Assembly: GCA_034521445.1 (NCBI GenBank)
Contig: JAXHMM010000006.1
Location: 434,001-498,000 of the forward strand
Length of the DNA: 64,000 nt
Direction: 5' to 3'
Source of the DNA: Balneolaceae bacterium
GTDB lineage: Bacteria; Bacteroidota; Rhodothermia; Balneolales; Balneolaceae
The notes beneath the pieces were generated by a model. The model had not been told where the DNA came from. It worked only from the letters and a program-made list of their open reading frames with translations, and searched no databases. This document shows, one piece after another, positions 1-64,000 of the stretch (within the stretch, counting starts at the first letter, position 1; each line of letters starts with the position of its first letter). Position numbers and translations under genes: made by a program.

Positions 1-2
1 GC

Positions 3-428
3 GAAACACAGACCTCCTCCGTGCAGTTGCATATTGGCGTGACGGCATCCGTGCCGGTGGCCACGCGCCGCATCGGGGAGGGGGAGACCCTGGAAAGGGG
101 AGATTACGAAATGCGTCGGCGTGATATTACCCGTCTCCGCCAGCTCCCTGCCGTCTCCGACAGCCTGCTGGACAGGCAGGCCTCCCGCATGATTGGGGAG
201 AGTGACGTGATCCTGCGCACCGACATCAACCGGCCCGCCTCCGTGACGCCCGGCGATCCCGTCAGCCTGCACTACCGCGGGGAGGGCATGGCCATCACCA
301 TCGCCACCACCGCCCGGGAGGCCAAGGCCCCCGGGGAGAAGATCCGGCTCTTCAGCCGTGAGACCGGCAAGACCTACATCGCCATCCTGATCAATGCCAA
401 CGAAGCCGAATGGGAACGCACCTTATGA
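3..428 (+). CDS. flgA: FlgA, P-ring assembly chaperone (5' truncated)
   Basis: Carboxy-terminal part of FlgA, the periplasmic chaperone for assembly of the flagellar P-ring made of FlgI. The reading frame is open from the window edge, so the real start and signal peptide lie upstream; the GTG at 21 is not needed as a start. The visible part is a SAF-type domain followed by the FlgA beta-sandwich, with the typical stretch GDPVSLHYRGEGMAIT and a hydrophilic end. The stop overlaps the flgH start (ATGA), and flgH-flgI follow, which is the standard order. Assigned from domain pattern and context. Confidence 0.85.
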   Translation, partial: ETQTSSVQLHIGVTASVPVATRRIGEGETLERGDYEMRRRDITRLRQLPAVSDSLLDRQASRMIGESDVILRTDINRPASVTPGDPVSLHYRGEGMAITIATTAREAKAPGEKIRLFSRETGKTYIAILINANEAEWERTL

Positions 429-1042
429 AAGCCACACGACTTTTTCTTACGATACTGACCCCCCTGCTGCTCTGCGCCGCATACGCGGCCCAGGGGCAGC
501 AGCGCTCGCTCTATTCCGACCTCAAGGCGCACCAGGCGGGCGACGTGATTACCGTCATCCTCACCGAAAACATTTCGGGTTCCTCCAACTCCGACGCCTC
601 CGCCCAGTCGAACACCGCCGGCTCGGCCTCCAGCAGCGTCTCCAGCAATTTTGTGCCCTTTGAGCCCATGTTCGGTGCCGATGTGACGGTGGACTACAAC
701 TCCGACGAGCGCATCACCGCCCAGCAGCAGCAGCTGCTGCAGGGCACCGTCAGCGTGCGCATCGAGAGGGTGGAGGACAACGGCGACCTTTTCATTTCGG
801 GCACGCGAAGCACCGAGATCAACGGCGAGCTCCACAGCATGGAGCTGAACGGTTTTGTGCGTCCCTCCGACGTGAGCGACGCCAACCAGGTGCTCTCCTT
901 CCGCATCGCCAACGCCAACATCAAATACCTGAAGAAGGGCGGCATACGGGAGACCCGCAACAAGCTGGGCATTGGACGCAAGATCGTCTGGGGCGTGCTC
1001 GGCGCGGTGACGGGCGCCGCCATCATCCTCTCACAGAACTGA
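425..1042 (+). CDS. flgH: FlgH, flagellar L-ring protein
   Basis: Outer-membrane L-ring subunit of the basal body. 205 residues, with a hydrophobic N-terminal signal, a Ser/Thr-rich linker, then the conserved core including GDVITVILTENISGSSN and LFISGTRSTEINGE. The start at 425 is preferred over the in-frame ATG at 410 because it puts the signal sequence at the N-terminus and overlaps the flgA stop (ATGA). FlgH is normally a lipoprotein. Here the only early cysteine follows LLL, which is a poor lipobox, so lipidation is doubtful. The presence of flgH supports a Gram-negative envelope. Confidence 0.92.
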   Translation: MKATRLFLTILTPLLLCAAYAAQGQQRSLYSDLKAHQAGDVITVILTENISGSSNSDASAQSNTAGSASSSVSSNFVPFEPMFGADVTVDYNSDERITAQQQQLLQGTVSVRIERVEDNGDLFISGTRSTEINGELHSMELNGFVRPSDVSDANQVLSFRIANANIKYLKKGGIRETRNKLGIGRKIVWGVLGAVTGAAIILSQN

Positions 1043-1086
1043 ACGCAGGCCCCAACCATCCCAGCATTTAACCACGGAACCATCTG

Positions 1087-2211
1087 ATGAAACGAAGCCT
1101 GATACTCATACTGATCATCGCCTCGGCCGCGGCCCTGGCGCCACGCGCAGAGGCGCAGACCCGTCTCTCCGACCTGGTGCAGATCGACCAGGCCAAGCGC
1201 ACCGAACTCATAGGCTATGGCCTGGTGGCCGGCCTGGACCGCAGCGGCGACCGCACTTTTTCCGGGCGCGGCTCGGCCTTCACCGTACAGTCCATTGCCA
1301 GCATGCTCGACAAGTTTGGCATTACCGTCGACGCCGACCGGCTGCGTACCCGTAACGTGGCGGCCGTCATGGTGACCGCCGAGATCACCCCCTACCATTC
1401 TCCGGGCAGCGAGATTGACATACGCGTCTCCTCCCTGGGCAGTGCCAGCAGCCTGAGCGGTGGGGTGCTGCTGCAGACCCCCCTGATGAATCCCCAGAAC
1501 AATCAGGTCTACGCCTATGCGCAGGGACCCCTGGTGCTGGGCGGCATCAATGCCGAAGTACCCGGTGCCCGCGTGGCCCGCAACCAGTCGCTTACCGCCA
1601 CCATTCCCTCCGGCGGTTCCGTGGTGCAGAACGAAGTCTACACCCCCGACCGCGGGGAGCCGCTGGGACTCATCCTGCGCGAGCCCAGCTACGCCAACGC
1701 CACCCGCACGGCCGAAGCCATCAACGAGCAGTTCGAGAGCGAGATCGCCTCGGTGGCCAATGCCGGCAAGGTGAGCGTCAGCTGGCCCGACGGATTCGAA
1801 ACCACCGGCGACCTGAGTTTCTTTACCAATACTGTGCTGGGGCTGCAGATCGAGGTGCAAACGCCTGCCCGCGTCGTACTCAACGAACGCACCGGCACCA
1901 TCGTTGCCGGGGGCGATGTGGTCATAGGCGAAGTGATGATCTCCCACGGCAACATCCAGATTCAGACCCAGGTCACCCCCTTCGTCTCACAGCCTCCTCC
2001 CCTCAGCGGCGGGGAGACCGTGCAGGGCGAGGTGACCGCCGTGGGCATCACCGAGGAATCCGCCCGCAATCTGGTGCTGCAGCCCGACACGCGGGTCACT
2101 GAACTGGCTACCTCGCTGACTAACCTGGGCTTCTCGCCCAAGGACATTATCTCCATCTTTCAGGCGCTTGATAAAGCGGGCGCCCTGAAGGGTCAACTCA
2201 TCGTCATGTAG
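1087..2211 (+). CDS. flgI: FlgI, flagellar P-ring protein
   Basis: Periplasmic P-ring subunit around the flagellar rod. 374 residues, the usual length, with a cleavable signal (MKRSLILILIIASAAALA then AEAQ). The core is well conserved: ELIGYGLVAGLDRSGD near the N-terminus, NVAAVMVTAEITPYHSPGSE, and near the end TVVGGDV-like IVAGGDVVIGEV followed by LGFSPKDIISIFQALDKAGAL. It lies 44 bases after flgH and 9 bases before the flgJ-like gene, so it is surely in the same operon. Intact. Confidence 0.96.
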   Translation: MKRSLILILIIASAAALAPRAEAQTRLSDLVQIDQAKRTELIGYGLVAGLDRSGDRTFSGRGSAFTVQSIASMLDKFGITVDADRLRTRNVAAVMVTAEITPYHSPGSEIDIRVSSLGSASSLSGGVLLQTPLMNPQNNQVYAYAQGPLVLGGINAEVPGARVARNQSLTATIPSGGSVVQNEVYTPDRGEPLGLILREPSYANATRTAEAINEQFESEIASVANAGKVSVSWPDGFETTGDLSFFTNTVLGLQIEVQTPARVVLNERTGTIVAGGDVVIGEVMISHGNIQIQTQVTPFVSQPPPLSGGETVQGEVTAVGITEESARNLVLQPDTRVTELATSLTNLGFSPKDIISIFQALDKAGALKGQLIVM

Positions 2212-2220
2212 GCCGGAACC

Positions 2221-2550
2221 ATGGACATCCGCAAACCTTCCATAGACATCGGAAAACTTCTCGGACGGGCCGACCGCCTGCAGATGAAAAAGGAGGAGAC
2301 CGCCATGGCCTTTGAAAAGCTCTTTGCGCGGCAGCTGGTCAGCCAGATGACCGAAGGACTCTTCAAGGGCTCCGAGGATTCCATGATGAACGCCGGCGGT
2401 GACGTCTACCGCGACCACATTGTCGACACGCTCAGCTCCGAACTGGCCCAGCAGGAGAAGCTGGGTATGTCCGAGCTGGTCCGCCGCTACTGGGAACAGC
2501 GCTCCGGGGGCGACTCCGGCTCCGGCGGTGCGCCCGCAAATCCCGAATAA
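2221..2550 (+). CDS. flgJ: FlgJ-type rod-binding protein (no muramidase domain)
   Basis: 109-residue protein matching the N-terminal rod-binding domain of FlgJ, including FEKLFARQLVSQMTEGLF and a segment ending in LAQQEKLGMSELV. The C-terminal peptidoglycan hydrolase domain of the enterobacterial protein is absent, as is common outside gamma-proteobacteria, so another hydrolase must open the wall for the rod. It acts as scaffold or cap during rod assembly. It follows flgI by 9 bases. Confidence 0.85.
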   Translation: MDIRKPSIDIGKLLGRADRLQMKKEETAMAFEKLFARQLVSQMTEGLFKGSEDSMMNAGGDVYRDHIVDTLSSELAQQEKLGMSELVRRYWEQRSGGDSGSGGAPANPE

Positions 2551-2577
2551 CCCAACGCAAGCCTTCCCCCACGCATC

Positions 2578-3087
2578 ATGCAACAACCGCGAAATCAACG
2601 CATAAAGGAACTAAAGCACACCCTGGAGCGCCTCATCGAGGGCTACCGCGAGGCTACGGGACTGATCAACGACCAGATGCAGGCAGTGATTTACAGTGAC
2701 CTGGTGCTGCTCAACGAACTCATTCCCCGCCAGGTGAGACGCTACGAGGAGCTGCAGGGACTCGAGCAGCAGTTCAAGGAGCAGCTCGGCCGCCTCTTCG
2801 AGGAGGGCCGGCCCGCCGGAAAACGAACCCTCACCGGCCTTATGGAGAGCCTGGAAGGGCCCACCGGGGAACTCGATCGCCTGCGCGCCGAACTTACCGG
2901 ACAGGTGGAGAAGAGCCGGAACCTGCGCACCCAGCTCACCGAGTTGCTGCAGTTCGCCCGCAATCACAACGCTGACCGCTTCCGGCTGATCACCGACCTG
3001 GGCGAGGACCGCGCGGGCACCTATGACGCCTCCGGCAAGAGAAGGAATTCCTCCACCGGCGGCGTAGCCGTTAACAAGAAGGCCTGA
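2578..3087 (+). CDS. flgN: FlgN-like export chaperone
   Basis: 169-residue, almost entirely helical protein with long stretches of charged heptads. Size, coiled-coil character and place directly before flgK-flgL match FlgN, the cytoplasmic chaperone that holds FlgK and FlgL for export. No catalytic motif is expected or seen. The C-terminal tail after about residue 140 is low complexity (GTYDASGKRRNSSTGG). Assigned mostly from context; the family diverges strongly in sequence. Confidence 0.75.
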   Translation: MQQPRNQRIKELKHTLERLIEGYREATGLINDQMQAVIYSDLVLLNELIPRQVRRYEELQGLEQQFKEQLGRLFEEGRPAGKRTLTGLMESLEGPTGELDRLRAELTGQVEKSRNLRTQLTELLQFARNHNADRFRLITDLGEDRAGTYDASGKRRNSSTGGVAVNKKA

Positions 3088-3091
3088 CGTC

Positions 3092-4447
3092 ATGGATATT
3101 TTAGAAATTGCGAAAAACGGCCTCCTGAGCTCACAGAAAGCTTCAGGCGTCGTTTCTCACAATATTGCCAATGCTAACACCCCCGGCTATACCCGCCAGC
3201 GTGCTGAGTTGTCAGAGCAGATCCACCGCCAAGGTGGTTTCACGCTGGGCCGGGGTGTTACCATTGCGCAAGTCAAGCGCCTGCGCAACAACCTCATCGA
3301 TGAGCAGATCATGATGAAGGAGCATGAGCTGGGCGACCTGAACGAACGCAACCGCATCTACCAGCAGATCGAGAGCGTGATGGTGACCAGCACCGGCGAC
3401 GGACTCGACGTGGGCATTACCGATTTCTTCAATTCCTTTTCCGAACTCTCCAACAACCCGCAGGATATCAACCTGCGCCACAACGTCATTTCCAAGTCCC
3501 GCACCCTCATCAGCAAGTTCAAGGACATGGGGTCCGACCTGAAGGACATCGACGAGCAGACCCTGGCTGCCGCCCGCAACCGGGTGGACAAGGTGAACTC
3601 CCTGCTTGGGCAGCTCGCCGACATCAACGCCGACATCGCCCGTGCGGAAGCCACCGGGACAGCCCGACCTGAACAGCAAGGACCGGCAGCTGGAGCTGCT
3701 GAAAACCCTCTCCTCCCAGATCACCGTGGAGGCACGCTATCAGGATGACGGCACCCTGGAGGCGCGCGTGGGCGGAGTGACCGTGCTTTCGGGCACCGAG
3801 ACGGCCACACTGCGGCCGGAAGTGGACACCGGCAACCGCATCTTCCGCGTGCGACTCGACAACGGCAAGCTCTTGGATATAGGGCGGGGCGAGCTGGGCG
3901 CCGACGCACACATGTACGAGGAGGTGGTTCCGGAGGCGCGCAACACCCTGGACAAGATCGCAAAGTCGGTGGTCGAACAGGTGAACGCCCTCCATATCAA
4001 CGGCTACGGCATTGCCGACAACGGGCAGCGCAATTTCTTCGATCCCGCAGGCGACCACGGCCGAATCCATTGCCCTGAACCAGACCATCGTTGACAACCC
4101 CGAGCATATCGCCACCTCCTCGGTGGCCGGCGAGGCGGGCAACAACGACAACGCCCTGCAGATCGCCAACCTGCAGAACCTTTCGCTGCTGGACGGGGAG
4201 AACCCTGGCCAGCAACGCCGTACAGATGATGACCGAACCCGGCATCCGCATCAACGAACTCGAGAACCGTATCACCTCGCGCGAATCGGCCCGGCAACTG
4301 CTGGTCAACCAGCAGGAGAGCCAGTCGGGCGTCAACATCGACGAGGAGCTGAGCGATCTGATCAAATACCAGAACGCCTACCAGGCTTCCGCACGCGTAC
4401 TCAACGAGGGGCAGAAGATGTACGACACCCTGCTTTCCATACTCTAA
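3092..4447 (+). CDS. flgK: FlgK, hook-filament junction protein 1 (frameshifted)
   Basis: Hook-associated protein joining hook to filament. The N-terminus has the rod/hook/HAP signature with NIANANTPGYTRQRAE, and the C-terminus has LIKYQNAYQASARVL, both hallmarks of FlgK. The coding sense jumps frame three times, near 3655, 4045 and 4200, but the protein can be followed without loss across each jump (for example PDLNSKDRQLELLKTLSSQ resumes after the first). All three jumps are in the same direction and look like isolated one-base errors. Reconstructed length is about 450 residues, normal for the family. It starts 4 bases after flgN. Confidence 0.9.
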
Positions 4448-4462
4448 CCGTCCCGCAAAGCC

Positions 4463-5359
4463 ATGCGCATCACCCAGAATCTCATATACAACCGATTGCA
4501 GGGCATGCTGAGCCGCAACCGCGAGGAGCTCGCCAAGTACCAGCAGCAGCTTGCCAGCGGCAAGGCGGTCATACGGGCCTCCGACGGCAGCGTGGAGTTC
4601 AGCACCAGCCGCATCATCCAGGAGCAGATCCGCAAGGACGGGCAATACCAGCGCAACGTCAACGCGGGACTGCGCCAGGCGCGCACCGTCCAGGAATCGC
4701 TGGACGGCATGGTGGACACGCTCATCGACCTGAAGTCCACCGCCGTTCAGGGATCCAACGACTCTCATTGACGCGACCCGAGCGCGAGAAGCTGGCCGAG
4801 CAGGTGGTCAATGTGCGCGAGCGCGCTGATGGACCTGGGCAACGTGCAGTTCAACGGGGTGCACCTGTTCGGCGGCACCAACACCGAAAATCCGATATTT
4901 ACGCTGAACGGCGCTTCTGCCGGCGGCGTGGAGGACGTGGCCAACAGCGACGCCCTGGTGACCCGCATTTCCGAGCATAACGAAGTGGAGACGAGCGTAA
5001 CCGGCACCGAGCTCCGCGCAACCGGTTCCGGGGATCTCTTCGCCATTGTGCAAAATGTGGAGAACGCCCTCCGAAACAACAACCGCACGGCTCTGAATGC
5101 CGAGCTCGACAACGTGGAGGCGGCGCTGGACCATGTGACCAAGCTGGCCTCCCGCATCGGCAGCAACATCAATCGGCTCGAATTTGTGCACGACAAGTAC
5201 GAATCGGGCATCATTGAGAAGGAAGGCGAAGTGAGTCGTCTGACCGATGCCGACTACGCCGAGGCCATCTCGAACTTTCAGAAATTTGAAACCTCCTACC
5301 AGGCAGCTCTGTCCGCCCATTCGCGGATGACACGTACAACGCTGCTCAACTATCTCTAA
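4463..5359 (+). CDS. flgL: FlgL, hook-filament junction protein 2 (frameshifted)
   Basis: Second junction protein between FlgK and flagellin. The N-terminal flagellin-like helix begins MRITQNLIYNRLQGML, and the C-terminal helix contains ISNFQKFETSYQAAL and ends RTTLLNYL, as expected for FlgL. Two opposite frame jumps occur at about 4760 and 4815, only some 55 bases apart, so the frame is restored; the bridging segment LTRPEREKLAEQVVNVRE lies in the other frame. About 298 residues when repaired. It starts 15 bases after flgK. Confidence 0.9.
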
Positions 5360-5378
5360 AATCCAGACCCCGAGACCC

Positions 5379-6726
5379 ATGAATGCACCGAAAACAACAT
5401 CAACCTCTTCCTGGTCTGCCCCGAGGCAGCCACACCGGTCGAGGCCCCGTCCTGGCTGGACGAGGCCGCCGACGAGCTGGCGGACGTCCGCCTGCTGGCG
5501 GACACCGCGACGGATCTGCCCTGGGCCGAACAGTACGACGAAATCGGAATCACCCGCTGGAAAGAGGACGAGGGACTTATTCCCTGCCTGAACCAGGCCT
5601 CCACCGAGGTGCAGGAGGGGCATATCCTGCTGCTCTTTGCCGACGAGACGCCCCGCATGGGCGACCTCCCCGCCGATCTGTCCAAAGAGGATTGCCTGAA
5701 AGTGAAGCTGGTTCAGCAGGCGGAGGGCGAATCGCGCCATAATTACCAGATCCGCCTTTTCCCCGCCACCGGCGAACCTATATTCGAGGGCTACGCCATA
5801 CCGGACCTCACCCGAGCCTACTTTTGTCAGGGGCTGGAAACTCCGTGACGAGGTGCCCGAAATCCGCAAGCAGCAGTGCCGCCTATTCCATAGCGCAGGT
5901 GACGCGTGAAGCCGAGCATTGCGGCCACACCCGCCTGTGCAACTTCTGGAAGGGCCTGGCGGCCGCCGAAAGCTACCGTTACGCGCGGGCCGAGGACTAC
6001 TTCAAAAAGGCAAAAAACGGTCCCTCGCTGCTTGAGTTCGACCTGCTTGCATCCATGAACAACCTGGCCCACGCCCTGGTAGAGCAGCACAAGCTGCAGG
6101 AAGCCATCCGCGTGGCAGCCCAGTCCATCCAGTGGAACAGCCTCCCAGCGGGCGCCCTATCTCATCCTGCAGCGGGCCCAGTTGCTGGCCGGCAACCGCG
6201 AGGAATCCATACTCGGCCCTGCAGGCCTACCTGGAACATCTCGAGGAGGACACCGTCGGCCAACCTGGACACCTATCTGGGAGCCAGCGAGGTGCATTAC
6301 CTGATGGGCGAGCAGAAGCTGCGGGAGGGCAATTACGAAGGGAGCCTTCCACCACTACGAGCACCCACTATCAACCTGAAGGGCGGGAAGGTGGAGCAGC
6401 CGGTTCTCGAAAAGCTCTTCATCTACTCCATCGAGCTCAAGAACCGGGAGCAGTCCATTCGCTACTTCAACGATATCTTCCGGGAATACATCCCCGACAA
6501 GCTGGACGACGACATGTCGGCCCGCCTGCTGGAGTCGCTCTCCCTCTTCATGGACAACGAGTGGTACGACTTCGTCAGCGAGGTCTACGAAGAGCTGGTC
6601 AGCCCACAATCCCGGGCGACAACGAGCTGCTCCACGGCTGGATCAGCACCCTGATCAAAAACAAGGATATCGAAAAGGCGCAGTCGCTCATCACGGAAGG
6701 GCAAGAACAAGAAAAGGGCAGGCTGA
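5379..6726 (+). CDS. TPR protein of the flagellar operon (frameshifted)
   Basis: About 450 residues when repaired. It begins MNAPKNNINLFLV if one A is restored in the A run at 5390-5394, then an acidic N-terminal domain of about 150 residues with no match I know, then helical repeats of TPR type (for example YRYARAEDYFKKAK, LLASMNNLAHALVEQHKL). Several one-base shifts (near 5393, 5825, 5875, 6145-6350, 6605 and 6700) break it. The end is taken as the TGA at 6724 after ITEGKNKKRAG. It follows flgL by 19 bases, where many bacteria carry fliW-csrA. Function unknown; a role in flagellar assembly or glycan-related regulation would be guesswork. Confidence 0.6.
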
Positions 6727-6754
6727 TGAGGCTCAGCCGGATGTTGCCGGTGCG

Positions 6755-8184
6755 TCAGTCGTCCGGGAAATCCGTCTTCTTGAGCTTGTTGCGTATGGTG
6801 CGGTCGGAGATCTGCAGCAGTTTGGCAGCCTCCTTCTGGTTGCCGCCGGTCCGTTCCAGCGCCTTCTTGATCATCTGCAGCTCCATCTCCTCGATGGGCA
6901 GCACGGGGATGTCGTTGATTACCTCCTGGGTGAGCGATTCGTCCACATTCTTGAAGAGGGGATTTTCAATGTGTTCCACTGGTGATCGGTATCGGAGCCC
7001 TGTGACATGATCACCCCGCGCTGGATGTAATTCTCGAGCTCCCGCACGTTACCCGGCCAGTCCTTCTTCTGCAGGCGGTCCATCAGCTCATCCGATACCT
7101 CCTTTTCCTCCATGTTGTTCTCCCGGCAGTACTTTGCAACGAAATGACGCTACCAGCAGGGGAATGTCTCCCGGCCGTTCACGCAGGGAGGGCATTTCGA
7201 TGGGAAAGACGTTCAGCCGGAAATAAAGGTCCTTGCGGAAATCACCTTCGGTGATGGATGTCGCCGATGTCGCGGTTTGTCGTGGAGATGATGCGTACGT
7301 CCACCTTGCGCGGTTTCTGGCTGCCCACGCGCTGGAATTCCTTTTCCTGGAGTACGCGCAGCAGCTTCGCCTGCAGGGAGATGTCGATCTCGGTCACCTC
7401 GTCCAGCAGCAGGGTCCCTCCGTCTGCTTTCGCAAATGCCCCCTCGCGGTTCTCGATGGCCCCGGTGAACGCCCCTTTCTCGTGTCCGAAGAGCGTGCTC
7501 TCCACCAGCTCGCTCGGCAGGTTGGCGCAGTTGATCTTGATAAAGGGCTGGTCGGACCGGTTGCTCTGCTGCTGGATGAGGGAGGCGTAGACCTCCTTCC
7601 CGGAGCCGCTCTCCCCTGGATCATAACCGGGGCATTGGTAGGAGCGATCTGCGGGAGAATGTTCAGCAGTTTCTGAATCGCGGGGTCCTCGCCCACGAAC
7701 CGTTGCGCCCCGGGCTCCTTCTCCTTTGCCTGGTCAACGGATGCCTCCTTCGTCTTGCCGTCTTCCGGAGACCTGGTCCTCCTCGGGCGGCAGGGTGCGG
7801 GCGTGGGCGTTGCCGTTTCGGCTTTTGAAATACTGGTTCACACGTGAGAGGAACTCCCGGCCGCTGAAAGGCTTGGTGATATAGTCGAAGGCGCCCTTGC
7901 GTATGGAGCGCACGGAGTGGCTGATGTTGCCGAAGCCGGTGATCAGTATGACGCCCGTTTCCGGGTAGTTTCGAAGCACGTGGTTGAGTACGTCGTCCCC
8001 GGTCATCTCGTCCATCTTGACGTCGGTGATGATCAGGGCAGGGCTTGCGCTCCTTAAGCTCCTCGATGGCTTGGGCCGGGTTCTGGTAGGCGTCCACCTG
8101 GTAGTCGTTCAGGGCCAGGTGTTCCTGCATGTAGTTCAGAATATGCGGGTCGTCGTCAATGACGAATATTTTCTCCTTCTTCAT
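6755..8184 (-). CDS. NtrC-family sigma54-dependent response regulator (frameshifted)
   Basis: Cytoplasmic activator of sigma54 promoters, about 475 residues. The order is: receiver domain (start [19 protein letters not shown]; phosphoacceptor Asp in a [11 protein letters not shown] context; Lys in ITKPFSG), AAA+ domain with GESGSGKE Walker A, GAFTGA loop that contacts sigma54, and GTLLLDEV Walker B, then GNVRELEN and a Fis-type helix-turn-helix ([18 protein letters not shown]). At least five one-base shifts break it, but every landmark is present. Its place between hook and filament genes suggests a FleR/FlgR/FlrC-like flagellar regulator. It converges on the TPR gene. Confidence 0.85.
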
Positions 8185-8357
8185 CCCTGCCGTTGATTGC
8201 TATTGTGGAATTGGAGCGCTCGGCACGGTTGGCCGCCGTGCTTCCATGTACGTATGCACTAATACGGACTCTACGCCTATATTGCAAGCGCCGCAGTGAT
8301 AGAACAAGAGAGGCTGGAGAGGGGAATGTTACAAAAAAACCACCGGCGTAAGCGTGA

Positions 8358-8825
8358 TCAGAGATCGCGGATTTCACGGCTGATCTTGTCGGCCACGTCG
8401 CGCACCACCGAGGGATTCTTCACCAGGTATTCGCGGTACTCGGGATTTAGGCTGCGCTCGCCTGAGGACTCGTCGATGCCGGGCATGGAGGAGAGCACGC
8501 TTTCCAGGGAGTCGAGATCCTTCTGCATAAGGTTGCCCACCTCCTGGTGAACTTCCTCGCGGTTGTACTCGCCCTGCTGGATCTTGCGTTTGATCTTCTT
8601 GAGGGAGGAAAGGGAGTCGGCCTCCAACTTGGAAAGCACATTACGTGCGAATTCCACCTCGCCCTTGAATTCGGGGCCGGAGGCGGTGAACGTGTCGGAA
8701 GGGCTGCCGGCCTTGGAGGAAGGCCGGGCGGAATCGGTTCCGCTCTTGGAGACGGGCTGCTTGTCCCGGGTCTTGCGAATACCCTTGTCGGGATAGCCGC
8801 CCTTGTTAACCTTGTTGATATCCAT
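8358..8825 (-). CDS. flgM: FlgM-like anti-sigma28 factor (candidate)
   Basis: 155 residues. The disordered N-terminal half (MDINKVNKGGYPDKGI) is followed by LSSLKKIKRKIQQGEYNREE, which resembles the FlgM sigma-binding helix pattern (K-x-I-x-x-G-x-Y). FlgM is usually 70-100 residues, so this one is long, with an extra helical C-terminus of about 45 residues. It starts 2 bases after the FliT-like gene and is thus in the sigma28-driven fliS-fliD operon, a sensible place for feedback on sigma28. It could instead be an unrelated flagellar chaperone; the match rests on a short motif. Confidence 0.5.
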   Translation of the reverse strand: MDINKVNKGGYPDKGIRKTRDKQPVSKSGTDSARPSSKAGSPSDTFTASGPEFKGEVEFARNVLSKLEADSLSSLKKIKRKIQQGEYNREEVHQEVGNLMQKDLDSLESVLSSMPGIDESSGERSLNPEYREYLVKNPSVVRDVADKISREIRDL

Positions 8826-8827
8826 AG

Positions 8828-9212
8828 CTAGCCATGCGATTTACGATCGATGATCCTGCTCCTGCCAGCGGACGTGGCGGAACGGTTGGCCAGGTATCGG
8901 TCCCTCGCCTTGCCGTGGCGCCCCACCTCTTTCAAAGCATCCATGCGGCTCTGCCGCAACATATGCAATTTTTTATTCAGATGCTTTTCAAGCGTTTCCA
9001 GCTGCTCGAAGAGAGCAGTAACCTCGTAGGTCTCCTTATCGTCAAGATCAGGGGGAAACTTAAACGAATCCTCCAGGAAGGCGATCTCCTCGGCCCGCTC
9101 GCGGTAGAGCCGCTCGATCAGGTCGAGTTCGGGATCCTCGCCGCGGAGTTCGTGCAGCAGGTCCAGCCCTTTCTTGTAGATGGTAGTCGAGGTGGGAGTA
9201 GAGGGTGCTCAT
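8828..9212 (-). CDS. fliT: FliT-like flagellar chaperone (frameshifted)
   Basis: Small helical protein of about 127 residues, starting MSTLYSHLDY and continuing after a one-base shift near 9185 as IYKKGLDLLHELRG, then two long charged helices (ERLYRERAEEIAFLEDSF; LFEQLETLEKHLNKKLHML). Size, helical make-up and position directly after fliD match FliT, the chaperone of the filament cap and a brake on flagellar class II genes. No single frame covers it, so it is easily missed. The stop is TAG at 8828-8830. Assigned mainly by context. Confidence 0.55.
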
Positions 9213-9255
9213 GGCATGTGGAAGTTGGTTCCCGGAAGACCGGGCAATAGTGGAA

Positions 9256-10641
9256 TTAGCCGCCGAGGCCCAGCTTGCTCTGGAAATTCAGCACCTGGTT
9301 GTACTGGTACTGGCCCTTGGTAATGGCCTGGTTGAGGCGTGCGAATTCGTCACGCAGCTGTTCCTCCTTGCGGGCGAGGAAGTCGTCTTCGTCGGCTATG
9401 CGGTCATCGAGACGGTCGATTTTGCGGTCGAAGCTCTCCTCGATGCCCGAGAAGATGCTGTCGGTGCCGGTGATGTAAGCCTCGATGGTCTGGTTGAGGA
9501 CGGTGGCGATGCCGTCGGTGTCGGCAGAAAACAGATCGCCTACCTGTGAGGGTTTGGTTTTCAGGGCGTCCTTGAGCTTGTCCATGTCGGCAATCTCCAT
9601 GGTGCCGTCCTGCTGGAAGTCGATGCCGATGTCGCCCAGGCTGCTGATGTCATTGCCGCTGAGGCTGTCCACGGGAAGCAGGGCCTCCTGTCGGAGGGTG
9701 AGGCTCAGGTTGCGGATGGAACGTTCGTCCTGCAGCACGCCGCGGTCGCCGGTCTCACCGTTCAGAAAGGTCTTTTTGCGTATGATGCTGTTGACCTCGT
9801 TGAACTTGGATACAAACTCCTCGACGTTCTTGACGGCCGCCTCGGTGTCTCGGCTTACGGTGATTTTCTCGGTGCCGGTATTGGCCTGGTTCAGCTCGAA
9901 GGTGAGCCCGTCAACCACATCGTTGACCAGGTTGGAGGAGCGCTCGAAGGCGATGTTGTCCACGGTGAACTTGGCGTTGAGCTGGTCGGCCGTATATTCG
10001 TTGGCCAGGTTGATAGCCGACAGGTCACCCGATGCGTTGGCGATGGAAATGCGGCTCTCCTCGCCCGACTCCAGGCTTTTGAAGGAGAGGCGGGAGGTGC
10101 CGTCCCCAATGGCGTAGACCGAGGCGTCCACCTGGTCTCCGGCCTGGGCCTCCACCTCGTCGGCCACCGCCTGCAGCACCTGGTCGTTGGTCAGGCCGGT
10201 GGTGTCGATGTTGATGGTCATGGCGCTGCCGCTGCCGATGGTAAGCTCGAAGGAGCCGCTTCCGCTGCCCGCCAGGTCGCTCCCCCCGTCCGCAAAGGCG
10301 TCGGAGATCACCAGGTCCTGCTTGGCGAGCTGGGTGACATCGATGTTGTAGCTGCCGGGGTTGTCGATGCCGGCGACCGAAACCACGCTTACGGCGTCGG
10401 TGTTGGAACTGCTGCCCGCCAGCGGGGAGAACTTGTCGCCGGCGTTGCTGGCGAAGGACTCCATCAGGGAGTTCAGCGAGGAGAGCTTGGAGTCGATATC
10501 CGACAGCGCCGTCTGCTTCTTGGTAATGGCGGACTTGTCCTGCTGGAGCTGCAGTTTCTTCTGCCCTTCCAGCTGCAGGAGCTGGCGGATGGTGCTCTCA
10601 TAAGGGTTGGTCTGGGAAAGAAGTGAGCTCGTGCTGATCAT
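9256..10641 (-). CDS. fliD: FliD, filament cap protein
   Basis: Hook-associated protein 2, the pentameric cap under which flagellin polymerises. 461 intact residues with an N-terminal FliD domain (SQTNPYESTIRQLLQLEGQ), a central domain rich in Ser/Gly/Asp, and a C-terminal coiled region (IDRLDDRIADEDDFLARKEE) ending YNQVLNFQSKLGLGG, close to the usual FliD end. Its start overlaps the fliS stop by 4 bases (ATGA), so the two are translationally coupled. Transcription probably comes from the sigma28 promoter at 11025-11050. Confidence 0.95.
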   Translation of the reverse strand: MISTSSLLSQTNPYESTIRQLLQLEGQKKLQLQQDKSAITKKQTALSDIDSKLSSLNSLMESFASNAGDKFSPLAGSSSNTDAVSVVSVAGIDNPGSYNIDVTQLAKQDLVISDAFADGGSDLAGSGSGSFELTIGSGSAMTINIDTTGLTNDQVLQAVADEVEAQAGDQVDASVYAIGDGTSRLSFKSLESGEESRISIANASGDLSAINLANEYTADQLNAKFTVDNIAFERSSNLVNDVVDGLTFELNQANTGTEKITVSRDTEAAVKNVEEFVSKFNEVNSIIRKKTFLNGETGDRGVLQDERSIRNLSLTLRQEALLPVDSLSGNDISSLGDIGIDFQQDGTMEIADMDKLKDALKTKPSQVGDLFSADTDGIATVLNQTIEAYITGTDSIFSGIEESFDRKIDRLDDRIADEDDFLARKEEQLRDEFARLNQAITKGQYQYNQVLNFQSKLGLGG

Positions 10642-10979
10642 ACCAGGAATCCGTTTCCGTTGGGGGTATTTGCCTGTTCCCTGTTCTTCACGACGCCTTC
10701 AATCCAGGCTTCGCGAATCGGTTCCAGGAGCTCGCGTACCTCCTCGAACTTCCGCTCGCGGGACATCCGTTGGCAGTACTCGTAAAGCCCGTATAGATTG
10801 CCGGAGATCTCGTAGTCGAAATTCAGCGACTTGATCAGGGCTGCGAGCACCTGGTATAGCCGCTCCTCGTCCTCCTTGTAGCAGGCCTGGATGGCGAAAT
10901 CATACAATTTCGTTACCAGTTCCGCGGGGGAGGCGTTCTTTACGGCCTGTCGCTGGTATTGCAACTGGGGATCTTTCAT
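10638..10979 (-). CDS. fliS: FliS, flagellin export chaperone
   Basis: 113-residue four-helix protein with the classic FliS features: YQRQAVKNASPAELVTKLYD near the N-terminus (the P-x-x-L-x-x-x-L/Y-D motif) and LYGLYEYCQRMS in the third helix. It binds the C-terminal helix of flagellin in the cytoplasm and prevents early polymerisation. It is the first gene after the sigma28 promoter at 11025-11050 and is coupled to fliD by a 4-base overlap. Confidence 0.95.
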   Translation of the reverse strand: MKDPQLQYQRQAVKNASPAELVTKLYDFAIQACYKEDEERLYQVLAALIKSLNFDYEISGNLYGLYEYCQRMSRERKFEEVRELLEPIREAWIEGVVKNREQANTPNGNGFLV

Positions 10980-11024
10980 GGTTCTGCGTGTTTTATAAGG
11001 GTTTCTATCAGGGTTCTGTAGAAC

Positions 11025-11050
11025 TTATCGTCTTCGCGCACCCCCACTTA
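11025..11050 (-). promoter_or_regulatory. sigma28 promoter of fliS-fliD operon
   Basis: On the minus strand TAAG (11047-11050) and CGATAA (11025-11030) are separated by 16 bases, matching the FliA/sigma28 pattern. It lies 45 bases upstream of fliS and inside the apparent 3' end of the first flagellin gene. Confidence 0.75.
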
Positions 11051-11947
11051 AGCGAAAAATCCAGGACGATTTTGCATGGCGGATGCTACCCAGGAATTCG
11101 AGCACGTACTGGGGACTGGTATTGGCTTGGGCCAGGGCGGAGGTGGCCGTCTGCTGCATGATCTGCAGCTTCACGGACTCGCTCTGGATCCTGGCGAAGT
11201 CGGCGTCCTGGATGCGGCTGCGCGCCGCCGAGTTGGCCGCAATGGCCTGCGCCAGGTTTTCCTGCCTGATCGAAAGGGACCTCTGGTCGATGCCCAGCTG
11301 GTTGACGGTGCCAGCCAGGGTGTCCATGGCCGTGTCCACATCGCCCAGAAAGGTGTTGAAGGTGCCCTGGGTGGCGTCGGTCAGCGTGATGCCGGTGGTG
11401 TCGCTGGCGGCGCTCACCGCCGCGCTGGTCGCAGAGAAGAAATCGTCTGCCCGCGAGGTGGCGATGCTGACAGCTTTGGTGTCTGGAGATCCCTCGCCCA
11501 CCTGGAAGGTAAAGCTGGCGCCGTCCATCAGGGCCGTGCCCTGGAAAGACGTCTGGTCGGCGATATCGTTGATCTCCTGGCTGAGTGCCTCGATATGGTC
11601 TTTGATGTAGCCGCGTTCGGTGGCCCCGAGGGTGTCGTTGGCGCCCTGGGTGGCCAGGGACTTCATCTCCACCATGATGTCTGAAAGGGAGTTGAATCCC
11701 GACTCCGCGATGTCCAGCATGGATTTGGCGTCGCCCACGTTGCGCTGTGCCTGCTCCAGGCCCGAGATGCGGCTGGAAAGCTTGGCTGCAATGCTGAAGC
11801 CCGCGGCATCGTCCTCGGCCCGGTTGATCCTCAGGCCTGTGGAAAGCATGTACTGGTAGCGGGCGAGCCGGTCGTTGATCTTATTGAGAGAATACTGCGA
11901 GAGGCCTGCAGGTTGGTGTTCACCCGGTTGAAATCTCCAAATGACAC
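11025..11947 (-). CDS. fliC: Flagellin 1 (frameshifted N-terminus)
   Basis: Filament subunit. The likely start is GTG at 11947 (V-SFGDFNRVNTNLQA), with one base apparently lost near 11900 so that SQYSLNKI is read in another frame. The remainder is continuous, with LSTGLRINRAEDDAAGFSIA and the C-terminal helix ending PQYVLEFLG. The open frame then runs on for some 20 residues with no counterpart in the other four copies, through the sigma28 promoter of fliS. A TAG in another frame at 11086-11088 directly after the FLG codons is the more likely real stop. It is separated from the other flagellins by a terminator and its own promoter. Confidence 0.88.
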
Positions 11948-12079
11948 GGTGTCCGTCGTTCGGTTAAGGGTAAAACAACCCCACCCGGAGCCCGTATTGG
12001 ATCCGGAGGATCAGTTGTCGCGTAATTACCTCTTGCGCCGAAGCGGACTGCCCGTCAGGGCTTCTGCTGCATAATCCCA

Positions 12080-12105
12080 TTATCGTCGGAACTCCTCAAA
12101 GCTTA
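12080..12105 (-). promoter_or_regulatory. sigma28 promoter of flagellin 1
   Basis: Minus-strand TAAG (12102-12105), 16 bases, CGATAA (12080-12085). It lies about 130 bases upstream of the flagellin 1 start and downstream of the terminator of the four-gene flagellin unit. It gives flagellin 1 its own expression. Confidence 0.72.
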
Positions 12106-12152
12106 AACAGCCTGGGGCATGTGAGCCCTGCGGCCTGGTGTCGCAACCATAT

Positions 12153-12183
12153 AAAAAAAGGGAGCGGGGATTACCCGCTCCCT
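12153..12183 (-). terminator. Rho-independent terminator after flagellins 5-2
   Basis: Read on the minus strand, a GC-rich hairpin (GGGAGCGGG, loop TAATC, CCCGCTCCC) is followed at once by a run of seven T (12153-12159). It stands 31 bases after the flagellin 2 stop and should end the four-gene transcript that begins at flagellin 5. Confidence 0.85.
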
Positions 12184-12213
12184 TATCAGGTACCCTGGAT
12201 AGAGCCCTGAACC

Positions 12214-13137
12214 CTAGCCGAGGAACCCGAGTACCGCTTGGGGACTCGTGTTGGCTTGGGCCAGCGCAGAGGTAGCCGTCTGTTGCATGATTTGAAGTTT
12301 GACCGATTCACTTTGAATCTTGGCGAAGTCGGCGTCCTCAATGCGGCTGCGTGCCGCGGAGTTGGACGTGATGGCCTGGGACAGGTTCTCCTGCCGGATG
12401 GACAGGGAGTTCTGCTCGATACCCATCTGGTTGGTGTTGGTGGCCACGCGGTTGATGGCGTCGTCGATTTCGTCCAGGAAGCTGTTGAAATCGCTCGCGG
12501 CCGATCCGGCCAGGGTAGAGCGTTCCGCCGCCGGACGACTCGAAGAGGTTGTCCACGGACATGTCCATCAGCTCCACTGTCTTGGTGTCGCCGGAGCCCT
12601 CGCCCACCTGGAAGGTGAGTGAGATACCCTCGTGGGCGGCCCATCTCCTACCTGGGTACCTACGTTGTTGTCGTTGGTCCCGAAGGTGCCCGAGACATCG
12701 GTGGTACCTTTGAGCAGGTCGGTGCCCTGGAAGGTGGTGGCGTCGACAATGCTGTCGATTTCCGCTCCCAGCGATTCGATCTGATCTTTAATGTAGCCGC
12801 GTTCGGTGGCTCCGAGGGTGCCGTTGGCGCCCTGGGTGGCCTTCGACTTCATCTCGACCAGGATGTCCATGATCGAGTTGACGCCGGTTTCGGCCACGTC
12901 GAGCATGGACTTGGCGTCCCCCACGTTGCGCTGTGCCTGCTCCCAGGCCGGCGATGCAGCCCGAGAGCTTGGATGCGATGCTGAAGCCGGCGGCGTCGTC
13001 CTCGGCCCGGTTGATCCGGAGCCCGTGGACAGCTTGAGCTGGTTGTCGGCCAGCCGGCTGTTGATTTTATTGAGTGAATACTGCGAGGACAAGGCCTGCA
13101 GGTTGGTATTCACCCTGTTGATATCTCCAAAAGACAT
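12214..13137 (-). CDS. fliC: Flagellin 2 (frameshifted)
   Basis: Fourth and last gene of the flagellin transcript. The N-terminus MSFGDINRVNTNLQALSSQY and the end ANTSPQAVLGFLG are almost identical to the neighbouring copies. Between them the frame breaks near 13020, 12950, 12640 and 12520, where neighbours are intact. The central domain (DLLKGTTDVSGTFGTNDNN) differs from the other copies, so this is a distinct paralogue, not a plain duplicate. Whether the breaks are real decay or assembly error cannot be settled here; near-identical repeats are hard to assemble. Confidence 0.85.
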
Positions 13138-13161
13138 AATATGAGAGATTTAGGGTTCGGA

Positions 13162-14127
13162 TTAACCGCCCAGGAAGCCGAGTACGGCCTGCGGGCTGGT
13201 GTTGGCTTGGGCCAGGGCGAAGGTGGCCGTCTGCTGCATGATCTGCAGCTTCGCGGACTCGCTCTGGATCTTGGCGAAGTCGGCGTCCTGGATACGGCTT
13301 CGGGCCGCGGAGTTGGACGTGATCGCCTGGGACAGATTCTCCTGCCGGATGGACAGGGAGTTCTGGTCGATGCCCATCTGGTTGGTGACGCCGGCTACCG
13401 TTTCGATGGCCGTGTCGATGTTCCCGATGAAGCTGCGGAACTCCGAGGCCGTAGCGTCAGAGTCTATCTTCAGCTCACCGCGCGCTTCCGTGCTGGTATC
13501 GTTGGAGGTGTCGTGGTCGAAAACACCAATGTTGTTGGCACCCGAGGGATCGGTGTCGATGAGCCCCGAAAACAGGGTGTTAACAGCCAGCGCGTCGATG
13601 TCCACCTGCTTGGTGTCGCCGGAGCCCTGGCCCACCTGGAAGGTAAAGGACTGGGTTCCGGTACCGTCGGCGTCGCCGTCGGCGTCCGTTCCGTTACCTT
13701 CAAGCATCTTGGTGCCCTGAAACTCGGTGGAGTCGACAATGCTGTTGATCTCGGTGGCCAGGGCTTCGAGCTGGTCGGCAATGTAGCCGCGCTCGGTGTC
13801 ACCGATGGAGTCGGTACCGGCCTGGGTGGCCTTCGACTTCATCTCGACCAGGATGTCCATGATCGAGTTGACGCCGGTTTCGGCCACGTCGAGCATGGAC
13901 TTGGCGTCCCCCACATTGCGTGAGGCCTGCTCCAGGCCGGCGATGCGGCCCGAGAGCTTGGATGCGATACTGAAGCCGGCGGCGTCGTCCTCGGCCCGGT
14001 TAATCCGGAGGCCGGTGGACAGCTTGAGCTGGTTGTCGGCCAGCCGGCTGTTGATTTTGTTGAGCGAATACTGCGAGGACATAGCCTGCAGGTTGGTATT
14101 CACTCTGTTGATATCTCCGAAAGACAT
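13162..14127 (-). CDS. fliC: Flagellin 3 (long variant)
   Basis: Intact, 321 residues, the longest of the five. The conserved ends frame a longer central region with an Asp/Gly-rich insert (EGNGTDADGDADGTGTQSF) and an Asn/Asp-rich stretch (SGANNIGVFDHDTSNDTSTE). The extra surface-exposed loops suggest a filament with a different outer face; the acidic insert may bind cations. It begins 29 bases after flagellin 4 and ends 24 bases before flagellin 2. Confidence 0.95.
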   Translation of the reverse strand: MSFGDINRVNTNLQAMSSQYSLNKINSRLADNQLKLSTGLRINRAEDDAAGFSIASKLSGRIAGLEQASRNVGDAKSMLDVAETGVNSIMDILVEMKSKATQAGTDSIGDTERGYIADQLEALATEINSIVDSTEFQGTKMLEGNGTDADGDADGTGTQSFTFQVGQGSGDTKQVDIDALAVNTLFSGLIDTDPSGANNIGVFDHDTSNDTSTEARGELKIDSDATASEFRSFIGNIDTAIETVAGVTNQMGIDQNSLSIRQENLSQAITSNSAARSRIQDADFAKIQSESAKLQIMQQTATFALAQANTSPQAVLGFLGG

Positions 14128-14156
14128 AATGGGTCCTCCTTAGATTAGGGTTGGGA

Positions 14157-15026
14157 TTAACCGCCCAGGAAGCCGAGTACGGCCTGCGGGCTGGTGTTGG
14201 CTTGGGCCAGGGCGCTGGTCGCGGTCTGCTGCATGATCTGCAGCTTCACGGACTCGCTCTGGATCTTGGCGAAGTCGGCGTCCTGGATACGGCTTCGGGC
14301 CGCGGAGTTGGACGTGATCGCCTGCGACAGATTCTCCTGCCGGATGGACAGGGAGTTCTGGTCGATGCCTAGCTGGTTGACGGTGCCGGCAAGAGTGTCG
14401 ATGGCCGAGTCGATGTTATCCAGGAAGGTGTTGAAGGTGCTCCTGGTGGCATCGGTCAGCGTGATGCCGGTGGTGTCGCTGGAGGCGCTCACCGCTGAGC
14501 TGGCCGTCGAAAAGAAGTCGTCGGCCCGCGAGGAGGCGATGCTCACCGACTTGGTGTCGCCGGAGCCCTCGCCCACCTGGAAGGTGAGGCTGGCGCCGTC
14601 CATCAGGGCCGTGCCCTGGAAGGTGGTCTGGTCGGCGATTTCGTTGATCTCCTGGCTGAGCGCCTCGATCTGCGTTTTGAGATAGCCCCGCTCGGTGGAG
14701 CCGAGGGAGTCGTTGGCGGCCTGGGTGGCCTTGGACTTCATCTCCACCATGATGTCCATCAGGGAATCGAAGCCCGATTCCGCGATGTCCAGCATGGACT
14801 TGGCATCTCCTACGTTGCGCTGTGCTTGCTCCAGGCCGGCGATGCGGCCCGAGAGCTTGGATGCAATACTGAAGCCGGCGGCGTCGTCCTCGGCCTTGTT
14901 GATCCTCAGGCCGGTGGACAGCTTGAGCTGGTTGTCGGCCAGCCGGCTGTTAATTTTGTTGAGTGAATACTGCGAGGACAAGGCCTGCAGGTTGGTGTTC
15001 ACTCTGTTGATATCTCCAAAGGACAT
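14157..15026 (-). CDS. fliC: Flagellin 4
   Basis: Intact, 289 residues. N-terminal D0/D1 helices (LSTGLRINKAEDDAAGFSIA), a short serine/threonine-rich centre (SASSDTTGITLTDATRSTF) and C-terminal helices ending PQAVLGFLGG. Very close to flagellins 1 and 5 in length and in the centre. The intergenic gap to flagellin 5 is 35 bases with no promoter visible, so it should be co-transcribed from the promoter at 15988-16014. Confidence 0.96.
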   Translation of the reverse strand: MSFGDINRVNTNLQALSSQYSLNKINSRLADNQLKLSTGLRINKAEDDAAGFSIASKLSGRIAGLEQAQRNVGDAKSMLDIAESGFDSLMDIMVEMKSKATQAANDSLGSTERGYLKTQIEALSQEINEIADQTTFQGTALMDGASLTFQVGEGSGDTKSVSIASSRADDFFSTASSAVSASSDTTGITLTDATRSTFNTFLDNIDSAIDTLAGTVNQLGIDQNSLSIRQENLSQAITSNSAARSRIQDADFAKIQSESVKLQIMQQTATSALAQANTSPQAVLGFLGG

Positions 15027-15061
15027 AGTGGTTACCTCTGCGCTTTTGGATTAGTTGTTGG

Positions 15062-15931
15062 TTATCCACCGCCCAGGAATCCGAGAACGGCCTGGGGGCT
15101 GGTGTTGGCTTGGGCCAGGGCGGAGGTCGCGGTCTGCTGCATGATCTGCAGCTTTACGGACTCGCTCTGGATCTTCGCGAAGTCGGCGTCCTGGATACGG
15201 CTGCGTGCCGCGGAGTTGGACGTGATGGCTTGCGAAAGGTTTTCCTGCCGGATGGACAGGGAGTTCTGGTCAATTCCAATCTGGTTGACGGTGCTGGCAA
15301 GGCTGTCGATGGCCGTGTCAATGTCGCTCAGCACGCCGTTGAAGGTGCTGCGCGTGGCATCGGTCAGTGTAATGCCGTCGTCGGTATCGGTGGCGCTGAT
15401 GGCCGCACCCGTACTGAAGAGGTCGTCCGCCCTGGAGGCGCTAATGCTCACAGATTTGGTGTCGCCGGAGCCTTCGCCCACCTGGAAGGTGAGGCTGGCG
15501 CCGTCCATCAGGGCCGTGCCCTGGAAGGTGGTCTGGTCGGCGATCTTGTTGATCTCCTCGCTGAGCGCCTCGATCTGGGTTTTGATGTAGCCCCGCTCGG
15601 TGGAGCCGAGGGAGTCGTTGGCGCCCTGGGTGGCCTTGGATTTCATCTCCACCAGGATGTCCATCACGGAGTCGAGTCCCGATTCCGCGATGTCCAGCAT
15701 GGACTTGGCGTCCCCCACGTTACGTGAGGCCTGCTCGAGGCCGGCGATGCGGCCCGAGAGCTTGGATGCGATACTGAAGCCGGCGGCGTCGTCCTCGGCC
15801 TTGTTAATCCTCAGGCCGGTGGACAGCTTGAGCTGGTTGTCGGCCAGCCGGCTGTTGATTTTGTTGAGCGAGTACTGCGAGGACAGGGCCTGCAGGTTGG
15901 TGTTCACTCTGTTGATATCTCCGAAAGACAT
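15062..15931 (-). CDS. fliC: Flagellin 5 (first gene of the flagellin operon)
   Basis: Intact, 289 residues, with the same ends as its neighbours (MSFGDINRVNTNLQALSSQY to PQAVLGFLGGG). The central domain (TGAAISATDTDDGITLTDAT) resembles that of copy 4. Being first behind a strong sigma28 promoter, it is likely the major filament subunit. The 110-base interval from promoter to start could carry a 5' leader. Confidence 0.96.
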   Translation of the reverse strand: MSFGDINRVNTNLQALSSQYSLNKINSRLADNQLKLSTGLRINKAEDDAAGFSIASKLSGRIAGLEQASRNVGDAKSMLDIAESGLDSVMDILVEMKSKATQGANDSLGSTERGYIKTQIEALSEEINKIADQTTFQGTALMDGASLTFQVGEGSGDTKSVSISASRADDLFSTGAAISATDTDDGITLTDATRSTFNGVLSDIDTAIDSLASTVNQIGIDQNSLSIRQENLSQAITSNSAARSRIQDADFAKIQSESVKLQIMQQTATSALAQANTSPQAVLGFLGGG

Positions 15932-15987
15932 AAGAGGGTGGTTTTGATTGTGCTTGAATGTGCATGGCGTTCACGCTCTTGGTACAC

Positions 15988-16014
15988 TTATCGTGGTGCC
16001 GATCACCCACCTTA
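15988..16014 (-). promoter_or_regulatory. sigma28 promoter of the four-gene flagellin operon
   Basis: Minus-strand TAAG (16011-16014), 17 bases, CGATAA (15988-15993), an almost ideal sigma28 promoter, preceded by an A/T run (TTAAAAAAAATTTAAGG) that could act as an UP element. It is 57 bases upstream of the flagellin 5 start. Confidence 0.82.
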
Positions 16015-16443
16015 AATTTTTTTTAATGACGGGCGTCCCTCTCACGGCACCGGCGTACATGCAGAAAGGGAAGGAGGGAGTCCGGCCGGCGGCGGAACCC
16101 GGCGCGACGCGCGGACTCTAGAAAGTAGAAAGTATATTTACGTAGACGTTTACACGTAATTACGGGTGGGGTCGCGCGAACAGGCATAGTGCTTTCTCGC
16201 TATTCAAGAGCAAAATACCCCGCTATATTTACAAAATATTACAAACATTAGAAGCAGCTAACTATATATTGTGAATTCCCGACTCAAGGAAAATACGTAG
16301 GGATAACAAATAGTACGTGAGTTCTGGGTAACTACAGAAGGCAGGAATGGAAACATCGCGGCTGTTACAATTTCTCTCCGCAGAAGGAGGGATGAGGGAA
16401 AGACTCACCTTCAGAACGGGAGCCCCGTTTCTCCAAGAGCCGT
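16015..16443. other. A/T-rich intergenic region between flagellins and kinase
   Basis: About 430 bases between the divergent flagellin operon and the histidine kinase. It contains A/T-rich, promoter-like stretches (TATATTTAC at about 16132 and 16222) and a short repeat GTAGAAAGTA-like at 16121-16136. A short open stretch with AGGAGGG right before ATG at 16392 reads only 31 codons and leads out of the kinase frame. No further gene is seen. Confidence 0.5.
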
Positions 16444-17596
16444 ATGCGCAAGGCCAGAAAGATCGAGTCTTCCGTGCACCTTTCTGAAGATTCCCTGGAA
16501 GAGCAGCTGGAGAAGCTACTAGCGCGCATCGAGGCCGAGGGGGGTGCATCTACCTGAGTACGGAAGAGGACCAGTGCGTCGTTGCCAGCGGGGAGGCCCC
16601 CGGCGCGAAACAGCTCATGGCCTTCGACGAGATGGTTCTCTTTTCGGGCAATCCCATTCTGGGCGAGGACCGCTATGTTCATCCCCTTTCGATAGACGGG
16701 CAGGTCATCGGCTACATCTGCCTGCACATGGACAGCGACCTCTGCACCGAGGACCGGCGCGAACTGATACAGGCCTACGCCATCATTGTTGCCCAGGAAC
16801 TGGAGCTGGTCCAGAACAAATCCATCCTGGAGCGTTTTTCCAACCGTCTGCTGGAGAAGAAAGAGAGCTGGAAAAAACCGAGCAGTATAACAGCAACCTG
16901 CTCAGCATTACCACACACGACCTCTCCTCCCCGCTGAATGCCGTTTCAGGTTACCTTGACCTGATGAACGACGCCCTGGAAGAGGATGGCGACCTGAGCC
17001 GTATTTTGGATTATCACCGGATGATCCAGTCGGGCATCAACGACATCTCCGACATGCTTAACCAGCTTAATGAGATCGCCAAGATTGAAAAGGGACTCGT
17101 ATCCCTCCATTTTACCAAGGTGGATCTCTGCTGGCTGATTGAGGAGACCTGCGACCTGCTTCGGCCCATTGCCCAGAAGGAGGACCGCCGCCTGGTTTAC
17201 GATGCGCCGGAATACCCGGTTTATGCGGAGGTGGATTTCGTGAAGCTCAAGCGGGTGGTATACAACCTCATATCCAACGGCATAAAGTACACCGGGGTGG
17301 GGGGACGGGTTGCGGTGTCCGTGGAAAATGGGGGTGACATGGCCCGCGTGGTGGTGGATGACAACGGCATCGGCATATCCGAAGACGACAAGGAAGCGAT
17401 TTTCGAGCCCTTCGTAAAACTGAACTCCAGCGGAAAGGACGGGCTCACCTCCAGCGGCCTGGGCCTGTTCATCTCTTCCTACTTCACCCGCCAGATGCAT
17501 GGCAAGATCAGCGTGGACAGTGTGGAAGGCCAGGGCAGCACCTTTATGGTTTCACTGCCCCTGGCCGAGGGTTTCCAGCAGTCCGTGTCTGCCTGA
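16444..17596 (+). CDS. Sensor histidine kinase (cytoplasmic, GAF-like; frameshifted)
   Basis: About 385 residues. A coiled N-terminus (SEDSLEEQLEKLLARIEAEG) leads to a GAF-like sensor part (CIYLSTEEDQCVVASGE, YVHPLSIDGQVIGYICLHM), then a HisKA/HATPase kinase: phosphoacceptor His in TTHDLSSPLNAVSGYLDLM, N box NLISNGIKYT, G1 DDNGIGIS and G2 GLGLFISS. No membrane segment is seen, so it senses an internal signal. Two one-base deletions (in the G run near 16540 and near 16868) split it. The ATG at 16444 is preferred because it needs no further shift; the ATG at 16392 is an alternative. It may serve the nearby NtrC-type regulator, which has no adjacent kinase. Confidence 0.78.
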
Positions 17597-17602
17597 TAAG
17601 AT

Positions 17603-18056
17603 TTACATGCGGTTTTGGAAGGTGTCGCCCTTGGAAACGGCCGCCATATGCTTTCCCTCGCGGTATCGTTTCATAAACGAGCTGTTTTCGCGAGCCCCGG
17701 AGGTACTGTTTCGTCCCACGGGAAGCAGGGTGGTAACTCCCCGGTGCCGGCGGAAACGACGAACCATGAAGCGGATTTCGCGTTCCCCATCCCGCGAAAC
17801 AGGTGTGCCATCTCTTCGTCAACGTCGTGATCCGCAACGATGAAGAGCGGGGCTTGTTCTTTGGGGGATTCCTCCTCATCGCGGTCCTTTCGCTGCCCTC
17901 CTCCGGGGAGGGATTGCCGTTGTTACCATACTCCGTGCGATCGGAGACCGGGTTTGTCGCATGGTCTCCCACAGCTGAGGCCGGCGCGGTGCCGGGAGCG
18001 GCCCGTTTGCCGGACAGTGAGGGTCTGGTCATATTTGAACTTCCGGTCAGGCTCAT
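17603..18056 (-). CDS. Unknown protein with sigma28 promoter (frameshifted)
   Basis: About 151 residues if two one-base shifts (near 17890 and 17795) are repaired. The N-terminal third is rich in Ser/Pro/Asn (MSLTGSSNMTRPSLSGKRAA). It is followed by EQAPLFIVADHDVDEEMAHLF, then a very basic segment (EIRFMVRRFRRHRG), VTTLLPVGRNSTSGARENSS, and FMKRYREGKHMAAVSKGD to the end. The basic region could bind nucleic acid or lipid. I do not recognise the family. A well-formed sigma28 promoter stands 31 bases upstream, so it should be expressed with the filament genes. It has no signal peptide or membrane segment. Confidence 0.55.
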
Positions 18057-18086
18057 GATCGCATATCATGTTGGGGTACGTTTAAC

Positions 18087-18113
18087 TTATCGAACCCTTC
18101 CGCGAAAAGCTTA
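18087..18113 (-). promoter_or_regulatory. sigma28 promoter of the unknown gene
   Basis: Minus-strand TAAG (18110-18113), 17 bases, CGATAA (18087-18092), the same architecture as the flagellin promoter. It points away from pyrR, toward the unknown gene starting at 18056. Confidence 0.7.
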
Positions 18114-18188
18114 AGTGCGCCTTGCGCGTTGAGTTCATGGGTAGGATTCCCTACATTCACTTTTCAAAAAGGTCCCGAGGTACTGTCG

Positions 18189-18742
18189 GTGAAAAAAGCC
18201 AAAATTATGTCGGCCGAGGAGCTGAATCGCACCTACCTGCGATTCGCCCACCAGTTCCTTGAACCGCACGACGACCCCTCCAGGCTGGCCATCATCGGCA
18301 TGCAGACCCGGGGTGTGCCCATTGCCAAACGCGTGCTGTCCCACCTGCAGGAGTCCTTCGGAGTGCGTCCCGACTTCGGAATACTCGACGTGACCTTCTA
18401 CCGGGACGATTTTCGGAGCAAGCTCAAGATGCCCGGCGTGAAGGTCACCGAGATCCCCTTCGACCTCTACGACCGCGACATCGTGCTGGTGGACGATGTG
18501 CTCTTTACGGGTCGAACGGTGCGTTCGGCCATGGATGCCGTCATGGATTACGGGCGTCCCAACAGCATTCGTTTCTGTTGCATGGTGGACAGGGGCACCG
18601 CCAGCTTCCCATCTCGGCCGACTACGTGGGAATCCGCGTTCCCACCCACACCAACGAGGAGGTGCGTGTGAGGGTCCGTGAACTGGACGGGGAGGATGCC
18701 GTCTATGTTGTTGAAAACGCACAGGAGGAGTCCCATGGCTGA
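18189..18742 (+). CDS. pyrR: PyrR, pyrimidine regulator / uracil phosphoribosyltransferase (frameshifted)
   Basis: About 184 residues. Start GTG at 18189 (V-KKAKIMSAEELNRTYLRFA). The PRPP-binding loop DIVLVDDVLFTGRTVRSA is typical, as are GMQTRGVPIAKR and LDVTFYRDD. One shift near 18600 moves the C-terminus (ISADYVGIRVPTHTNEEVRV, ending ENAQEESHG) to another frame, which is normal PyrR sequence. PyrR binds pyr mRNA to control attenuation in Gram-positives and has UPRTase activity. No attenuator hairpin was found here. It overlaps pyrB by 8 bases. Confidence 0.9.
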
Positions 18743-19694
18743 AAATTCCTCGCCTGCGCAGGACTATCTTTTCGAGCAGCCCCACCTGCTGGGGCTGGCC
18801 GATTACAGCCGGGAGGACATTCTGTATGTGCTCGACCAGGCGAAGTATTTTCGCGAGATCCTGGATCGGCCGGTGCCCAAGGTGCCCACCCTGCGCGACA
18901 AGACCATCGTAAATCTCTTCTACGAGAACAGCACGCGCACGCGCCTCTCCTTCGAGCTGGCCCAGAAGAGAATGGGAGCCGACGTGGTGAACTTTTCCAC
19001 GGGGGGATCCAGCGTGAAGAAGGGGGAGTCGCTCAAGGACACCATACGCAATATCTCCTCCATGAAAATTGACATGGTGGTGGTGCGGCACCAGAGCCCG
19101 GGTGTGCCTCATTTCCTCACGAGGGTGGTCGACGCCACCATCATCAACGCCGGCGACGGGGCTCACGAGCATCCCACGCAGGCGCTGCTCGACATGTTCA
19201 CCATGCGCCAGGTGCGTGCCGATCTCGAAAACCGGCATGTCGCCATCATCGGAGACATTGCCCACAGCCGGGTGGTTCGCTCCAACATCATCGGCCTGCG
19301 CAAACTGGGAGCCGAGGTCACCGTATGTGGTCCCCCGACCTTCATGCCGGTATACGTGGAGGATCTGGGCGTGAACGTCTCCCACAACCTGGAGGACACC
19401 CTCTCGCGCTGCGACATCGCCATGGCACTACGCATCCAGCTGGAGCGGCAGGAAGGTCAGACCGGGCTTTTCCCCAGCATACGCGAATATCACGAGCTTT
19501 TCGGCATCAAGCGCACGCACCTGGAGCGCTACCCCGATTTTACGGTCATGCACCCGGGCCCGGTCAACCGCGGGGTGGAGCTGGAGAGTGAGGTGGCCGA
19601 CAGCGACCGCTCCATCATTCTCAGCCAGGTTACCAACGGGGTGGCCGTGCGCATGGCCGTGCTCTACCTGCTCAGCGGGGGCACGCGCATCTAG
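18735..19694 (+). CDS. pyrB: PyrB, aspartate carbamoyltransferase catalytic subunit
   Basis: 319 residues. It makes carbamoyl-aspartate from carbamoyl phosphate and aspartate, the committed step of pyrimidine synthesis in the cytoplasm. Carbamoyl-phosphate site FYENSTRTRLSFE, catalytic GDGAHEHPTQALLD, and aspartate-binding MHPGPVNRGVE are all present. The start ATG lies inside the end of pyrR, with AGGAGG nine bases upstream. No pyrI or pyrC follows; the gene converges on a DMT transporter with a 4-base overlap. Confidence 0.97.
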   Translation: MAENSSPAQDYLFEQPHLLGLADYSREDILYVLDQAKYFREILDRPVPKVPTLRDKTIVNLFYENSTRTRLSFELAQKRMGADVVNFSTGGSSVKKGESLKDTIRNISSMKIDMVVVRHQSPGVPHFLTRVVDATIINAGDGAHEHPTQALLDMFTMRQVRADLENRHVAIIGDIAHSRVVRSNIIGLRKLGAEVTVCGPPTFMPVYVEDLGVNVSHNLEDTLSRCDIAMALRIQLERQEGQTGLFPSIREYHELFGIKRTHLERYPDFTVMHPGPVNRGVELESEVADSDRSIILSQVTNGVAVRMAVLYLLSGGTRI

Positions 19695-20584
19695 CGTTTC
19701 CGGGACTTTTTCCAGCGGGCCAGTACGATGCCGCAGATGACCAGGGCCGAGCCGGCGTACTGAAACGTGGTCAGCCGCTCGCCCAGAAGAAGCACCCCGA
19801 AAAGCAGTCCCATAACCGGCACAAGGTTCTGGTAGGTGGAGGTATGCACCGCGCCCACGGTCTGTATGCCGTAGTTCCACACCACGTAGGCCGCGCCGAT
19901 GGAGAGGAGTCCGCTGTAGACCACCCCGCCCCAGGCCGCTGCGGGCACAGCGGCCCATTCGATACGCAGGATGCCGGGAAGACCGGCGACCATCAAGGCC
20001 ACGCATCCCACCGAGGTGACGATCACCGAAAACTGAATGGGCGTATAGCGTTCCAGGAAGGGCTTGGACATCATGGTAAAGGCGCCCCAGACCATGGCCG
20101 CCAGGATGATGATCAGGTCGCCGGTGAAGGTATCCGACCCCAGGCTGAGTTCGTTCTCCCCGCCCGACAGGATGAAGACGATGCCCCCGAAGGCGAAAAG
20201 CACGCCCATGCCCTTGACCAGGTTCATGCGTTCGGTGCCCGCAAGGTGTGAGAAGAGGGCCACCCAGACAGGGATGGTGCCAAGCATGACCGCCGCGTTC
20301 GCCGAAAGGGTGAAATCGATGCCTACGATAAAGAGGCCCTGGTAGAGCAGGTTGCCCATCAGTCCCATGCCCAGCAGCGGCAGCCAATCCTTGCGGGGCA
20401 CCCGCAGTTTCTGTCCTTTCCACCAGAGGGCGCCCCAGACGACAGTCGTGGCAAAGAGGAAGCGCAGACCGTTGAAAGGGAAGGGCTCCATCCACTCCAG
20501 GCTTGCCTTGATGACCGAGAAGTTGAGGGCCCAGATGAAGGCCACCATCAGCAGTGCGGATTCGACCAGGGTGCGTTTGCTCAC
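19691..20584 (-). CDS. DMT-superfamily (EamA) transporter
   Basis: About 297 residues with ten predicted membrane helices in two EamA repeats; the first begins LVESALLMVAFIWALNFSVIK, and the second repeat holds MVWGAFTMMSKPFLERYTP. The protein ends in a Lys/Arg tail (LARWKKSRKR), which favours a cytoplasmic C-terminus. GTG at 20584 is chosen because it precedes the first membrane helix closely; an in-frame ATG at 20662 would add a 26-residue tail unlike the family. Substrate unknown; the family exports metabolites or amino acids. Confidence 0.85.
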   Translation of the reverse strand: MSKRTLVESALLMVAFIWALNFSVIKASLEWMEPFPFNGLRFLFATTVVWGALWWKGQKLRVPRKDWLPLLGMGLMGNLLYQGLFIVGIDFTLSANAAVMLGTIPVWVALFSHLAGTERMNLVKGMGVLFAFGGIVFILSGGENELSLGSDTFTGDLIIILAAMVWGAFTMMSKPFLERYTPIQFSVIVTSVGCVALMVAGLPGILRIEWAAVPAAAWGGVVYSGLLSIGAAYVVWNYGIQTVGAVHTSTYQNLVPVMGLLFGVLLLGERLTTFQYAGSALVICGIVLARWKKSRKR

Positions 20585-20669
20585 AAAGGGCGTGGATCGG
20601 TACGTGTTTGTTGCGGCCTCAAAAGTACGGCAACAAAGGACGGGAACAAAAGATTGAAACAAAGGGTTG

Positions 20670-20700
20670 TTGACCTTCGTACGGCAATATCTTAATTTCG
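20670..20700 (+). promoter_or_regulatory. Bacteroidetes-type promoter of the efflux operon
   Basis: TTG at 20670-20672 and TAATTTCG at 20693-20700 with 20 bases between resemble the TTG / TAnnTTTG promoter of Bacteroidetes-like bacteria. It is directly followed by the palindrome at 20710-20722. Confidence 0.5.
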
Positions 20701-20709
20701 GTCACTTTA

Positions 20710-20722
20710 TGACTGACAGTCA
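20710..20722. promoter_or_regulatory. Probable TetR operator palindrome
   Basis: Perfect 13-base palindrome TGACTGACAGTCA, flanked by further GTCAC/GTGAC halves, between the promoter and the tetR start. Position and symmetry suggest self-repression by the adjacent TetR protein and control of the whole efflux operon. Confidence 0.65.
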
Positions 20723-20746
20723 CTTTTAGGGAATACCAGGCCACCC

Positions 20747-21409
20747 ATGGGAACCGAAGAACGCAAAATGCGTGAGAAGGAACGCCGCCGCGACCAGATC
20801 CTGGACGCGGCCGAGCGTGTTATCTTTTCCCAGGGGCTTGACCAGTCGACCATGGAAGAGATCGCCGAGGAGGCCGAACTGAGCAAGGGTACCCTCTACC
20901 TCTACTTCCGGAACAAAAAGGAGCTCTACCTGGGCATCTGCGAACGCGGTTCCAACCTGCTCAACGGGCGGTTGGCCAAGGTGTTTGCCGCCGAACGGTC
21001 CGGCCTGGAAATGGTACGGGAACTGGGCGAGGTATACCTTCGCTTCGTTCGTGAAAACCCCCATTATTTCACTGCTTTCATGCATTATGAGTCGAGCATG
21101 AACCTGGAGGAGCTCCAGGAGAGTGAGATGGTGGCCACCTGCGAAAAGAACGTACGCGAGGCGATGACCTTTATCATCCGCGCCCTGCAGATCGGCATGC
21201 AGGACGGCACCATCGACGATGCGGTGGAGCCCCGGGAACTGGCTGTCATTATCTGGGGAAGCACCAAGGGACTGGTACAGATTTCGCACATGAAAGAGCA
21301 GGGCCACCATTTCAAGATGATGGATGAGATGGACCTGAACGTCGATTCCATATACGAGAATTACCTGAACCTGATCGGGCGGGCCATCGCGGCCGGTACC
21401 GGGAGGTGA
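20747..21409 (+). CDS. TetR/AcrR-family transcriptional regulator
   Basis: 220 residues. The N-terminal helix-turn-helix (RRDQILDAAERVIFSQGL, then MEEIAEEAELSKGTLYLYF) is the standard TetR DNA-binding domain; the rest is the helical ligand-binding and dimer domain. It is the first gene of an efflux operon (TolC, adaptor, RND pump) and probably represses it by binding the palindrome 25 bases upstream of its start. The inducer is unknown. Intact. Confidence 0.93.
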   Translation: MGTEERKMREKERRRDQILDAAERVIFSQGLDQSTMEEIAEEAELSKGTLYLYFRNKKELYLGICERGSNLLNGRLAKVFAAERSGLEMVRELGEVYLRFVRENPHYFTAFMHYESSMNLEELQESEMVATCEKNVREAMTFIIRALQIGMQDGTIDDAVEPRELAVIIWGSTKGLVQISHMKEQGHHFKMMDEMDLNVDSIYENYLNLIGRAIAAGTGR

Positions 21410-21471
21410 CCGGTGGTCATTAATGGTGCAACCGCGTAATCACACGATATTTGAACACGGGAAAAAGCAAG

Positions 21472-22959
21472 ATGAAACAGCCAAAGATCACGAAGGCCCG
21501 CAAAGCGCTTGTTGCGGCGGCCCTGCTGCTGGGCATGACGGGATGGAGTGCCACCGGCAGTACCGCCCGGGCGCAGACGCACGCCTCCCCCGATTCCACA
21601 CTCACCCTTTCACAGGCCATCCAGGTGGCCCTGGCCAACAACCACCAGATCAAACGCTCCCTGCTGTCCCTTGAGGATGCAGACGAGCAGGTGCGGATGG
21701 CCTGGAGCGAGGTACTTCCCGACATTTCGGGCTCGGCCTCCTATTCGCGGAACATCGAACTTCCGGTCTTTTTCTTTCCCCAGGACCCATCCGATCCCAA
21801 TTCGCCGCTGCGCGCCATCCAAGCCGGGGAGGATAACAACTGGAACGCCGGCCTCAGCGTCGAACAGACGCTTTTCAGGGGCGAAGCCTTTGTGGGAATC
21901 GGCACCTCGCAGCTCTACAAGGAAGCACAGGCCGAAGGGGTGCGGGCCACAACCCAGCAGATCGTCACCGATACCCGGCTCGCCTACTATGATGTACTGA
22001 TAGCTGAGGAGCGGCTCCGCCTGCAGCACGAAACGGTGAGCCGGCTGCGCGAGAATCTGCGCGAGAACCGTGCGCGCCGTGAAGCCGGACTGGTGGACTC
22101 CTACCAGGTCCTCCAGGTGGAGGTCCAGCTTGGCAATCAGGAGCCGCAGCTCACACAGGCCCGGTACGAGGTCCGCCAGGCCTACCGCAGACTCAAGATG
22201 GTATTGGGCGTTCCCCTGGATCTTTCGCTTTCGGTCACGGGCGACCTGGGTTCCTACACCATCCGGTCGGACCAGGCGGGGACCGCCGAGAACCGCCACC
22301 TCAAGGAAGTCGATACCATCACTCCCTATCGCTACCAGGGCGGGGGCATGGAACGTGAAGCGGTGACCGACATGCGTGGCGACATTCGCGTGCTGGAAAC
22401 GCAGAACGACCTGAAAGGCAAGGAGATCCGGGCCATCAAAAGCCGATTCCTTCCCTCGCTGACCGCCCGATACAACCTGGGCTGGCGGGCCGAGGAGCCG
22501 GGTTCGCCCACCTTCTTCGGCAAAGACCGGAACCGCGTGCGCACCCAGAGCCTGATGCTCAGCCTGAGCGTGCCCATTTTCGAGGGCTTCGGACGTATGG
22601 CCAGCCTCAACATGGCACGCATAGAAAAGAGGGACCTGGAGATTCAGCGTGAGCAGGTCATTCGTCAGGCCACCAGCGAAATTCAATCGGCCCGTGAGTC
22701 CCTTGACCAGGCTATAGAGACGGCGCCTGCCCGCCGCAAGGCCCTGGACCAGGCCAGGGAAGGATACCAGCGCGCGACAGCTCGCCTGGAAAACGGGCTG
22801 GGATCCCAGCTTGACGTCATAGAGGCGGAGTTTCAGCTGCGCCAGGCCGAGGTCAATTACGCCTCCATGGTCTATCGTTATCTGACCGCCAAGGCGCGCT
22901 ACGATCTTGCCCTCGGCATGGTTCCGTACGTGGACAGCGAGGCCCCCGAACGTGAATAA
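21472..22959 (+). CDS. TolC-family outer-membrane efflux protein
   Basis: About 495 residues with a signal peptide (KALVAAALLLGMTGWSATGS). The two outer-membrane-efflux-protein repeats are visible, starting TLTLSQAIQVALANNHQIKR and later SLMLSLSVPIFEGFGRMA, plus the helical GYQRATARLENGLGSQLDVI near the end. The ATG at 21472 (MKQPKITKARK) is preferred to 21451 since the signal follows closely. It forms the outer duct for the RND pump encoded downstream. Intact. Confidence 0.93.
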   Translation: MKQPKITKARKALVAAALLLGMTGWSATGSTARAQTHASPDSTLTLSQAIQVALANNHQIKRSLLSLEDADEQVRMAWSEVLPDISGSASYSRNIELPVFFFPQDPSDPNSPLRAIQAGEDNNWNAGLSVEQTLFRGEAFVGIGTSQLYKEAQAEGVRATTQQIVTDTRLAYYDVLIAEERLRLQHETVSRLRENLRENRARREAGLVDSYQVLQVEVQLGNQEPQLTQARYEVRQAYRRLKMVLGVPLDLSLSVTGDLGSYTIRSDQAGTAENRHLKEVDTITPYRYQGGGMEREAVTDMRGDIRVLETQNDLKGKEIRAIKSRFLPSLTARYNLGWRAEEPGSPTFFGKDRNRVRTQSLMLSLSVPIFEGFGRMASLNMARIEKRDLEIQREQVIRQATSEIQSARESLDQAIETAPARRKALDQAREGYQRATARLENGLGSQLDVIEAEFQLRQAEVNYASMVYRYLTAKARYDLALGMVPYVDSEAPERE

Positions 22960-22981
22960 CATTCTACCATACTCCCATACC

Positions 22982-24066
22982 ATGAAGCACGCAACGTATT
23001 TTGTCACCGCCCTGACCCTGTTCGCCGTAATCCTGGCGGGCTGCACCCAGTCCGGGGAAACGACGCAGGAGGTGGGCGTCAAAACCGTGAACGTGGAAAC
23101 GCGGATCCTGGAGGCCGCTCCCTTTGAGCGCTACCTTCGCCTGGTGGGCACCGTGGCCTCGCGCAACGACGTGCAGGTGTCGGCCGAGGTGGGCGGGCGC
23201 ATCGAGGAGGTCTACGTGGACCGCGGCGACCGGGTGGCCCGCGGCGACCGCATCGCCAAGATCGATGACAGCCAGCTGCTGCGCGAGAAACAGCGCCTGG
23301 AGGCGGTCACCGCCCGGTCCCGCGAAAATTTCCAGCGCCTGCAGCGACTGTTCCGCCAGGACAGCGTGGGATCGGAAATGGAGTACCTGAACGCCATGTA
23401 CACCTACGAGCAGAACCAGGCGGCCCTGGAGTCGGTGGAGGTGAGCCTGGAGAAAACGGATGTCAGCGCCCCCTTTGACGCCAGCGTGGAGAATATTTTC
23501 CTGGAGCGGGGAGAAATGGCCAGCCCCGGCACACCGCTGGTGAGGCTCATAGGGTTCGATCGGCTGAAGGTGATCGCCGGCGTGCCCTCCCGCTTCGCCG
23601 ACGTGGTGCAGCAGGGCGATCGCGTGCAGGTCTGGTTCGACTACCAGAGTTCCGACACCCTCGATCTCCCCATCGCATTTGTAGGCCAGAGTATCGATCC
23701 CGATGCGCGCACGTTCCGCATCGAGGTTAACCTGCCGGCCGGGAGCCCCGCCCACAAGGTGGACATGGTGGCCAACCTGAAATTGCGGACCTTGCGGCGC
23801 GACAGTGTACTGTCGGTGGGCGAGGAGTTTGTGTACGAGCAGCGGGGAGCTACGTGGTCTACACCCTGGGTACCGACGATCAGGGCGAGACGGTCGCGCG
23901 CATGCGCCCCGTACGCCTGGGTGAATCATTCGAGAACCGCGTAATTCTTGAAAGCGGCGTCGAACCGGGCGATGAGCTGATCACTGTGGGGTCCTCCTTC
24001 CTGCAGGAGGGCATGCGCGTGAGCGTGGTCGAGCAGGCCGAAACCTCGATGGCCAGCCAGAATTAG
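22982..24066 (+). CDS. RND efflux periplasmic adaptor lipoprotein (frameshifted)
   Basis: Membrane-fusion protein of the HlyD/AcrA type, about 361 residues, linking the RND pump to TolC. It has a lipobox LAGC after a hydrophobic N-terminus, so it is probably anchored to the inner membrane. The barrel-sandwich halves (VQVSAEVGGRIEEVYVDRGD and VSAPFDASVENIFLERGEMA) flank a helical hairpin. One shift near 23855 puts the last 70 residues (YTLGTDDQGETVARMRPVRL onward) in another frame. The stop precedes the pump start by 28 bases. Confidence 0.92.
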
Positions 24067-24094
24067 GATGTAGCATATCACAACCCATTGTCCC

Positions 24095-27000
24095 ATGAGC
24101 CAATCCACAGACCATACCAACGGGGGACCCCGCGACGGAGTGCAGGGTAAGGGAGCCGCCGCCCAGAAGAGTTCGGACTCACCTCCTTTTCTATCGATAA
24201 CCGCATCAGCGTGCTGGTCATTATCCTGCTGGTAGCGGTTTTTGGCATCAACTCCTACGTCAATCTTCCGAAGGAGTCTTCCCGGACATCACCGTACCCA
24301 ATATCCTGGTGATCACCACCTACCCGGGCGTGTCGCCGGAGGACATGGAGAGCCTCGTCACGCGTCCCCTCGAGGACGAGCTGGCCGGCATTTCCGATAT
24401 CAAGGAGATGACCTCATCCACCCTCGAGGGCTATTCCAACATCACCCTGGAATTCGAGTCGGACCTCGACATCGACGAGGCCCTGCAGAAGGTGCGTGAG
24501 AAGGTGGATCTGGCCAAGCCGGAGCTGCCTTCGGAGGCCGAAGATCCCATAATCCAGGAGATCAACCTCTCGGAATTTCCCATCATGCAGGTCAACGTAT
24601 CCGGGCAATACGACCTGGTGCGACTCAAGGAGATTGCCGAAGACCTGCAGGACCGCATCGAGGCCATTCCCTCCGTTCTGGAGGTGAACCTGGCCGGTGG
24701 ACTCGAGCGAGAGGTGAAGGTGGATGTAAACCTGCCCCGCCTGAAGTACTACGGGCTCACCTTCGGCGATGTGATTGCCGCCATCCAGGCCGAAAATGTG
24801 ACCGTGCCCGGCGGCTCCATCGATGTGGGCAACAAGAAATTCCTGTTGCGGGTGCCGGGCGAATACGACACGGTGCAGCCCATAGAGGATATCGTAGTGG
24901 ACGCCCCGGACGACAAACCCATCTACGTGCGCGACCTGGCCGAGGTGGAGTTCGGCTTCAAGGAACGCGCCACCTGCGCCGAGCTGGAGAACGACCCCGT
25001 CATCACACTCTCGGTGGTCAAGCGCAGCGGGGAGAACATCCTGGAGACCTCCCGCGCGGTCAAGCAGATCCTGGACGAGGCCCTGCCGTCCCTGCCGCCC
25101 ACGACCAACTTTGAGATCACCTCCGACCAGAGCAAGGACATCAACTCCATGGTGAGCAGCCTGGAGAACAACATCATCAGTGGGCTGCTGCTGGTGATCG
25201 GCATCCTGCTCTTCTTCCTGGGCATTCGCAACGCCTCCTTCGTAGGGGTGGCCATTCCCCTCTCGATGTTTCTCTCTTTTATCGTGCTGAGCGTCCTGGG
25301 GCAGACCATGAATATGATTGTGCTTTTTTCGCTCATCCTGGCCCTGGGCATGCTCGTGGACAACGCCATTGTCGTGGTGGAGAACATATACCGCTACCTG
25401 GAGGAGGGCTTTGATAACTTCGAAGCCGCCAAAAAGGGCACCGCCGAAGTGGCCGTGCCCATTATCACCGGCACGCTGACCACCCTCGCCGCCTTCACCC
25501 CGCTGCTGTTCTGGCCGGGCGTGGTCGGGGAGTTCATGGGTTTCCTGCCGCTAACCCTCATCGTCACGCTCAGCAGCTCCCTCTTCGTGGCGCTGGTAAT
25601 CAACCCGGTGCTTTGCGCACTTTTCATGACGGTGGACTACACCGAGGACGGAAGCAAGCTTTCCATGACACGCAGGGGGCGCATCTTCATCGCCGCCGTT
25701 GCGGGCCTCTTCCTGGCCGGCATGCTGCTCAGCAGCTTTCTCACCTGGAGCATGCTCATCGTGGCTGCCGGACTGCTCTGGCTGTCCTACCGCTATGTAC
25801 TGAACCCCATCGGCATCTGGTGGCAGCGGAAGGGACTCCCCCGGGTGCTGGCACACTACGAACGCGCGTTGCGCTGGTCGCTGGACCACGGCAAGAGCAT
25901 CGTGGGCATCTCCGTGCTGGTGTTGCTGTCCAGCTTCGTGGTTTTTGGCATGTTCAACCCCGGCGTAGAGTATTTCCCGGAAGACATCCCCCCGGCGCGG
26001 GTCTACGTGCAGGTGGAAGCGCCTGTGGGCACCAACGTTGAGTTCACCAAGTCGGTGGTGGACCGGCTGGAGAACAAGATCCCCGAAATCCCCAACGGCG
26101 ATGATATCGAGACGTTCCTGAGCACCTCTGGATCGGCCATTTCCGCCAATCCCATGGGGGATGGGGGCAACTCCTCCCACCTGGGCACCATCGTGCTCAA
26201 TTTCGTGGACTACCAGCAGCGGGAGGGTACCAGCTTCCAGACCATGGAATATGTCCGCAGCAACTTCAGCCGCGGCATCGCGGGAGCCAACGTAACGGTG
26301 GAGGAGGAACAGGGAGGTCCCCCGTCGGGACCGCCCATCAACCTGGAGATCTCCGGAAGCGACATCGCGGTGCTGGAGCGCATATCCGGGGAAATCCTGA
26401 GCATCATCGAAAACGACCCGGTCTACAGCAAACTGGACGGCCTGGAGACCGATATGCCGGAGGCGCGTCCCGAAGTGCGCGTGAACGTGGACCGGGAAAA
26501 GGCGGCCATGTACGGACTTTCCACGCAGATCATCGGCAATACCGTGCGCCAGGCCGTCAACGGGGTGGAGGCCTCCCAGTACCGCGACGGCAAGGACGAA
26601 TACGACATCACCGTGCGGCTGGCCGAACAGTACCGGCGTGACCTGAGCACCCTGCAGGATCTTACCCTGGTGGAGGAGGGCCGCCAGATTCCCCTTTCCA
26701 GCGTAGCCACGTGGGAGATCACCGAAGGACTGGGAGGCATCAATCATGTGGATCAGGAGCGGGTGATCACCGTATCCGCCCAGGTCCGTTCCGGTTACAA
26801 CGCCAACGCCGTGCTGGGCGAGGTGCAGGGTGTGGTGGGCGACTACCTGGACAGCGAGATTCCGGACGGCTACCGCACAAGCTGGACCGGCCAGCAGGAA
26901 GACCAGCAGGAAGCCATGGAGTTCCTCTCCGGGGCGTTTGTGATCGCCCTCTTCCTGATTGCCTTCATTCTCATCTCGCAGTTCAACTCCGTCCAGCAAA

Positions 27001-27628
27001 CCCTTTATCGTCATGACCTCCGTGCTGATGTCCACCGCCGGGGTCTTTTTCGGGCTGGCCTTCTTCCAGATGCCTTTTGTGATCATCATGACCGGCATCG
27101 GGGTGATCTCCCTGGCCGGGGTGGTGGTGAACAACGCCATCGTGATGATCGACTACATTGACATTCTGCGCCGACGCGACGGCATGGAACTCTACGAGGC
27201 GCTGGTGGAGGGCGGCAAGGTGCGTTTCCGCCCCGTCATCCTCACCGCGCTGACCACCACCATGGGACTGGTTCCGCTGGCCATTGGCTTCAATCTTCGA
27301 TTTCATCACCCTGGTCAACGACCCGGCCCTCTTCTTCTCCAACATCGGGGAGTATCTCTACTGGGGAGGGGAGCAGGCCGCTTGGTGGGGGCCCATGGCC
27401 GTAGCGGTGATCAACGGGCTGATCTTTGCCACCTTCCTGACGCTGATTCTCGTGCCTGTGCTCTACTATCTCTTTGAGAAGGGTCGACGCGGCGTGAACG
27501 TCTTCTTTTACGACACGGAGAATCCGGGCATCATCAGGGAAACCGGCGTCAACGGCAACGGCGAGGCGGTTGCGGCGTCGGGGGACGGCACGGGAGACAC
27601 CACCCCGGCTCCGACAAGCCGGGACTAG
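24095..27628 (+). CDS. RND-family efflux pump, AcrB/MdtC type (frameshifted)
   Basis: About 1180 residues. Inner-membrane proton/drug antiporter. It shows the RND features in order: FPDITVPNILVITTYPGVSPE, the porter domain, membrane helices with LFSLILALGMLVDNAIVVVENI (the proton-relay Asp), a second porter domain and the C-terminal helices with GVISLAGVVVNNAIVMIDYI. Shifts near 24170, 24275, 27000 and 27290 break the frame. The C-terminus carries an unusual loop (GEYLYWGGEQAAWWGPMA) and a Gly/Thr-rich tail. Substrate unknown; the TetR-linked operon suggests toxic organic compounds. Confidence 0.93.
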
Positions 27629-27732
27629 CATCGTCGACATTCCCCGCGATGCCGGGATGAGCTCCTGGAGAAAAAACCCTATCTTCAGGCTTCCATCGCA
27701 TCACTCTGAACCCCCAATCCCCAGCAGACACG

Positions 27733-28141
27733 GTGATACAACGCATTCAATCGGTACTACTGCTGCTCGCGGCTGTCCTCAACGTGAGCGTACTATTTCA
27801 ACGCACTCTTTCAACACGCCATGAACGATCCCCAGGCCTGGGTGGGCTGGGGTTTCGCGACGCTACTGGGGATCTCGGCCCTGGGCGCATTGGGATGCAT
27901 ATTCCTGTACCGCGACCGTCCCGGCCAGATCCAATGGATTGGGCGGAGCCTGGTGGTGCAGGTAACCACCCTGGGCTACGGGTTCGGCATACTGGTCTCA
28001 CTCGGGGGTTTCGGATCCTTTCTCTGGGACGAGACGGTGGGTGTGCTGATGGTGGCCCTTGCCCTTGCGGCGCAGCTCTATGCCCGCAAGAAGGTGCGTG
28101 ACGACGAGGAGCTGGTACGCTCGATGGATCGTATCCGCTGA
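27733..28141 (+). CDS. DUF4293 membrane protein (frameshifted)
   Basis: Small membrane protein of about 136 residues with four hydrophobic segments. The start GTG at 27733 gives V-IQRIQSVLLLLAAVLNVSV, the hallmark beginning of DUF4293, a family found in Bacteroidetes-like bacteria. A shift near 27800 leads to FNALFQHAMNDPQAWVGWGF and the remaining helices. Function unknown. The stop overlaps the start of the downstream transporter (TGATG). Confidence 0.7.
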
Positions 28142-29059
28142 TGGACTCCTCGACCCATGCAAAAGTATTTGCAGCCCTGGCGGCGGGGCTGGTCTCCTTC
28201 GGATTCGCCCCCATCCTGGTCCGCCTTGCCCCGGACACCTCACCCCTGGTGCTGGTCACCTGGCGCACCACATTCGCCGTGCTGCTGCTGGCCCCCTTCT
28301 GGCTCTGGTATCGCAATCCGGCCGACCATCCTGACAAGGTGCGCGAGCGCCGCCTTATGGCCTTGTCCGGGCTCTGCCTGGGACTCCATTTTACCTTTTG
28401 GCTCTCCTCCCTCTACTACACGTCCGTGGCGTCAGCCTCCGTGCTGGTTACCATCCATCCCATCTTCATGATTGTGGTGGAACGGTTCTGGAAGGGAAGG
28501 CGGTTTCCGGTGACTACCTGGACCGGGGTTTTCCTGGCTTTCGGGGGATCGGTGATGCTGGGTATTGCCGACAGCCGGATGGAACAGGACTTTGCGAACC
28601 CTCTCTTCGGTAACGCCCTGGCCTTTGCCGCGGCCCTCATCTTTGTGGTCTACCTGCTCATTGGACGGGAAATTCGCCAGCGAAGAGCGTGGATTGACTA
28701 CGTCTTCCCGGTCTACTTTTTTGCCGCCCTCACATGCGCTGTCATTGCCCTCGGGGCGGGTGACGACCTGTCCCGCATCAGCACCGCCGGTATCTGGGCG
28801 GGGGCCGGGCTGGCCGTGGGACCCCAGATCATCGGCCACGGTTCGATGAACTACGCCGTCAAGTACGTATCACCCACCCTGCTATCCACCCTTGTGCTGG
28901 CAGAACCTCTCTTCGCCTCCTTTCTGGCCTTCCTGTTTTTTGCCGAAATGCCGCCTGTACCTTCCATCGCAGCCATGCGTGGTGACCCTGGCCGGTGTGG
29001 GTCTCTCCTGGCGTAAAAAGGCACGAAAAGCGGCCTCTGAAACGCATCCGGACGCCTGA
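28141..29059 (+). CDS. DMT-superfamily (EamA) transporter (frameshifted at the end)
   Basis: About 305 residues with ten membrane helices and two EamA domains (LVSFGFAPILVRLAPDTSP; second copy around LFGNALAFAAALIFVVYLLI). A shift near 28975 takes the last 27 residues to another frame, ending VVTLAGVGLSWRKKARKAA, the usual end with a basic cytoplasmic tail. It is a different paralogue from the transporter at 19.7 kb. Start codon overlaps the DUF4293 stop. Substrate unknown. Confidence 0.86.
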
Positions 29060-29328
29060 AGAGGCAAAAGAGAGCCTTCCCGGAACTCTTCGGCCCCGAT
29101 ACCGTGTAAAACAGTCAAACGAATTCCCGCTTTTCTTCGTTAATGGGGAGAAATCAAGGGGTTAACACGCCGTTAACGAACATTAAATCGTTCTTAAATA
29201 CCGAGAAAAGGACGTTTTTTGAATATCTTGAGCTTGAGAACCGAGACAAGCCGTACCCGTAGAAGGTACGAAATCACCCATACACAAGCCGCTAGGTAGA
29301 TTTTTTCTTCCGAACCAATTCTTCCTGC
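29060..29328. other. Leader region of mltF
   Basis: 269 bases without a gene. It holds the paired element GTTAAC-N5-GTTAAC (29161-29176), a TTG/TATCTT-like promoter around 29205-29230, and a short hairpin CGTACC-N7-GGTACG (29252-29270) in the 5' leader of the transglycosylase gene. No known riboswitch was recognised. Confidence 0.4.
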
Positions 29329-30858
29329 ATGCACACGCTTGCAAACCGGTTGTCAACAGGTCTACTCTCCCTCCTCCTGCTGACGGCGGCCCTCATGTTC
29401 CCGGGCTGCGGATTTCAGGATCAGGAGCAGCCTTCCGAAGGCCGTTTGAACGTGATGTTCCCCGATCCCCAGGTGGATCGCGACTGGGCCGACATCAAGG
29501 AAAGCGGGGTGCTGCGCATGATCACCCGCTACAGCTCCAACACCTATTTTCTGCACCAGGGCGTAGAGTGGGGCTTTGAATACGAGCTCGTCCGCGAGTT
29601 TGCCCATACGCACGACCTGGCCCTGGAAGTGGTGATCGTGGGACCGGGTGAGAATCCCTACGACCTGCTGAATACCGGGCAGGGCGACCTGATCGCCGGT
29701 CACTATACGGTGACCCCGGAGCGCCGCAACTACGTGCAGTTCACCCGCCCCTATAATATCGTCAACCAGCTGCTGGTCTATTCCGACCGGCTTTCGTCAA
29801 AGCCCTCATCCGTGGAGGAGCTGGCCGCCTCGGACATCCCGGTTACCATCAAGCGCAACAGCTCCTACTTTTCACGACTGCAGGAGCTTCGCAACGACGG
29901 CCGTGAGGTCAGCCTCCAGATGGTGCCCGGGGAGAAAGATACCGAATCCCTGCTCTTTGACGTCTCCCGGGGCACCTACCTGGCCACGGTGGCCGATAAC
30001 AATATTTTTCAGGCCACCAGCCGCTATATGCCCGGGCTGGTCAAGGGACCGACCATCGCACGCGACGACTCCGTGGCCTGGGCCATACGGAAAAACGCCC
30101 CGGACCTTGAGACACAGCTCAACCGCTTCCTGTACAAGCATTTTCGCCTGGGCGGGCCCGGCGAGCCGCCAAGCGCTCGGCCTTCCTGAACATTCTGCGG
30201 AAACGTTATTTCCAGGGCAACAGCCGCATCGCCGAGTACCACAACCCGGAATCGGCCGAATCCGGGTTCAGGCATTATCTCTCCATACGACGGGCTTATC
30301 CGGGAGGTGGCCGATTCGGCCGGCATCGACTGGCTGTGGATCGCCTCCATCATAGCCCAGGAAACCAAATTCAATCCCGACTCGGAAAGCTGGGCCGGGG
30401 CGGTGGGACTCATGCAGGTTATGCCGCGATTTTCGCAGGTTGAGGACCGTGAAATGCTCTACAACGAGGAGGTGAACCTGCGCGAGGGGGTGCGTATCAT
30501 CTCCGAGCACCTGGAGCACTACGCCTACATGGACAGCACCAACCAGTGGGCCTTCGCCCTGGCGACCTACAACGCCGGCATGGGGCACGTGGCCGACGCG
30601 CGCCGGCTGGCCATCGACCTCAACGAGAATCCCAACGAGTGGGAGAACGTGGAGGACGCATTCCTGAAGCTCATGCAGCGGAAGTACTACAAGGATGCGC
30701 GCTACGGTTTCAGCCGGGGCATCGAGACGGTACGATACGTGAAGGAGGTGATGAACCGCTATCGCACCTACGAGAGCATTCTCGCCATGGCCGACCATAA
30801 CCGGCAGGTGACCGAGGCGAGCATGGGAGGGGTTTTCAGCATGTTCGAAGAACCCTGA
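29329..30858 (+). CDS. mltF: MltF-type membrane-bound lytic transglycosylase (frameshifted)
   Basis: About 509 residues. Lipoprotein signal with FPGC, then a family-3 solute-binding domain (YSSNTYFLHQGVEWGFEYEL to about residue 280) and an SLT lytic transglycosylase domain with the catalytic Glu in AQETKFNPDSESWAGAVGLM and the later ALATYNAGMGHVADAR. Shifts near 30165 and 30285 lie in the linker between the two domains. It cleaves peptidoglycan with formation of anhydromuramic acid; the binding domain regulates activity in MltF. It ends 23 bases inside the convergent phosphatase gene. Confidence 0.92.
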
Positions 30859-32575
30859 CTACGATCAGGGTGACGTCGTCGTACTGGATATCCTCGGAAA
30901 AGCGGTTGACGTCGTCCACGACGGCCTGTATCAGATCCTCCGCTCCCTTGTCCCGATTGGCCTTGATGCAATCGTATAGGCGTTCTTCCCGTACTCCTCG
31001 TCCTGCGCCGGATTCATCGCCTCGGTGACACCGTCGGTGTAGAATACCAGCAGGTCGCCTTCCGACAATTCCACGCGGCCTTCATCGTAGGGCTGCATGG
31101 TGGGCATGGCTCCCAGGATGAGTCCCCCTTCCGTCAGTTCCTCCACCTCTTCGGAACCGCTGCGCAGCCAGACCGGTGAGTTGTGGCCGGCGTTTACGTA
31201 GCGCAGGCGCATGCTCGCCGGATCGATGGCGCCCCAGAAAAAAGTGATGAACTTATCGCTTGGAGTGTTGCTGTAGATGATGTCGTTGACCCGCCCGCTG
31301 GCCTCACTCAGGGTGATGTCCGCGGGCAGCAGCACGTGCAACATGGCCTGCAGGTTGGCCATCAGCAGGGCGGCGGGGATGCCCTTGCCGGTGACGTCAC
31401 CAATGGCAAAGAGAAGTTCTTCCCCGGCGTCTCAAGGATGTCGAAGTAGTCTCCGCCCACCTGGTAGGAGGAGATGTTGGTGGCGGCGATGTCGAGGGCG
31501 TCGCAGGAGGGTATGGGATCGGGCAGCAGGCCCTGCTGTATGCTCTTGGCGATGCCCACCTCCTCCTCGAGCCGCTCCTTCTCGATGCGTTCCTCCAGAA
31601 GGTAGGTCTTCTGTATGGAGAGGAGGGCCAGGTTGCCCAGGGAGCGGAGAAACTGGAAGTCGGACGGCTGGTAAGGTTCCTTGTTGGCTCGCCCTCCCAC
31701 GCCTACTATGGCCACCCTTTCGTTCTGGAATTGCAGTCCGATCACCGCGCGGATTTCATTGCGCTCCAGGAACGGGACCTTCTGCTGCAGTTCCTCGTCC
31801 ACTTCCAGACCTCTTCATCCAGGTCGTAGAGGATCTGCATCTCTTTTTGGGTGAGTTCTCCCTGGATGCCGCTGCTGGTCACCATGTTGCGCTCATCCTC
31901 GTATTCCAGCACGAAGAAGAACTTGCGAATCAGCATCTGTCCCAGCATGGCGAACTTGAAGACCCGGATGATCTCACCCCGGTCCACCATCATGTTGAAG
32001 TCCTTGCTCAGGTCGAACAGGGTGTTCAGTTCGTAGACTTTGCGGTCGAGCATACGGTTGATGCGCCGCAGCTCGGTAAACATGCGTGAATTGGCAATAG
32101 CCACCGAGGAGATGATGCAGAGGCTCTCCACAAATTCGGTCTCACGCTGGCTGAGTGGCTGGCGGTTGCCCTTTGACCCCAGGCAGAGGTAGCCCAGGTG
32201 GTTGTTGCTGGTGCGCAGGTTGAAAAAGGTGCAGTTCGGCTCCCCCTCGATCATCTCGGGTACCTGAAAACCGTCTTCGTGGGGACGGATCACGGACCGG
32301 GACTTCGCTTCTTCGTCCCAGCCAAGGTCCACCGTCACCTGCTCGCCGGGCGTGCCGCGCCCCTTGGCTTTGTGGACAACGTAGGTTTCGGCCCCGGGCT
32401 GGTAGATCATTACCATACCACGGGTCACCAGCAGTTTGCCCATGGTGATCAACAGCAGGTTGTTCAGCACGAAATCCATGTCGTGCGACTCGATGAGCAG
32501 GCGGGAGGTCTCCAGGAGGGTCCGCAGCTCAAAACGGGAATGCCGGTCGTCGTTCTGTGTAGAGGAGGGGTTCAC
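30836..32575 (-). CDS. RsbU-type PP2C phosphatase with GAF sensors (frameshifted)
   Basis: About 579 residues. Two GAF-like sensor regions (around FELRTLLETSRLLIESHDMD and LNTLFDLSKDFNMMVDRGE) precede a SpoIIE/PP2C domain with AKSIQQGLLPDP, NISSYQVGGDYFDI and RYVNAGHNSP, and GDLLVFYTDGVTEAMN. Shifts occur near 31800, 31430-31360 and 30985; restoring one G at 30985 gives an ending with EDIQYDDVTLIVVRVLRTC. It should dephosphorylate the anti-anti-sigma factor encoded two genes upstream. It starts 4 bases after the kinase gene, so the three form one operon. Confidence 0.88.
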
Positions 32576-32579
32576 CCGT

Positions 32580-33002
32580 TCATCGTTTTTTGGTCATCCG
32601 GATTTCGTTGATGCCCGACTTCTGGTTGTATTCTACATCGTCCATCAGTTTGCGGATGAGGTAGACGCCCACGCCGCCGCGCTTCTTCTCTTTTATTTTT
32701 TTTTGTACGTCGGGTTTGGAATAGTTGCGGGGGTCGAATGTGTTGCCGGTGTCCTTCAGGGAGATCCAGAACTCGCTGGTGTTGTAGCCCAGCTCGATGT
32801 CGACGGACATCCGTTCATCGTTCTTGTAGGCATGCTTGATAATGTTGGTGTAGGCTTCGTCAACCGCAAGGCGGATGTCCGCAACATCCTGCTTCTTGAA
32901 TCCGAAATCGGAAGCATGCCGGGCCACAAAATCACGCACCCGTGCCAGGTGCTCCGTTGAGGCCTTTACCGTGATGCTATGTTTGGTTATCCGGTCAGAC
33001 AA
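32580..33002 (-). CDS. RsbW-type anti-sigma factor serine kinase
   Basis: 140-residue HATPase_c protein of the SpoIIAB/RsbW type, with the N box DIRLAVDEAYTNIIKHAY, G1-like LKDTGNTFDP and glycine-rich KRGGVGVYLIRKLMDDVEY. It would bind and inhibit a sigma factor or another partner and phosphorylate the STAS protein encoded upstream, with which it overlaps by 8 bases. No sigma-B type factor is next to it, so the output is open. Confidence 0.92.
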   Translation of the reverse strand: MSDRITKHSITVKASTEHLARVRDFVARHASDFGFKKQDVADIRLAVDEAYTNIIKHAYKNDERMSVDIELGYNTSEFWISLKDTGNTFDPRNYSKPDVQKKIKEKKRGGVGVYLIRKLMDDVEYNQKSGINEIRMTKKR

Positions 33003-33372
33003 GGTCGGGCCCGCTTACGTTTACATCATTTTCGAACTTTTCTATAGCCTGTTCCTCGTCCTCCAGGATGTCGTAGAGGGTGGGGAAACCGAGCAGATCA
33101 AAAACGTTGTACACGTTTTCGTTCATGTTGGTCAGCTTGATATCTCCCCCCAGGCTGCGCACGTCTTCAATATAGGCCATGAACACACCCAGCCCTGCGC
33201 TGGCGATATAGTCGAGGTGCTTGCAGTTGACAATAATCTGGTGTTTGTCTCCGTCGATCAACGACTTGAGGGAATTTTCGAGCTGGGAGGCGGTATGCGC
33301 ATCAAGTTCCCCGCTTATCTCCAGGACGTCGAAAGTCTCTGTTTCCCGGTGGTTGATTTTAAAGTTCTTCAT
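32995..33372 (-). CDS. RsbV-type anti-sigma factor antagonist (STAS)
   Basis: 125 residues. STAS domain with the conserved phospho-serine segment LDYIASAGLGVFMAYIEDVR and the loop ISGELDAHTASQLENSLKSL. In the unphosphorylated state it would bind the RsbW-type kinase and free its target. A C-terminal acidic extension (DILEDEEQAIEKFENDV) is unusual. First gene of the partner-switching operon. Confidence 0.94.
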   Translation of the reverse strand: MKNFKINHRETETFDVLEISGELDAHTASQLENSLKSLIDGDKHQIIVNCKHLDYIASAGLGVFMAYIEDVRSLGGDIKLTNMNENVYNVFDLLGFPTLYDILEDEEQAIEKFENDVNVSGPDLV

Positions 33373-33567
33373 TGCTGCGGATTTGATGATGGTATGCGGT
33401 TCCTTGCTGTAAACAAGTCATAAACATAACAAAATTTGCGAACAAGGCACGCAAAAATGCCGTGGCTGAAGTTGTAAGGGCCGTTGATGTTACCCCGCTG
33501 ATGGTTCGGCCGGGGAGTGCCGGGCGGGGGAACGTATGGCCTACGGGAAGAGGGGGGGATAAGATTC

Positions 33568-33606
33568 AAAAAAAGAGGACCTCACACGTATCAGGTGTGA
33601 GGTCCT
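33568..33606 (-). terminator. Strong hairpin terminator
   Basis: A perfect 12-base stem (AGGACCTCACAC / GTGTGAGGTCCT) with a 7-base loop at 33576-33606 has an A run on its plus-strand left (33568-33574), which is a T run for minus-strand transcripts. It ends the hydrolase transcript coming from the right. The rest of 33373-33697 is A/T-rich with the leader of the rsbV-type gene and no other gene. Confidence 0.85.
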
Positions 33607-33697
33607 GACTATTCATCAAGAGAGACGCTACTTGAGCGCACTGAAAAGTACATAATTACCTAGGTATAAAACAAATAATTCAACAAATTAATGTTAT

Positions 33698-34655
33698 TTA
33701 ACATGTATATGGGCAGGAATCACAGCCTGGGCGTGCGGGAGGGGCTATCTGCCGGACGGCGACTCCATCGAGAAGGGGGCGCAGGAAATCGACGGTATCG
33801 CCGGTGAGGCGCTCCACCGCACCCGACAACAGTCCGCTGCAGATCACGTGGGTGCCCGCTTCGGGATAGGTCTCCAGTCGAAGCTGTCCGGCCGGAGTGC
33901 TCAGGCCCTCGGTCATCCGGCCGATGGCGGGTACGGATACCACCCGGTCATCCGGCCACCAGCCTGCAAAGAGGGGCTGGGTGACGCGGGACCAGCGCGC
34001 GGGCGTCATGGTGCGCTCCACCAGGGCGCCCAGGGCGAGCAGTCCCTGCAGGGCGTAGGTCGAGTGCCATCTTTCGCTCTCCCGGCCGGAGGATGTGCGG
34101 GAGTGCAGCAGGAAGCGCCGTCCCGGAATGCGGGCCATAAACCCGCGAATACGTCCGCTTTTCAGCAGGCGAGAGCGAAGCCCGTGAAAGTCAACGAGGG
34201 GGGCGTAGAGTACCAGGGCGCGTATGCTTTGGCGGTAGGCCTCCCGGCCCGCAAGCTCGAGGGCCAGGGTGGCGCCCGTGGAGGTACCCATAAGCACCAC
34301 CCTTTCACCAAGGCGCAGGCCAATTTCCAGGGCGATCTGAGCGGACTTCGTAAGGTCTTCGGCCTGAAGTCCGGCAAGGGGACGCTCCCGGTCCAGTCCG
34401 TGTTGCGTGAGCCTGCCCAGCAGCAGGTTGCAGCCCAGCCGGCGGGCCACACTCAGGTGAACGGGGTCGCCTTCGCGCGGGCTGGCCTTGAATCCATGAA
34501 GATAGACCCAGGCAGGTAGGGGTGCGTGTTTTCCCGGCGGGGGACCATACGATGCGGCTTCCGGCTCCCTCGCGGAGTCCTTCAACGGCATCTTCCCTGC
34601 GCTGAAGCCACTTCTCGACCGCTTCGGGGTCCCGGGGGATTTGTTCCACGCTCAT
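33698..34655 (-). CDS. Alpha/beta hydrolase (frameshifted)
   Basis: About 318 residues. Start MSVEQIPRDPEAVEKWLQRR at 34655; a shift near 34540 leads to LPAWVYLHGFKASPREGDPV. The nucleophile elbow is VLMGTSTGATLALELAG (G-T-S-T-G), and the catalytic Asp and His are probably in GWWPDDRVVSVPAIGR and YPEAGTHVICSGLL. No signal peptide, so a cytoplasmic esterase or lipase-like enzyme of unknown substrate. The C-terminus ends GCDSCPYTC, an odd cysteine-rich tail. Confidence 0.78.
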
Positions 34656-34769
34656 AGGCAAGGCGTTCGGGGAACAAGTTGAGGCCATTTGCGTAGGCCT
34701 GGATGGAGGCGTCAAAAGAACCGAACGCCCGCCGTCGGGCGGTACACGGGAATGGGATGTACGCCTGGC

Positions 34770-35271
34770 TCAGGAGTCCGTGCCGGACTGCATGTCCACG
34801 ATCCACGACTCCGCGCCGTGCTCGTCCATCAGGCGGGCCTTGAGGTTACGGGCCATCTGAAGGGTGGGTAGCCGGCCAAGTTGCACGCGGAACCAGATGT
34901 CGCCGGTGGCCTGCGTTGCCGTGACGAATCACGAAGGCGTCCTCGTACCCCCGTTCCCGCCATGTGGCGATCCGGGCCTGCGCCTTGTCCTGCGAACGCC
35001 AGGCCTCAACCTGGACGGACCAGCGTCCGTCCTCGGCGAATTGGACCATGTTGCGACGGCGCTCGCGCTCCCGGGCCGCAGCCAGGGAATCCTCCCGGGC
35101 CTGCTGGATGGAATCCTGGCGTACCTGCTCGAGGGAATCCTGGCGTACCTGCTCCAGGGAGTCCTGGCGCGCCTGTTCGCGCTGCCGGATCTCCTCTTCG
35201 CTGGGTCCGCAGGCGTTCATAAGGCCGATAAGTATGGCCGCGGTCACTAGATATATGCTTGCTTGTTTCAT
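34770..35271 (-). CDS. SPOR-domain lipoprotein (frameshifted)
   Basis: About 167 residues. Start MKQASIYLVTAAILIGLMN at 35271 with a lipobox-like MNAC. A charged repeat of eight residues (RQDSLEQV four times with variations) forms a coiled spacer, then a SPOR domain (WSVQVEAWRSQDKAQARIA) that binds peptidoglycan lacking side stems. One shift near 34930 moves the rest (GDIWFRVQLGRLPTLQMA, ending DMQSGTDS) to another frame. Such proteins often act at the division site. Confidence 0.8.
35086..35181 (-). repeat. Four tandem 24-base repeats within the SPOR gene
   Basis: Four consecutive 24-base units at 35086, 35110, 35134 and 35158 encode the octapeptide RQDSLEQV and variants. The middle two are nearly identical in DNA, so the number could vary by slippage. 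Confidence 0.85.
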
Positions 35272-35375
35272 ATGATGAAGTTGAATATCACGGTTTGTCA
35301 GCTGCCCTGTAGCATAGTTTACAAAAAAATGGGCAGTTGGGAAACGAAACCCCGAACATTGACCCACATATATCC

Positions 35376-35656
35376 ATGTCACTCTCTAGGCTTACTTCTT
35401 CTGCTGCTCATAGCGGCTATTTGCGGTGGAATCGGGCAGAGCATCGCCGGCTATTCGCTGGGTGGCTGCCTGGTATCCATCGTAGTCGGATTCATTCGGC
35501 GCCCTCATCGGCAAATGGATCGCCGCCGAACTCGGGTTGGCCATGATTCTGCCCGTCACGATCGAAGGCGAGGTCTTTCCCGTCATATGGTCCATCCTTG
35601 GCTCTGCCCTCTTTACGGTGGTGGTGGGCCTGCTGACCCGCGGCCGCCGCCGCTGA
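35376..35656 (+). CDS. GlsB/YeaQ-type small membrane protein (frameshifted)
   Basis: About 93 residues. After MSLS a shift near 35395 leads to LGLLLLLLIAAICGGIGQSI, then GYSLGGCLVSIVVGFI, another shift near 35500, and ALIGKWIAAELGL followed by a last membrane helix and the end VGLLTRGRRR. The glycine-rich three-helix pattern is that of the YeaQ/YmgE/GlsB family, small inner-membrane stress proteins of unknown mechanism. Confidence 0.6.
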
Positions 35657-35661
35657 GGCGC

Positions 35662-35681
35662 CCCCGGCACGCAAGCCGGGG
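35662..35681. terminator. GC-rich hairpin between convergent genes
   Basis: CCCCGGC, six-base loop, GCCGGGG, right after the YeaQ-type stop and near the end of the BNR-repeat gene. There is no T run on either side, so it is a weak terminator or an mRNA-end stabiliser. Confidence 0.45.
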
Positions 35682-35703
35682 ACGTGCGGGTATGGCCGGC
35701 CGG

Positions 35704-38700
35704 TCAATTGCCCCCATCCAGTCGGGCAGGCGCTCGGGCGTCCAAGGCGCGTCAAGCTGATCCATCTGCCGCTGCAGGGCGGGCATCTGGCTCTGCAGGA
35801 AGCACTCCACCCGGTCGTAGATGGGACCGAACTGGAAGGCCGCGATCTCATACTGGCGCTGCATGCTGCCGGTGGGCGTGCCCGGGTAGCTGTTGAACCC
35901 GTAGGTGATCGAGCCCATCCTTCCCGTCAGCGTGGGCTGCTCGTCCATGTCGAGATCCCCGCGGTAGGGATCCCGTACAGGGATGTCCGGATGGCCTGCA
36001 GGGAGTCTTCGGCAGTACGTATCTGGCTGAAGACCGGCGAGGTGGTGCGGTTCATCGCCTTGAGGGCTGCCTTGTAGTAGTTCAGCTTCTCCTGGGCGGA
36101 TGACATGGCGTTCTGCACGCCGCTGAGCGCCTTGCTCAGCTTGCTCACCTTCTGCTGGAATGCCACGCGTTCGGCCTGCTCCCGGTCGGAGAGCTCCGAT
36201 TCGTACAGGTACTCCACCTCAAAGGTCTTCGGGGCCTGCGATCTGTGTGAACTCCCCGTCCACGCTCTTGGAGATGGTGACCTGGTAGGTTCCGGGCATG
36301 ACCATGATGCCCGCGTCGGGATCGGCCATGGCACCGGCGTCGACCCGGGTCGGCCTGCGGTCATGTCGGTATATCGGAAATCCCAGTGCAGCTCATGCAT
36401 GCCCTTGCGTGCGGGCCGTCGCAGTTCACGCACCACGTTGCCGTCGGTGTCGGTGATGGTTGAAGAGGCAGGTCAGGGCTGAAGCTCTTCCTGTTCGGCC
36501 CTGTACTCTTCGTAGCTGGGATCGGTGAGCCGGCTCGCCCTCCTGGAATTTCTCCCGCTCCTCCTCCTCGCGCTGCTGCTCAAGGGTTTCGAATACTCTC
36601 CTTGAGATAGTAGCGGATGGTGGCGGCCACCGGCGGGTTGTCGGCGGTGAAAAAAGTCTCGCCCTGGAAGCCTTTCTGTCCCCCCAGGTTGCCCACGCGG
36701 CTGTACTCGACAAACATTTTGGCGTCGGCGATGTCGAAGATGTGGGCCTCTTTGTCAAGGGTTTCCCGGCTGAGCTCACGCAGCGGCGAGTAGTCGTCCA
36801 GGATGTAGAAGCTGCGTCCGAAGGTTCCCAGCACCACGTCGTCTTCCTGGTAGTGAATGGCTATGTCGCGTACGGCGGTGGTGGGCAGCCCGCTGCGGAT
36901 CTGCTCCCAGTGTTCGCCGCCGTCCAGGGTGTAGAAGACGCCGAATTCGGTGCCTGCAAAGAGGATGTCGGGGTCCTCGTGGTCTTCCGCCACGGCGTAG
37001 ACCGAGCCGCGCTCGGGCAGGTTGGCGGTGATGTCGGTCCAGCTCTTCCCGTAGTCGGTGCTCTTGAGCAGGTAGGGCGTGAAGTCGCCGTTCTTGTGGA
37101 TTGTTAAATGCGGCGTAGACCGTGCCCGCCTCGTGGTGGGAGGTTACCAGGTCGTTCACGTAGGTACGTTCCGGCACGGTGGGAAAGGAGCCGTATTCGG
37201 TCCAGTTCTCCCCTCCGTCCCTGGTTACATGCACCAGGCCGTCGTCGGTGCCGGCGTAGATCACGCCGGACTGCACGTGCGATTCGTCCATGGCCACAAT
37301 GTTGCCGTACTCGGAGGTGGAGGAGTTCTTGGCCACGGCGTCCATGGGCCAGACCCGTCCCATAACCTCCAGGCGGTTGCGGTCGATCTGGCGGGTGAGA
37401 TCGTCCGAGATGGCCTTCCAGCTGTTGCCGCGGTCGGTGCTGCGGAAGACCTTGTCGGCCGCAAAGTAGAGGGTGGCCGGATCGTGGGGAGATGACCAGC
37501 GGGGCGTCCCAGTTGTAGGTCAACTCCTTCTCGCCCTCGCGTGGCTGCGGCTGGATGCTCACCGAGCTCTTGGTCTCCATGTCGAAGCGCACCAGGTTGC
37601 CGTACTGGCTCTGGGCGTAGATGATGTTGGGATTCTCGGGGTCCGCGGCCGACTCAAAGCCGTCGCCTCCCCTCGTGATGTACCAGTCGGCGTTGGTGAT
37701 GCCGTTGGAGCTGGTGGTGCGGGAGGGTCCCCGATGCGAGTAGTTGTCCTGCGTGCCGCCCAGCACGTTGTAAAAGGGCTTGGCGCTGTCGACAGTCACT
37801 TTGTAGAACTGGGTGATGGGCAGGTTGGGGAAGAAGCGCCAGGTTTCGGCCTGGTCGTACGATTCGTACACCCCGCCGTCGTTTCCATTGAGCAGGTGGT
37901 CGGGGTTGTCGGGGTCGATCCAGAGGGCGTGGTTGTCAATGTGCTTGCTGTTTTCCCCGGTATTCTCCCACGTGAGTCCCCCGTCTTCGGTCTTCTGGCT
38001 GTAGGTGTCCATGGTATAGACGCGGTCCACGTCGTGCGGATCGGCTACGATTTCGTTGTAGTAGTTGCCGGAGGAGCTGTAGTCGCTTCGTTTCTCCCAG
38101 GAGGCGCCCGGTCGGTGGAGCGGTAAAAGCCCTCGGAACCATCGTCGCCTTCCACCACGGCGTAGAGCACGTCGGGATCGGCCGGCGAGATGTCCATGCC
38201 GATGCGCCCGACCCAGCGTCCCCCTATGCCGCTCATGGCCTTATCCCAGCTCTGTCCAGCGTCGGTGGACTTGTAGATGGCCGACTCGGGTCCCCCGCTG
38301 ATTTGGGTGAACACGTGGCGCCGGCGCTGGTGGGCGGTGGCGTAGACGATATCAGGATTGCGGGGATCCAGGTGCAGCCTCGTTGATCCCGGTGTGCTCG
38401 CTGATGGTCAGCACGGCCTCCCGGTTCTCGCCCCCGTCGGTGGTCTTGTAGAGTCCCCGGTCGCCGCCGGCGCTCCAGAGGGGACCGTAGGCGGCCACAT
38501 AGACCACGTCGCTGTCGCGGGGATCCACGGCGATCATGCCTATATGTTCGGAGTTTTTCAGTCCCATATGCTCAAAGGACTTGCCCCCGTCCACCGATTT
38601 GTAAACCCCGTCGCCGTCGGAGACGCTACGCTGGTTGTTGTTCTCGCCGGTGCCCACCCAGAGTACGTTGTGGTTGTTGGGGTCCAGGGTGAGGCATCCG

Positions 38701-39026
38701 ATGGAATAGGAACCGTAGTTGTCAAAAATGGGCTCGAAGGTGGTGCCGCCGTTGGTGGTTTTCCAGATATTGCCGGCGGACACGCCCACATAGAATTCGC
38801 TGTGGTCGTCGGGGTTGACCGCGAAGTCGGAAATCCGGCCGGCGGTCAGCGCGGGACCAATGCTGCGGAACGAGAGTGCGCCCGGCGCGATCTCGTAGCG
38901 CGGGTCCTGGTTTTGCTCATCCTGTGCGTCGGTGATTCCGGCGAAGGCGAGCAGAAGACAGAGAGCGAGGGAGAGAGTGCGGGTAATGGTGGGAAGAGAA
39001 CTGGTGTTAATGTTAGCGTGCCGCAT
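35704..39026 (-). CDS. Secreted BNR/VPS10-like repeat protein (frameshifted)
   Basis: About 1100 residues with signal peptide (LSLALCLLLAFAGITDAQD). The N-terminal two thirds is a beta-propeller of BNR/sortilin type, seen in repeated units such as VGVSAGNIWKTTNGGTTFEP, GVYKSVDGGKSFEHMGL and GLYKTTDGGE; the C-terminal part is helical (VAFQQKVSKLSKALSGVQN). At least six shifts interrupt it. The minus frame stays open to 35613, but that end reads low-complexity residues through a hairpin. The TGA at 35704-35706, one frame away, is a better end. The family is common in Bacteroidetes-like bacteria; substrate unknown. Confidence 0.78.
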
Positions 39027-39126
39027 ACTGGAGCGGATCCTTGTCGTAGACCGTTGATTACCCGTAAAGTAGGGGAGAAATGGAATAAATCAAGTCGATA
39101 ACGGGATTCGCAGGCAGTCCCCGTGC

Positions 39127-41388
39127 CTAGAAGGTGTATCCCACGGAGAGGGCGAGGGCGTAGCCGCCCTGCAGATCGGGAGAGGAGAGGACCACCGAGG
39201 CGGGTCCCAGCAGCGTATGGGCCCCGAATTCGAGGAACCAGCCATGGCGAAAATCACCGGATTTCAGGGACCAGTCCCATTCAGCAGATACGCGTGCGGC
39301 GTTCCATCCGGCCTCCAGGAAGAGCTCCCTCCCCACTTCCCACTGCAGGGAGCCCCCGGCTGCGAGCATCTGACGGCCGCCGAACCGCTGGTTGGCGTAG
39401 CCGTGGAGGGGAACCTGGCGCAGGGGAAACCGGGGGTTCGTGCTCATGCCGCCCGGATAGAAGAGGTCGTGCAGCGGCGGGCTGCCTCCCAGCGTGTGCC
39501 CGGCCGCGAGGCGCGCATGCAGGGTGAGTCCCCGCCAGAGGGGCAGGGCCGCCCTCCAGTTGCCAAGAAGCTGCAGGAAGGAGTTTTCGCTTCCCAGGCT
39601 GCGGCTTCCGCCCTCCAGGGCCAGAACGGCCTGATGTCCCCGGCCCGGGAAGTTCGTGCGGTCGAGACTGTTGAGGCCGATCTTAATAATGCTGTTGAGT
39701 TGGAATCGGCTGCCCTCCAGCAGCAGGATGTTGCCCACCGCCTCGTTGAGGTTGTAAAATTCGGCCTGTACCCCTGCCTGCATACGCCAGCTCTGGGCCA
39801 GGCGCAGGGAGAGGGAGGGTGAAGGGTGAGCTGCCTCCACCTCCACCGTGGAGAGTCGTTCCCCACCGCCGTACAGGTCGATGGGCGAGCGGTATACCTT
39901 CAGGTCGGTGTGAAATCTGCAGAGTGGGCTGCAGGACAAGGGGCAGGTCGTAGCGGGCGGCCAGGCCGAGTATCTCCCCCAGGCGCAGTTCAGCCGAAAG
40001 CTGGTCGCCCCAGGCCAGGCGGTTGCGCAGGCGCGCTCCGAACAGCAGGGCGGCCTTGTAGGGACTGTCATAACGCAGGCTGAAGACGGCGCGGTCAGGT
40101 TCGTTCTGCTGCAGGGAGAGTTCCAGCAGGTAGCCGCCCGGCGCGGTGGAATCAGGCTGCAGGCGATAGGTGACCAGGCCGAAGAGGTCCGTCGCGTAGA
40201 GACGGTTGACCTCGCCTTCAATATCGTCGTAGGCCACGACCTCGGGGATGCAGGCGGAGGACAGATTCCGCCTGCCGGGCAAGCCTGAGGTCGATACCTC
40301 TCCAGGCGCAGCCGGGTGATGCGCAGGCTGTCGCGGATGTCCGGCTCTGGGATGGTCTGCCCTGGGGCCGGCGCGGGCGATCTCCCTTCCAGCAGTTCGC
40401 GGATTTGTGGAAGCATGCGCCGTGCGGCTTCCTCTCCGAGGCGGATCAGTTCGCCGGTGCGTAAGTAGCTGAAGCTGTCGAAACCCTCGATGTCGGGGCG
40501 GATGCGCAGGTCGGCCAGGGCGAGTTGGGCCGAATCGGACTCCGCCTGCCGGAAGCCCACCGATTGGACGAGTATGTCTACAAAGGTACGCAGGCTGTCC
40601 ACCGGCTTGACCGGCTCGCCCACGTCGGAAACCAGCAGCATGTCGGCCCCCATTCGGCGCGCCTCCTCCGCCGGGATATTGCGGGACACGCTCCCGTCGA
40701 TATCGAGTCGTCCCCCGTAGGACACCGGCTTGAAAATGGTTGGGATGGCGGCGCTGGCCCGGATGGCCTCAGGCAGGTAGCCGGTGGCAAGGGTGTGGGG
40801 CTTGCCGGTGGCCAGATCGGTGGCTACGGCGGCGAAGGGGACGGGCAGCCTGGTGAAGTCGCGGGTGCCGTGCCAGGGGAGGGTCCACCGGTAGAGCAGC
40901 ATGGAGAGGTTCTGTCCGTCGATGAGTCCGCTGGGAAGCTGCGGGCGGTATCTTTCAAGGGGAAAGGAGAGCAGCCAGGTTTCGCGGGAGGAGACGTAGG
41001 TGCCCAGGTCCCCGGTTCTGCGCTTGTAACGGTCGTCGAAGAGGGCCTGCCAGTCGAGTCCCAGCGCCATCTCCTCGATGCGCGCCGGTTCATAGCCCGC
41101 CGCGTAGAGCCCCCCGACCATGGCACCCATGCTCGATCCGGTCACCACGTGCACCGGTATGCCGGTTTCCTGGAGCACCTTCAGCACGCCGATGTGGGCA
41201 AAGCCCTTGGCTCCGCCACCGCTCAGTGCGAGTCCTATGGTTATGGTGGAGTCGCCCGGGGATCCTGACCCTCTCTGCTCCCCTGATCGGTCATCCTGCG
41301 CATCCGCAGTCAGGGCCAGGACGGAGATCATCAGCCCGGCCAACAGGAGGAAGGGCAGGTGTGTGAAGGGGTAGCTCGGGCGTCTCAT
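39127..41388 (-). CDS. Patatin-like phospholipase with outer-membrane barrel
   Basis: About 753 residues. Signal peptide, then a patatin domain with oxyanion GLALSGGGAKGFAHIGVLK, nucleophile GSSMGAMVGG and dyad Asp in DIDGSVSRNIP, then a POTRA-like link and a C-terminal surface-antigen barrel ending GGYALALSVGYTF, with a final aromatic. This is the PlpD-like layout: a lipase carried to the surface by a fused BamA-type barrel. Two compensating shifts near 40290 and 39910 put a stretch of about 125 residues (VVAYDDIEGEVNRLYATDLF onward) in another frame. The start at 41388 is chosen for the signal peptide. Confidence 0.88.
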   Translation of the reverse strand: MRRPSYPFTHLPFLLLAGLMISVLALTADAQDDRSGEQRGSGSPGDSTITIGLALSGGGAKGFAHIGVLKVLQETGIPVHVVTGSSMGAMVGGLYAAGYEPARIEEMALGLDWQALFDDRYKRRTGDLGTYVSSRETWLLSFPLERYRPQLPSGLIDGQNLSMLLYRWTLPWHGTRDFTRLPVPFAAVATDLATGKPHTLATGYLPEAIRASAAIPTIFKPVSYGGRLDIDGSVSRNIPAEEARRMGADMLLVSDVGEPVKPVDSLRTFVDILVQSVGFRQAESDSAQLALADLRIRPDIEGFDSFSYLRTGELIRLGEEAARRMLPQIRELLEGRSPAPAPGQTIPEPDIRDSLRITRLRLERYRPQACPAGGICPPPASPRSWPTTILKARSTVSTRRTSSAWSPIACSLIPPRRAATCWNSPCSRTNLTAPSSACVMTVPTRPPCCSERACATAWPGATSFRLNCAWGRYSAWPPATTCPLSCSPLCRFHTDLKVYRSPIDLYGGGERLSTVEVEAAHPSPSLSLRLAQSWRMQAGVQAEFYNLNEAVGNILLLEGSRFQLNSIIKIGLNSLDRTNFPGRGHQAVLALEGGSRSLGSENSFLQLLGNWRAALPLWRGLTLHARLAAGHTLGGSPPLHDLFYPGGMSTNPRFPLRQVPLHGYANQRFGGRQMLAAGGSLQWEVGRELFLEAGWNAARVSAEWDWSLKSGDFRHGWFLEFGAHTLLGPASVVLSSPDLQGGYALALSVGYTF

Positions 41389-41508
41389 GGGAGTGGTGAT
41401 GTGGACCTGGATGGGTTTTGCCAGGCACTCGGGTGGTTGGTTTCCCATTCTATAATCGGGACTATTTCCGAGAAAAGCACACGTATACCAGGGCCGTTCC
41501 CGAGGTGA

Positions 41509-42114
41509 TCAGGATTCCTCCCCGTCACGAATAAACTCCATGGCTTCCTCCAGCTCCTTTTCCAGAGGTGACGAATTTGCGGCGCACCGTGTCCCGGTTG
41601 CGTTTCCATACCCGGCGCCCATGGCCAGCACAAGCGCTATATAGCCTGCCTTGAAGGCCGGGCCGGACTGGAAGCCAAGGGCGAACAACAGCAGGCCCAC
41701 CGTCAGCGGCAGGATGTACCACCAGGCGATGCTTCCAGGAGCTTCTTCTGCTCGCGCACCGCCGCCAGCTCCCGCTCCAGGTGCACGGCCATGGGCAGGT
41801 CCACCGTCGGCCGCTGCTCCGCACGGTGCACGTCGGCGGTCTTGAGAACAGGTACCAGACCAGCAGGGCCCCGCCCACCGACACCAGCGCTGCCCACCTG
41901 CTTGCAGCAGCGACTCGGTAACGAAGAAATAGGCGCCGAAGCAGATGATGACCACAATGCAGGCAAGTATCTCCAGACGGTCGCGCGAGCGGATGCGCTC
42001 CTCGAAGGAGATCATACGGTTGTTGATGAGCATGAGCAGCTTGGAGCGGCTGTAGCTGGCTCCAGCTGCTGCTTTCTGTCGTTTCCAGGTATCTTTCAGA
42101 TCGTCAAGTTCCAT
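41509..42114 (-). CDS. Membrane partner of the ECF sigma factor (frameshifted)
   Basis: About 200 residues. Start MELDDLKDTWKRQKAAAGAS overlaps the sigma-factor stop, so the two are coupled. It has a cytoplasmic helical N-terminus, membrane helices around ILACIVVIICFGAYFFVTES and WWYILPLTVGLLLFALGF, and a last one near the C-terminus, followed by LEKELEEAMEFIRDGEES. Shifts near 41880, 41840, 41740 and 41590 break it. Position and topology suggest the anti-sigma factor or a regulatory membrane protein; no known anti-sigma motif is seen. Confidence 0.6.
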   Translation of the reverse strand: MELDDLKDTWKRQKAAAGASYSRSKLLMLINNRMISFEERIRSRDRLEILACIVVIICFGAYFFVTESLLQAGGQRWCRWAGPCWSGTCSQDRRRAPCGAAADGGPAHGRAPGAGAGGGARAEEAPGSIAWWYILPLTVGLLLFALGFQSGPAFKAGYIALVLAMGAGYGNATGTRCAANSSPLEKELEEAMEFIRDGEES

Positions 42115-42611
42115 TTTCTTCCTCGATGATTTGTGAGAGTTCTTCTTGATCCGGTGCAGCTTCACGCCCACGTGATTCTCGGTGATGTCGGTGACGTCAG
42201 GCGATCTCCGCGTAGCTGAAATCCTCCAGGTACATGGAAAGGATGGCTTTTTCTGATGGATTAAGATTGGGATATGGCATCGTAGAGTGAGTGGCGCGTT
42301 CCGGGGATTCCTGTCGCCCGGTCGGGTCTGTCTGCGGCCGCGCCGGGAGACTTTTTCCCGGCGGTAGCGGTCGTGATAGTCGCGTCGCGTCCGCTTCTTA
42401 CGCACAAAGGAGATGGCGGTGTTCAGAGCGATGCGGTAGGCCCAGGTGTGGATGGAGGCGCTGCCCTCGAAGGAGGAGCGCGCCATATCTGGATCAGGAC
42501 TTCCTGGTAGAGGTCCTTCTTCCCCGCGCTGCGGTCGGCGTAGATCCGGCACAGGTGGCGGAAACGCTCCTCGTTTCCCCTGACCAGTTCCAGGAACTGT
42601 TCTTCGGACAT
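42104..42611 (-). CDS. ECF-type RNA polymerase sigma factor (frameshifted)
   Basis: About 168 residues. Region 2 is clear: FLELVRGNEERFRHLCRIYA, AGKKDLYQEVLIQIWR, and after a shift SASIHTWAYRIALNTAISFV. Region 4 appears as DVTDITENHVGVKLHRIKK; one G restored at about 42135 gives the end KKELSQIIEEENGT with a TGA at 42104-42106. Other shifts near 42490 and 42340-42200. It probably directs an envelope-related regulon and is controlled by the coupled membrane protein. Confidence 0.85.
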
Positions 42612-42800
42612 TGCGTATCGGTTGTGTTGAACGAGCCGGCACGTTTTCCCGGCCTTGCATAGGTTAGTCGTCTGCCGGGACTCGAATATTACAGGCTCCG
42701 GCGAGAGATTCCTTGCGGCACCTCAGCGGGAAATGCCCAGCAACACGTCAATAAGCCGGTGTTCGAGGCGGGTGTGGGGGGCGAAGCCAGGGCCCGGGGG

Positions 42801-44128
42801 TCAGCCTTCCCTGGTGCATGACGGCGCGTTTGTGCGGAGGGTTCGGAATCCGTCGAAGCCGTGATAGCTGCCCATGCCGCTGGGACCCACCCCGCCGAAG
42901 GGCAGGTTGTGTTGCACCAGGTGGAATATGCAGTCGTTGAAGGTGACCCCGCCGGAGCGGGTCTCCTGCAGCACGCATTCGCGCCGTTTCCGGTTGCGGT
43001 CGAAGTAGTAAAGGGCCAGGGGATGGGGCCGGGCGTTGACGAAGTCCAGGGCCTCCTCCAGGGAGTCATAGGGCACCACCGGCAGTACGGGACCGAAGAT
43101 TTCCTCCTGCATGAGCCGGGTTTCCGGATCGGGATCGAAAAGCAGGGTGGGAGGGAAGACCCCGTTTCGGGCGTGCACTCCTCCCCGGCCGGGTTGATGG
43201 GTACCGCACGGGCACCTTGCGCCTGCGCCTTCTCCACCCCTTGCCGGAGGCTCCGGTAATGCTCGCGCCGAAGGATGCGGGTATAGTCGGATGGGTCCAC
43301 GAGCCGGGGGTAGAGGCGGTTCACGGCTGCGCGCGCCTCCCGTTCGAAGTCTTCTTCCAGGCCGCGCGGCAGCAGCAGGTAATCCGGCGCCACGCAGGTC
43401 TGTCCCCCGTTGTAGAGCTTGCCGGTCATGATGCGCCGGGCCGCCGGGCCCAGCGGGTAGCTGCGGTGCACGATGGCGGGCGATTTGCCGCCCATCTCCA
43501 GGGTTACGGGCGTGAGATTCTCCGAAGCCGCCCGCATCACCTTCCGCCCGATGCGCGATGAACCCGTAAAGAAGAGAAGATGGTCAAGGGGTAGGGAGGA
43601 AAAATCGGCGGCCAGACCGGGTCCCCGGTGCACGCCGGTGCAGCGTAACCGGGGTCGAAGGTATGCTCCACGAGCCCGGCGATTTCCCCGGCCGCCCGCG
43701 GGGCGATTTCCGAGGGTTTGAGCATCACGTGCGTTGCCGGCAGCCAGGGCGTCGACCAGGGGACCGAGGGTCAGCAGCAGCTGGTAGTTCCAGGCGCCCA
43801 GGATACCCACCACACCCAGGGGCTGGTATTCGTACCGGGCGGAAGCCGGCAGCAGGAACCAGGAGCCGGGCACCCTCTCTCCCTTCATCCAGCTCCGCAG
43901 GTGCAGCTTCGCGTGGCGGATCTGGTCGTGCAGCGGAAAGAGCTCCAGCAGTCGGGTCTCGTCCCGGGACCGTCCGCCGAAGTCGGCGTCCAGCGCGCCC
44001 GTAAGCCGCTCCTCCCGCTCTCCCAGCTGTTCCAGCTTTTCGGCGCCCGTGCGCCGGCGGTAACCGGGCGCGCCAGTGGCAAAGGCTTCCGCTGTTGTTC
44101 GAGAGTTCCAGAGGAGTTCGTCTAGCTC
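42801..44128 (-). CDS. Aldehyde dehydrogenase, coniferyl-aldehyde type (frameshifted)
   Basis: About 440 residues, NAD(P)-dependent oxidation of an aldehyde to the acid. Catalytic Glu in TPVTLEMGGKSPA, nucleophile Cys in YNGGQTCVAPDYLLLP, and C-terminus NLPFGGVGPSGMGSYHG. No N-terminal extension or membrane tail is seen; the sequence style is that of the CALDH group. Start at 44128 overlaps the SDR stop (ATGA), with one base missing after ATGAG. Further shifts near 43720, 43630 and 43180. Coupling to the SDR suggests one pathway acting on the same alcohol or aldehyde. Confidence 0.85.
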
Positions 44129-44945
44129 ATCGGTCTCTTCCCTTGAAGGTGTTCATGGAATCGTAGATGCCGAACCAGTCGCCCACTACCTTGTCGAACA
44201 GGCGCGATGGCAGCAGTCCCTTCAGCAGTGGCAGGCAGGTTCGACGATCCAGGGCATCCGCAGGCGGTCGGTGCCCTTGTCGATGGCCCGGACAATTCGG
44301 CTTGCTGTTTTTTGAGGTTCGAGGATAGGCAGGATGGGCGAGCGCACTCCCTCGAACATGCCGGTGTCGATATAGTAGGGGGAAACGGTGAGCACGTTCA
44401 CGCCCGTCTCATCCCGCTCCATTTCCAGGCGCAGCGAATCGGACCAGCCGGTCAAGGCCCATTTGCCGGCGCAATCGGAGGCCATGCCCGGGTTAGCCAG
44501 CAAGCCGGCCGCCGAGGAGAATTCTGACGATGTGTCCCCGCCCGCGATCGATCATGGCGGGCAGTAGTTGCGCGCGCCAGAAGCATGGGCGCCAGGGCGT
44601 TCACCTCCATGGCGGCGCGGATAGCCTGCGGTTCCTGGGAAGCAAAGGGGCCGCCGGAGACTACTCCCGCGTTATTGACAAGCAGGTCGATTTGAATGCC
44701 GTCCTCCTTCAGTTCGGCCAGCGCCCTGCCTGTGGCCCGGCTGTCGGTAACGTCGCACCGCCTGCGCGGTGACGGCTCCCCCGGATCCTCGCAGTCGCGC
44801 CCGCCTCCTCAAGGGCCTGCGGGCGGTTGTCGCCATACCACCGGCGGGGCAATGCGCGTTCCAGCAGCAGGCGCCCCATGAGGAAGCCGATGCCGGAGGC
44901 ACCCCCCAGTGACGAGTGCGGCCTGGCAGCGGATAGGTCGGACAT
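44125..44945 (-). CDS. Short-chain dehydrogenase/reductase (frameshifted, altered Tyr)
   Basis: About 273 residues. The N-terminus MSDLSAARPH leads into the glycine-rich NAD(P) motif GGASGIGFLMGRLLLERA, then VNNAGV-type sequence and WALTGWSDSLRLEMERDETG, and the end DSMNTFKGRDR. Several shifts lie between 44900 and 44520. The catalytic Y-x-x-x-K site reads D-C-A-G-K here because the tyrosine codon position is GAT. Either the enzyme is inactive or this is one more base error. It is upstream of and overlaps the aldehyde dehydrogenase. Confidence 0.82.
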
Positions 44946-45034
44946 GGCATGTATGGTTGGATGTTTGGGGTAAAGGTACACGATACGCCATATGCAACGC
45001 TTTGTCCAGCCGCTCCCGGCACGGACAGGCTGCG

Positions 45035-45229
45035 CTACCCGCGCCGGCGATCGCCGGCGGAGGGATTGCAGTTTCGCGCGTTCATGGGATACCTCCAGGT
45101 TTTGCCGCGCACCGACTCGATTTGATAGGGACCGGGTCCACCGGAGGAAAATATACCCGCCGAAGCGGCGACGGCAGACAGGACGACGATCACCCAGGAC
45201 AGCATGGTCAGGGAACGGCGGTATTTCAT
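45035..45229 (-). pseudogene. Remnant of a small membrane protein
   Basis: 64 residues from MKYRRSLTMLSWVIVVLSAV, one membrane helix, then GGPGPYQIESVRGKT. This matches from memory the N-terminal third of a two-to-three-helix membrane protein of Bacteroidetes-like bacteria. The continuation expected after the ESVRGKT segment is absent, and the frame soon ends. It is likely truncated. The weak family memory is the only basis. Confidence 0.35.
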
Positions 45230-45376
45230 GGCTCTGGATTTCAGTACCGGTGTTCTTGTTTCGGGGCCGGCGGCTGGGTCACCCGCGACCTCTAATCCTA
45301 TATACCGCGCGCAAACGATATGTGCGATGTAGGGTGATCCTTTGCTTTGAGACAAAGGAGTATTGAGTTTTGCTCC

Positions 45377-45872
45377 ATGATTTTATCCCAAGCCTGTGTT
45401 TCGACGCAATGCGTGCTGCCATCTACCTGGCCTCCCGGGAGGAAAACGACTATGTCTCCATCGGTACGATCAGCGAACAACTCGATATCTCCGCCTATTT
45501 CCTGACCAAGATCTTGCAGAATCTGACCAAGTCAGGCATGCTGGAGTCGCTCAAAGGGCCCAAGGGAGGGGTAAGGCTTAAACGCCCACGGACGAAATCC
45601 GGCTCATCGATGTGGTGGAGGCCGTGGACAGGGCTGGGACTGGTCACCGAGTGCGTGCTGGGACTGCCGGGATGCGGCGACAGCAAGCCCTGCCCGGTAC
45701 ACGAAGAGTGGGCCCGGGTACGGGGCGACCTGCAGGAGATGCTGGAATCGAACACGCTGGACGGACTGGCCGGCAAGGGCAAGAGCCTCAACCTGCGTAT
45801 CACCGAAGACGGTAAGTTCGACTGGGCAGGCGACGCGGTCGTGATCACGCCGGTGTCTTCCGTCACGGTTGA
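45377..45872 (+). CDS. Rrf2-family transcriptional regulator (frameshifted)
   Basis: About 165 residues. Start MILSQACV at 45377; one T missing at about 45400 restores FDAMRAAIYLASREENDYVS. The winged helix follows (IGTISEQLDISAYFLTKILQ, GGVRLKRP), and the three conserved cysteines appear in CVLGLPGCGDSKPC, so it probably holds an Fe-S cluster, as in IscR/NsrR types. A second shift lies near 45590. The end is uncertain: the open frame runs on through a tRNA, while a TGA at 45870-45872 in the next frame ends the protein before it. Confidence 0.8.
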
Positions 45873-45882
45873 TGAGCCTGTT

Positions 45883-45954
45883 GTACCCAGCCAGGAATCG
45901 AACCTGGATCTGAGGTTCGGGAACCTCCGTTCTCTCCGATTGAACTATGGGGGC
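45883..45954 (-). tRNA. tRNA, possibly Gly(CCC), irregular
   Basis: On the minus strand: 5' GCCCCCA, D arm GTTC-AATCGGAG-AGAAC with normal stem, anticodon arm centred on TTCCCGA, and a perfect T arm CCAGG-TTCGATT-CCTGG. The 3' acceptor (CTGGGTA) pairs poorly with the 5' strand and the anticodon stem pairs with an 8-base loop, so one or more bases are probably wrong. If the loop is TTCCCGA, the anticodon is CCC. Confidence 0.5.
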
Positions 45955-46103
45955 AGGTCCCAGCCGGACCCCTACGATAAGCATATCGCACGTTATAACG
46001 CAAGCGCCTGCTCCAGGGTATGGCGCCCGGCTCCGTCCTGGTAACATCCCGCCGGAATGCAGTACAGGAGGACCCTGTTGAGTCTTTCGCGCTGACCCGG
46101 ATC

Positions 46104-48560
46104 ATGAAATCATAGCCTCCTGTTCCTGCGCGCTGTTGCCGGCCGTCCTGGCGGCCTCCACCCGACGCCGCGGCCCAGGTCACCGTCCGGGGCACGGTGA
46201 CCGACGCCGAAACGGGCGAGACCCTGCCCTCCACCAATATCTCCATCGAGGGCACCTACCGGGGCACGATCACCAACACCGACGGCCGCTATTCGCTGAC
46301 CATCGCCGACTCCCTGTTGCCCGCGCGCCTTCGCGTGCGCTTCCTGGGTTACCGAAACCCGGTACCGCACGGTAGACGCGGAATCAGATCCTGTGCAGGA
46401 CTTCCGGCTTAAACGCTCCGTCCGGGAGCTCGGCCGGCTGGTGGTAACGGGCGAGGATCCGGCCGTCCGTATCATGCGGGAGGTGATCCGCCGCAAACAG
46501 ATCTGGCGGGCCAACCTGGAGAACTACCAGGCGGAGGCCTACACGCGGCAGGTGCTTTCCAGACGACACCTCCATCGTCATGATCAGCGAGACGTCTTCC
46601 ACGGCGTACTGGGACAAGGGCAGGGGACACCGTGAGGTGGTTCACTCCGGCGGCAGACGGCCAATATTAGGGAGAGCGAGAATTTCGCCGGCGTCAGCTA
46701 CGTGCCGAATTTCTACGATGACGATATCGACGTGGCCAGCTACGACGTGATGGGGGTCACGCATCCGGACGCCCTGGACTACTACCGCTATGAGATCGTT
46801 GATCGCACCACCCTGGACGGCAAGACCGTCTACGAAATGAAGGTCACGCCCAGGCGCAAACTGCAGCCCCTTTTCGAGGGCACCATCTGGGTACTGGACG
46901 AGGAGTATGCCCTGCTGGAGGTTCGCCTTCGTCCCAACGACGTGGTGAACTTCCCTCCGCCCATTCGCGGCTTCGACACCTACTACGAGCAGCAGTTCGA
47001 CAACTACGGCCGGGAGTTCTGGCTGCCGGTGGACATGCGCATCGAGGGGAGCGTGAAGATCTCCATGATCGGACTGGAATTCCCACGCATCGCCTTCCGC
47101 CAGGTGGCCCGCATCACCGACTACCGGGTGAATGAGGGCGTGCCCGACTCCCTTTACGAGCAGGGAGGCACCTTTGCGGTGGACACCACCTCCGTGGCGG
47201 GCGATAACCTGGCCGGCCGACGGCTTGAGCCCATTCCCTCTCGCGGATCGAGGAGGAAGCCTATGCCAACCTCGACAGTACGGCCACCCTCGAGAAGGCT
47301 TTCCAGCCCAAGGGTTTTCTCGTCACCCTGCTGGACCTTGACCTGTCGGACGATGGCGACGGCGGCACCGGCGGGGGAGGCGGGAGCGGATCCGGTTCGG
47401 GCGGTGCAGGCGGGAGTTCAGGAGGCGGATTCTGTCTCCCGGGGAGCCTGTCGCCGGACCCGCGCTTCAACCGGGTGGACGAACTCTATGCGGGTGCCCG
47501 CTACGAGGTGGAAGTGGCTGACGACGTGGACCTTCAGCTGGGCGGCGGCTACAGTACCGGCTACCGCTCGTGGAGCTACGGGGGTGGCCTGGCCTACGCT
47601 TTCTCCTGGGGAAAAGGATTCGGCCAGCGCCTCTCCGCCTCCTGGCGCGCCGGCACGGCCACCCGTTTCGACTCCTTCGTGTACCATCCCTACATGACCC
47701 TGCTGCCCAACGTAATGGGCTACCGCAACTACTTTGACTATTACCGCAGCGAGGGACTGGAGCTGTCGACCACTCTGCAGCTGCCTCGCCGCGACCTCTC
47801 CCTGCGGGCGGGCTGGCGCAGCCGGGAACACCGTTCCCTGGAGGCCAACAGCGCATGGGATCTCTTTGGAAGGGGCAACACGGCGCGCTACAACCCACCG
47901 GTGGACGAGGGGAGGCTGGCCTCGGTGTTCCTGGAGGCCGGCTACAACCGAAACGAAGGTTACAATTTTGGCATTACGGGGATGAACCGCATCGAGGTGG
48001 GACTGGAACACGCCCATCCCTCCCTGGGCGGCGACTTCAGCTTCACACGCCTGCAGGGCCGTATCGACTGGAATTTTCCGACCTTTCTGCAGCGCCGTCT
48101 CTTTCCCAACACCCTCGATTTTTCGCTGGCGGGAGGCACCAGTGCGGGCGAGCTGCCCCTGCAGCGCATGGGAACGGTGGACGGATCCCTGGGCTGGTTT
48201 TCGCCTTTCGGTACCCTGAAGACGCTCCGCCACCGCCCCTACGAGGGCGAGCACTGGCTGGGACTCACGGCCGAGCACAACTTCCGTACCGTACCCTTCG
48301 AGCTGCTTGGACTCCGGCCCCTGGTGCAGCGCCACTGGAGCCTGATCGTGTTCGGGGGTGCCGCCCGTACCTGGATTTCCGACCGGCGGCGTGCCGAACT
48401 GGAGAGCGCCTACGGGTTCCGGCCTGTCACCACCTCGCCGGTGCATTTTGAGGCGGGGATTTCGCTCAACGGCATCCTGGGCCTCTTCCGCGTGGATTTT
48501 GCCCGGCGCCTGGACGAGCCCGCCTTCATGATCAGCCTGGGCGCTACCCGGTTCTTCTGA
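46104..48560 (+). CDS. DUF5686 outer-membrane protein with carboxypeptidase-regulatory domain (frameshifted)
   Basis: About 815 residues. It begins with a signal peptide broken by shifts (ATG 46104), a CarboxypepD_reg-like domain (GTVTDAETGETLPSTNISIE, TNTDGRYSLTI), then DUF5686 sequence (FEGTIWVLDEEYALLEVRL; REFWLPVDMRIEGSVKISMI) and a long beta-barrel ending PAFMISLGATRFF with terminal Phe. A Gly/Ser-rich linker (GDGGTGGGGGSGSGSGG) lies between the two halves at about 47360-47430. Shifts near 46110-46190, 46360, 46560-46700 and 47250. Outer-membrane location is inferred; function unknown. Confidence 0.82.
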
Positions 48561-48601
48561 GGTGTCCGGATAAGGCGTCCCCGCCGGCATTTCTTTTCCA
48601 T

Positions 48602-48637
48602 AAAAAAAGCGGGTCCCGGCATGGCCGGGACCCGCTT
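48602..48637 (-). terminator. Rho-independent terminator of the OmpA gene
   Basis: A 14-base perfect stem (AAGCGGGTCCCGGC / GCCGGGACCCGCTT) with a 3-base loop and, on the minus strand, a run of seven T (48602-48608). It lies 37 bases after the OmpA stop. The plus-strand DUF5686 gene also ends in front of it, but has no T run. Confidence 0.85.
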
Positions 48638-48673
48638 GAAAGGTCAAGAGCTTTCTAACCGTGGCTCCGTCCG

Positions 48674-49577
48674 TCAGTTACCCGGACGGTACTGGAGCGT
48701 GCTGACGGGATGCGACTCGGCGCGCCGGTTCTTGCGGCAGCCCGGCCCGGGATCCTGGTCCATGCAGGGAACCGGGGCCTTGCCGAGTCCGCGCGAATTG
48801 ATGCGGTCGGCAGAGATGCCGTTCTCGATGTAGAAGTTGGTGGTCGAGGCGGCACGCCGCTGGCTGAGGCGCTGGTTGTACTGGTCACCGCCCACATGGT
48901 CGGTGTAGGCGTCGATGCGGATGTTGAAGCTGGGTGCGTCCATCAGCTGCTGGATGTTCTCCTTCAGCAGGCGCGCGGCTTCGGCGTCGATGTCTGACTT
49001 GTCGAAGTCGAAGTTGATGGTCGCCAGGTCACCCTCTTCCAGCCAGGCGGGGTCGGATGCGTTGTTGGGGTCGGTGCCCATCTCGATCTCCTGGGCGTCG
49101 GAAAAGCCGTCGCCGTCGCTGTCGCGGTTGTTGGGATCGGTGTTGTGGGTCATGACCTCGTCGTAGTCGTTGAGGTCGTCCCCATCGCTGTCCGGGTTGT
49201 TGGGATCCGTGCGATACTCGGTTGATCTCGTCCCCGTCGTTAAGTCCGTCGCCGTCGGTGTCGGGGTTGTTGGGGTCGGTGTTGTGGGAATTGACTTCAG
49301 CCCCGTCGGTAAGTCCGTCGCCGTCGGTGTCTTCGTTGAGGGGATCGGTATTGTATTCGTTCACCTCGTCGCCGTCGGTGAGTCCGTCGCCGTCGGTGTC
49401 AGGGTTGTTGGGGTCGGTGCCCAGGTCCATCTCTTCGGCATCGGTCAGTCCGTCACCGTCGGTGTCGACCGGCTCGGTTTGCTGCATCGTATCCTCTTGA
49501 GACTTACAACCGTATTGGACCGCAACGACGCCGCCCATCAGGAATAAAACGAGTAGTAGGTTGAGAGCTCTTTTCAT
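48674..49577 (-). CDS. OmpA-family lipoprotein with type-3 thrombospondin repeats (frameshifted)
   Basis: About 300 residues. N-terminal signal with a cysteine (VQYGC), then six calcium-binding repeats of the [12 protein letters not shown] type, and a C-terminal OmpA domain ([51 protein letters not shown]) that anchors to peptidoglycan. One shift at about 49215 in the fourth repeat. The aspartate-rich array is expected to be rigidified by Ca2+ and to bridge outer membrane and wall. Confidence 0.9.
49045..49466 (-). repeat. Six TSP3-type repeats, period about 69 bases
   Basis: Within the OmpA gene, six units of about 23 residues (D-T-D-G-D-G-L-T-D and TDPNNP) repeat at DNA level with period 69 or so. 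The fourth unit carries the frameshift. Copy number may vary in nature. Confidence 0.75.
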
Positions 49578-49760
49578 CTTGGTGTTACTCCTCTATTGGT
49601 TTGATTGAAATATTGGGACTGATTTTGGTTGAGATCCTCTTTGCCCGCAGATTAAAAGGAAAGCTCAAAATAAGGAACCTTGCCGATTCGGACAGGGAAT
49701 CGTGCGTGCAAGAGTTGGCGTGAAAATGAAATCCGCCCTATACTGGGGAGCCTTCCGAAC

Positions 49761-49835
49761 GGGGCTATAGCTCAGCTGGCTAGAGCGTCTTGCATGGCAG
49801 CGCGAGAGGTCCGGGGTTGAATCCCCGTAGCTCCA
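49761..49835 (+). tRNA. tRNA-Ala (GGC), irregular
   Basis: Starts GGGGCTATAGCTCAGCTGG and ends TAGCTCCA, so the acceptor stem is intact and typical for tRNA-Ala. The anticodon region CTTGCATGGCAGCGCGAG gives anticodon GGC, with one base too many in the loop. The T loop reads TTGAATC, one base short of TTCGAATC. The CCA end is not encoded. Two small errors like those in the proteins nearby explain this best. Confidence 0.75.
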
Positions 49836-49936
49836 CTCCACCTGAGTTGCGGCTGTTGACATGGCATGTAATCCCTGGCATACCCGTCTCAGCACGTGGT
49901 TGCCTGTTGATCTCGTTTAGCTTACTGTTTTCCGTA

Positions 49937-49952
49937 ATTGATGTAAATCAAT
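49937..49952. promoter_or_regulatory. FNR/CRP-type palindrome
   Basis: ATTGATGTAAATCAAT is a perfect match to the FNR box TTGAT-N4-ATCAA, extended by one pair. It lies between tRNA-Ala and the SRP RNA, about 130 bases upstream of the latter. A Crp/Fnr-family target is inferred only. Confidence 0.45.
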
Positions 49953-50081
49953 TCCGGGCGACATGTATGCTGGTCGTTTGCCGTGAATCATGGAGCCGAA
50001 ACCGACAGTGATATTTGAGACCGTTTGCGGTCTTGCGATGTTCGCTACATACGCCGCGGCTTACTTGTATATTCAGTCTTC

Positions 50082-50182
50082 GAGGGTAGGCCCCACGCAG
50101 CCAGCTCCCTCTGAACTCCGTCAGGACCGGAAGGTAGCAGCGGTAGGAGGTCGTAGCGGCGTGATGTGGGTAGCTTACCCTC
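50082..50182 (+). ncRNA. ffs: Signal recognition particle RNA (4.5S, small type)
   Basis: About 100 bases. The universally conserved domain IV is seen as GTCAGGACCGGAAGGTAGCAGC. The ends pair: GAGGGTAGGCCCCAC with GTGGGTAGCTTACCCTC, forming one long hairpin as in short bacterial SRP RNAs. A pyrimidine-rich TCTCTTATCT follows. It forms the SRP with Ffh and targets membrane proteins. The overlapping reading frame from 49990 is not taken as a gene. Confidence 0.9.
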
Positions 50183-50252
50183 TCTTATCTCAGGCGATCC
50201 CCTACACGATATACTCCCCGATCCGGCTGCTTGAAGTGCCTTTTTGCCCGCT

Positions 50253-51220
50253 TCAGCCCCTCTTTGCGGCTATATGTTCCGCTATATGTTCGGCATGCAC
50301 GCGCGAGTTCTCAATGAACAGGCTGCTGGTGTCCATGCCCGCGTGCGCGCGCCCTGCCACGTCAGAGCGCCGCGTCGCGTGGTTTCCAGGCTCGTGTCGT
50401 CAAAGCGGGGTCATGTCGCTTCTCTGCATCCCTCCGTCAGCTCGATGCCGAAGCGGCGCATGAGCTCGTAGTTGGGCTTGTGCTCCCGTCATGGCCAGCA
50501 CGGAATACGTTGGGAACGGCTTTTTCGCCCTCAGGCGTTTCCAGCACCACCTCGTGCGGACGTATTTCGGTCACGTTGGTATTGAAATACCCTGTGATCT
50601 CCCCTTCGGCGATGCGGTTTTCGATGGCCGGCTTCACCCAGTACTTGACCGACTCCTTGAGGGCGTCCCCGCGCACGGCCATGCTTACCTCGGCGTTAGC
50701 GTGCCAGGTCTCCAGCGCGGCATCCACGGCGGAGTTTCCCCCGCCGATGACCAGCACCTTCTGCCAGGCGTAGGCGTGGGCCTCATCGTAGTAATGCTTT
50801 ACCTTGGGCAGCTCCTCGCCCGGCACGTCCATCATGCGCGGCACGTCGTAGAAACCCATGGCCGCCACCGCTTCTTTCGGCTTCGTAGCGGTCCTTGTCC
50901 GTCTGCACGGTAAAATCGCCGTCCGAACCTTCGATGGTTTGAACTTCCTCGTAGAGACGGACCGGCAGTTCGTGGTGCTCGGCCGCCCGCCGGTAGTATT
51001 CCAGGGCTTCCCGGCGGGTGGGCTTGGGACCGTGGGAGATGAAAGGAACCCCGCCTATCTCCAGTCTCTCGGAGGTCGAGAAGAAGGTCATGTCTTTGGG
51101 ATAGTTGAAGATGCTGTTGACCAGGCAGCCGCGTTCGATGATGCGAAAGGGAATGTCGCGTTTCTTGAGGGCGATGCCGGTGGCCAGGCCTATGGGACCG
51201 GCTCCGATGATGATAACCAT
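50253..51220 (-). CDS. ypdA: YpdA-family bacillithiol-disulfide reductase (frameshifted)
   Basis: About 322 residues, FAD flavoprotein. N-terminal FAD motif VIIIGAGPIGLATGIAL, the NADPH motif VLVIGGGNSAVDAALETWH, and the C-terminal helix HAGMDTSSLFIENSRVHAEH. Shifts near 50880, 50500 and 50390; the true stop TGA at 50253-50255 follows HIAEHIAAKRG. YpdA reduces bacillithiol disulfide in Gram-positives and Bacteroidetes-like bacteria. No other bacillithiol gene is nearby. Confidence 0.82.
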
Positions 51221-51280
51221 GGGTGAGGGTTTGCGGTGAATGGGTCTGGAAGGGCAAAGATCCGGGAAGGTCGGCGAGGC

Positions 51281-52269
51281 TCATGGACTGCGGGGCAGGA
51301 GAGCGCGCCGGAGAGCCCGTACAGGTTGAGCCGGTCGCCGTATACGTCCCGGAAGCCCACGTGCCCCCCGCTTCCGGTAAGTACGTAATCCAGGGTCGGG
51401 GTTCGGCCAGGATCTTGTGCATGGGCAGGGCCTGCCGCCCGGGCAGATGGGGTCCTCGCGGAGAGTGCTGCGAGCAGGCTGGGCGTGCGGATATTTTCCA
51501 GAAAGCGGCGCGCCGAGCCAGGTCTGATGGTAGTCCTCTGCCCCAGTCGAAAGAGCCTGGTGTACCGGCCCGGTCACCTGGTCGTCGAAGGCGTAAAGAG
51601 TGGTACCCTCGAAAGCCGGCAGATCCGGGTGGCGCTCCCGCTTCCGTGCCGGTTTCCAGGCGGAGCGTGCGAGGAAAGAGCTGCTCGTAGACCCCGGTTG
51701 GAGCCGCAGCCGCGAAAGCGCCAGGTGGAACCCGGTTTCAGCGGATCGTAGGGAGCCGAAACCGCCGCCGCGGCGTAGAGGGGACTGTCCCGCCTCTCCT
51801 CCCCGGGTACTTCGGTAGGGCGCTGGCGCCCAGCCGAAAAGCCGACAGCGGCCAGGCGGCGTCCCTGGGAAGTGCCGCCCCGCCGAGTCAGAAGACCGTG
51901 CAGTAGTCGTCCGTCTCGCCCGGAATGGTCGAAACGCGCCCGGCGGTTCAGGCGGCTGCCGCGGCTTCGGAAGTTGACGGCGGAGACGGAGAAGCCCTGC
52001 CCGGCCAGCGCGCGCATCATCGAGGCCGTGTAGTAGCGGTCGGAGGAGCCCTCCAGCCCGTGAAAAAGGACCACGCAGGGGCCTTCGTTGTTTTCGCCGG
52101 CAAGATCGAGTTCCAGGAAGTCGCCGTCGGGGGTGGGAATCTCCACGCGTCGGCAGGGCGGCTTGCGGGTGTCTCCCAGCAGGGAGCTGGCGATGGTATG
52201 GGCATGTCCCCCTCGGCGCCCGGCCGGCCCGGGCGAAAGGGATCTGGGATCTCGCAGGGATGTCTGCAT
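51281..52269 (-). CDS. YheT-type alpha/beta hydrolase (frameshifted)
   Basis: About 325 residues. Family signature near the N-terminus RGGHAHTIASSLLG, then FLELDLAGENNEGPCVVLFH and GLEGSSDRYYTASMMRALAG. The later parts AVGFSAG, PLYAAAAVSAPYDPLKPGST and, after shifts, FDDQVTGPVHQ and a GGHVGF-type His region carry the expected Ser-Asp-His triad. Several shifts after 52000. The exact end is uncertain because the frame near 51300 is disturbed. Substrate unknown; the family includes acyl-ester hydrolases. Confidence 0.72.
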
Positions 52270-52421
52270 GCGTAGGGGTCGGCTTGCTGCGGCCGGCGAG
52301 CACGGCCCGCAACAACTTTAAATTTTTACTACCGAAAGCGGTAAAAAGATTCGAACTCTCTGTCCATAAGTATCTGTGTGTCGGTTCGACAACCCGAAAG
52401 AGAAGAGCCACACAGCAAACG

Positions 52422-52983
52422 ATGACCCACAGATTTGACGAAACCGAGCCGGTGCAGACCCATTCCAACAAGAAGACCGTATCGGCCTCCCGCGTGCGCA
52501 TGAACGAACTGGTCATGCCCAACGACACCCGACCCCTGCGGCGGACCTGATGGGGGGGCGCCTGCTGCCGCTGGATGGACGTATCTGCTCAGCCATTTCC
52601 GCCCAGCGGCACTGCAACCGTAACGTGGCGACCGTATCGGTGGACAACGTGGAGTTCAAGAACGCCATCAGAGCTGCGGCGAGGTGGTGGTGATCGAGGC
52701 GGAGGTGACGCGAACCTTCACCTCTTCCATGGAAGTGGCCATGCAGGTCTGGTCGGAGAACCTGCGCACCGGAGGTCGGGAGCTCTGCGCCGCCTTCTTT
52801 CTACACCTTTGTGTCGGCGGAGCGCCGACGGAAAGCCGGTGCCCGTGCCCGACATCGTCCCGAAGCGATTTCGAGAAGGAGCGCGGACGGGGCTGCCGAT
52901 TGGCGCAGATGCGCCTTAAAGGTTTGCCAAGCGGAGTCGTAAAACCCACCGGAAAAACAAAAGCTGAGCGCCATGGATCCTGA
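52422..52983 (+). CDS. Acyl-CoA thioesterase, hotdog type (frameshifted)
   Basis: About 187 residues. It reads MTHRFDETEPVQTHSNKKTV, SASRVRMNELVMPNDT, then MGGRLL with a shift around 52548, SAISAQRHCNRNVATVSVDN, VEFKNAIR, EVVVIEAEVTRTFTSSMEVA and MQVWSENL, all typical of the YciA/BACH-like thioesterases. The last 60 residues (PVPDIVP... RLKGLPSGVVKPTG) are scattered over frames. It hydrolyses fatty acyl-CoA; chain length unknown. Confidence 0.85.
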
Positions 52984-53044
52984 CCCAACGGCCCCCGCCA
53001 GGCGAAGCGGACCGGTTCCACCCACCTCTGGAACGGGGTACCTG

Positions 53045-54654
53045 ATGGTGCAACGCATTGCATGCCATCGACCTGGGGCACCAACTCCTTCCATGCGGTC
53101 AGTCGTGGACATCTATTCCCGACGCAGCTTTCGGACGGTGGACAAGCTCAAGGAGATGGTGAACCTGGGTGGGAGGTATATGGATCGGAAGCTGGGCGTG
53201 GAGGCCATGGAGCGCGGCATCTCGGCCCTCCGCGGAGAATCGAGGTTCTCTGCGAAAGCCAGGGGGTGGAGCACATCCTGGCCTATGCCACCAGCGCCAT
53301 TCGCCGAGGCGGAGAACGGGGGGGAGTTTATCCAGCGTGTTGATCGACGAGATCGGCATCAAGGGCCCGCGGCATCTCAGGGCATGATGGAGGCGCGCCT
53401 GATCGCCCGCGCGGTGATGCGCGCGGCTCACCCTGGACGAGCAGCCCGTGCTGATGGCCGACGTTGGAGGGGGCAGCGTGGAGCTGACCGTGGCAGATCG
53501 CGACACCTTCTACCACGCCTGCAGCCTGGGGGTCGGGGTGGCGCGGATGGCGGCCGCCTACGTGCCGTCGGACCCTCCTGCCAAAGGGGAGATCAGGAAG
53601 CTTCGGGCGCGCTACCGCGAGGAGCTGGATCCCCTGGCCCGGGTGCTCCGGGAGCATCCCATCAAGACCCTCATCGGCTCTTCGGGCACCATGGAGAACA
53701 TTGCCCTGATGGTCGCGGCCCGGAAGACCCTCAACGCCTCCCTCACGCTCAATGAGCTGGAATTCAGCCGCAGGGATTTCCGCGACTTCTACCGGGAATT
53801 CATAAAAATGGACCGCGGTGAACGACTGGAGCAGAAGGGCCTGGAGCAGAGGGTGGATCTGTCATATACCGGCACAGTGCTGCTGGATCACCTGCTGAAG
53901 TCTTCGGCATCGACCGGTCAGTCCGCGAGTCGGCCCTGCGAGAAGGGATGATACTTGACTATATCGACAAGGAAAAGGAGCGGCTGGACATGGAACTCAA
54001 GGTTAGCCGGGAGTTCGCGCCGACCCGCGGCGGCGCAGTGTGCACGAACTGCTGCGAAAGTGCAACTGGCACGAAGCCCATTCGCGTCATGTGACTAGCC
54101 TGGCCTTGCAGCTTTTCGACGACCTGCAGGATGAGCTGGAGCTGCCGGACGGCAACCGCGGGGCTGCTGGAGTATGCCTCGCTTATGCACGACATCGGCT
54201 ATCACATCTCCACCGCAAGCACCAGCAAGCACGCCCTTTACCTGATACGCAACGCCGATCTGAAGGGCTTCCGGGAAGACGAGATCAACCTCATCGGCCA
54301 ACGTGGCCCGCTACCACCGTCGCTCCACGCCCAAAACAGGCACAAGCGCTTCCGAAAACTGGACAAGCCGCTCAGGAAGAGAGTGCGGAGGCTTTCCAGC
54401 CCTGCTGCGGGTGGCCGACGGGCTCGATCGCAGCCACTACCAAAACCTTCGAAGGTTGGAAATGGAAAAGGGCGAGGAGCGCATCCGGCCCTGTTCGTCC
54501 ACCGAATCCGACCCGGAGCTGGAAATCTGGGGCGCCATGCGCGAGCGCCATCTCTTTGAAGAGGTGACCGGACGCAGCCTGCAGATTCACCGTGCGCGAA
54601 GGCGGGGTGGTTGAAACCGAGCAGCCGGATCCCCTTCCCGAGTACAAGTCCTGA
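53045..54654 (+). CDS. ppx: Ppx/GppA phosphatase with HD domain (frameshifted)
   Basis: About 536 residues when repaired. The N-terminus reads HAIDLGTNSFHAV, then VEHILAYATSAIREAENGGE, the ATP/phosphate loop MADVGGGSVELTVADRD, and PIKTLIGSSGTMENIALM. The C-terminal HD part has the metal motif LLEYASLMHDIGYHIS and RVADGLDRSHYQN, and the last residues are probably TEQPDPLPEYKS with TGA at 54652. At least eight shifts. It hydrolyses exopolyphosphate or pppGpp. The true start is unclear; ATG 53045 is chosen since the segment just after matches the family start. Confidence 0.85.
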
Positions 54655-54680
54655 GGTCCGCAACGCGGCAGGCATGCCTG

Positions 54681-56415
54681 TCAGTATCCCGCAGCGTGCC
54701 CGTCCTTGCGCGACTCGGAAGCGCCGATCCAGACCTCGTTTCGAGTACCCACATGATGGCCTGGTAGCCCCCGTAGCCGCCGATGTCGTAGTCCACATCG
54801 TGTCCCATGCGATGAGCTTCCGCACCACCGAGTAGGGGATGGCCGACTCCAGGTTTACCTTACCGCCGTCCCGAAGGTAGTCGCCGGCCGCGTCGGTGGG
54901 CTGGGTGGAGCCCGTGTGGCGCCAGCGGGGGTTGTCGCCCGCCTCCTGCAGGTTGATGCCCGAAGTCGACGATGATTGGTCAGGATCTGGGCGTGGCCCT
55001 GCGGCTGCATCGCCGCCGCCCATGAGCGCCGAAGCTCGCGGGGGGTCTCGCCGTCGCGGCGTCGCGAGGGCGGGGATGATGGTGTGGAAGGGATCGCTTG
55101 CCGGGCGCGTAGCCGTTGGCAGTGGTCGGGGTCGATGGATGAAGAGCTCGCCGCGGTCCTGGACACGATCGGCAGCCCGGGCAGGGGTCGATGCCACGGA
55201 CCCAGTGCCGCGGTAGTTGCTCTGGATGAGGGAGACCATGCCAGCCGGCGCTGTCGGCCGTGGTCAGGTAGATGGTGTCGCCCTCCTCCGGGAGTTCGCC
55301 GGCCCGCACGTTGAAGCTGGCGTCCCCGCCGATCTGCCCGCGGCGCCGGGCGGCGTACTCCTCGGAAATAAGCTGCTGCACCGGCACGTCGGCGAAGTCC
55401 GGATCGGCGTAGTATTTGGCGCGGTCCTCGAAGGCCAGTTTTTCCTCCACCATGTGGTGCAGGGCCTGGGCCGAGTTGCGTCCCATGCCGGCCAGGTCGT
55501 AGCCTTCAAGAATCTGCAGCATCTGCAGGGCGGCGATGCCCTGCCCGTTGGGCGGCAGCTCGTAGACCTCGTATCCACGGTAGTCCACCGACACCGGCTC
55601 CACCCAGGTGGAGGTGTGCTGCTCGAAGTCGGCCTTGCGCAGGTAGCCGCCGTTCTCGCGCATCCAGGCGTCGATGCGGTCGGCGATCTCCCCCTCGTAG
55701 AAGGCGTCACGGCCGCGTTCGGCCAGCAGGCGGTAGGTGTCGGCCAGTTCGGGCCGCGTCATGATTTCGCCTTTTTCGGGGCACGTCCGTAGACGTCATC
55801 TCCTCCCTGAAGGCACCTGGCCGGTCGTTGTGGATTCGCGCGCCGATGTCCCAGTAGTAGGCGATCAGTTCGCTCACCGGGGAATCCCTCCTCGGCGTAC
55901 CGGATGGGATAAAGACCCAGAAGGAGGCTCATGGGCATGCTGCCCAGCCGGTCGTGCAGGCTGAACCAGCCGTCCACCGCCCGGGACGGAGATGGGCAGC
56001 ATCCCGTAGGCAGAATGGACGAGCGGTCCCTCTCCTCCAGCTCCTTCTGAAGATCCTCGTAGTTCATGCCCATGGGCGATCGCCCGCTGGCGTTGAGGCC
56101 GTAGAGCTTCCGGTCTTCGGCCGACCAGACGATGGCGAACAGGTCGCCCCCGATACCGCTGCCGGTGGGCTCCATGAGTCCCAGCGCCGCGTTGGCGGCG
56201 ATGGCGGCATCGATGGCGTTGCCCCCGTCTCGGAGCACCTGGAGGCCGACCTGCGTGGCTAGGGGCTGGGAGGTGGCGACCATCCCGTTGGCGCCGATTA
56301 CCTCCGAGCGGGTGGCGAAGTTTTGGCCGGTGATGCGGTCGGGCTGTGCCTGGACCGCAGGCGCCAGCAGGCCGAAGGAGAGCAGGACCATCAGGAAAGA
56401 GCAGAGCGGTTTCAT
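54681..56415 (-). CDS. ggt: Gamma-glutamyltransferase (frameshifted)
   Basis: About 575 residues, secreted (LLSFGLLAPAVQAQPDR). It transfers or hydrolyses the gamma-glutamyl group of glutathione. N-terminal GGNAIDAAIAANAALGLMEP and GSGIGGDLFAI, the autocleavage Thr in GDTIYLTTADSAG, GGKVNLESAIP and the end IGASESRKDGHAAGY. Shifts near 55960-55800, 55215 and 55140-54840. The TGA at 54681-54683 follows that end motif. It lies 93 bases after the small membrane protein on the same strand. Confidence 0.88.
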
Positions 56416-56508
56416 GGCGGGACTGTTCGAAGAGGATTCTGGGCATTATAACCAAGGCGCCCCAAAGATGAAATGCGGGGCCCGCCCGGGGGAGAACCTA
56501 GTTTTTGC

Positions 56509-56958
56509 TCAGCTCGTCGTGGGGCCGCTTGAGTCGCCGGCATTCCCGGCGTCGAGGCGGGCCTGCTCCAGGTACTCGCGTCTTTTGGCTATGCCCCGCC
56601 GAGTACCGTAGTAGGTGCCCAGGTAGACGGCGAAAAAGATGGTGGCCAGGAAGAGCCAGCGGGTGGTGGGACGCAGGCCCTCGCCGCCGCCCAGCACCCA
56701 TGCCAGGGAGGGGAGGGCCAGCAGGGTGGCGAATAGGTAGGGTAGGGCGCCGGCCTGCGGCGATTTCATGGCATAGCGCCGGTTCAGTCCAAATCCCAGG
56801 TTGAGGAACACAAAGCCGAAGGCCAGCAGCACCAGGTAGCCGGTGGTACCCTCCATGGCTACAAAGGAGATGAAGCCGTTGGTAAGGATAATCAGCAGTA
56901 GTCCCAGTACCACCGAACCGGTGCTGTAGGCCATGATGCGTTGCCAGTTGGAAGTCAT
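56509..56958 (-). CDS. Small four-helix membrane protein
   Basis: 149 residues with four hydrophobic helices (SVVLGLLLIILTNGFISFVA, YLVLLAFGFVFLNLGFGL, ALPYLFATLLALPSLAWVLG, WLFLATIFFAVYLGTYYG) and a charged C-terminal tail. Start at 56958 (MTSNWQRIM) is chosen over 56973 because ATGA overlaps the envC stop exactly. Unknown function; coupling with envC suggests an envelope role. Not a recognised family. Confidence 0.75.
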   Translation of the reverse strand: MTSNWQRIMAYSTGSVVLGLLLIILTNGFISFVAMEGTTGYLVLLAFGFVFLNLGFGLNRRYAMKSPQAGALPYLFATLLALPSLAWVLGGGEGLRPTTRWLFLATIFFAVYLGTYYGTRRGIAKRREYLEQARLDAGNAGDSSGPTTS

Positions 56959-58223
56959 TTCTGCTGTAGCCATGCTTCGGGGTCGAGGTCGGTATTGCGG
57001 TCACGGACCAGGAAGAAGAGCGACTCTCCGCGCGGGGAGTCGCTCTGCCCGGCCTTGCCAATGATGTCGCCGCTGCGCAGCAGGGCGCGCTGGCGGACGT
57101 TGATTTCGCTGAGATTGCCGTAGGCGGTGATATAGCGCCCGTGTTTGACCATCACCACGTCGCCGTAGCCGGGGATGGGACGTATGGCGATGACGTAGCC
57201 GTCGTGTACGGCGCGCACGGTCTCGCCCGGGTCGGTGACGATCTCGATGCCCATGTTATTGGTGACTGTGCCGTAGACCGGATGCCGCCTCCGTCCGAAA
57301 TGCTCGGAGACGGTGCCGCTCTCCACGGGCCACCGCAGGGAGCCCTTGCTGTCGGAAAAGGATTCCTCCATCCGGCTGAGGGTGGCGTCGTCCATGTAGC
57401 TCCCGGCGAGGGTCACGCGTTCGCCGGTGGCCTCGTCCACGGTTTCCCCGCCTCCTGTCTCCAGGCTGACAAGGGAGTTGTTGATATCAGTGAGCTGGGA
57501 GTCCAGATTGTCCCGGTTGGCCTGGCTTTCGGCCACCTCTTCCCGGTAGCGCTCCAGGTCCTGCCTGAGGGCCTCGCGATCTTCCTCCAGGCCTTCCCTC
57601 CGGTCGTCCAGGCGCTGCTTCTCTTCCTGGATCTCGGCCAGCAGCTCGCGGTTACGCTCCTGGGCGGCCAGCAGGTTTTCGCGCGTGCGCTGCAGGCGCT
57701 CCTGAGCCTCGCGTACCTGTCCCATCTGCTCCTGTACGTACTCGTCGAAGCGTCCCAGGTAGTAGGCTCGACGCATCATCTGGTTGAAGGACTCCGAGGA
57801 GAAGAGCAGGGCCAGTTCGGTGGTACGCCCGTGCTTGTAGAGATAGGTGATAGTGTTCCGGTAGCGTTCCATGAGGGAGCGAAGCTCCCCCTCCCGCCGG
57901 TCGATGGCGCGGGTGGTGATGGCGATCTCCTCGCGGATGGAGTTCTGCTCGGCCTCCATCTGTCCCACCTTGTCCTCCTGCAGGGCGATGAGCCGGTTCA
58001 GGTTTTCGATGCGTGAGCTGAGGCTGTCGATAGACTGGCTGGCCTCGTCGATCTGCCGTCGATAGCGCTCGATCTGGCGGTTCAGGCGCTGGATCTCCTC
58101 GCGGGCGTTCTCCTGCTGCTGCAGCAGGGCCTGGCGCCGCTCTTCGTAGTCCTGGGCGAAGAGGCGGGGCGCCCCGAGCAGGAGCAGGGCGAGCAGCCCG
58201 TATGTCACCGCTCTCCTATTCAT
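56955..58223 (-). CDS. envC: EnvC-like murein hydrolase activator
   Basis: 422 residues. Signal peptide, a long coiled coil of about 230 residues, and a C-terminal LytM/M23 domain. The Zn-binding residues are missing: the H-x-x-x-x-x-x-D site is NNMGIEI and the H-x-H site is Y-G-N in HGRYITAYGNLSEI. So it is degenerate, as in EnvC, which activates amidases at the septum, and not an active endopeptidase. Start overlaps the DUF4292 stop by 4 bases. Confidence 0.9.
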   Translation of the reverse strand: MNRRAVTYGLLALLLLGAPRLFAQDYEERRQALLQQQENAREEIQRLNRQIERYRRQIDEASQSIDSLSSRIENLNRLIALQEDKVGQMEAEQNSIREEIAITTRAIDRREGELRSLMERYRNTITYLYKHGRTTELALLFSSESFNQMMRRAYYLGRFDEYVQEQMGQVREAQERLQRTRENLLAAQERNRELLAEIQEEKQRLDDRREGLEEDREALRQDLERYREEVAESQANRDNLDSQLTDINNSLVSLETGGGETVDEATGERVTLAGSYMDDATLSRMEESFSDSKGSLRWPVESGTVSEHFGRRRHPVYGTVTNNMGIEIVTDPGETVRAVHDGYVIAIRPIPGYGDVVMVKHGRYITAYGNLSEINVRQRALLRSGDIIGKAGQSDSPRGESLFFLVRDRNTDLDPEAWLQQK

Positions 58224-58987
58224 GATCCATGGTAGATGGGTATGTCCGGGGGAAGGTCGATGCGCAGGGAGTCCAGTTCCGGGTTGATCTCCAGCGAGCG
58301 GATCTGGAAGACCACCCTGGCGTTGCCGTCCGCCGAAAAGATAGTAATTTTCCGGGGAATGGCGTAGTCCCCCGTCCGCGCGTAGGCCTCATAGTCGATG
58401 CGCGAGTAGGGAAGTCCTGAGGAGGGAGGCTGCTCCACGCGCCGCACCAGGGTGTCGCTGCGTCCCGCGTAGATCTTCCCCCCGCCCTCCAGGTCGGCAC
58501 GCAGAAGTTCATCGGAGGCGAGCACGCGGCGGATGGGGGCGGCCTCCACCGTGAAGTTGAGCATCTGCAGCACGTTGAGAGAGGCCAGGTGATCGATGCT
58601 GCGCAGGCTGCCGGGGCGGATGGGAATCTTGCGGGCGAAACCGTCAAGCCGGTTCCAGATCAGCAGGGTGTCGCCGTCGCTGAGCATTCTGCCGCCCTCA
58701 ATGCCCAGGCTGTTGCGTATCTCGAGAAGGCTGCGCAGGCGGTTGCCGCGAAAGCGTATGGTCACGCGTTCGGTGCCCTCTTCGCTGCTCACCACCGCGC
58801 GTCCCTCTCCCGATACGGCATGCAGGGAGCCGCGGTAGTCGGGCAGGGCACGGGCCAGCTGGGCGGGCGTCACGTCCGTGGGACCGAATTCGGTGTCGGC
58901 CAGCTCGCGGGTGGACGAGCAGGCGGCGGCCAGCAGCAGTGCCAGTACGCCGACCAGGGTGCGCGCGCTGTGTGAGGAGGGTATCAC
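58220..58987 (-). CDS. DUF4292 lipoprotein
   Basis: 255 residues. Start GTG at 58987 overlaps the TPR stop (GTGA), placing the signal VIPSSHSARTLVGVLALLLA right at the N-terminus with lipobox AAAC. The rest is the DUF4292 beta-rich fold (FRGNRLRSLLEIRNSLGIEG), similar to LolA/LolB-like lipoprotein carriers. An in-frame ATG at 59053 exists but would start inside the TPR gene. Role: envelope, inferred. Confidence 0.82.
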   Translation of the reverse strand: MIPSSHSARTLVGVLALLLAAACSSTRELADTEFGPTDVTPAQLARALPDYRGSLHAVSGEGRAVVSSEEGTERVTIRFRGNRLRSLLEIRNSLGIEGGRMLSDGDTLLIWNRLDGFARKIPIRPGSLRSIDHLASLNVLQMLNFTVEAAPIRRVLASDELLRADLEGGGKIYAGRSDTLVRRVEQPPSSGLPYSRIDYEAYARTGDYAIPRKITIFSADGNARVVFQIRSLEINPELDSLRIDLPPDIPIYHGS

Positions 58988-60690
58988 GGCCGCTGCTGGA
59001 GTTTCTCCTTGAGGTGGGTGCGTGAGGGGGCCATCTCCAGCGCCTTGCGCCACCAGGACCGGGCCTCCTCCAGGTTGCCCATGCGCTCCATCACGTCGCC
59101 CATGTGCTCGAGCACCTCCGCGCTGGCCTCCCCGGTGTCGATGGATTTCCGGATGTAGTCGCGCGCCTGCCCGTACTGTTCCAGCTGGAAGTAAACCCAG
59201 CCTGCGGTGTCCAGGAAGGCGGCGTTGGCGGGCTGCATGTCAAGGGCTCGCAGGATCATCCGTTCGGCCTCCTCCAGGCGTACCTGCTGGCGCGAAAGGG
59301 CGTAGGCGTAGTTGTTGAGCAGGGTGGCGTTGCCGGGATCGAGCTGCAGCGCCTGCTCGTAGGCGCTGTTGCTCTCCTCCCAGGCGTCCAGGCTGGACCA
59401 GGCGTCGCCCAGGGTGGTGTAGATGGCCGCTTTCAGCTCGCTGCGGGCGGGCAGGCCGGCAGCCTGCTCCAGTTTCCGGGCCGCCTCTTCGTAGTCGCCC
59501 CGCTGCAGGTGGGCGCTGCCCGTGAAATAGAGCACAAAGGGATTCTGGGGCACGTTCTCCTCGGCGCGCGGGGCGAGCTCCACCACCTCTTCGGCGCGGC
59601 CCTCCACCGACAGCAGCTGCAGGCGCTGTATCCAGGCCTGGCTGTTGGAGGGCATCAGTTCGGTGGTGGAGGCCAGGGCCTTCAGGGCGCGGCCGTTCTG
59701 TCCGGTGTAGGAGAAAAAGTCGGCCGCCAGGGCGTGGGCGGGTCCGAATTCGGGCTCCGCCTGCCGGAAACGGTCCAGCAGGCGGCCGGTGGCCTCGCGC
59801 AGCTCGACGCCGGCGGTGTCCTGGCGGAAACGCGAGAGCATGAACTCGGCCACCGACATCTTGGCGTCGCGGGCGACCAGTGAGTCGGAAACCAGGTCGC
59901 CCAGCAGGGTGGAGACGCTGTCCCATTTGGCCTCGGAGGCCAGCATTTCGGAAAACATAAGCAAGGTGTTAGGGTCACGCCGGTTGCGCTCCAGCGCCTC
60001 TCGGAGCATGGCCTTGGCCTGCCCGTCACGGCCCATCTTGCGGTAGAACTGGCTGAGCAGCTGCAGGTTGGCCAGGTTGCCGGGGTCCAGCTCGCGGATG
60101 CGGTTGAGGGTGGCGATGGAGGAGTCCTGCTGTGCCATTTCGCTGAAGTTGCGCAGCTTCTGCAGGTAGACCTCCACAGAGGGCCCCCGCAGGCGGATCA
60201 TCCGGTTGTAGAGCCGGTTTGACTCCGCCCGCTCGCCCTGCCGGGCCAGCGCGTCGGCCAGCCGGTAGATCACGTCGGTATCGTTGGGATGGTGCTTCAG
60301 GGCTTCCCGCAGCTGGGTTACGGCGGCGTCGTTGCGGCCGGCCGTGCGGTAAATTTCCTCCAGTTTCAGGCGGAACCACTTGTTGGCGGGCTCCAGCTCA
60401 ACCGCCTGCCGTCCGTAGGCGGAGGCGTCGGGGAGTTTGCCCGCGCGAAGATAGGCGTCCGCCAGCGCAAAATTGACGGCGGCATGGTCCGACAGCATGG
60501 CCTGTGCGGCCGAGAGCAGCTGTACCGCCTCCGTGTACTCTTCGTTCTCAAATGCCCGCAGGCCCTCGATGTAGGCGGCCCGGGCCTTGAGGCTGTCAGG
60601 GGGTTCCCCGCTGCGCTGCTGGGCCTGCGCGGCCAGTGAAACGCCCAGCAGAAGGGCGGCGAAAAGTATGTGGATGAGCGGATGCTTCAT
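58984..60690 (-). CDS. TPR-repeat protein, secreted
   Basis: 568 residues. Signal peptide MKHPLIHILFAALLLGVSLA, then about twelve TPR units, such as EYTEAVQLLSAAQAMLSDHA, KWFRLKLEEIYRTAGRNDAA and ATLLNNYAYALSRQQVRLEE. It is a periplasmic or outer-membrane scaffold. It is first in a translationally coupled group with DUF4292, EnvC and the small membrane protein. Intact. Confidence 0.9.
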   Translation of the reverse strand: MKHPLIHILFAALLLGVSLAAQAQQRSGEPPDSLKARAAYIEGLRAFENEEYTEAVQLLSAAQAMLSDHAAVNFALADAYLRAGKLPDASAYGRQAVELEPANKWFRLKLEEIYRTAGRNDAAVTQLREALKHHPNDTDVIYRLADALARQGERAESNRLYNRMIRLRGPSVEVYLQKLRNFSEMAQQDSSIATLNRIRELDPGNLANLQLLSQFYRKMGRDGQAKAMLREALERNRRDPNTLLMFSEMLASEAKWDSVSTLLGDLVSDSLVARDAKMSVAEFMLSRFRQDTAGVELREATGRLLDRFRQAEPEFGPAHALAADFFSYTGQNGRALKALASTTELMPSNSQAWIQRLQLLSVEGRAEEVVELAPRAEENVPQNPFVLYFTGSAHLQRGDYEEAARKLEQAAGLPARSELKAAIYTTLGDAWSSLDAWEESNSAYEQALQLDPGNATLLNNYAYALSRQQVRLEEAERMILRALDMQPANAAFLDTAGWVYFQLEQYGQARDYIRKSIDTGEASAEVLEHMGDVMERMGNLEEARSWWRKALEMAPSRTHLKEKLQQRP

Positions 60691-60758
60691 GATATTGCGA
60701 GCACGGTTGGAGCACAAGAAACGCGTGCCCCGCTTCAATAGTACCACTAATTCGGGGA

Positions 60759-61502
60759 TCATGCGATGGCCTTTCTCCATACATTCAGCCGCCGGAAGGC
60801 GTGCTTCATGCGCGAGCCGTACCAGCTGAACCATTCGCCCTCCACCAGCAGCACCCGCGCGTCGGGGACGTGCTGCTCGACCGCCTGCAGGTGCTTTTCC
60901 TTGAAAGGGTAGGGCTCGCTGCTGAGCAGCACCAGTTCGGGGTGGCGGCGCGCCAGCTTCTCCGGCTCGAAGCGCGGGTAGCGCGTCTGGGAGCCAAAGA
61001 CGTTGCGCAGGCCCCAGTGGGTCAGCACGTCGTGGATGTAGGTATCTCCGCCCACCGTCATCCACGGGTCCTTCCAGATGCAGTAGGCCGTGCGCAGGTC
61101 GGGTTCGTCGGGACGCTCCTCCAGAGCCTCGCTGATTCCACCGGTGAGCTCGCGTGCGGACTCCCCGCATCCCAGGTCCCCGCCCACCTCGTGAATGGCC
61201 AGCAGAGCCTCCTCGATGGTGGCGATGCGGGTGACCCGCACGTGGACGGCCTCCTGCAGCCGCTCCACATCCTCGCGCCGGTTCTCCTCGCGGTTGGCCA
61301 CCACGTAGTCGGGTTCCAGCTCAAGAATGTCATCCACCCGAGGGTTTTTGGTCCCCCCGATAATGGGCACCTGCTCGACCTTCTCCTTGGGATGCACGCA
61401 GAAGCGGGTGCGTCCCACGAGGCGGTCCCCCGCCCCCAGGTCGAAGAGCAGCTCGGTGAGGCTGGGCACCAGGCTTACGATGCGTTGCGGTGTGGGATCC
61501 AT
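60759..61502 (-). CDS. Helical-backbone metal receptor (BtuF-like)
   Basis: 247 residues. PQRIVSLVPSLTELLFDLGA and the alternate helices and sheets of a class-III periplasmic binding protein, with EPDYVVANREENRREDVERL and the late GEWFSWYGSRM. No signal peptide is visible, so it may stay cytoplasmic or use another route. BtuF-like proteins bind cobalamin or a metal chelate; the ligand here is unknown. It begins 10 bases after the kinase-like gene. Confidence 0.85.
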   Translation of the reverse strand: MDPTPQRIVSLVPSLTELLFDLGAGDRLVGRTRFCVHPKEKVEQVPIIGGTKNPRVDDILELEPDYVVANREENRREDVERLQEAVHVRVTRIATIEEALLAIHEVGGDLGCGESARELTGGISEALEERPDEPDLRTAYCIWKDPWMTVGGDTYIHDVLTHWGLRNVFGSQTRYPRFEPEKLARRHPELVLLSSEPYPFKEKHLQAVEQHVPDARVLLVEGEWFSWYGSRMKHAFRRLNVWRKAIA

Positions 61503-61512
61503 GGTCTGTGGT

Positions 61513-62400
61513 TCAGGTCAGTCGGTTCACGATGGCCTCCACCTGGCGGGCGTAGCTTCCGCCGAAGAGGTTGGTGTGCACCAGCAGGGGATAGAGGTTG
61601 TAGAGGTCGACGCGGTCCTCGAAGCCCGGCTCCAGCGGGCTCTCCTCATCGTAGGCGCGGTAGAACGCTGCGGGAAAGCCGCCGAACAGGCGGGTGAAGG
61701 CCATCTCGATTTCGCGGTGGCCGTAGTAGACGGCGGGATCGTAGATCACCGCCTCGCCATCGGGTCCCCAGTAGAAGTTGCCTCCCCAGAGATCGCCGTG
61801 CAGCAGGGCGGGCGGTTCTTCGGGGATGAGCTCCTCCAGTTTGCCGTAGAGACGCTCGAAGGCGCGTGCGATTTCGGCGGACAGCTTTCCGTCGTCTACC
61901 GCCATGGCTACCTGGGGCTCCAGCCGCTCCTCCCGGAAAAAGTCGGTCCAGCGTTCGTGGGCACGGTTCGACTGCGGCAGGCGGCCGATGTAGTTGTCGT
62001 GGTCCAGTCCAAATTGCTCACGGCTATGGCCGTGCTGTACGGCCAGGCGCCGGCCGAATCGCTCTGCGGCGCCCCCGGCGGGGCTGCCCTCCTCCACGTA
62101 TTCCATCAGCAGGTATCCGGTGCCGCCGGTTTTCCCGAAGGAGAGCGTGCGGGGAATGCGGAGTCCGCTGGCGGCCGCGCGAAGCTCTTCCAGCCCCAGG
62201 CTCTCCGCGCGGAACATGTCCGGGTCGGCGGCGCGGTTCCATTTGAGAAAACAGGTTCCGTGTGTGCCGGTCTCCAGTCGCGCCGCCTCGTTGATGCTGC
62301 CGCCGGATACGCGGGTAACGCCGGAAATGCGCAGGGGCTCTCCCACGCCCGAATCGGGCCGGACGCCCTCGAGTGCGTCGCGCAGCTCCCCGGGAATCAT
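61513..62400 (-). CDS. Fructosamine-kinase family protein
   Basis: 295 residues. Phosphotransferase fold with the catalytic LLHGDLWGGNFYW and DPAVYYGHREIEMAF, and an N-terminal GGSINEAARLE nucleotide motif. Family members phosphorylate ketosamines formed by glycation of proteins so that the adduct can fall off. Its start overlaps the phosphatase stop by 4 bases (ATGA). The pair phosphatase plus kinase-like repair enzyme is a common bacterial neighbourhood. Confidence 0.92.
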   Translation of the reverse strand: MIPGELRDALEGVRPDSGVGEPLRISGVTRVSGGSINEAARLETGTHGTCFLKWNRAADPDMFRAESLGLEELRAAASGLRIPRTLSFGKTGGTGYLLMEYVEEGSPAGGAAERFGRRLAVQHGHSREQFGLDHDNYIGRLPQSNRAHERWTDFFREERLEPQVAMAVDDGKLSAEIARAFERLYGKLEELIPEEPPALLHGDLWGGNFYWGPDGEAVIYDPAVYYGHREIEMAFTRLFGGFPAAFYRAYDEESPLEPGFEDRVDLYNLYPLLVHTNLFGGSYARQVEAIVNRLT

Positions 62401-62924
62401 GATTCGGTGCCGGAGTCGGCGTCCACGCGCTCGGAGAGCCGGTCGAGTAGCTCCTGGCAGGAGCGGCGGACCACCTGGAAGACCTTTTCGAAGCCGTCTA
62501 TGCCCCCGTAGTAGGGATCGGGCACCTCGCGATCGCCGGGATTGGGGTCGAACTCCCGCATCAGGGCTATCTTGTGACCGTACCGACTTTGTGCGTCCAG
62601 GCTCTTGATGTTGGAGAGGTTCTCCTTGTCCATGGCCAGGACCAGGTTGTAGTAGTCGAGGTCGGAGGACTCAAAGCGGCGGGCCCGCGAGTGCAGGGTG
62701 ATGCCGTGACGGTTGGCTGTCTGCTGGCTTTTGCTGTTGGCCGGCTCGCCTATGTGGTAGGCGGAGGTGCCGGCCGACTCAATTTCAAAATAACCCTGCA
62801 GGCCCTCCTCGTTTACCAGGTGCTGAAACACGCCCTCGGCGGTGGGACTGCGGCAGATGTTGCCCAGGCAGACAAAGAGGATGCGGAAGGGAGAATCCTT
62901 GGTGATCGGTTTGTCAGGAATCAT
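62397..62924 (-). CDS. Low-molecular-weight protein tyrosine phosphatase
   Basis: 175 residues. Signature loop FVCLGNICRSPTAEGVF (C-x5-R) and acid loop DPYYGG near the C-terminus. It removes phosphate from tyrosine and possibly from fructosamine-phosphate products, as in gene neighbourhoods with the kinase-like protein. First gene of the minus-strand cluster. The C-terminal 20 residues are acidic and not in the family core. Confidence 0.95.
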   Translation of the reverse strand: MIPDKPITKDSPFRILFVCLGNICRSPTAEGVFQHLVNEEGLQGYFEIESAGTSAYHIGEPANSKSQQTANRHGITLHSRARRFESSDLDYYNLVLAMDKENLSNIKSLDAQSRYGHKIALMREFDPNPGDREVPDPYYGGIDGFEKVFQVVRRSCQELLDRLSERVDADSGTES

Positions 62925-63164
62925 GGGGTCGTTATTGGGTTGGACGGAAGATAGCTTAAGCCGGGCAGAGGATGCAAAAAGCCCTGGGGTCCATCAATAT
63001 TAAAATTCCTCCTTCCATGTGAATTGGAGAACTAAGACTTGTATCTTGGGCGACTGTTGACGTTGCGGGTTCCCTCCCGGGGATCTTCAAACCTACGGTT
63101 AATCGGCGATTTTTTTGTATATTTGCGGTTTTCTGTAAGCCAAAGCAGTATGTAAACGGCCTTT
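62925..63164. other. Divergent promoter region
   Basis: 240 bases between the phosphatase and ileS. A run TTTTTTTGTATATTTG is seen in 63110-63125. Nothing like a T-box leader (no conserved T-box sequence) was recognised upstream of ileS. Confidence 0.5.
63118..63125 (+). promoter_or_regulatory. ileS promoter, Bacteroidetes -7 element
   Basis: TATATTTG is an exact match to the TAnnTTTG element, 40 bases upstream of the ileS start. A clear TTG at the usual distance upstream was not found. Confidence 0.5.
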
Positions 63165-64000
63165 ATGAGCAAACAGTTCGAAGAAGTAAAGAAACTCAAC
63201 TACTCCAAACACGAGGTGGAAACCCTCCGCTGGTGGAAGGAGAACGACATCTTCCGCAAGAGCCTCAGCAGCCGCGAGGAGGGCATCCCGTTTACCTTCT
63301 ATGAGGGACCCCCGACGGCAAACGGCAAACCGGGCATCCACCACGTAATGTCGCGTACGGTGAAGGACCTCTTCTGCCGCTACAAGACCCTCAAGGGTTT
63401 CCGCGTGGAGCGCAAGGCGGGATGGGACACCCATGGCCTGCCGGTGGAGATCGAGGTTGAGAAGGAGCTGGGGCTCGAGGGACGCGAGCAGGTCGAGGCC
63501 TTCGGCATGGACAAGTACAACGAGAAGTGCCGCAGCAGCGTGCTGAAGTACAAGGACCTGTGGGACAAGCTCACCAATCGCATGGCTTACTGGGTGGACC
63601 TGGACGATCCCTATGTAACTTTTGAGAACGACTACATCGAGTCGGTCTGGTGGGCCTTCAAAACCCTCTACGAAAAAGGCCTGGTCTACCAGGGCTACAA
63701 GATCCAGTGGTACTCTCCCGGCAGCGGCACCGTGCTCTCCTCCCACGAGGTGAGTCTGGGCTACCAGGAGACGCAGGATCCCTCCATTTTTGTGAAGTTC
63801 CCGGTGGACGGCGAGGAGAAGACCTATTTCCTGGCCTGGACCACCACTCCGTGGACCATCGTCTCCAACATGGCCCTGGCCGTGAATCCCGACCTCGACT
63901 ACGTCCGCGTGCGCCTGTCGGAGGGCGGCCGGACCGAAGACTATATCCTGGCCAAGGAGTGCCTGGAGGAGGTGCTCGACCACGACTACGAGATCGTGGA
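63165..64000 (+). CDS. ileS: IleS, isoleucyl-tRNA synthetase (3' truncated)
   Basis: N-terminal 278 codons, cut by the window end. ATG at 63165 (MSKQFEEVKKLNYSKHEVE). Class I synthetase: EGPPTANGKPGIHHVM holds the HIGH-like motif, DTHGLPVEIEVEKELGL is typical of IleS, and LAWTTTPWTIVSN marks the start of the editing domain. The full protein should be about 1000-1100 residues. No frame break in the visible part. Confidence 0.96.
   Translation, partial: MSKQFEEVKKLNYSKHEVETLRWWKENDIFRKSLSSREEGIPFTFYEGPPTANGKPGIHHVMSRTVKDLFCRYKTLKGFRVERKAGWDTHGLPVEIEVEKELGLEGREQVEAFGMDKYNEKCRSSVLKYKDLWDKLTNRMAYWVDLDDPYVTFENDYIESVWWAFKTLYEKGLVYQGYKIQWYSPGSGTVLSSHEVSLGYQETQDPSIFVKFPVDGEEKTYFLAWTTTPWTIVSNMALAVNPDLDYVRVRLSEGGRTEDYILAKECLEEVLDHDYEIV

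Follow-up and report, generated by a model that had tools for sequence, protein, structure and literature searches.

In a Balneolaceae genome we find, at the late end of a flagellar gene cluster, a gene for a small protein whose family is, as far as the tools used here show, undescribed. The gene, its sigma28-type promoter and its pairing with a histidine kinase gene are well supported, and the protein is likely to work as the partner of a kinase in flagellar or chemotaxis control. We assign a probability of roughly 0.4 to a more specific reading, in which it is a late-class flagellar protein peculiar to the order Balneolales that acts on or with its partner kinase and signals hook completion back to the flagellar or chemotaxis pathway; here we infer the binding, its target on the kinase, the sign and direction of the effect and the biochemistry. 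An earlier note, written from the letters of the window alone (the whole 64,000-nucleotide stretch analysed here), had suggested a cytoplasmic protein under sigma28 control, encoded next to a histidine kinase, that could be a new regulator of motility or an effector linked to the flagellum, and the reading frame, the promoter and the pairing described below support this in outline.

A fast-evolving family of the order Balneolales

The gene lies on the minus strand at positions 17601-18056, with its ATG start at 18056-18054 and its TAA stop at 17603-17601. Its 151-codon frame is broken by two net one-base shifts, and two frame changes are needed to read it. An intact copy with 151 open codons is found elsewhere in the assembly, on contig C1 (L003:7478-7933, minus strand), which is 78% identical to the window in DNA over 1 kb around the gene and carries an identical promoter-like site at an equal distance from the ATG. 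A codon comparison between the two copies gives a dS of 0.80, a dN of 0.22 and a dN/dS of 0.27, as expected where purifying selection acts on a real protein. In the window contig, the kinase, response regulator and PyrR genes likewise have broken frames, while other copies of the kinase, the studied gene and PyrR are intact, which suggests that the shifts are sequencing errors and not decay; on the strength of these broken frames and the dN/dS ratio, we discarded pseudogene decay as an explanation. Contig C1 holds second copies of the flagellin array, the kinase, the studied gene, pyrR and pyrB. Given the duplicated pyrR and pyrB and the contamination rating of the assembly (3.84%), it probably stems from a sister species, or possibly represents a duplication.

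Profile searches located relatives in 28 genomes from five families of the order. A single-protein search of the Balneolaceae returned only one relative, in G017, where the gene likewise lies between a kinase gene and pyrR; a profile of these two sequences led to G075, in which it is away from pyrR, yet beside a kinase gene. With the resulting three-sequence profile, we reached about 20 genomes of the order. A profile of 22 sequences had hits in 29 of the 245 genomes of the class, including a spurious one (G049, E = 0.0099, with internal stops). The members are only 11-24% identical to the intact C1 copy of the window's lineage; the family is thus fast-evolving, and most relatives are missed by simple searches. 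Nevertheless, a protein pattern is conserved across the alignment of 28 sequences. A continuous frame, on which the earlier note had staked its 151-residue protein of no recognised family, is therefore present in the C1 copy and kept in the homologs that the profile searches it proposed have brought to light. The basic patch that it had pointed out stands out in the lineage of the window, but the family alignment does not show it as a conserved feature.

In a phylum-wide sample, these searches yielded no credible member outside the order. The best scores there, E = 0.0026 with the 28-sequence profile and E = 0.0012 with the first profile, belong to longer unrelated or broken frames and were rejected. 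We found no match in Pfam, where the only hits were chance-level matches of single members to unrelated families, in NCBIfam, in PHROGs (two members tested) or among the solved structures of the PDB, and no close relatives in named genomes. A relationship to sigma factors, or mimicry of them, was considered because one member produced an E-value of 5.5e-4, and dropped after a comparison of the family profile with 30 FliA sequences gave a probability below 1 percent. An AlphaFold2 model based on 22 sequences predicts residues 1-64 to be disordered and to be followed by helices at residues 70-77, 79-88, 92-105 and 122-140, with pLDDT values of 70-80 in the helical blocks. A fold search with this model against the PDB had no hit, and its low global confidence (pTM 0.24) counts against the reading given at the outset.

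Sigma28-type promoters and flagellated genomes

On the minus strand at 18087-18113, 30 bases ahead of the ATG, stands the sequence TAAG-N17-CGATAA (TAAG at 18113-18110, CGATAA at 18092-18087). The earlier note had described this site correctly except for its distance, which it gave as 31 bases, and the spacing of 17 bases is, as it had stated, that of the flagellin promoter at 15988-16014 on the same strand. Since the pattern TAAR-N15-18-CGATAA occurs 35 times in the whole genome and its reversed counterpart 18 times, a single site of this kind is no more than suggestive; what makes the promoter assignment strong is its conservation across homologs. Within 150 bases upstream, TAA-N14-18-CGATAA is present in 24 of the 29 gene copies, compared with a mean of 0.2 and a maximum of 2 copies in 300 dinucleotide shuffles, so that the promoter is conserved in most relatives, one of the points at which the earlier note had considered its proposal open to refutation. 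Among the other open reading frames of the same loci, 15 of 165 have such a site, eight of these being flagellin genes. The sequence TTTAAG-N15-17-CGATAA precedes nearly all flagellin genes in the genomes examined, and we take it as the putative sigma28 signature of the order. A FliA homolog is encoded about 8 kb from the window (G000:C6:425408-426073; 231 bits, above the cut-off), and with both promoter and sigma factor at hand, the gene is predicted to belong to the sigma28 (FliA) regulon. As side observations, four g3 genomes (L245, L246, L247, L248) encode close to the studied gene a protein of about 345 residues that looks secreted and also has a sigma28-type site upstream, and seven genomes of genus g2 (G001-G005, G007, G008) encode a FliA above the curated cut-off, with flagellin not found.

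Flagellin was found in 35 of the 92 Balneolaceae genomes. The studied gene is present in 15 of these 35 and in none of the 57 others, an association with a one-sided p of 5e-8 that is not corrected for shared ancestry. The remaining 20 flagellin-positive genomes gave no profile hit. Ten of them, however (six of g4, three of g6, and G091; L293-L303), have an open reading frame of 119-157 residues flanked by a HisKA protein and by cheY, with endings such as R...Y......PKG..LD. By their position, we regard these small proteins as candidate, highly diverged members of the family; those of g4 lack the CGATAA motif, which again counts against our preferred reading. As for the organisms themselves, flagella have been observed in Balneola vulgaris (PMC5167729), and a description as non-motile exists for species of Fodinibius (formerly Aliifodinibius) that carry flagellar genes (PMC9909488).

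The window covers the late end of the flagellar cluster, with FlgN, FlgK, an NtrC-type response regulator, an FlgM-like gene, FliD, FliS, the flagellin array, the kinase and the studied gene. The Pfam FlgM profile has no match in the 92 Balneolaceae genomes, and the studied protein resembles FlgM in being sigma28-dependent and, in the model, in having a disordered front and a helical back. It was therefore attractive at first to see in it a replacement for FlgM, i.e. a second anti-sigma28 factor that would limit the late genes and be released by the kinase-like partner. This idea was weakened by the FlgM-like gene, which we assigned by eye. It is a separate gene on the minus strand at 8358-8825, between those for FliD and the NtrC-type regulator; it has a sigma28-type site of its own at 9036-9062, is conserved in G017, G043 and G062, and its product is not matched by the Pfam profile either. 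With this gene present, the studied one is unlikely to be the missing FlgM. Its product also differs from FlgM in length (about 150 versus about 100 residues), and none of the 28 family members matches the FlgM profile, so that we consider an anti-sigma28 function very unlikely.

A convergent pair with a kinase gene

Tail to tail with the studied gene lies the gene of a soluble histidine kinase with HisKA and HATPase_c domains (16347-17596, plus strand; frame broken; intact copy at L003:6217-7470). The histidine kinase neighbour named in the earlier note is thus borne out, and its tie to the gene is stronger than that note could show, since the arrangement recurs: 24 copies in 23 genomes form such a convergent pair with a HisKA-domain gene, at a median gap of 10.5 bases and with two overlaps. 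With gene names assigned by eye, these pairs occur in at least four unrelated surroundings: beside pyrR and flagellins in the window and G017, beside cheY, cheX, cheA and cheR in G075, G062 and most of g3, in a sugar-enzyme cluster in family f56 (in several cases with flagellins), and beside flgB, flgC, fliE, fliF and flagellins in G446. When a pair is kept together across changing locations, this classically points to a functional link, and as the pairing persists here while the location changes, we assume such a link between gene and kinase. By contrast, adjacency to pyrR (18189-18739, plus strand, the divergent neighbor, frame broken) is not conserved in the family; within the Balneolaceae, the gene is found at pyrR only in the window's genus and in G017, and we abandoned a link to pyrR. 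In five gene-bearing genomes (G011, G347, G454, G466, G467), no kinase gene is next door, which counts against our preferred reading as well.

The pairing also bears on three other explanations. The protein could be a sigma28-dependent effector or accessory that is exported through the flagellum, of a similar kind to Campylobacter's flagellar co-expressed determinants. Its disordered first 64 residues would then represent an export signal, and its fast divergence and sigma28 control would be readily understood; the kinase pairing, however, would be incidental, which leaves its maintenance in different genomic places unexplained and makes this explanation unlikely. Alternatively, it could serve the filament stage in a structural role, as a chaperone or as an accessory of the motor, which its co-occurrence with flagellin and the flagellin arrays adjoining the gene in several genomes may suggest. 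We think this quite unlikely, given that FliS, FliD and FlgN have their own genes in the window and that the pair is also found away from structural genes, in chemotaxis and metabolic surroundings. Finally, the convergent layout itself could be the device, with the sigma28 transcript running antisense into the kinase gene and lowering kinase expression after hook completion. The short gaps and the two overlaps would fit such a device, as would the kinase genes of the pairs, which have no sigma28-type site upstream; but an antisense role needs neither purifying selection nor a protein pattern conserved in 28 sequences, and we regard it as a long shot.

Possible feedback through the phosphoacceptor domain

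Most of what is known about the control of flagella comes from proteobacteria and Bacillus, and we found nothing in the literature on flagellar regulation in the order Balneolales. In the known systems, flagellum-associated soluble kinases of the FlgS-FlgR and FleS-FleR type monitor assembly and drive sigma54-dependent genes (PMC7064773). Like FlgS, FleS and FlrB, which work with NtrC-type regulators (PMC7064773), the kinase of the window's lineage and of G017 is soluble, has HisKA and HATPase_c domains and is accompanied by an NtrC-type regulator in a flagellar cluster. In the window, this regulator (6758-8184, minus strand, broken frame) is the likely output of the kinase, a pairing that we infer; in G017, the paired kinase gene has the relative of this regulator as its direct neighbour. 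Unlike in these systems, the partner kinase here can lose its ATPase domain, as described below. We know of no dedicated sigma28-dependent, tail-to-tail partner in the FlgS, FleS or FlrB systems.

From the likeness to FlgS-FlgR and FleS-FleR, we propose a feedback from late to middle genes for the preferred reading of a late-class protein acting on its kinase. Completion of the hook would free sigma28, upon which the flagellins and the studied protein would be made together. The latter would bind the helical phosphoacceptor (DHp) domain of the kinase and change its output, by which the late flagellar genes would act back on the middle ones. In the window's lineage, the partner would be the cytoplasmic sensor kinase with the NtrC-type sigma54 regulator of the same cluster, while in lineages with the pair beside cheY, the protein may instead act on chemotaxis signalling. 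Should this hold true, the order would gain an assembly-feedback device of its own, with a late-class protein tied to a kinase. A comparable part is proposed for FliX of Caulobacter, which links assembly to the sigma54 regulator FlbD, a regulator without a cognate kinase (PMC7064773). FliX is likewise a small non-kinase protein proposed to pass the assembly state on to the sigma54 pathway; unlike FliX, the studied gene is paired with a kinase, and no family member matches FliX or another Pfam profile.

An intact kinase is not found in all lineages with the pair. While a phosphoacceptor motif is common to all partners, 14 pairs retain the Asp that follows the phosphoacceptor His, and in ten it has given way to Lys or Asn. 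In eight g3 genomes (L245-L247, L269, L271, L274, L276, L277), all with this change, the ATPase domain is wholly gone and only HisKA remains, in proteins of 130-142 residues; in G075, it is degenerate (HATPase_c 33.5 bits versus 78-95). A simple kinase inhibitor would not fit these partners, which is a further point against the preferred reading. At the same time, since the phosphoacceptor domain persists with the small protein where the ATPase domain is lost, and the eight g3 partners that keep this domain alone are still paired, it is this domain that we propose as the point of contact. There is precedent for this mode in Sda and KipI, small inhibitors of the Bacillus kinase KinA that act on the DHp domain of this soluble kinase; by analogy, the studied protein may do likewise, although we found no sequence relation to either.

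A bolder and more doubtful version sees in the pair a flagellar signalling module not described before. A dedicated partner would be bound at its phosphoacceptor domain by a protein made under sigma28; where its kinase function is lost, this partner could survive as a phosphoacceptor-domain adaptor, and the pair would have moved from the control of sigma54 flagellar genes to a place with the chemotaxis operon. If true, the partners would form a natural series from a full kinase to a bare phosphoacceptor domain, suited for studying how signalling proteins are repurposed. The partners also vary at their front, which has no described domain in the window type and a receiver domain in family f3.
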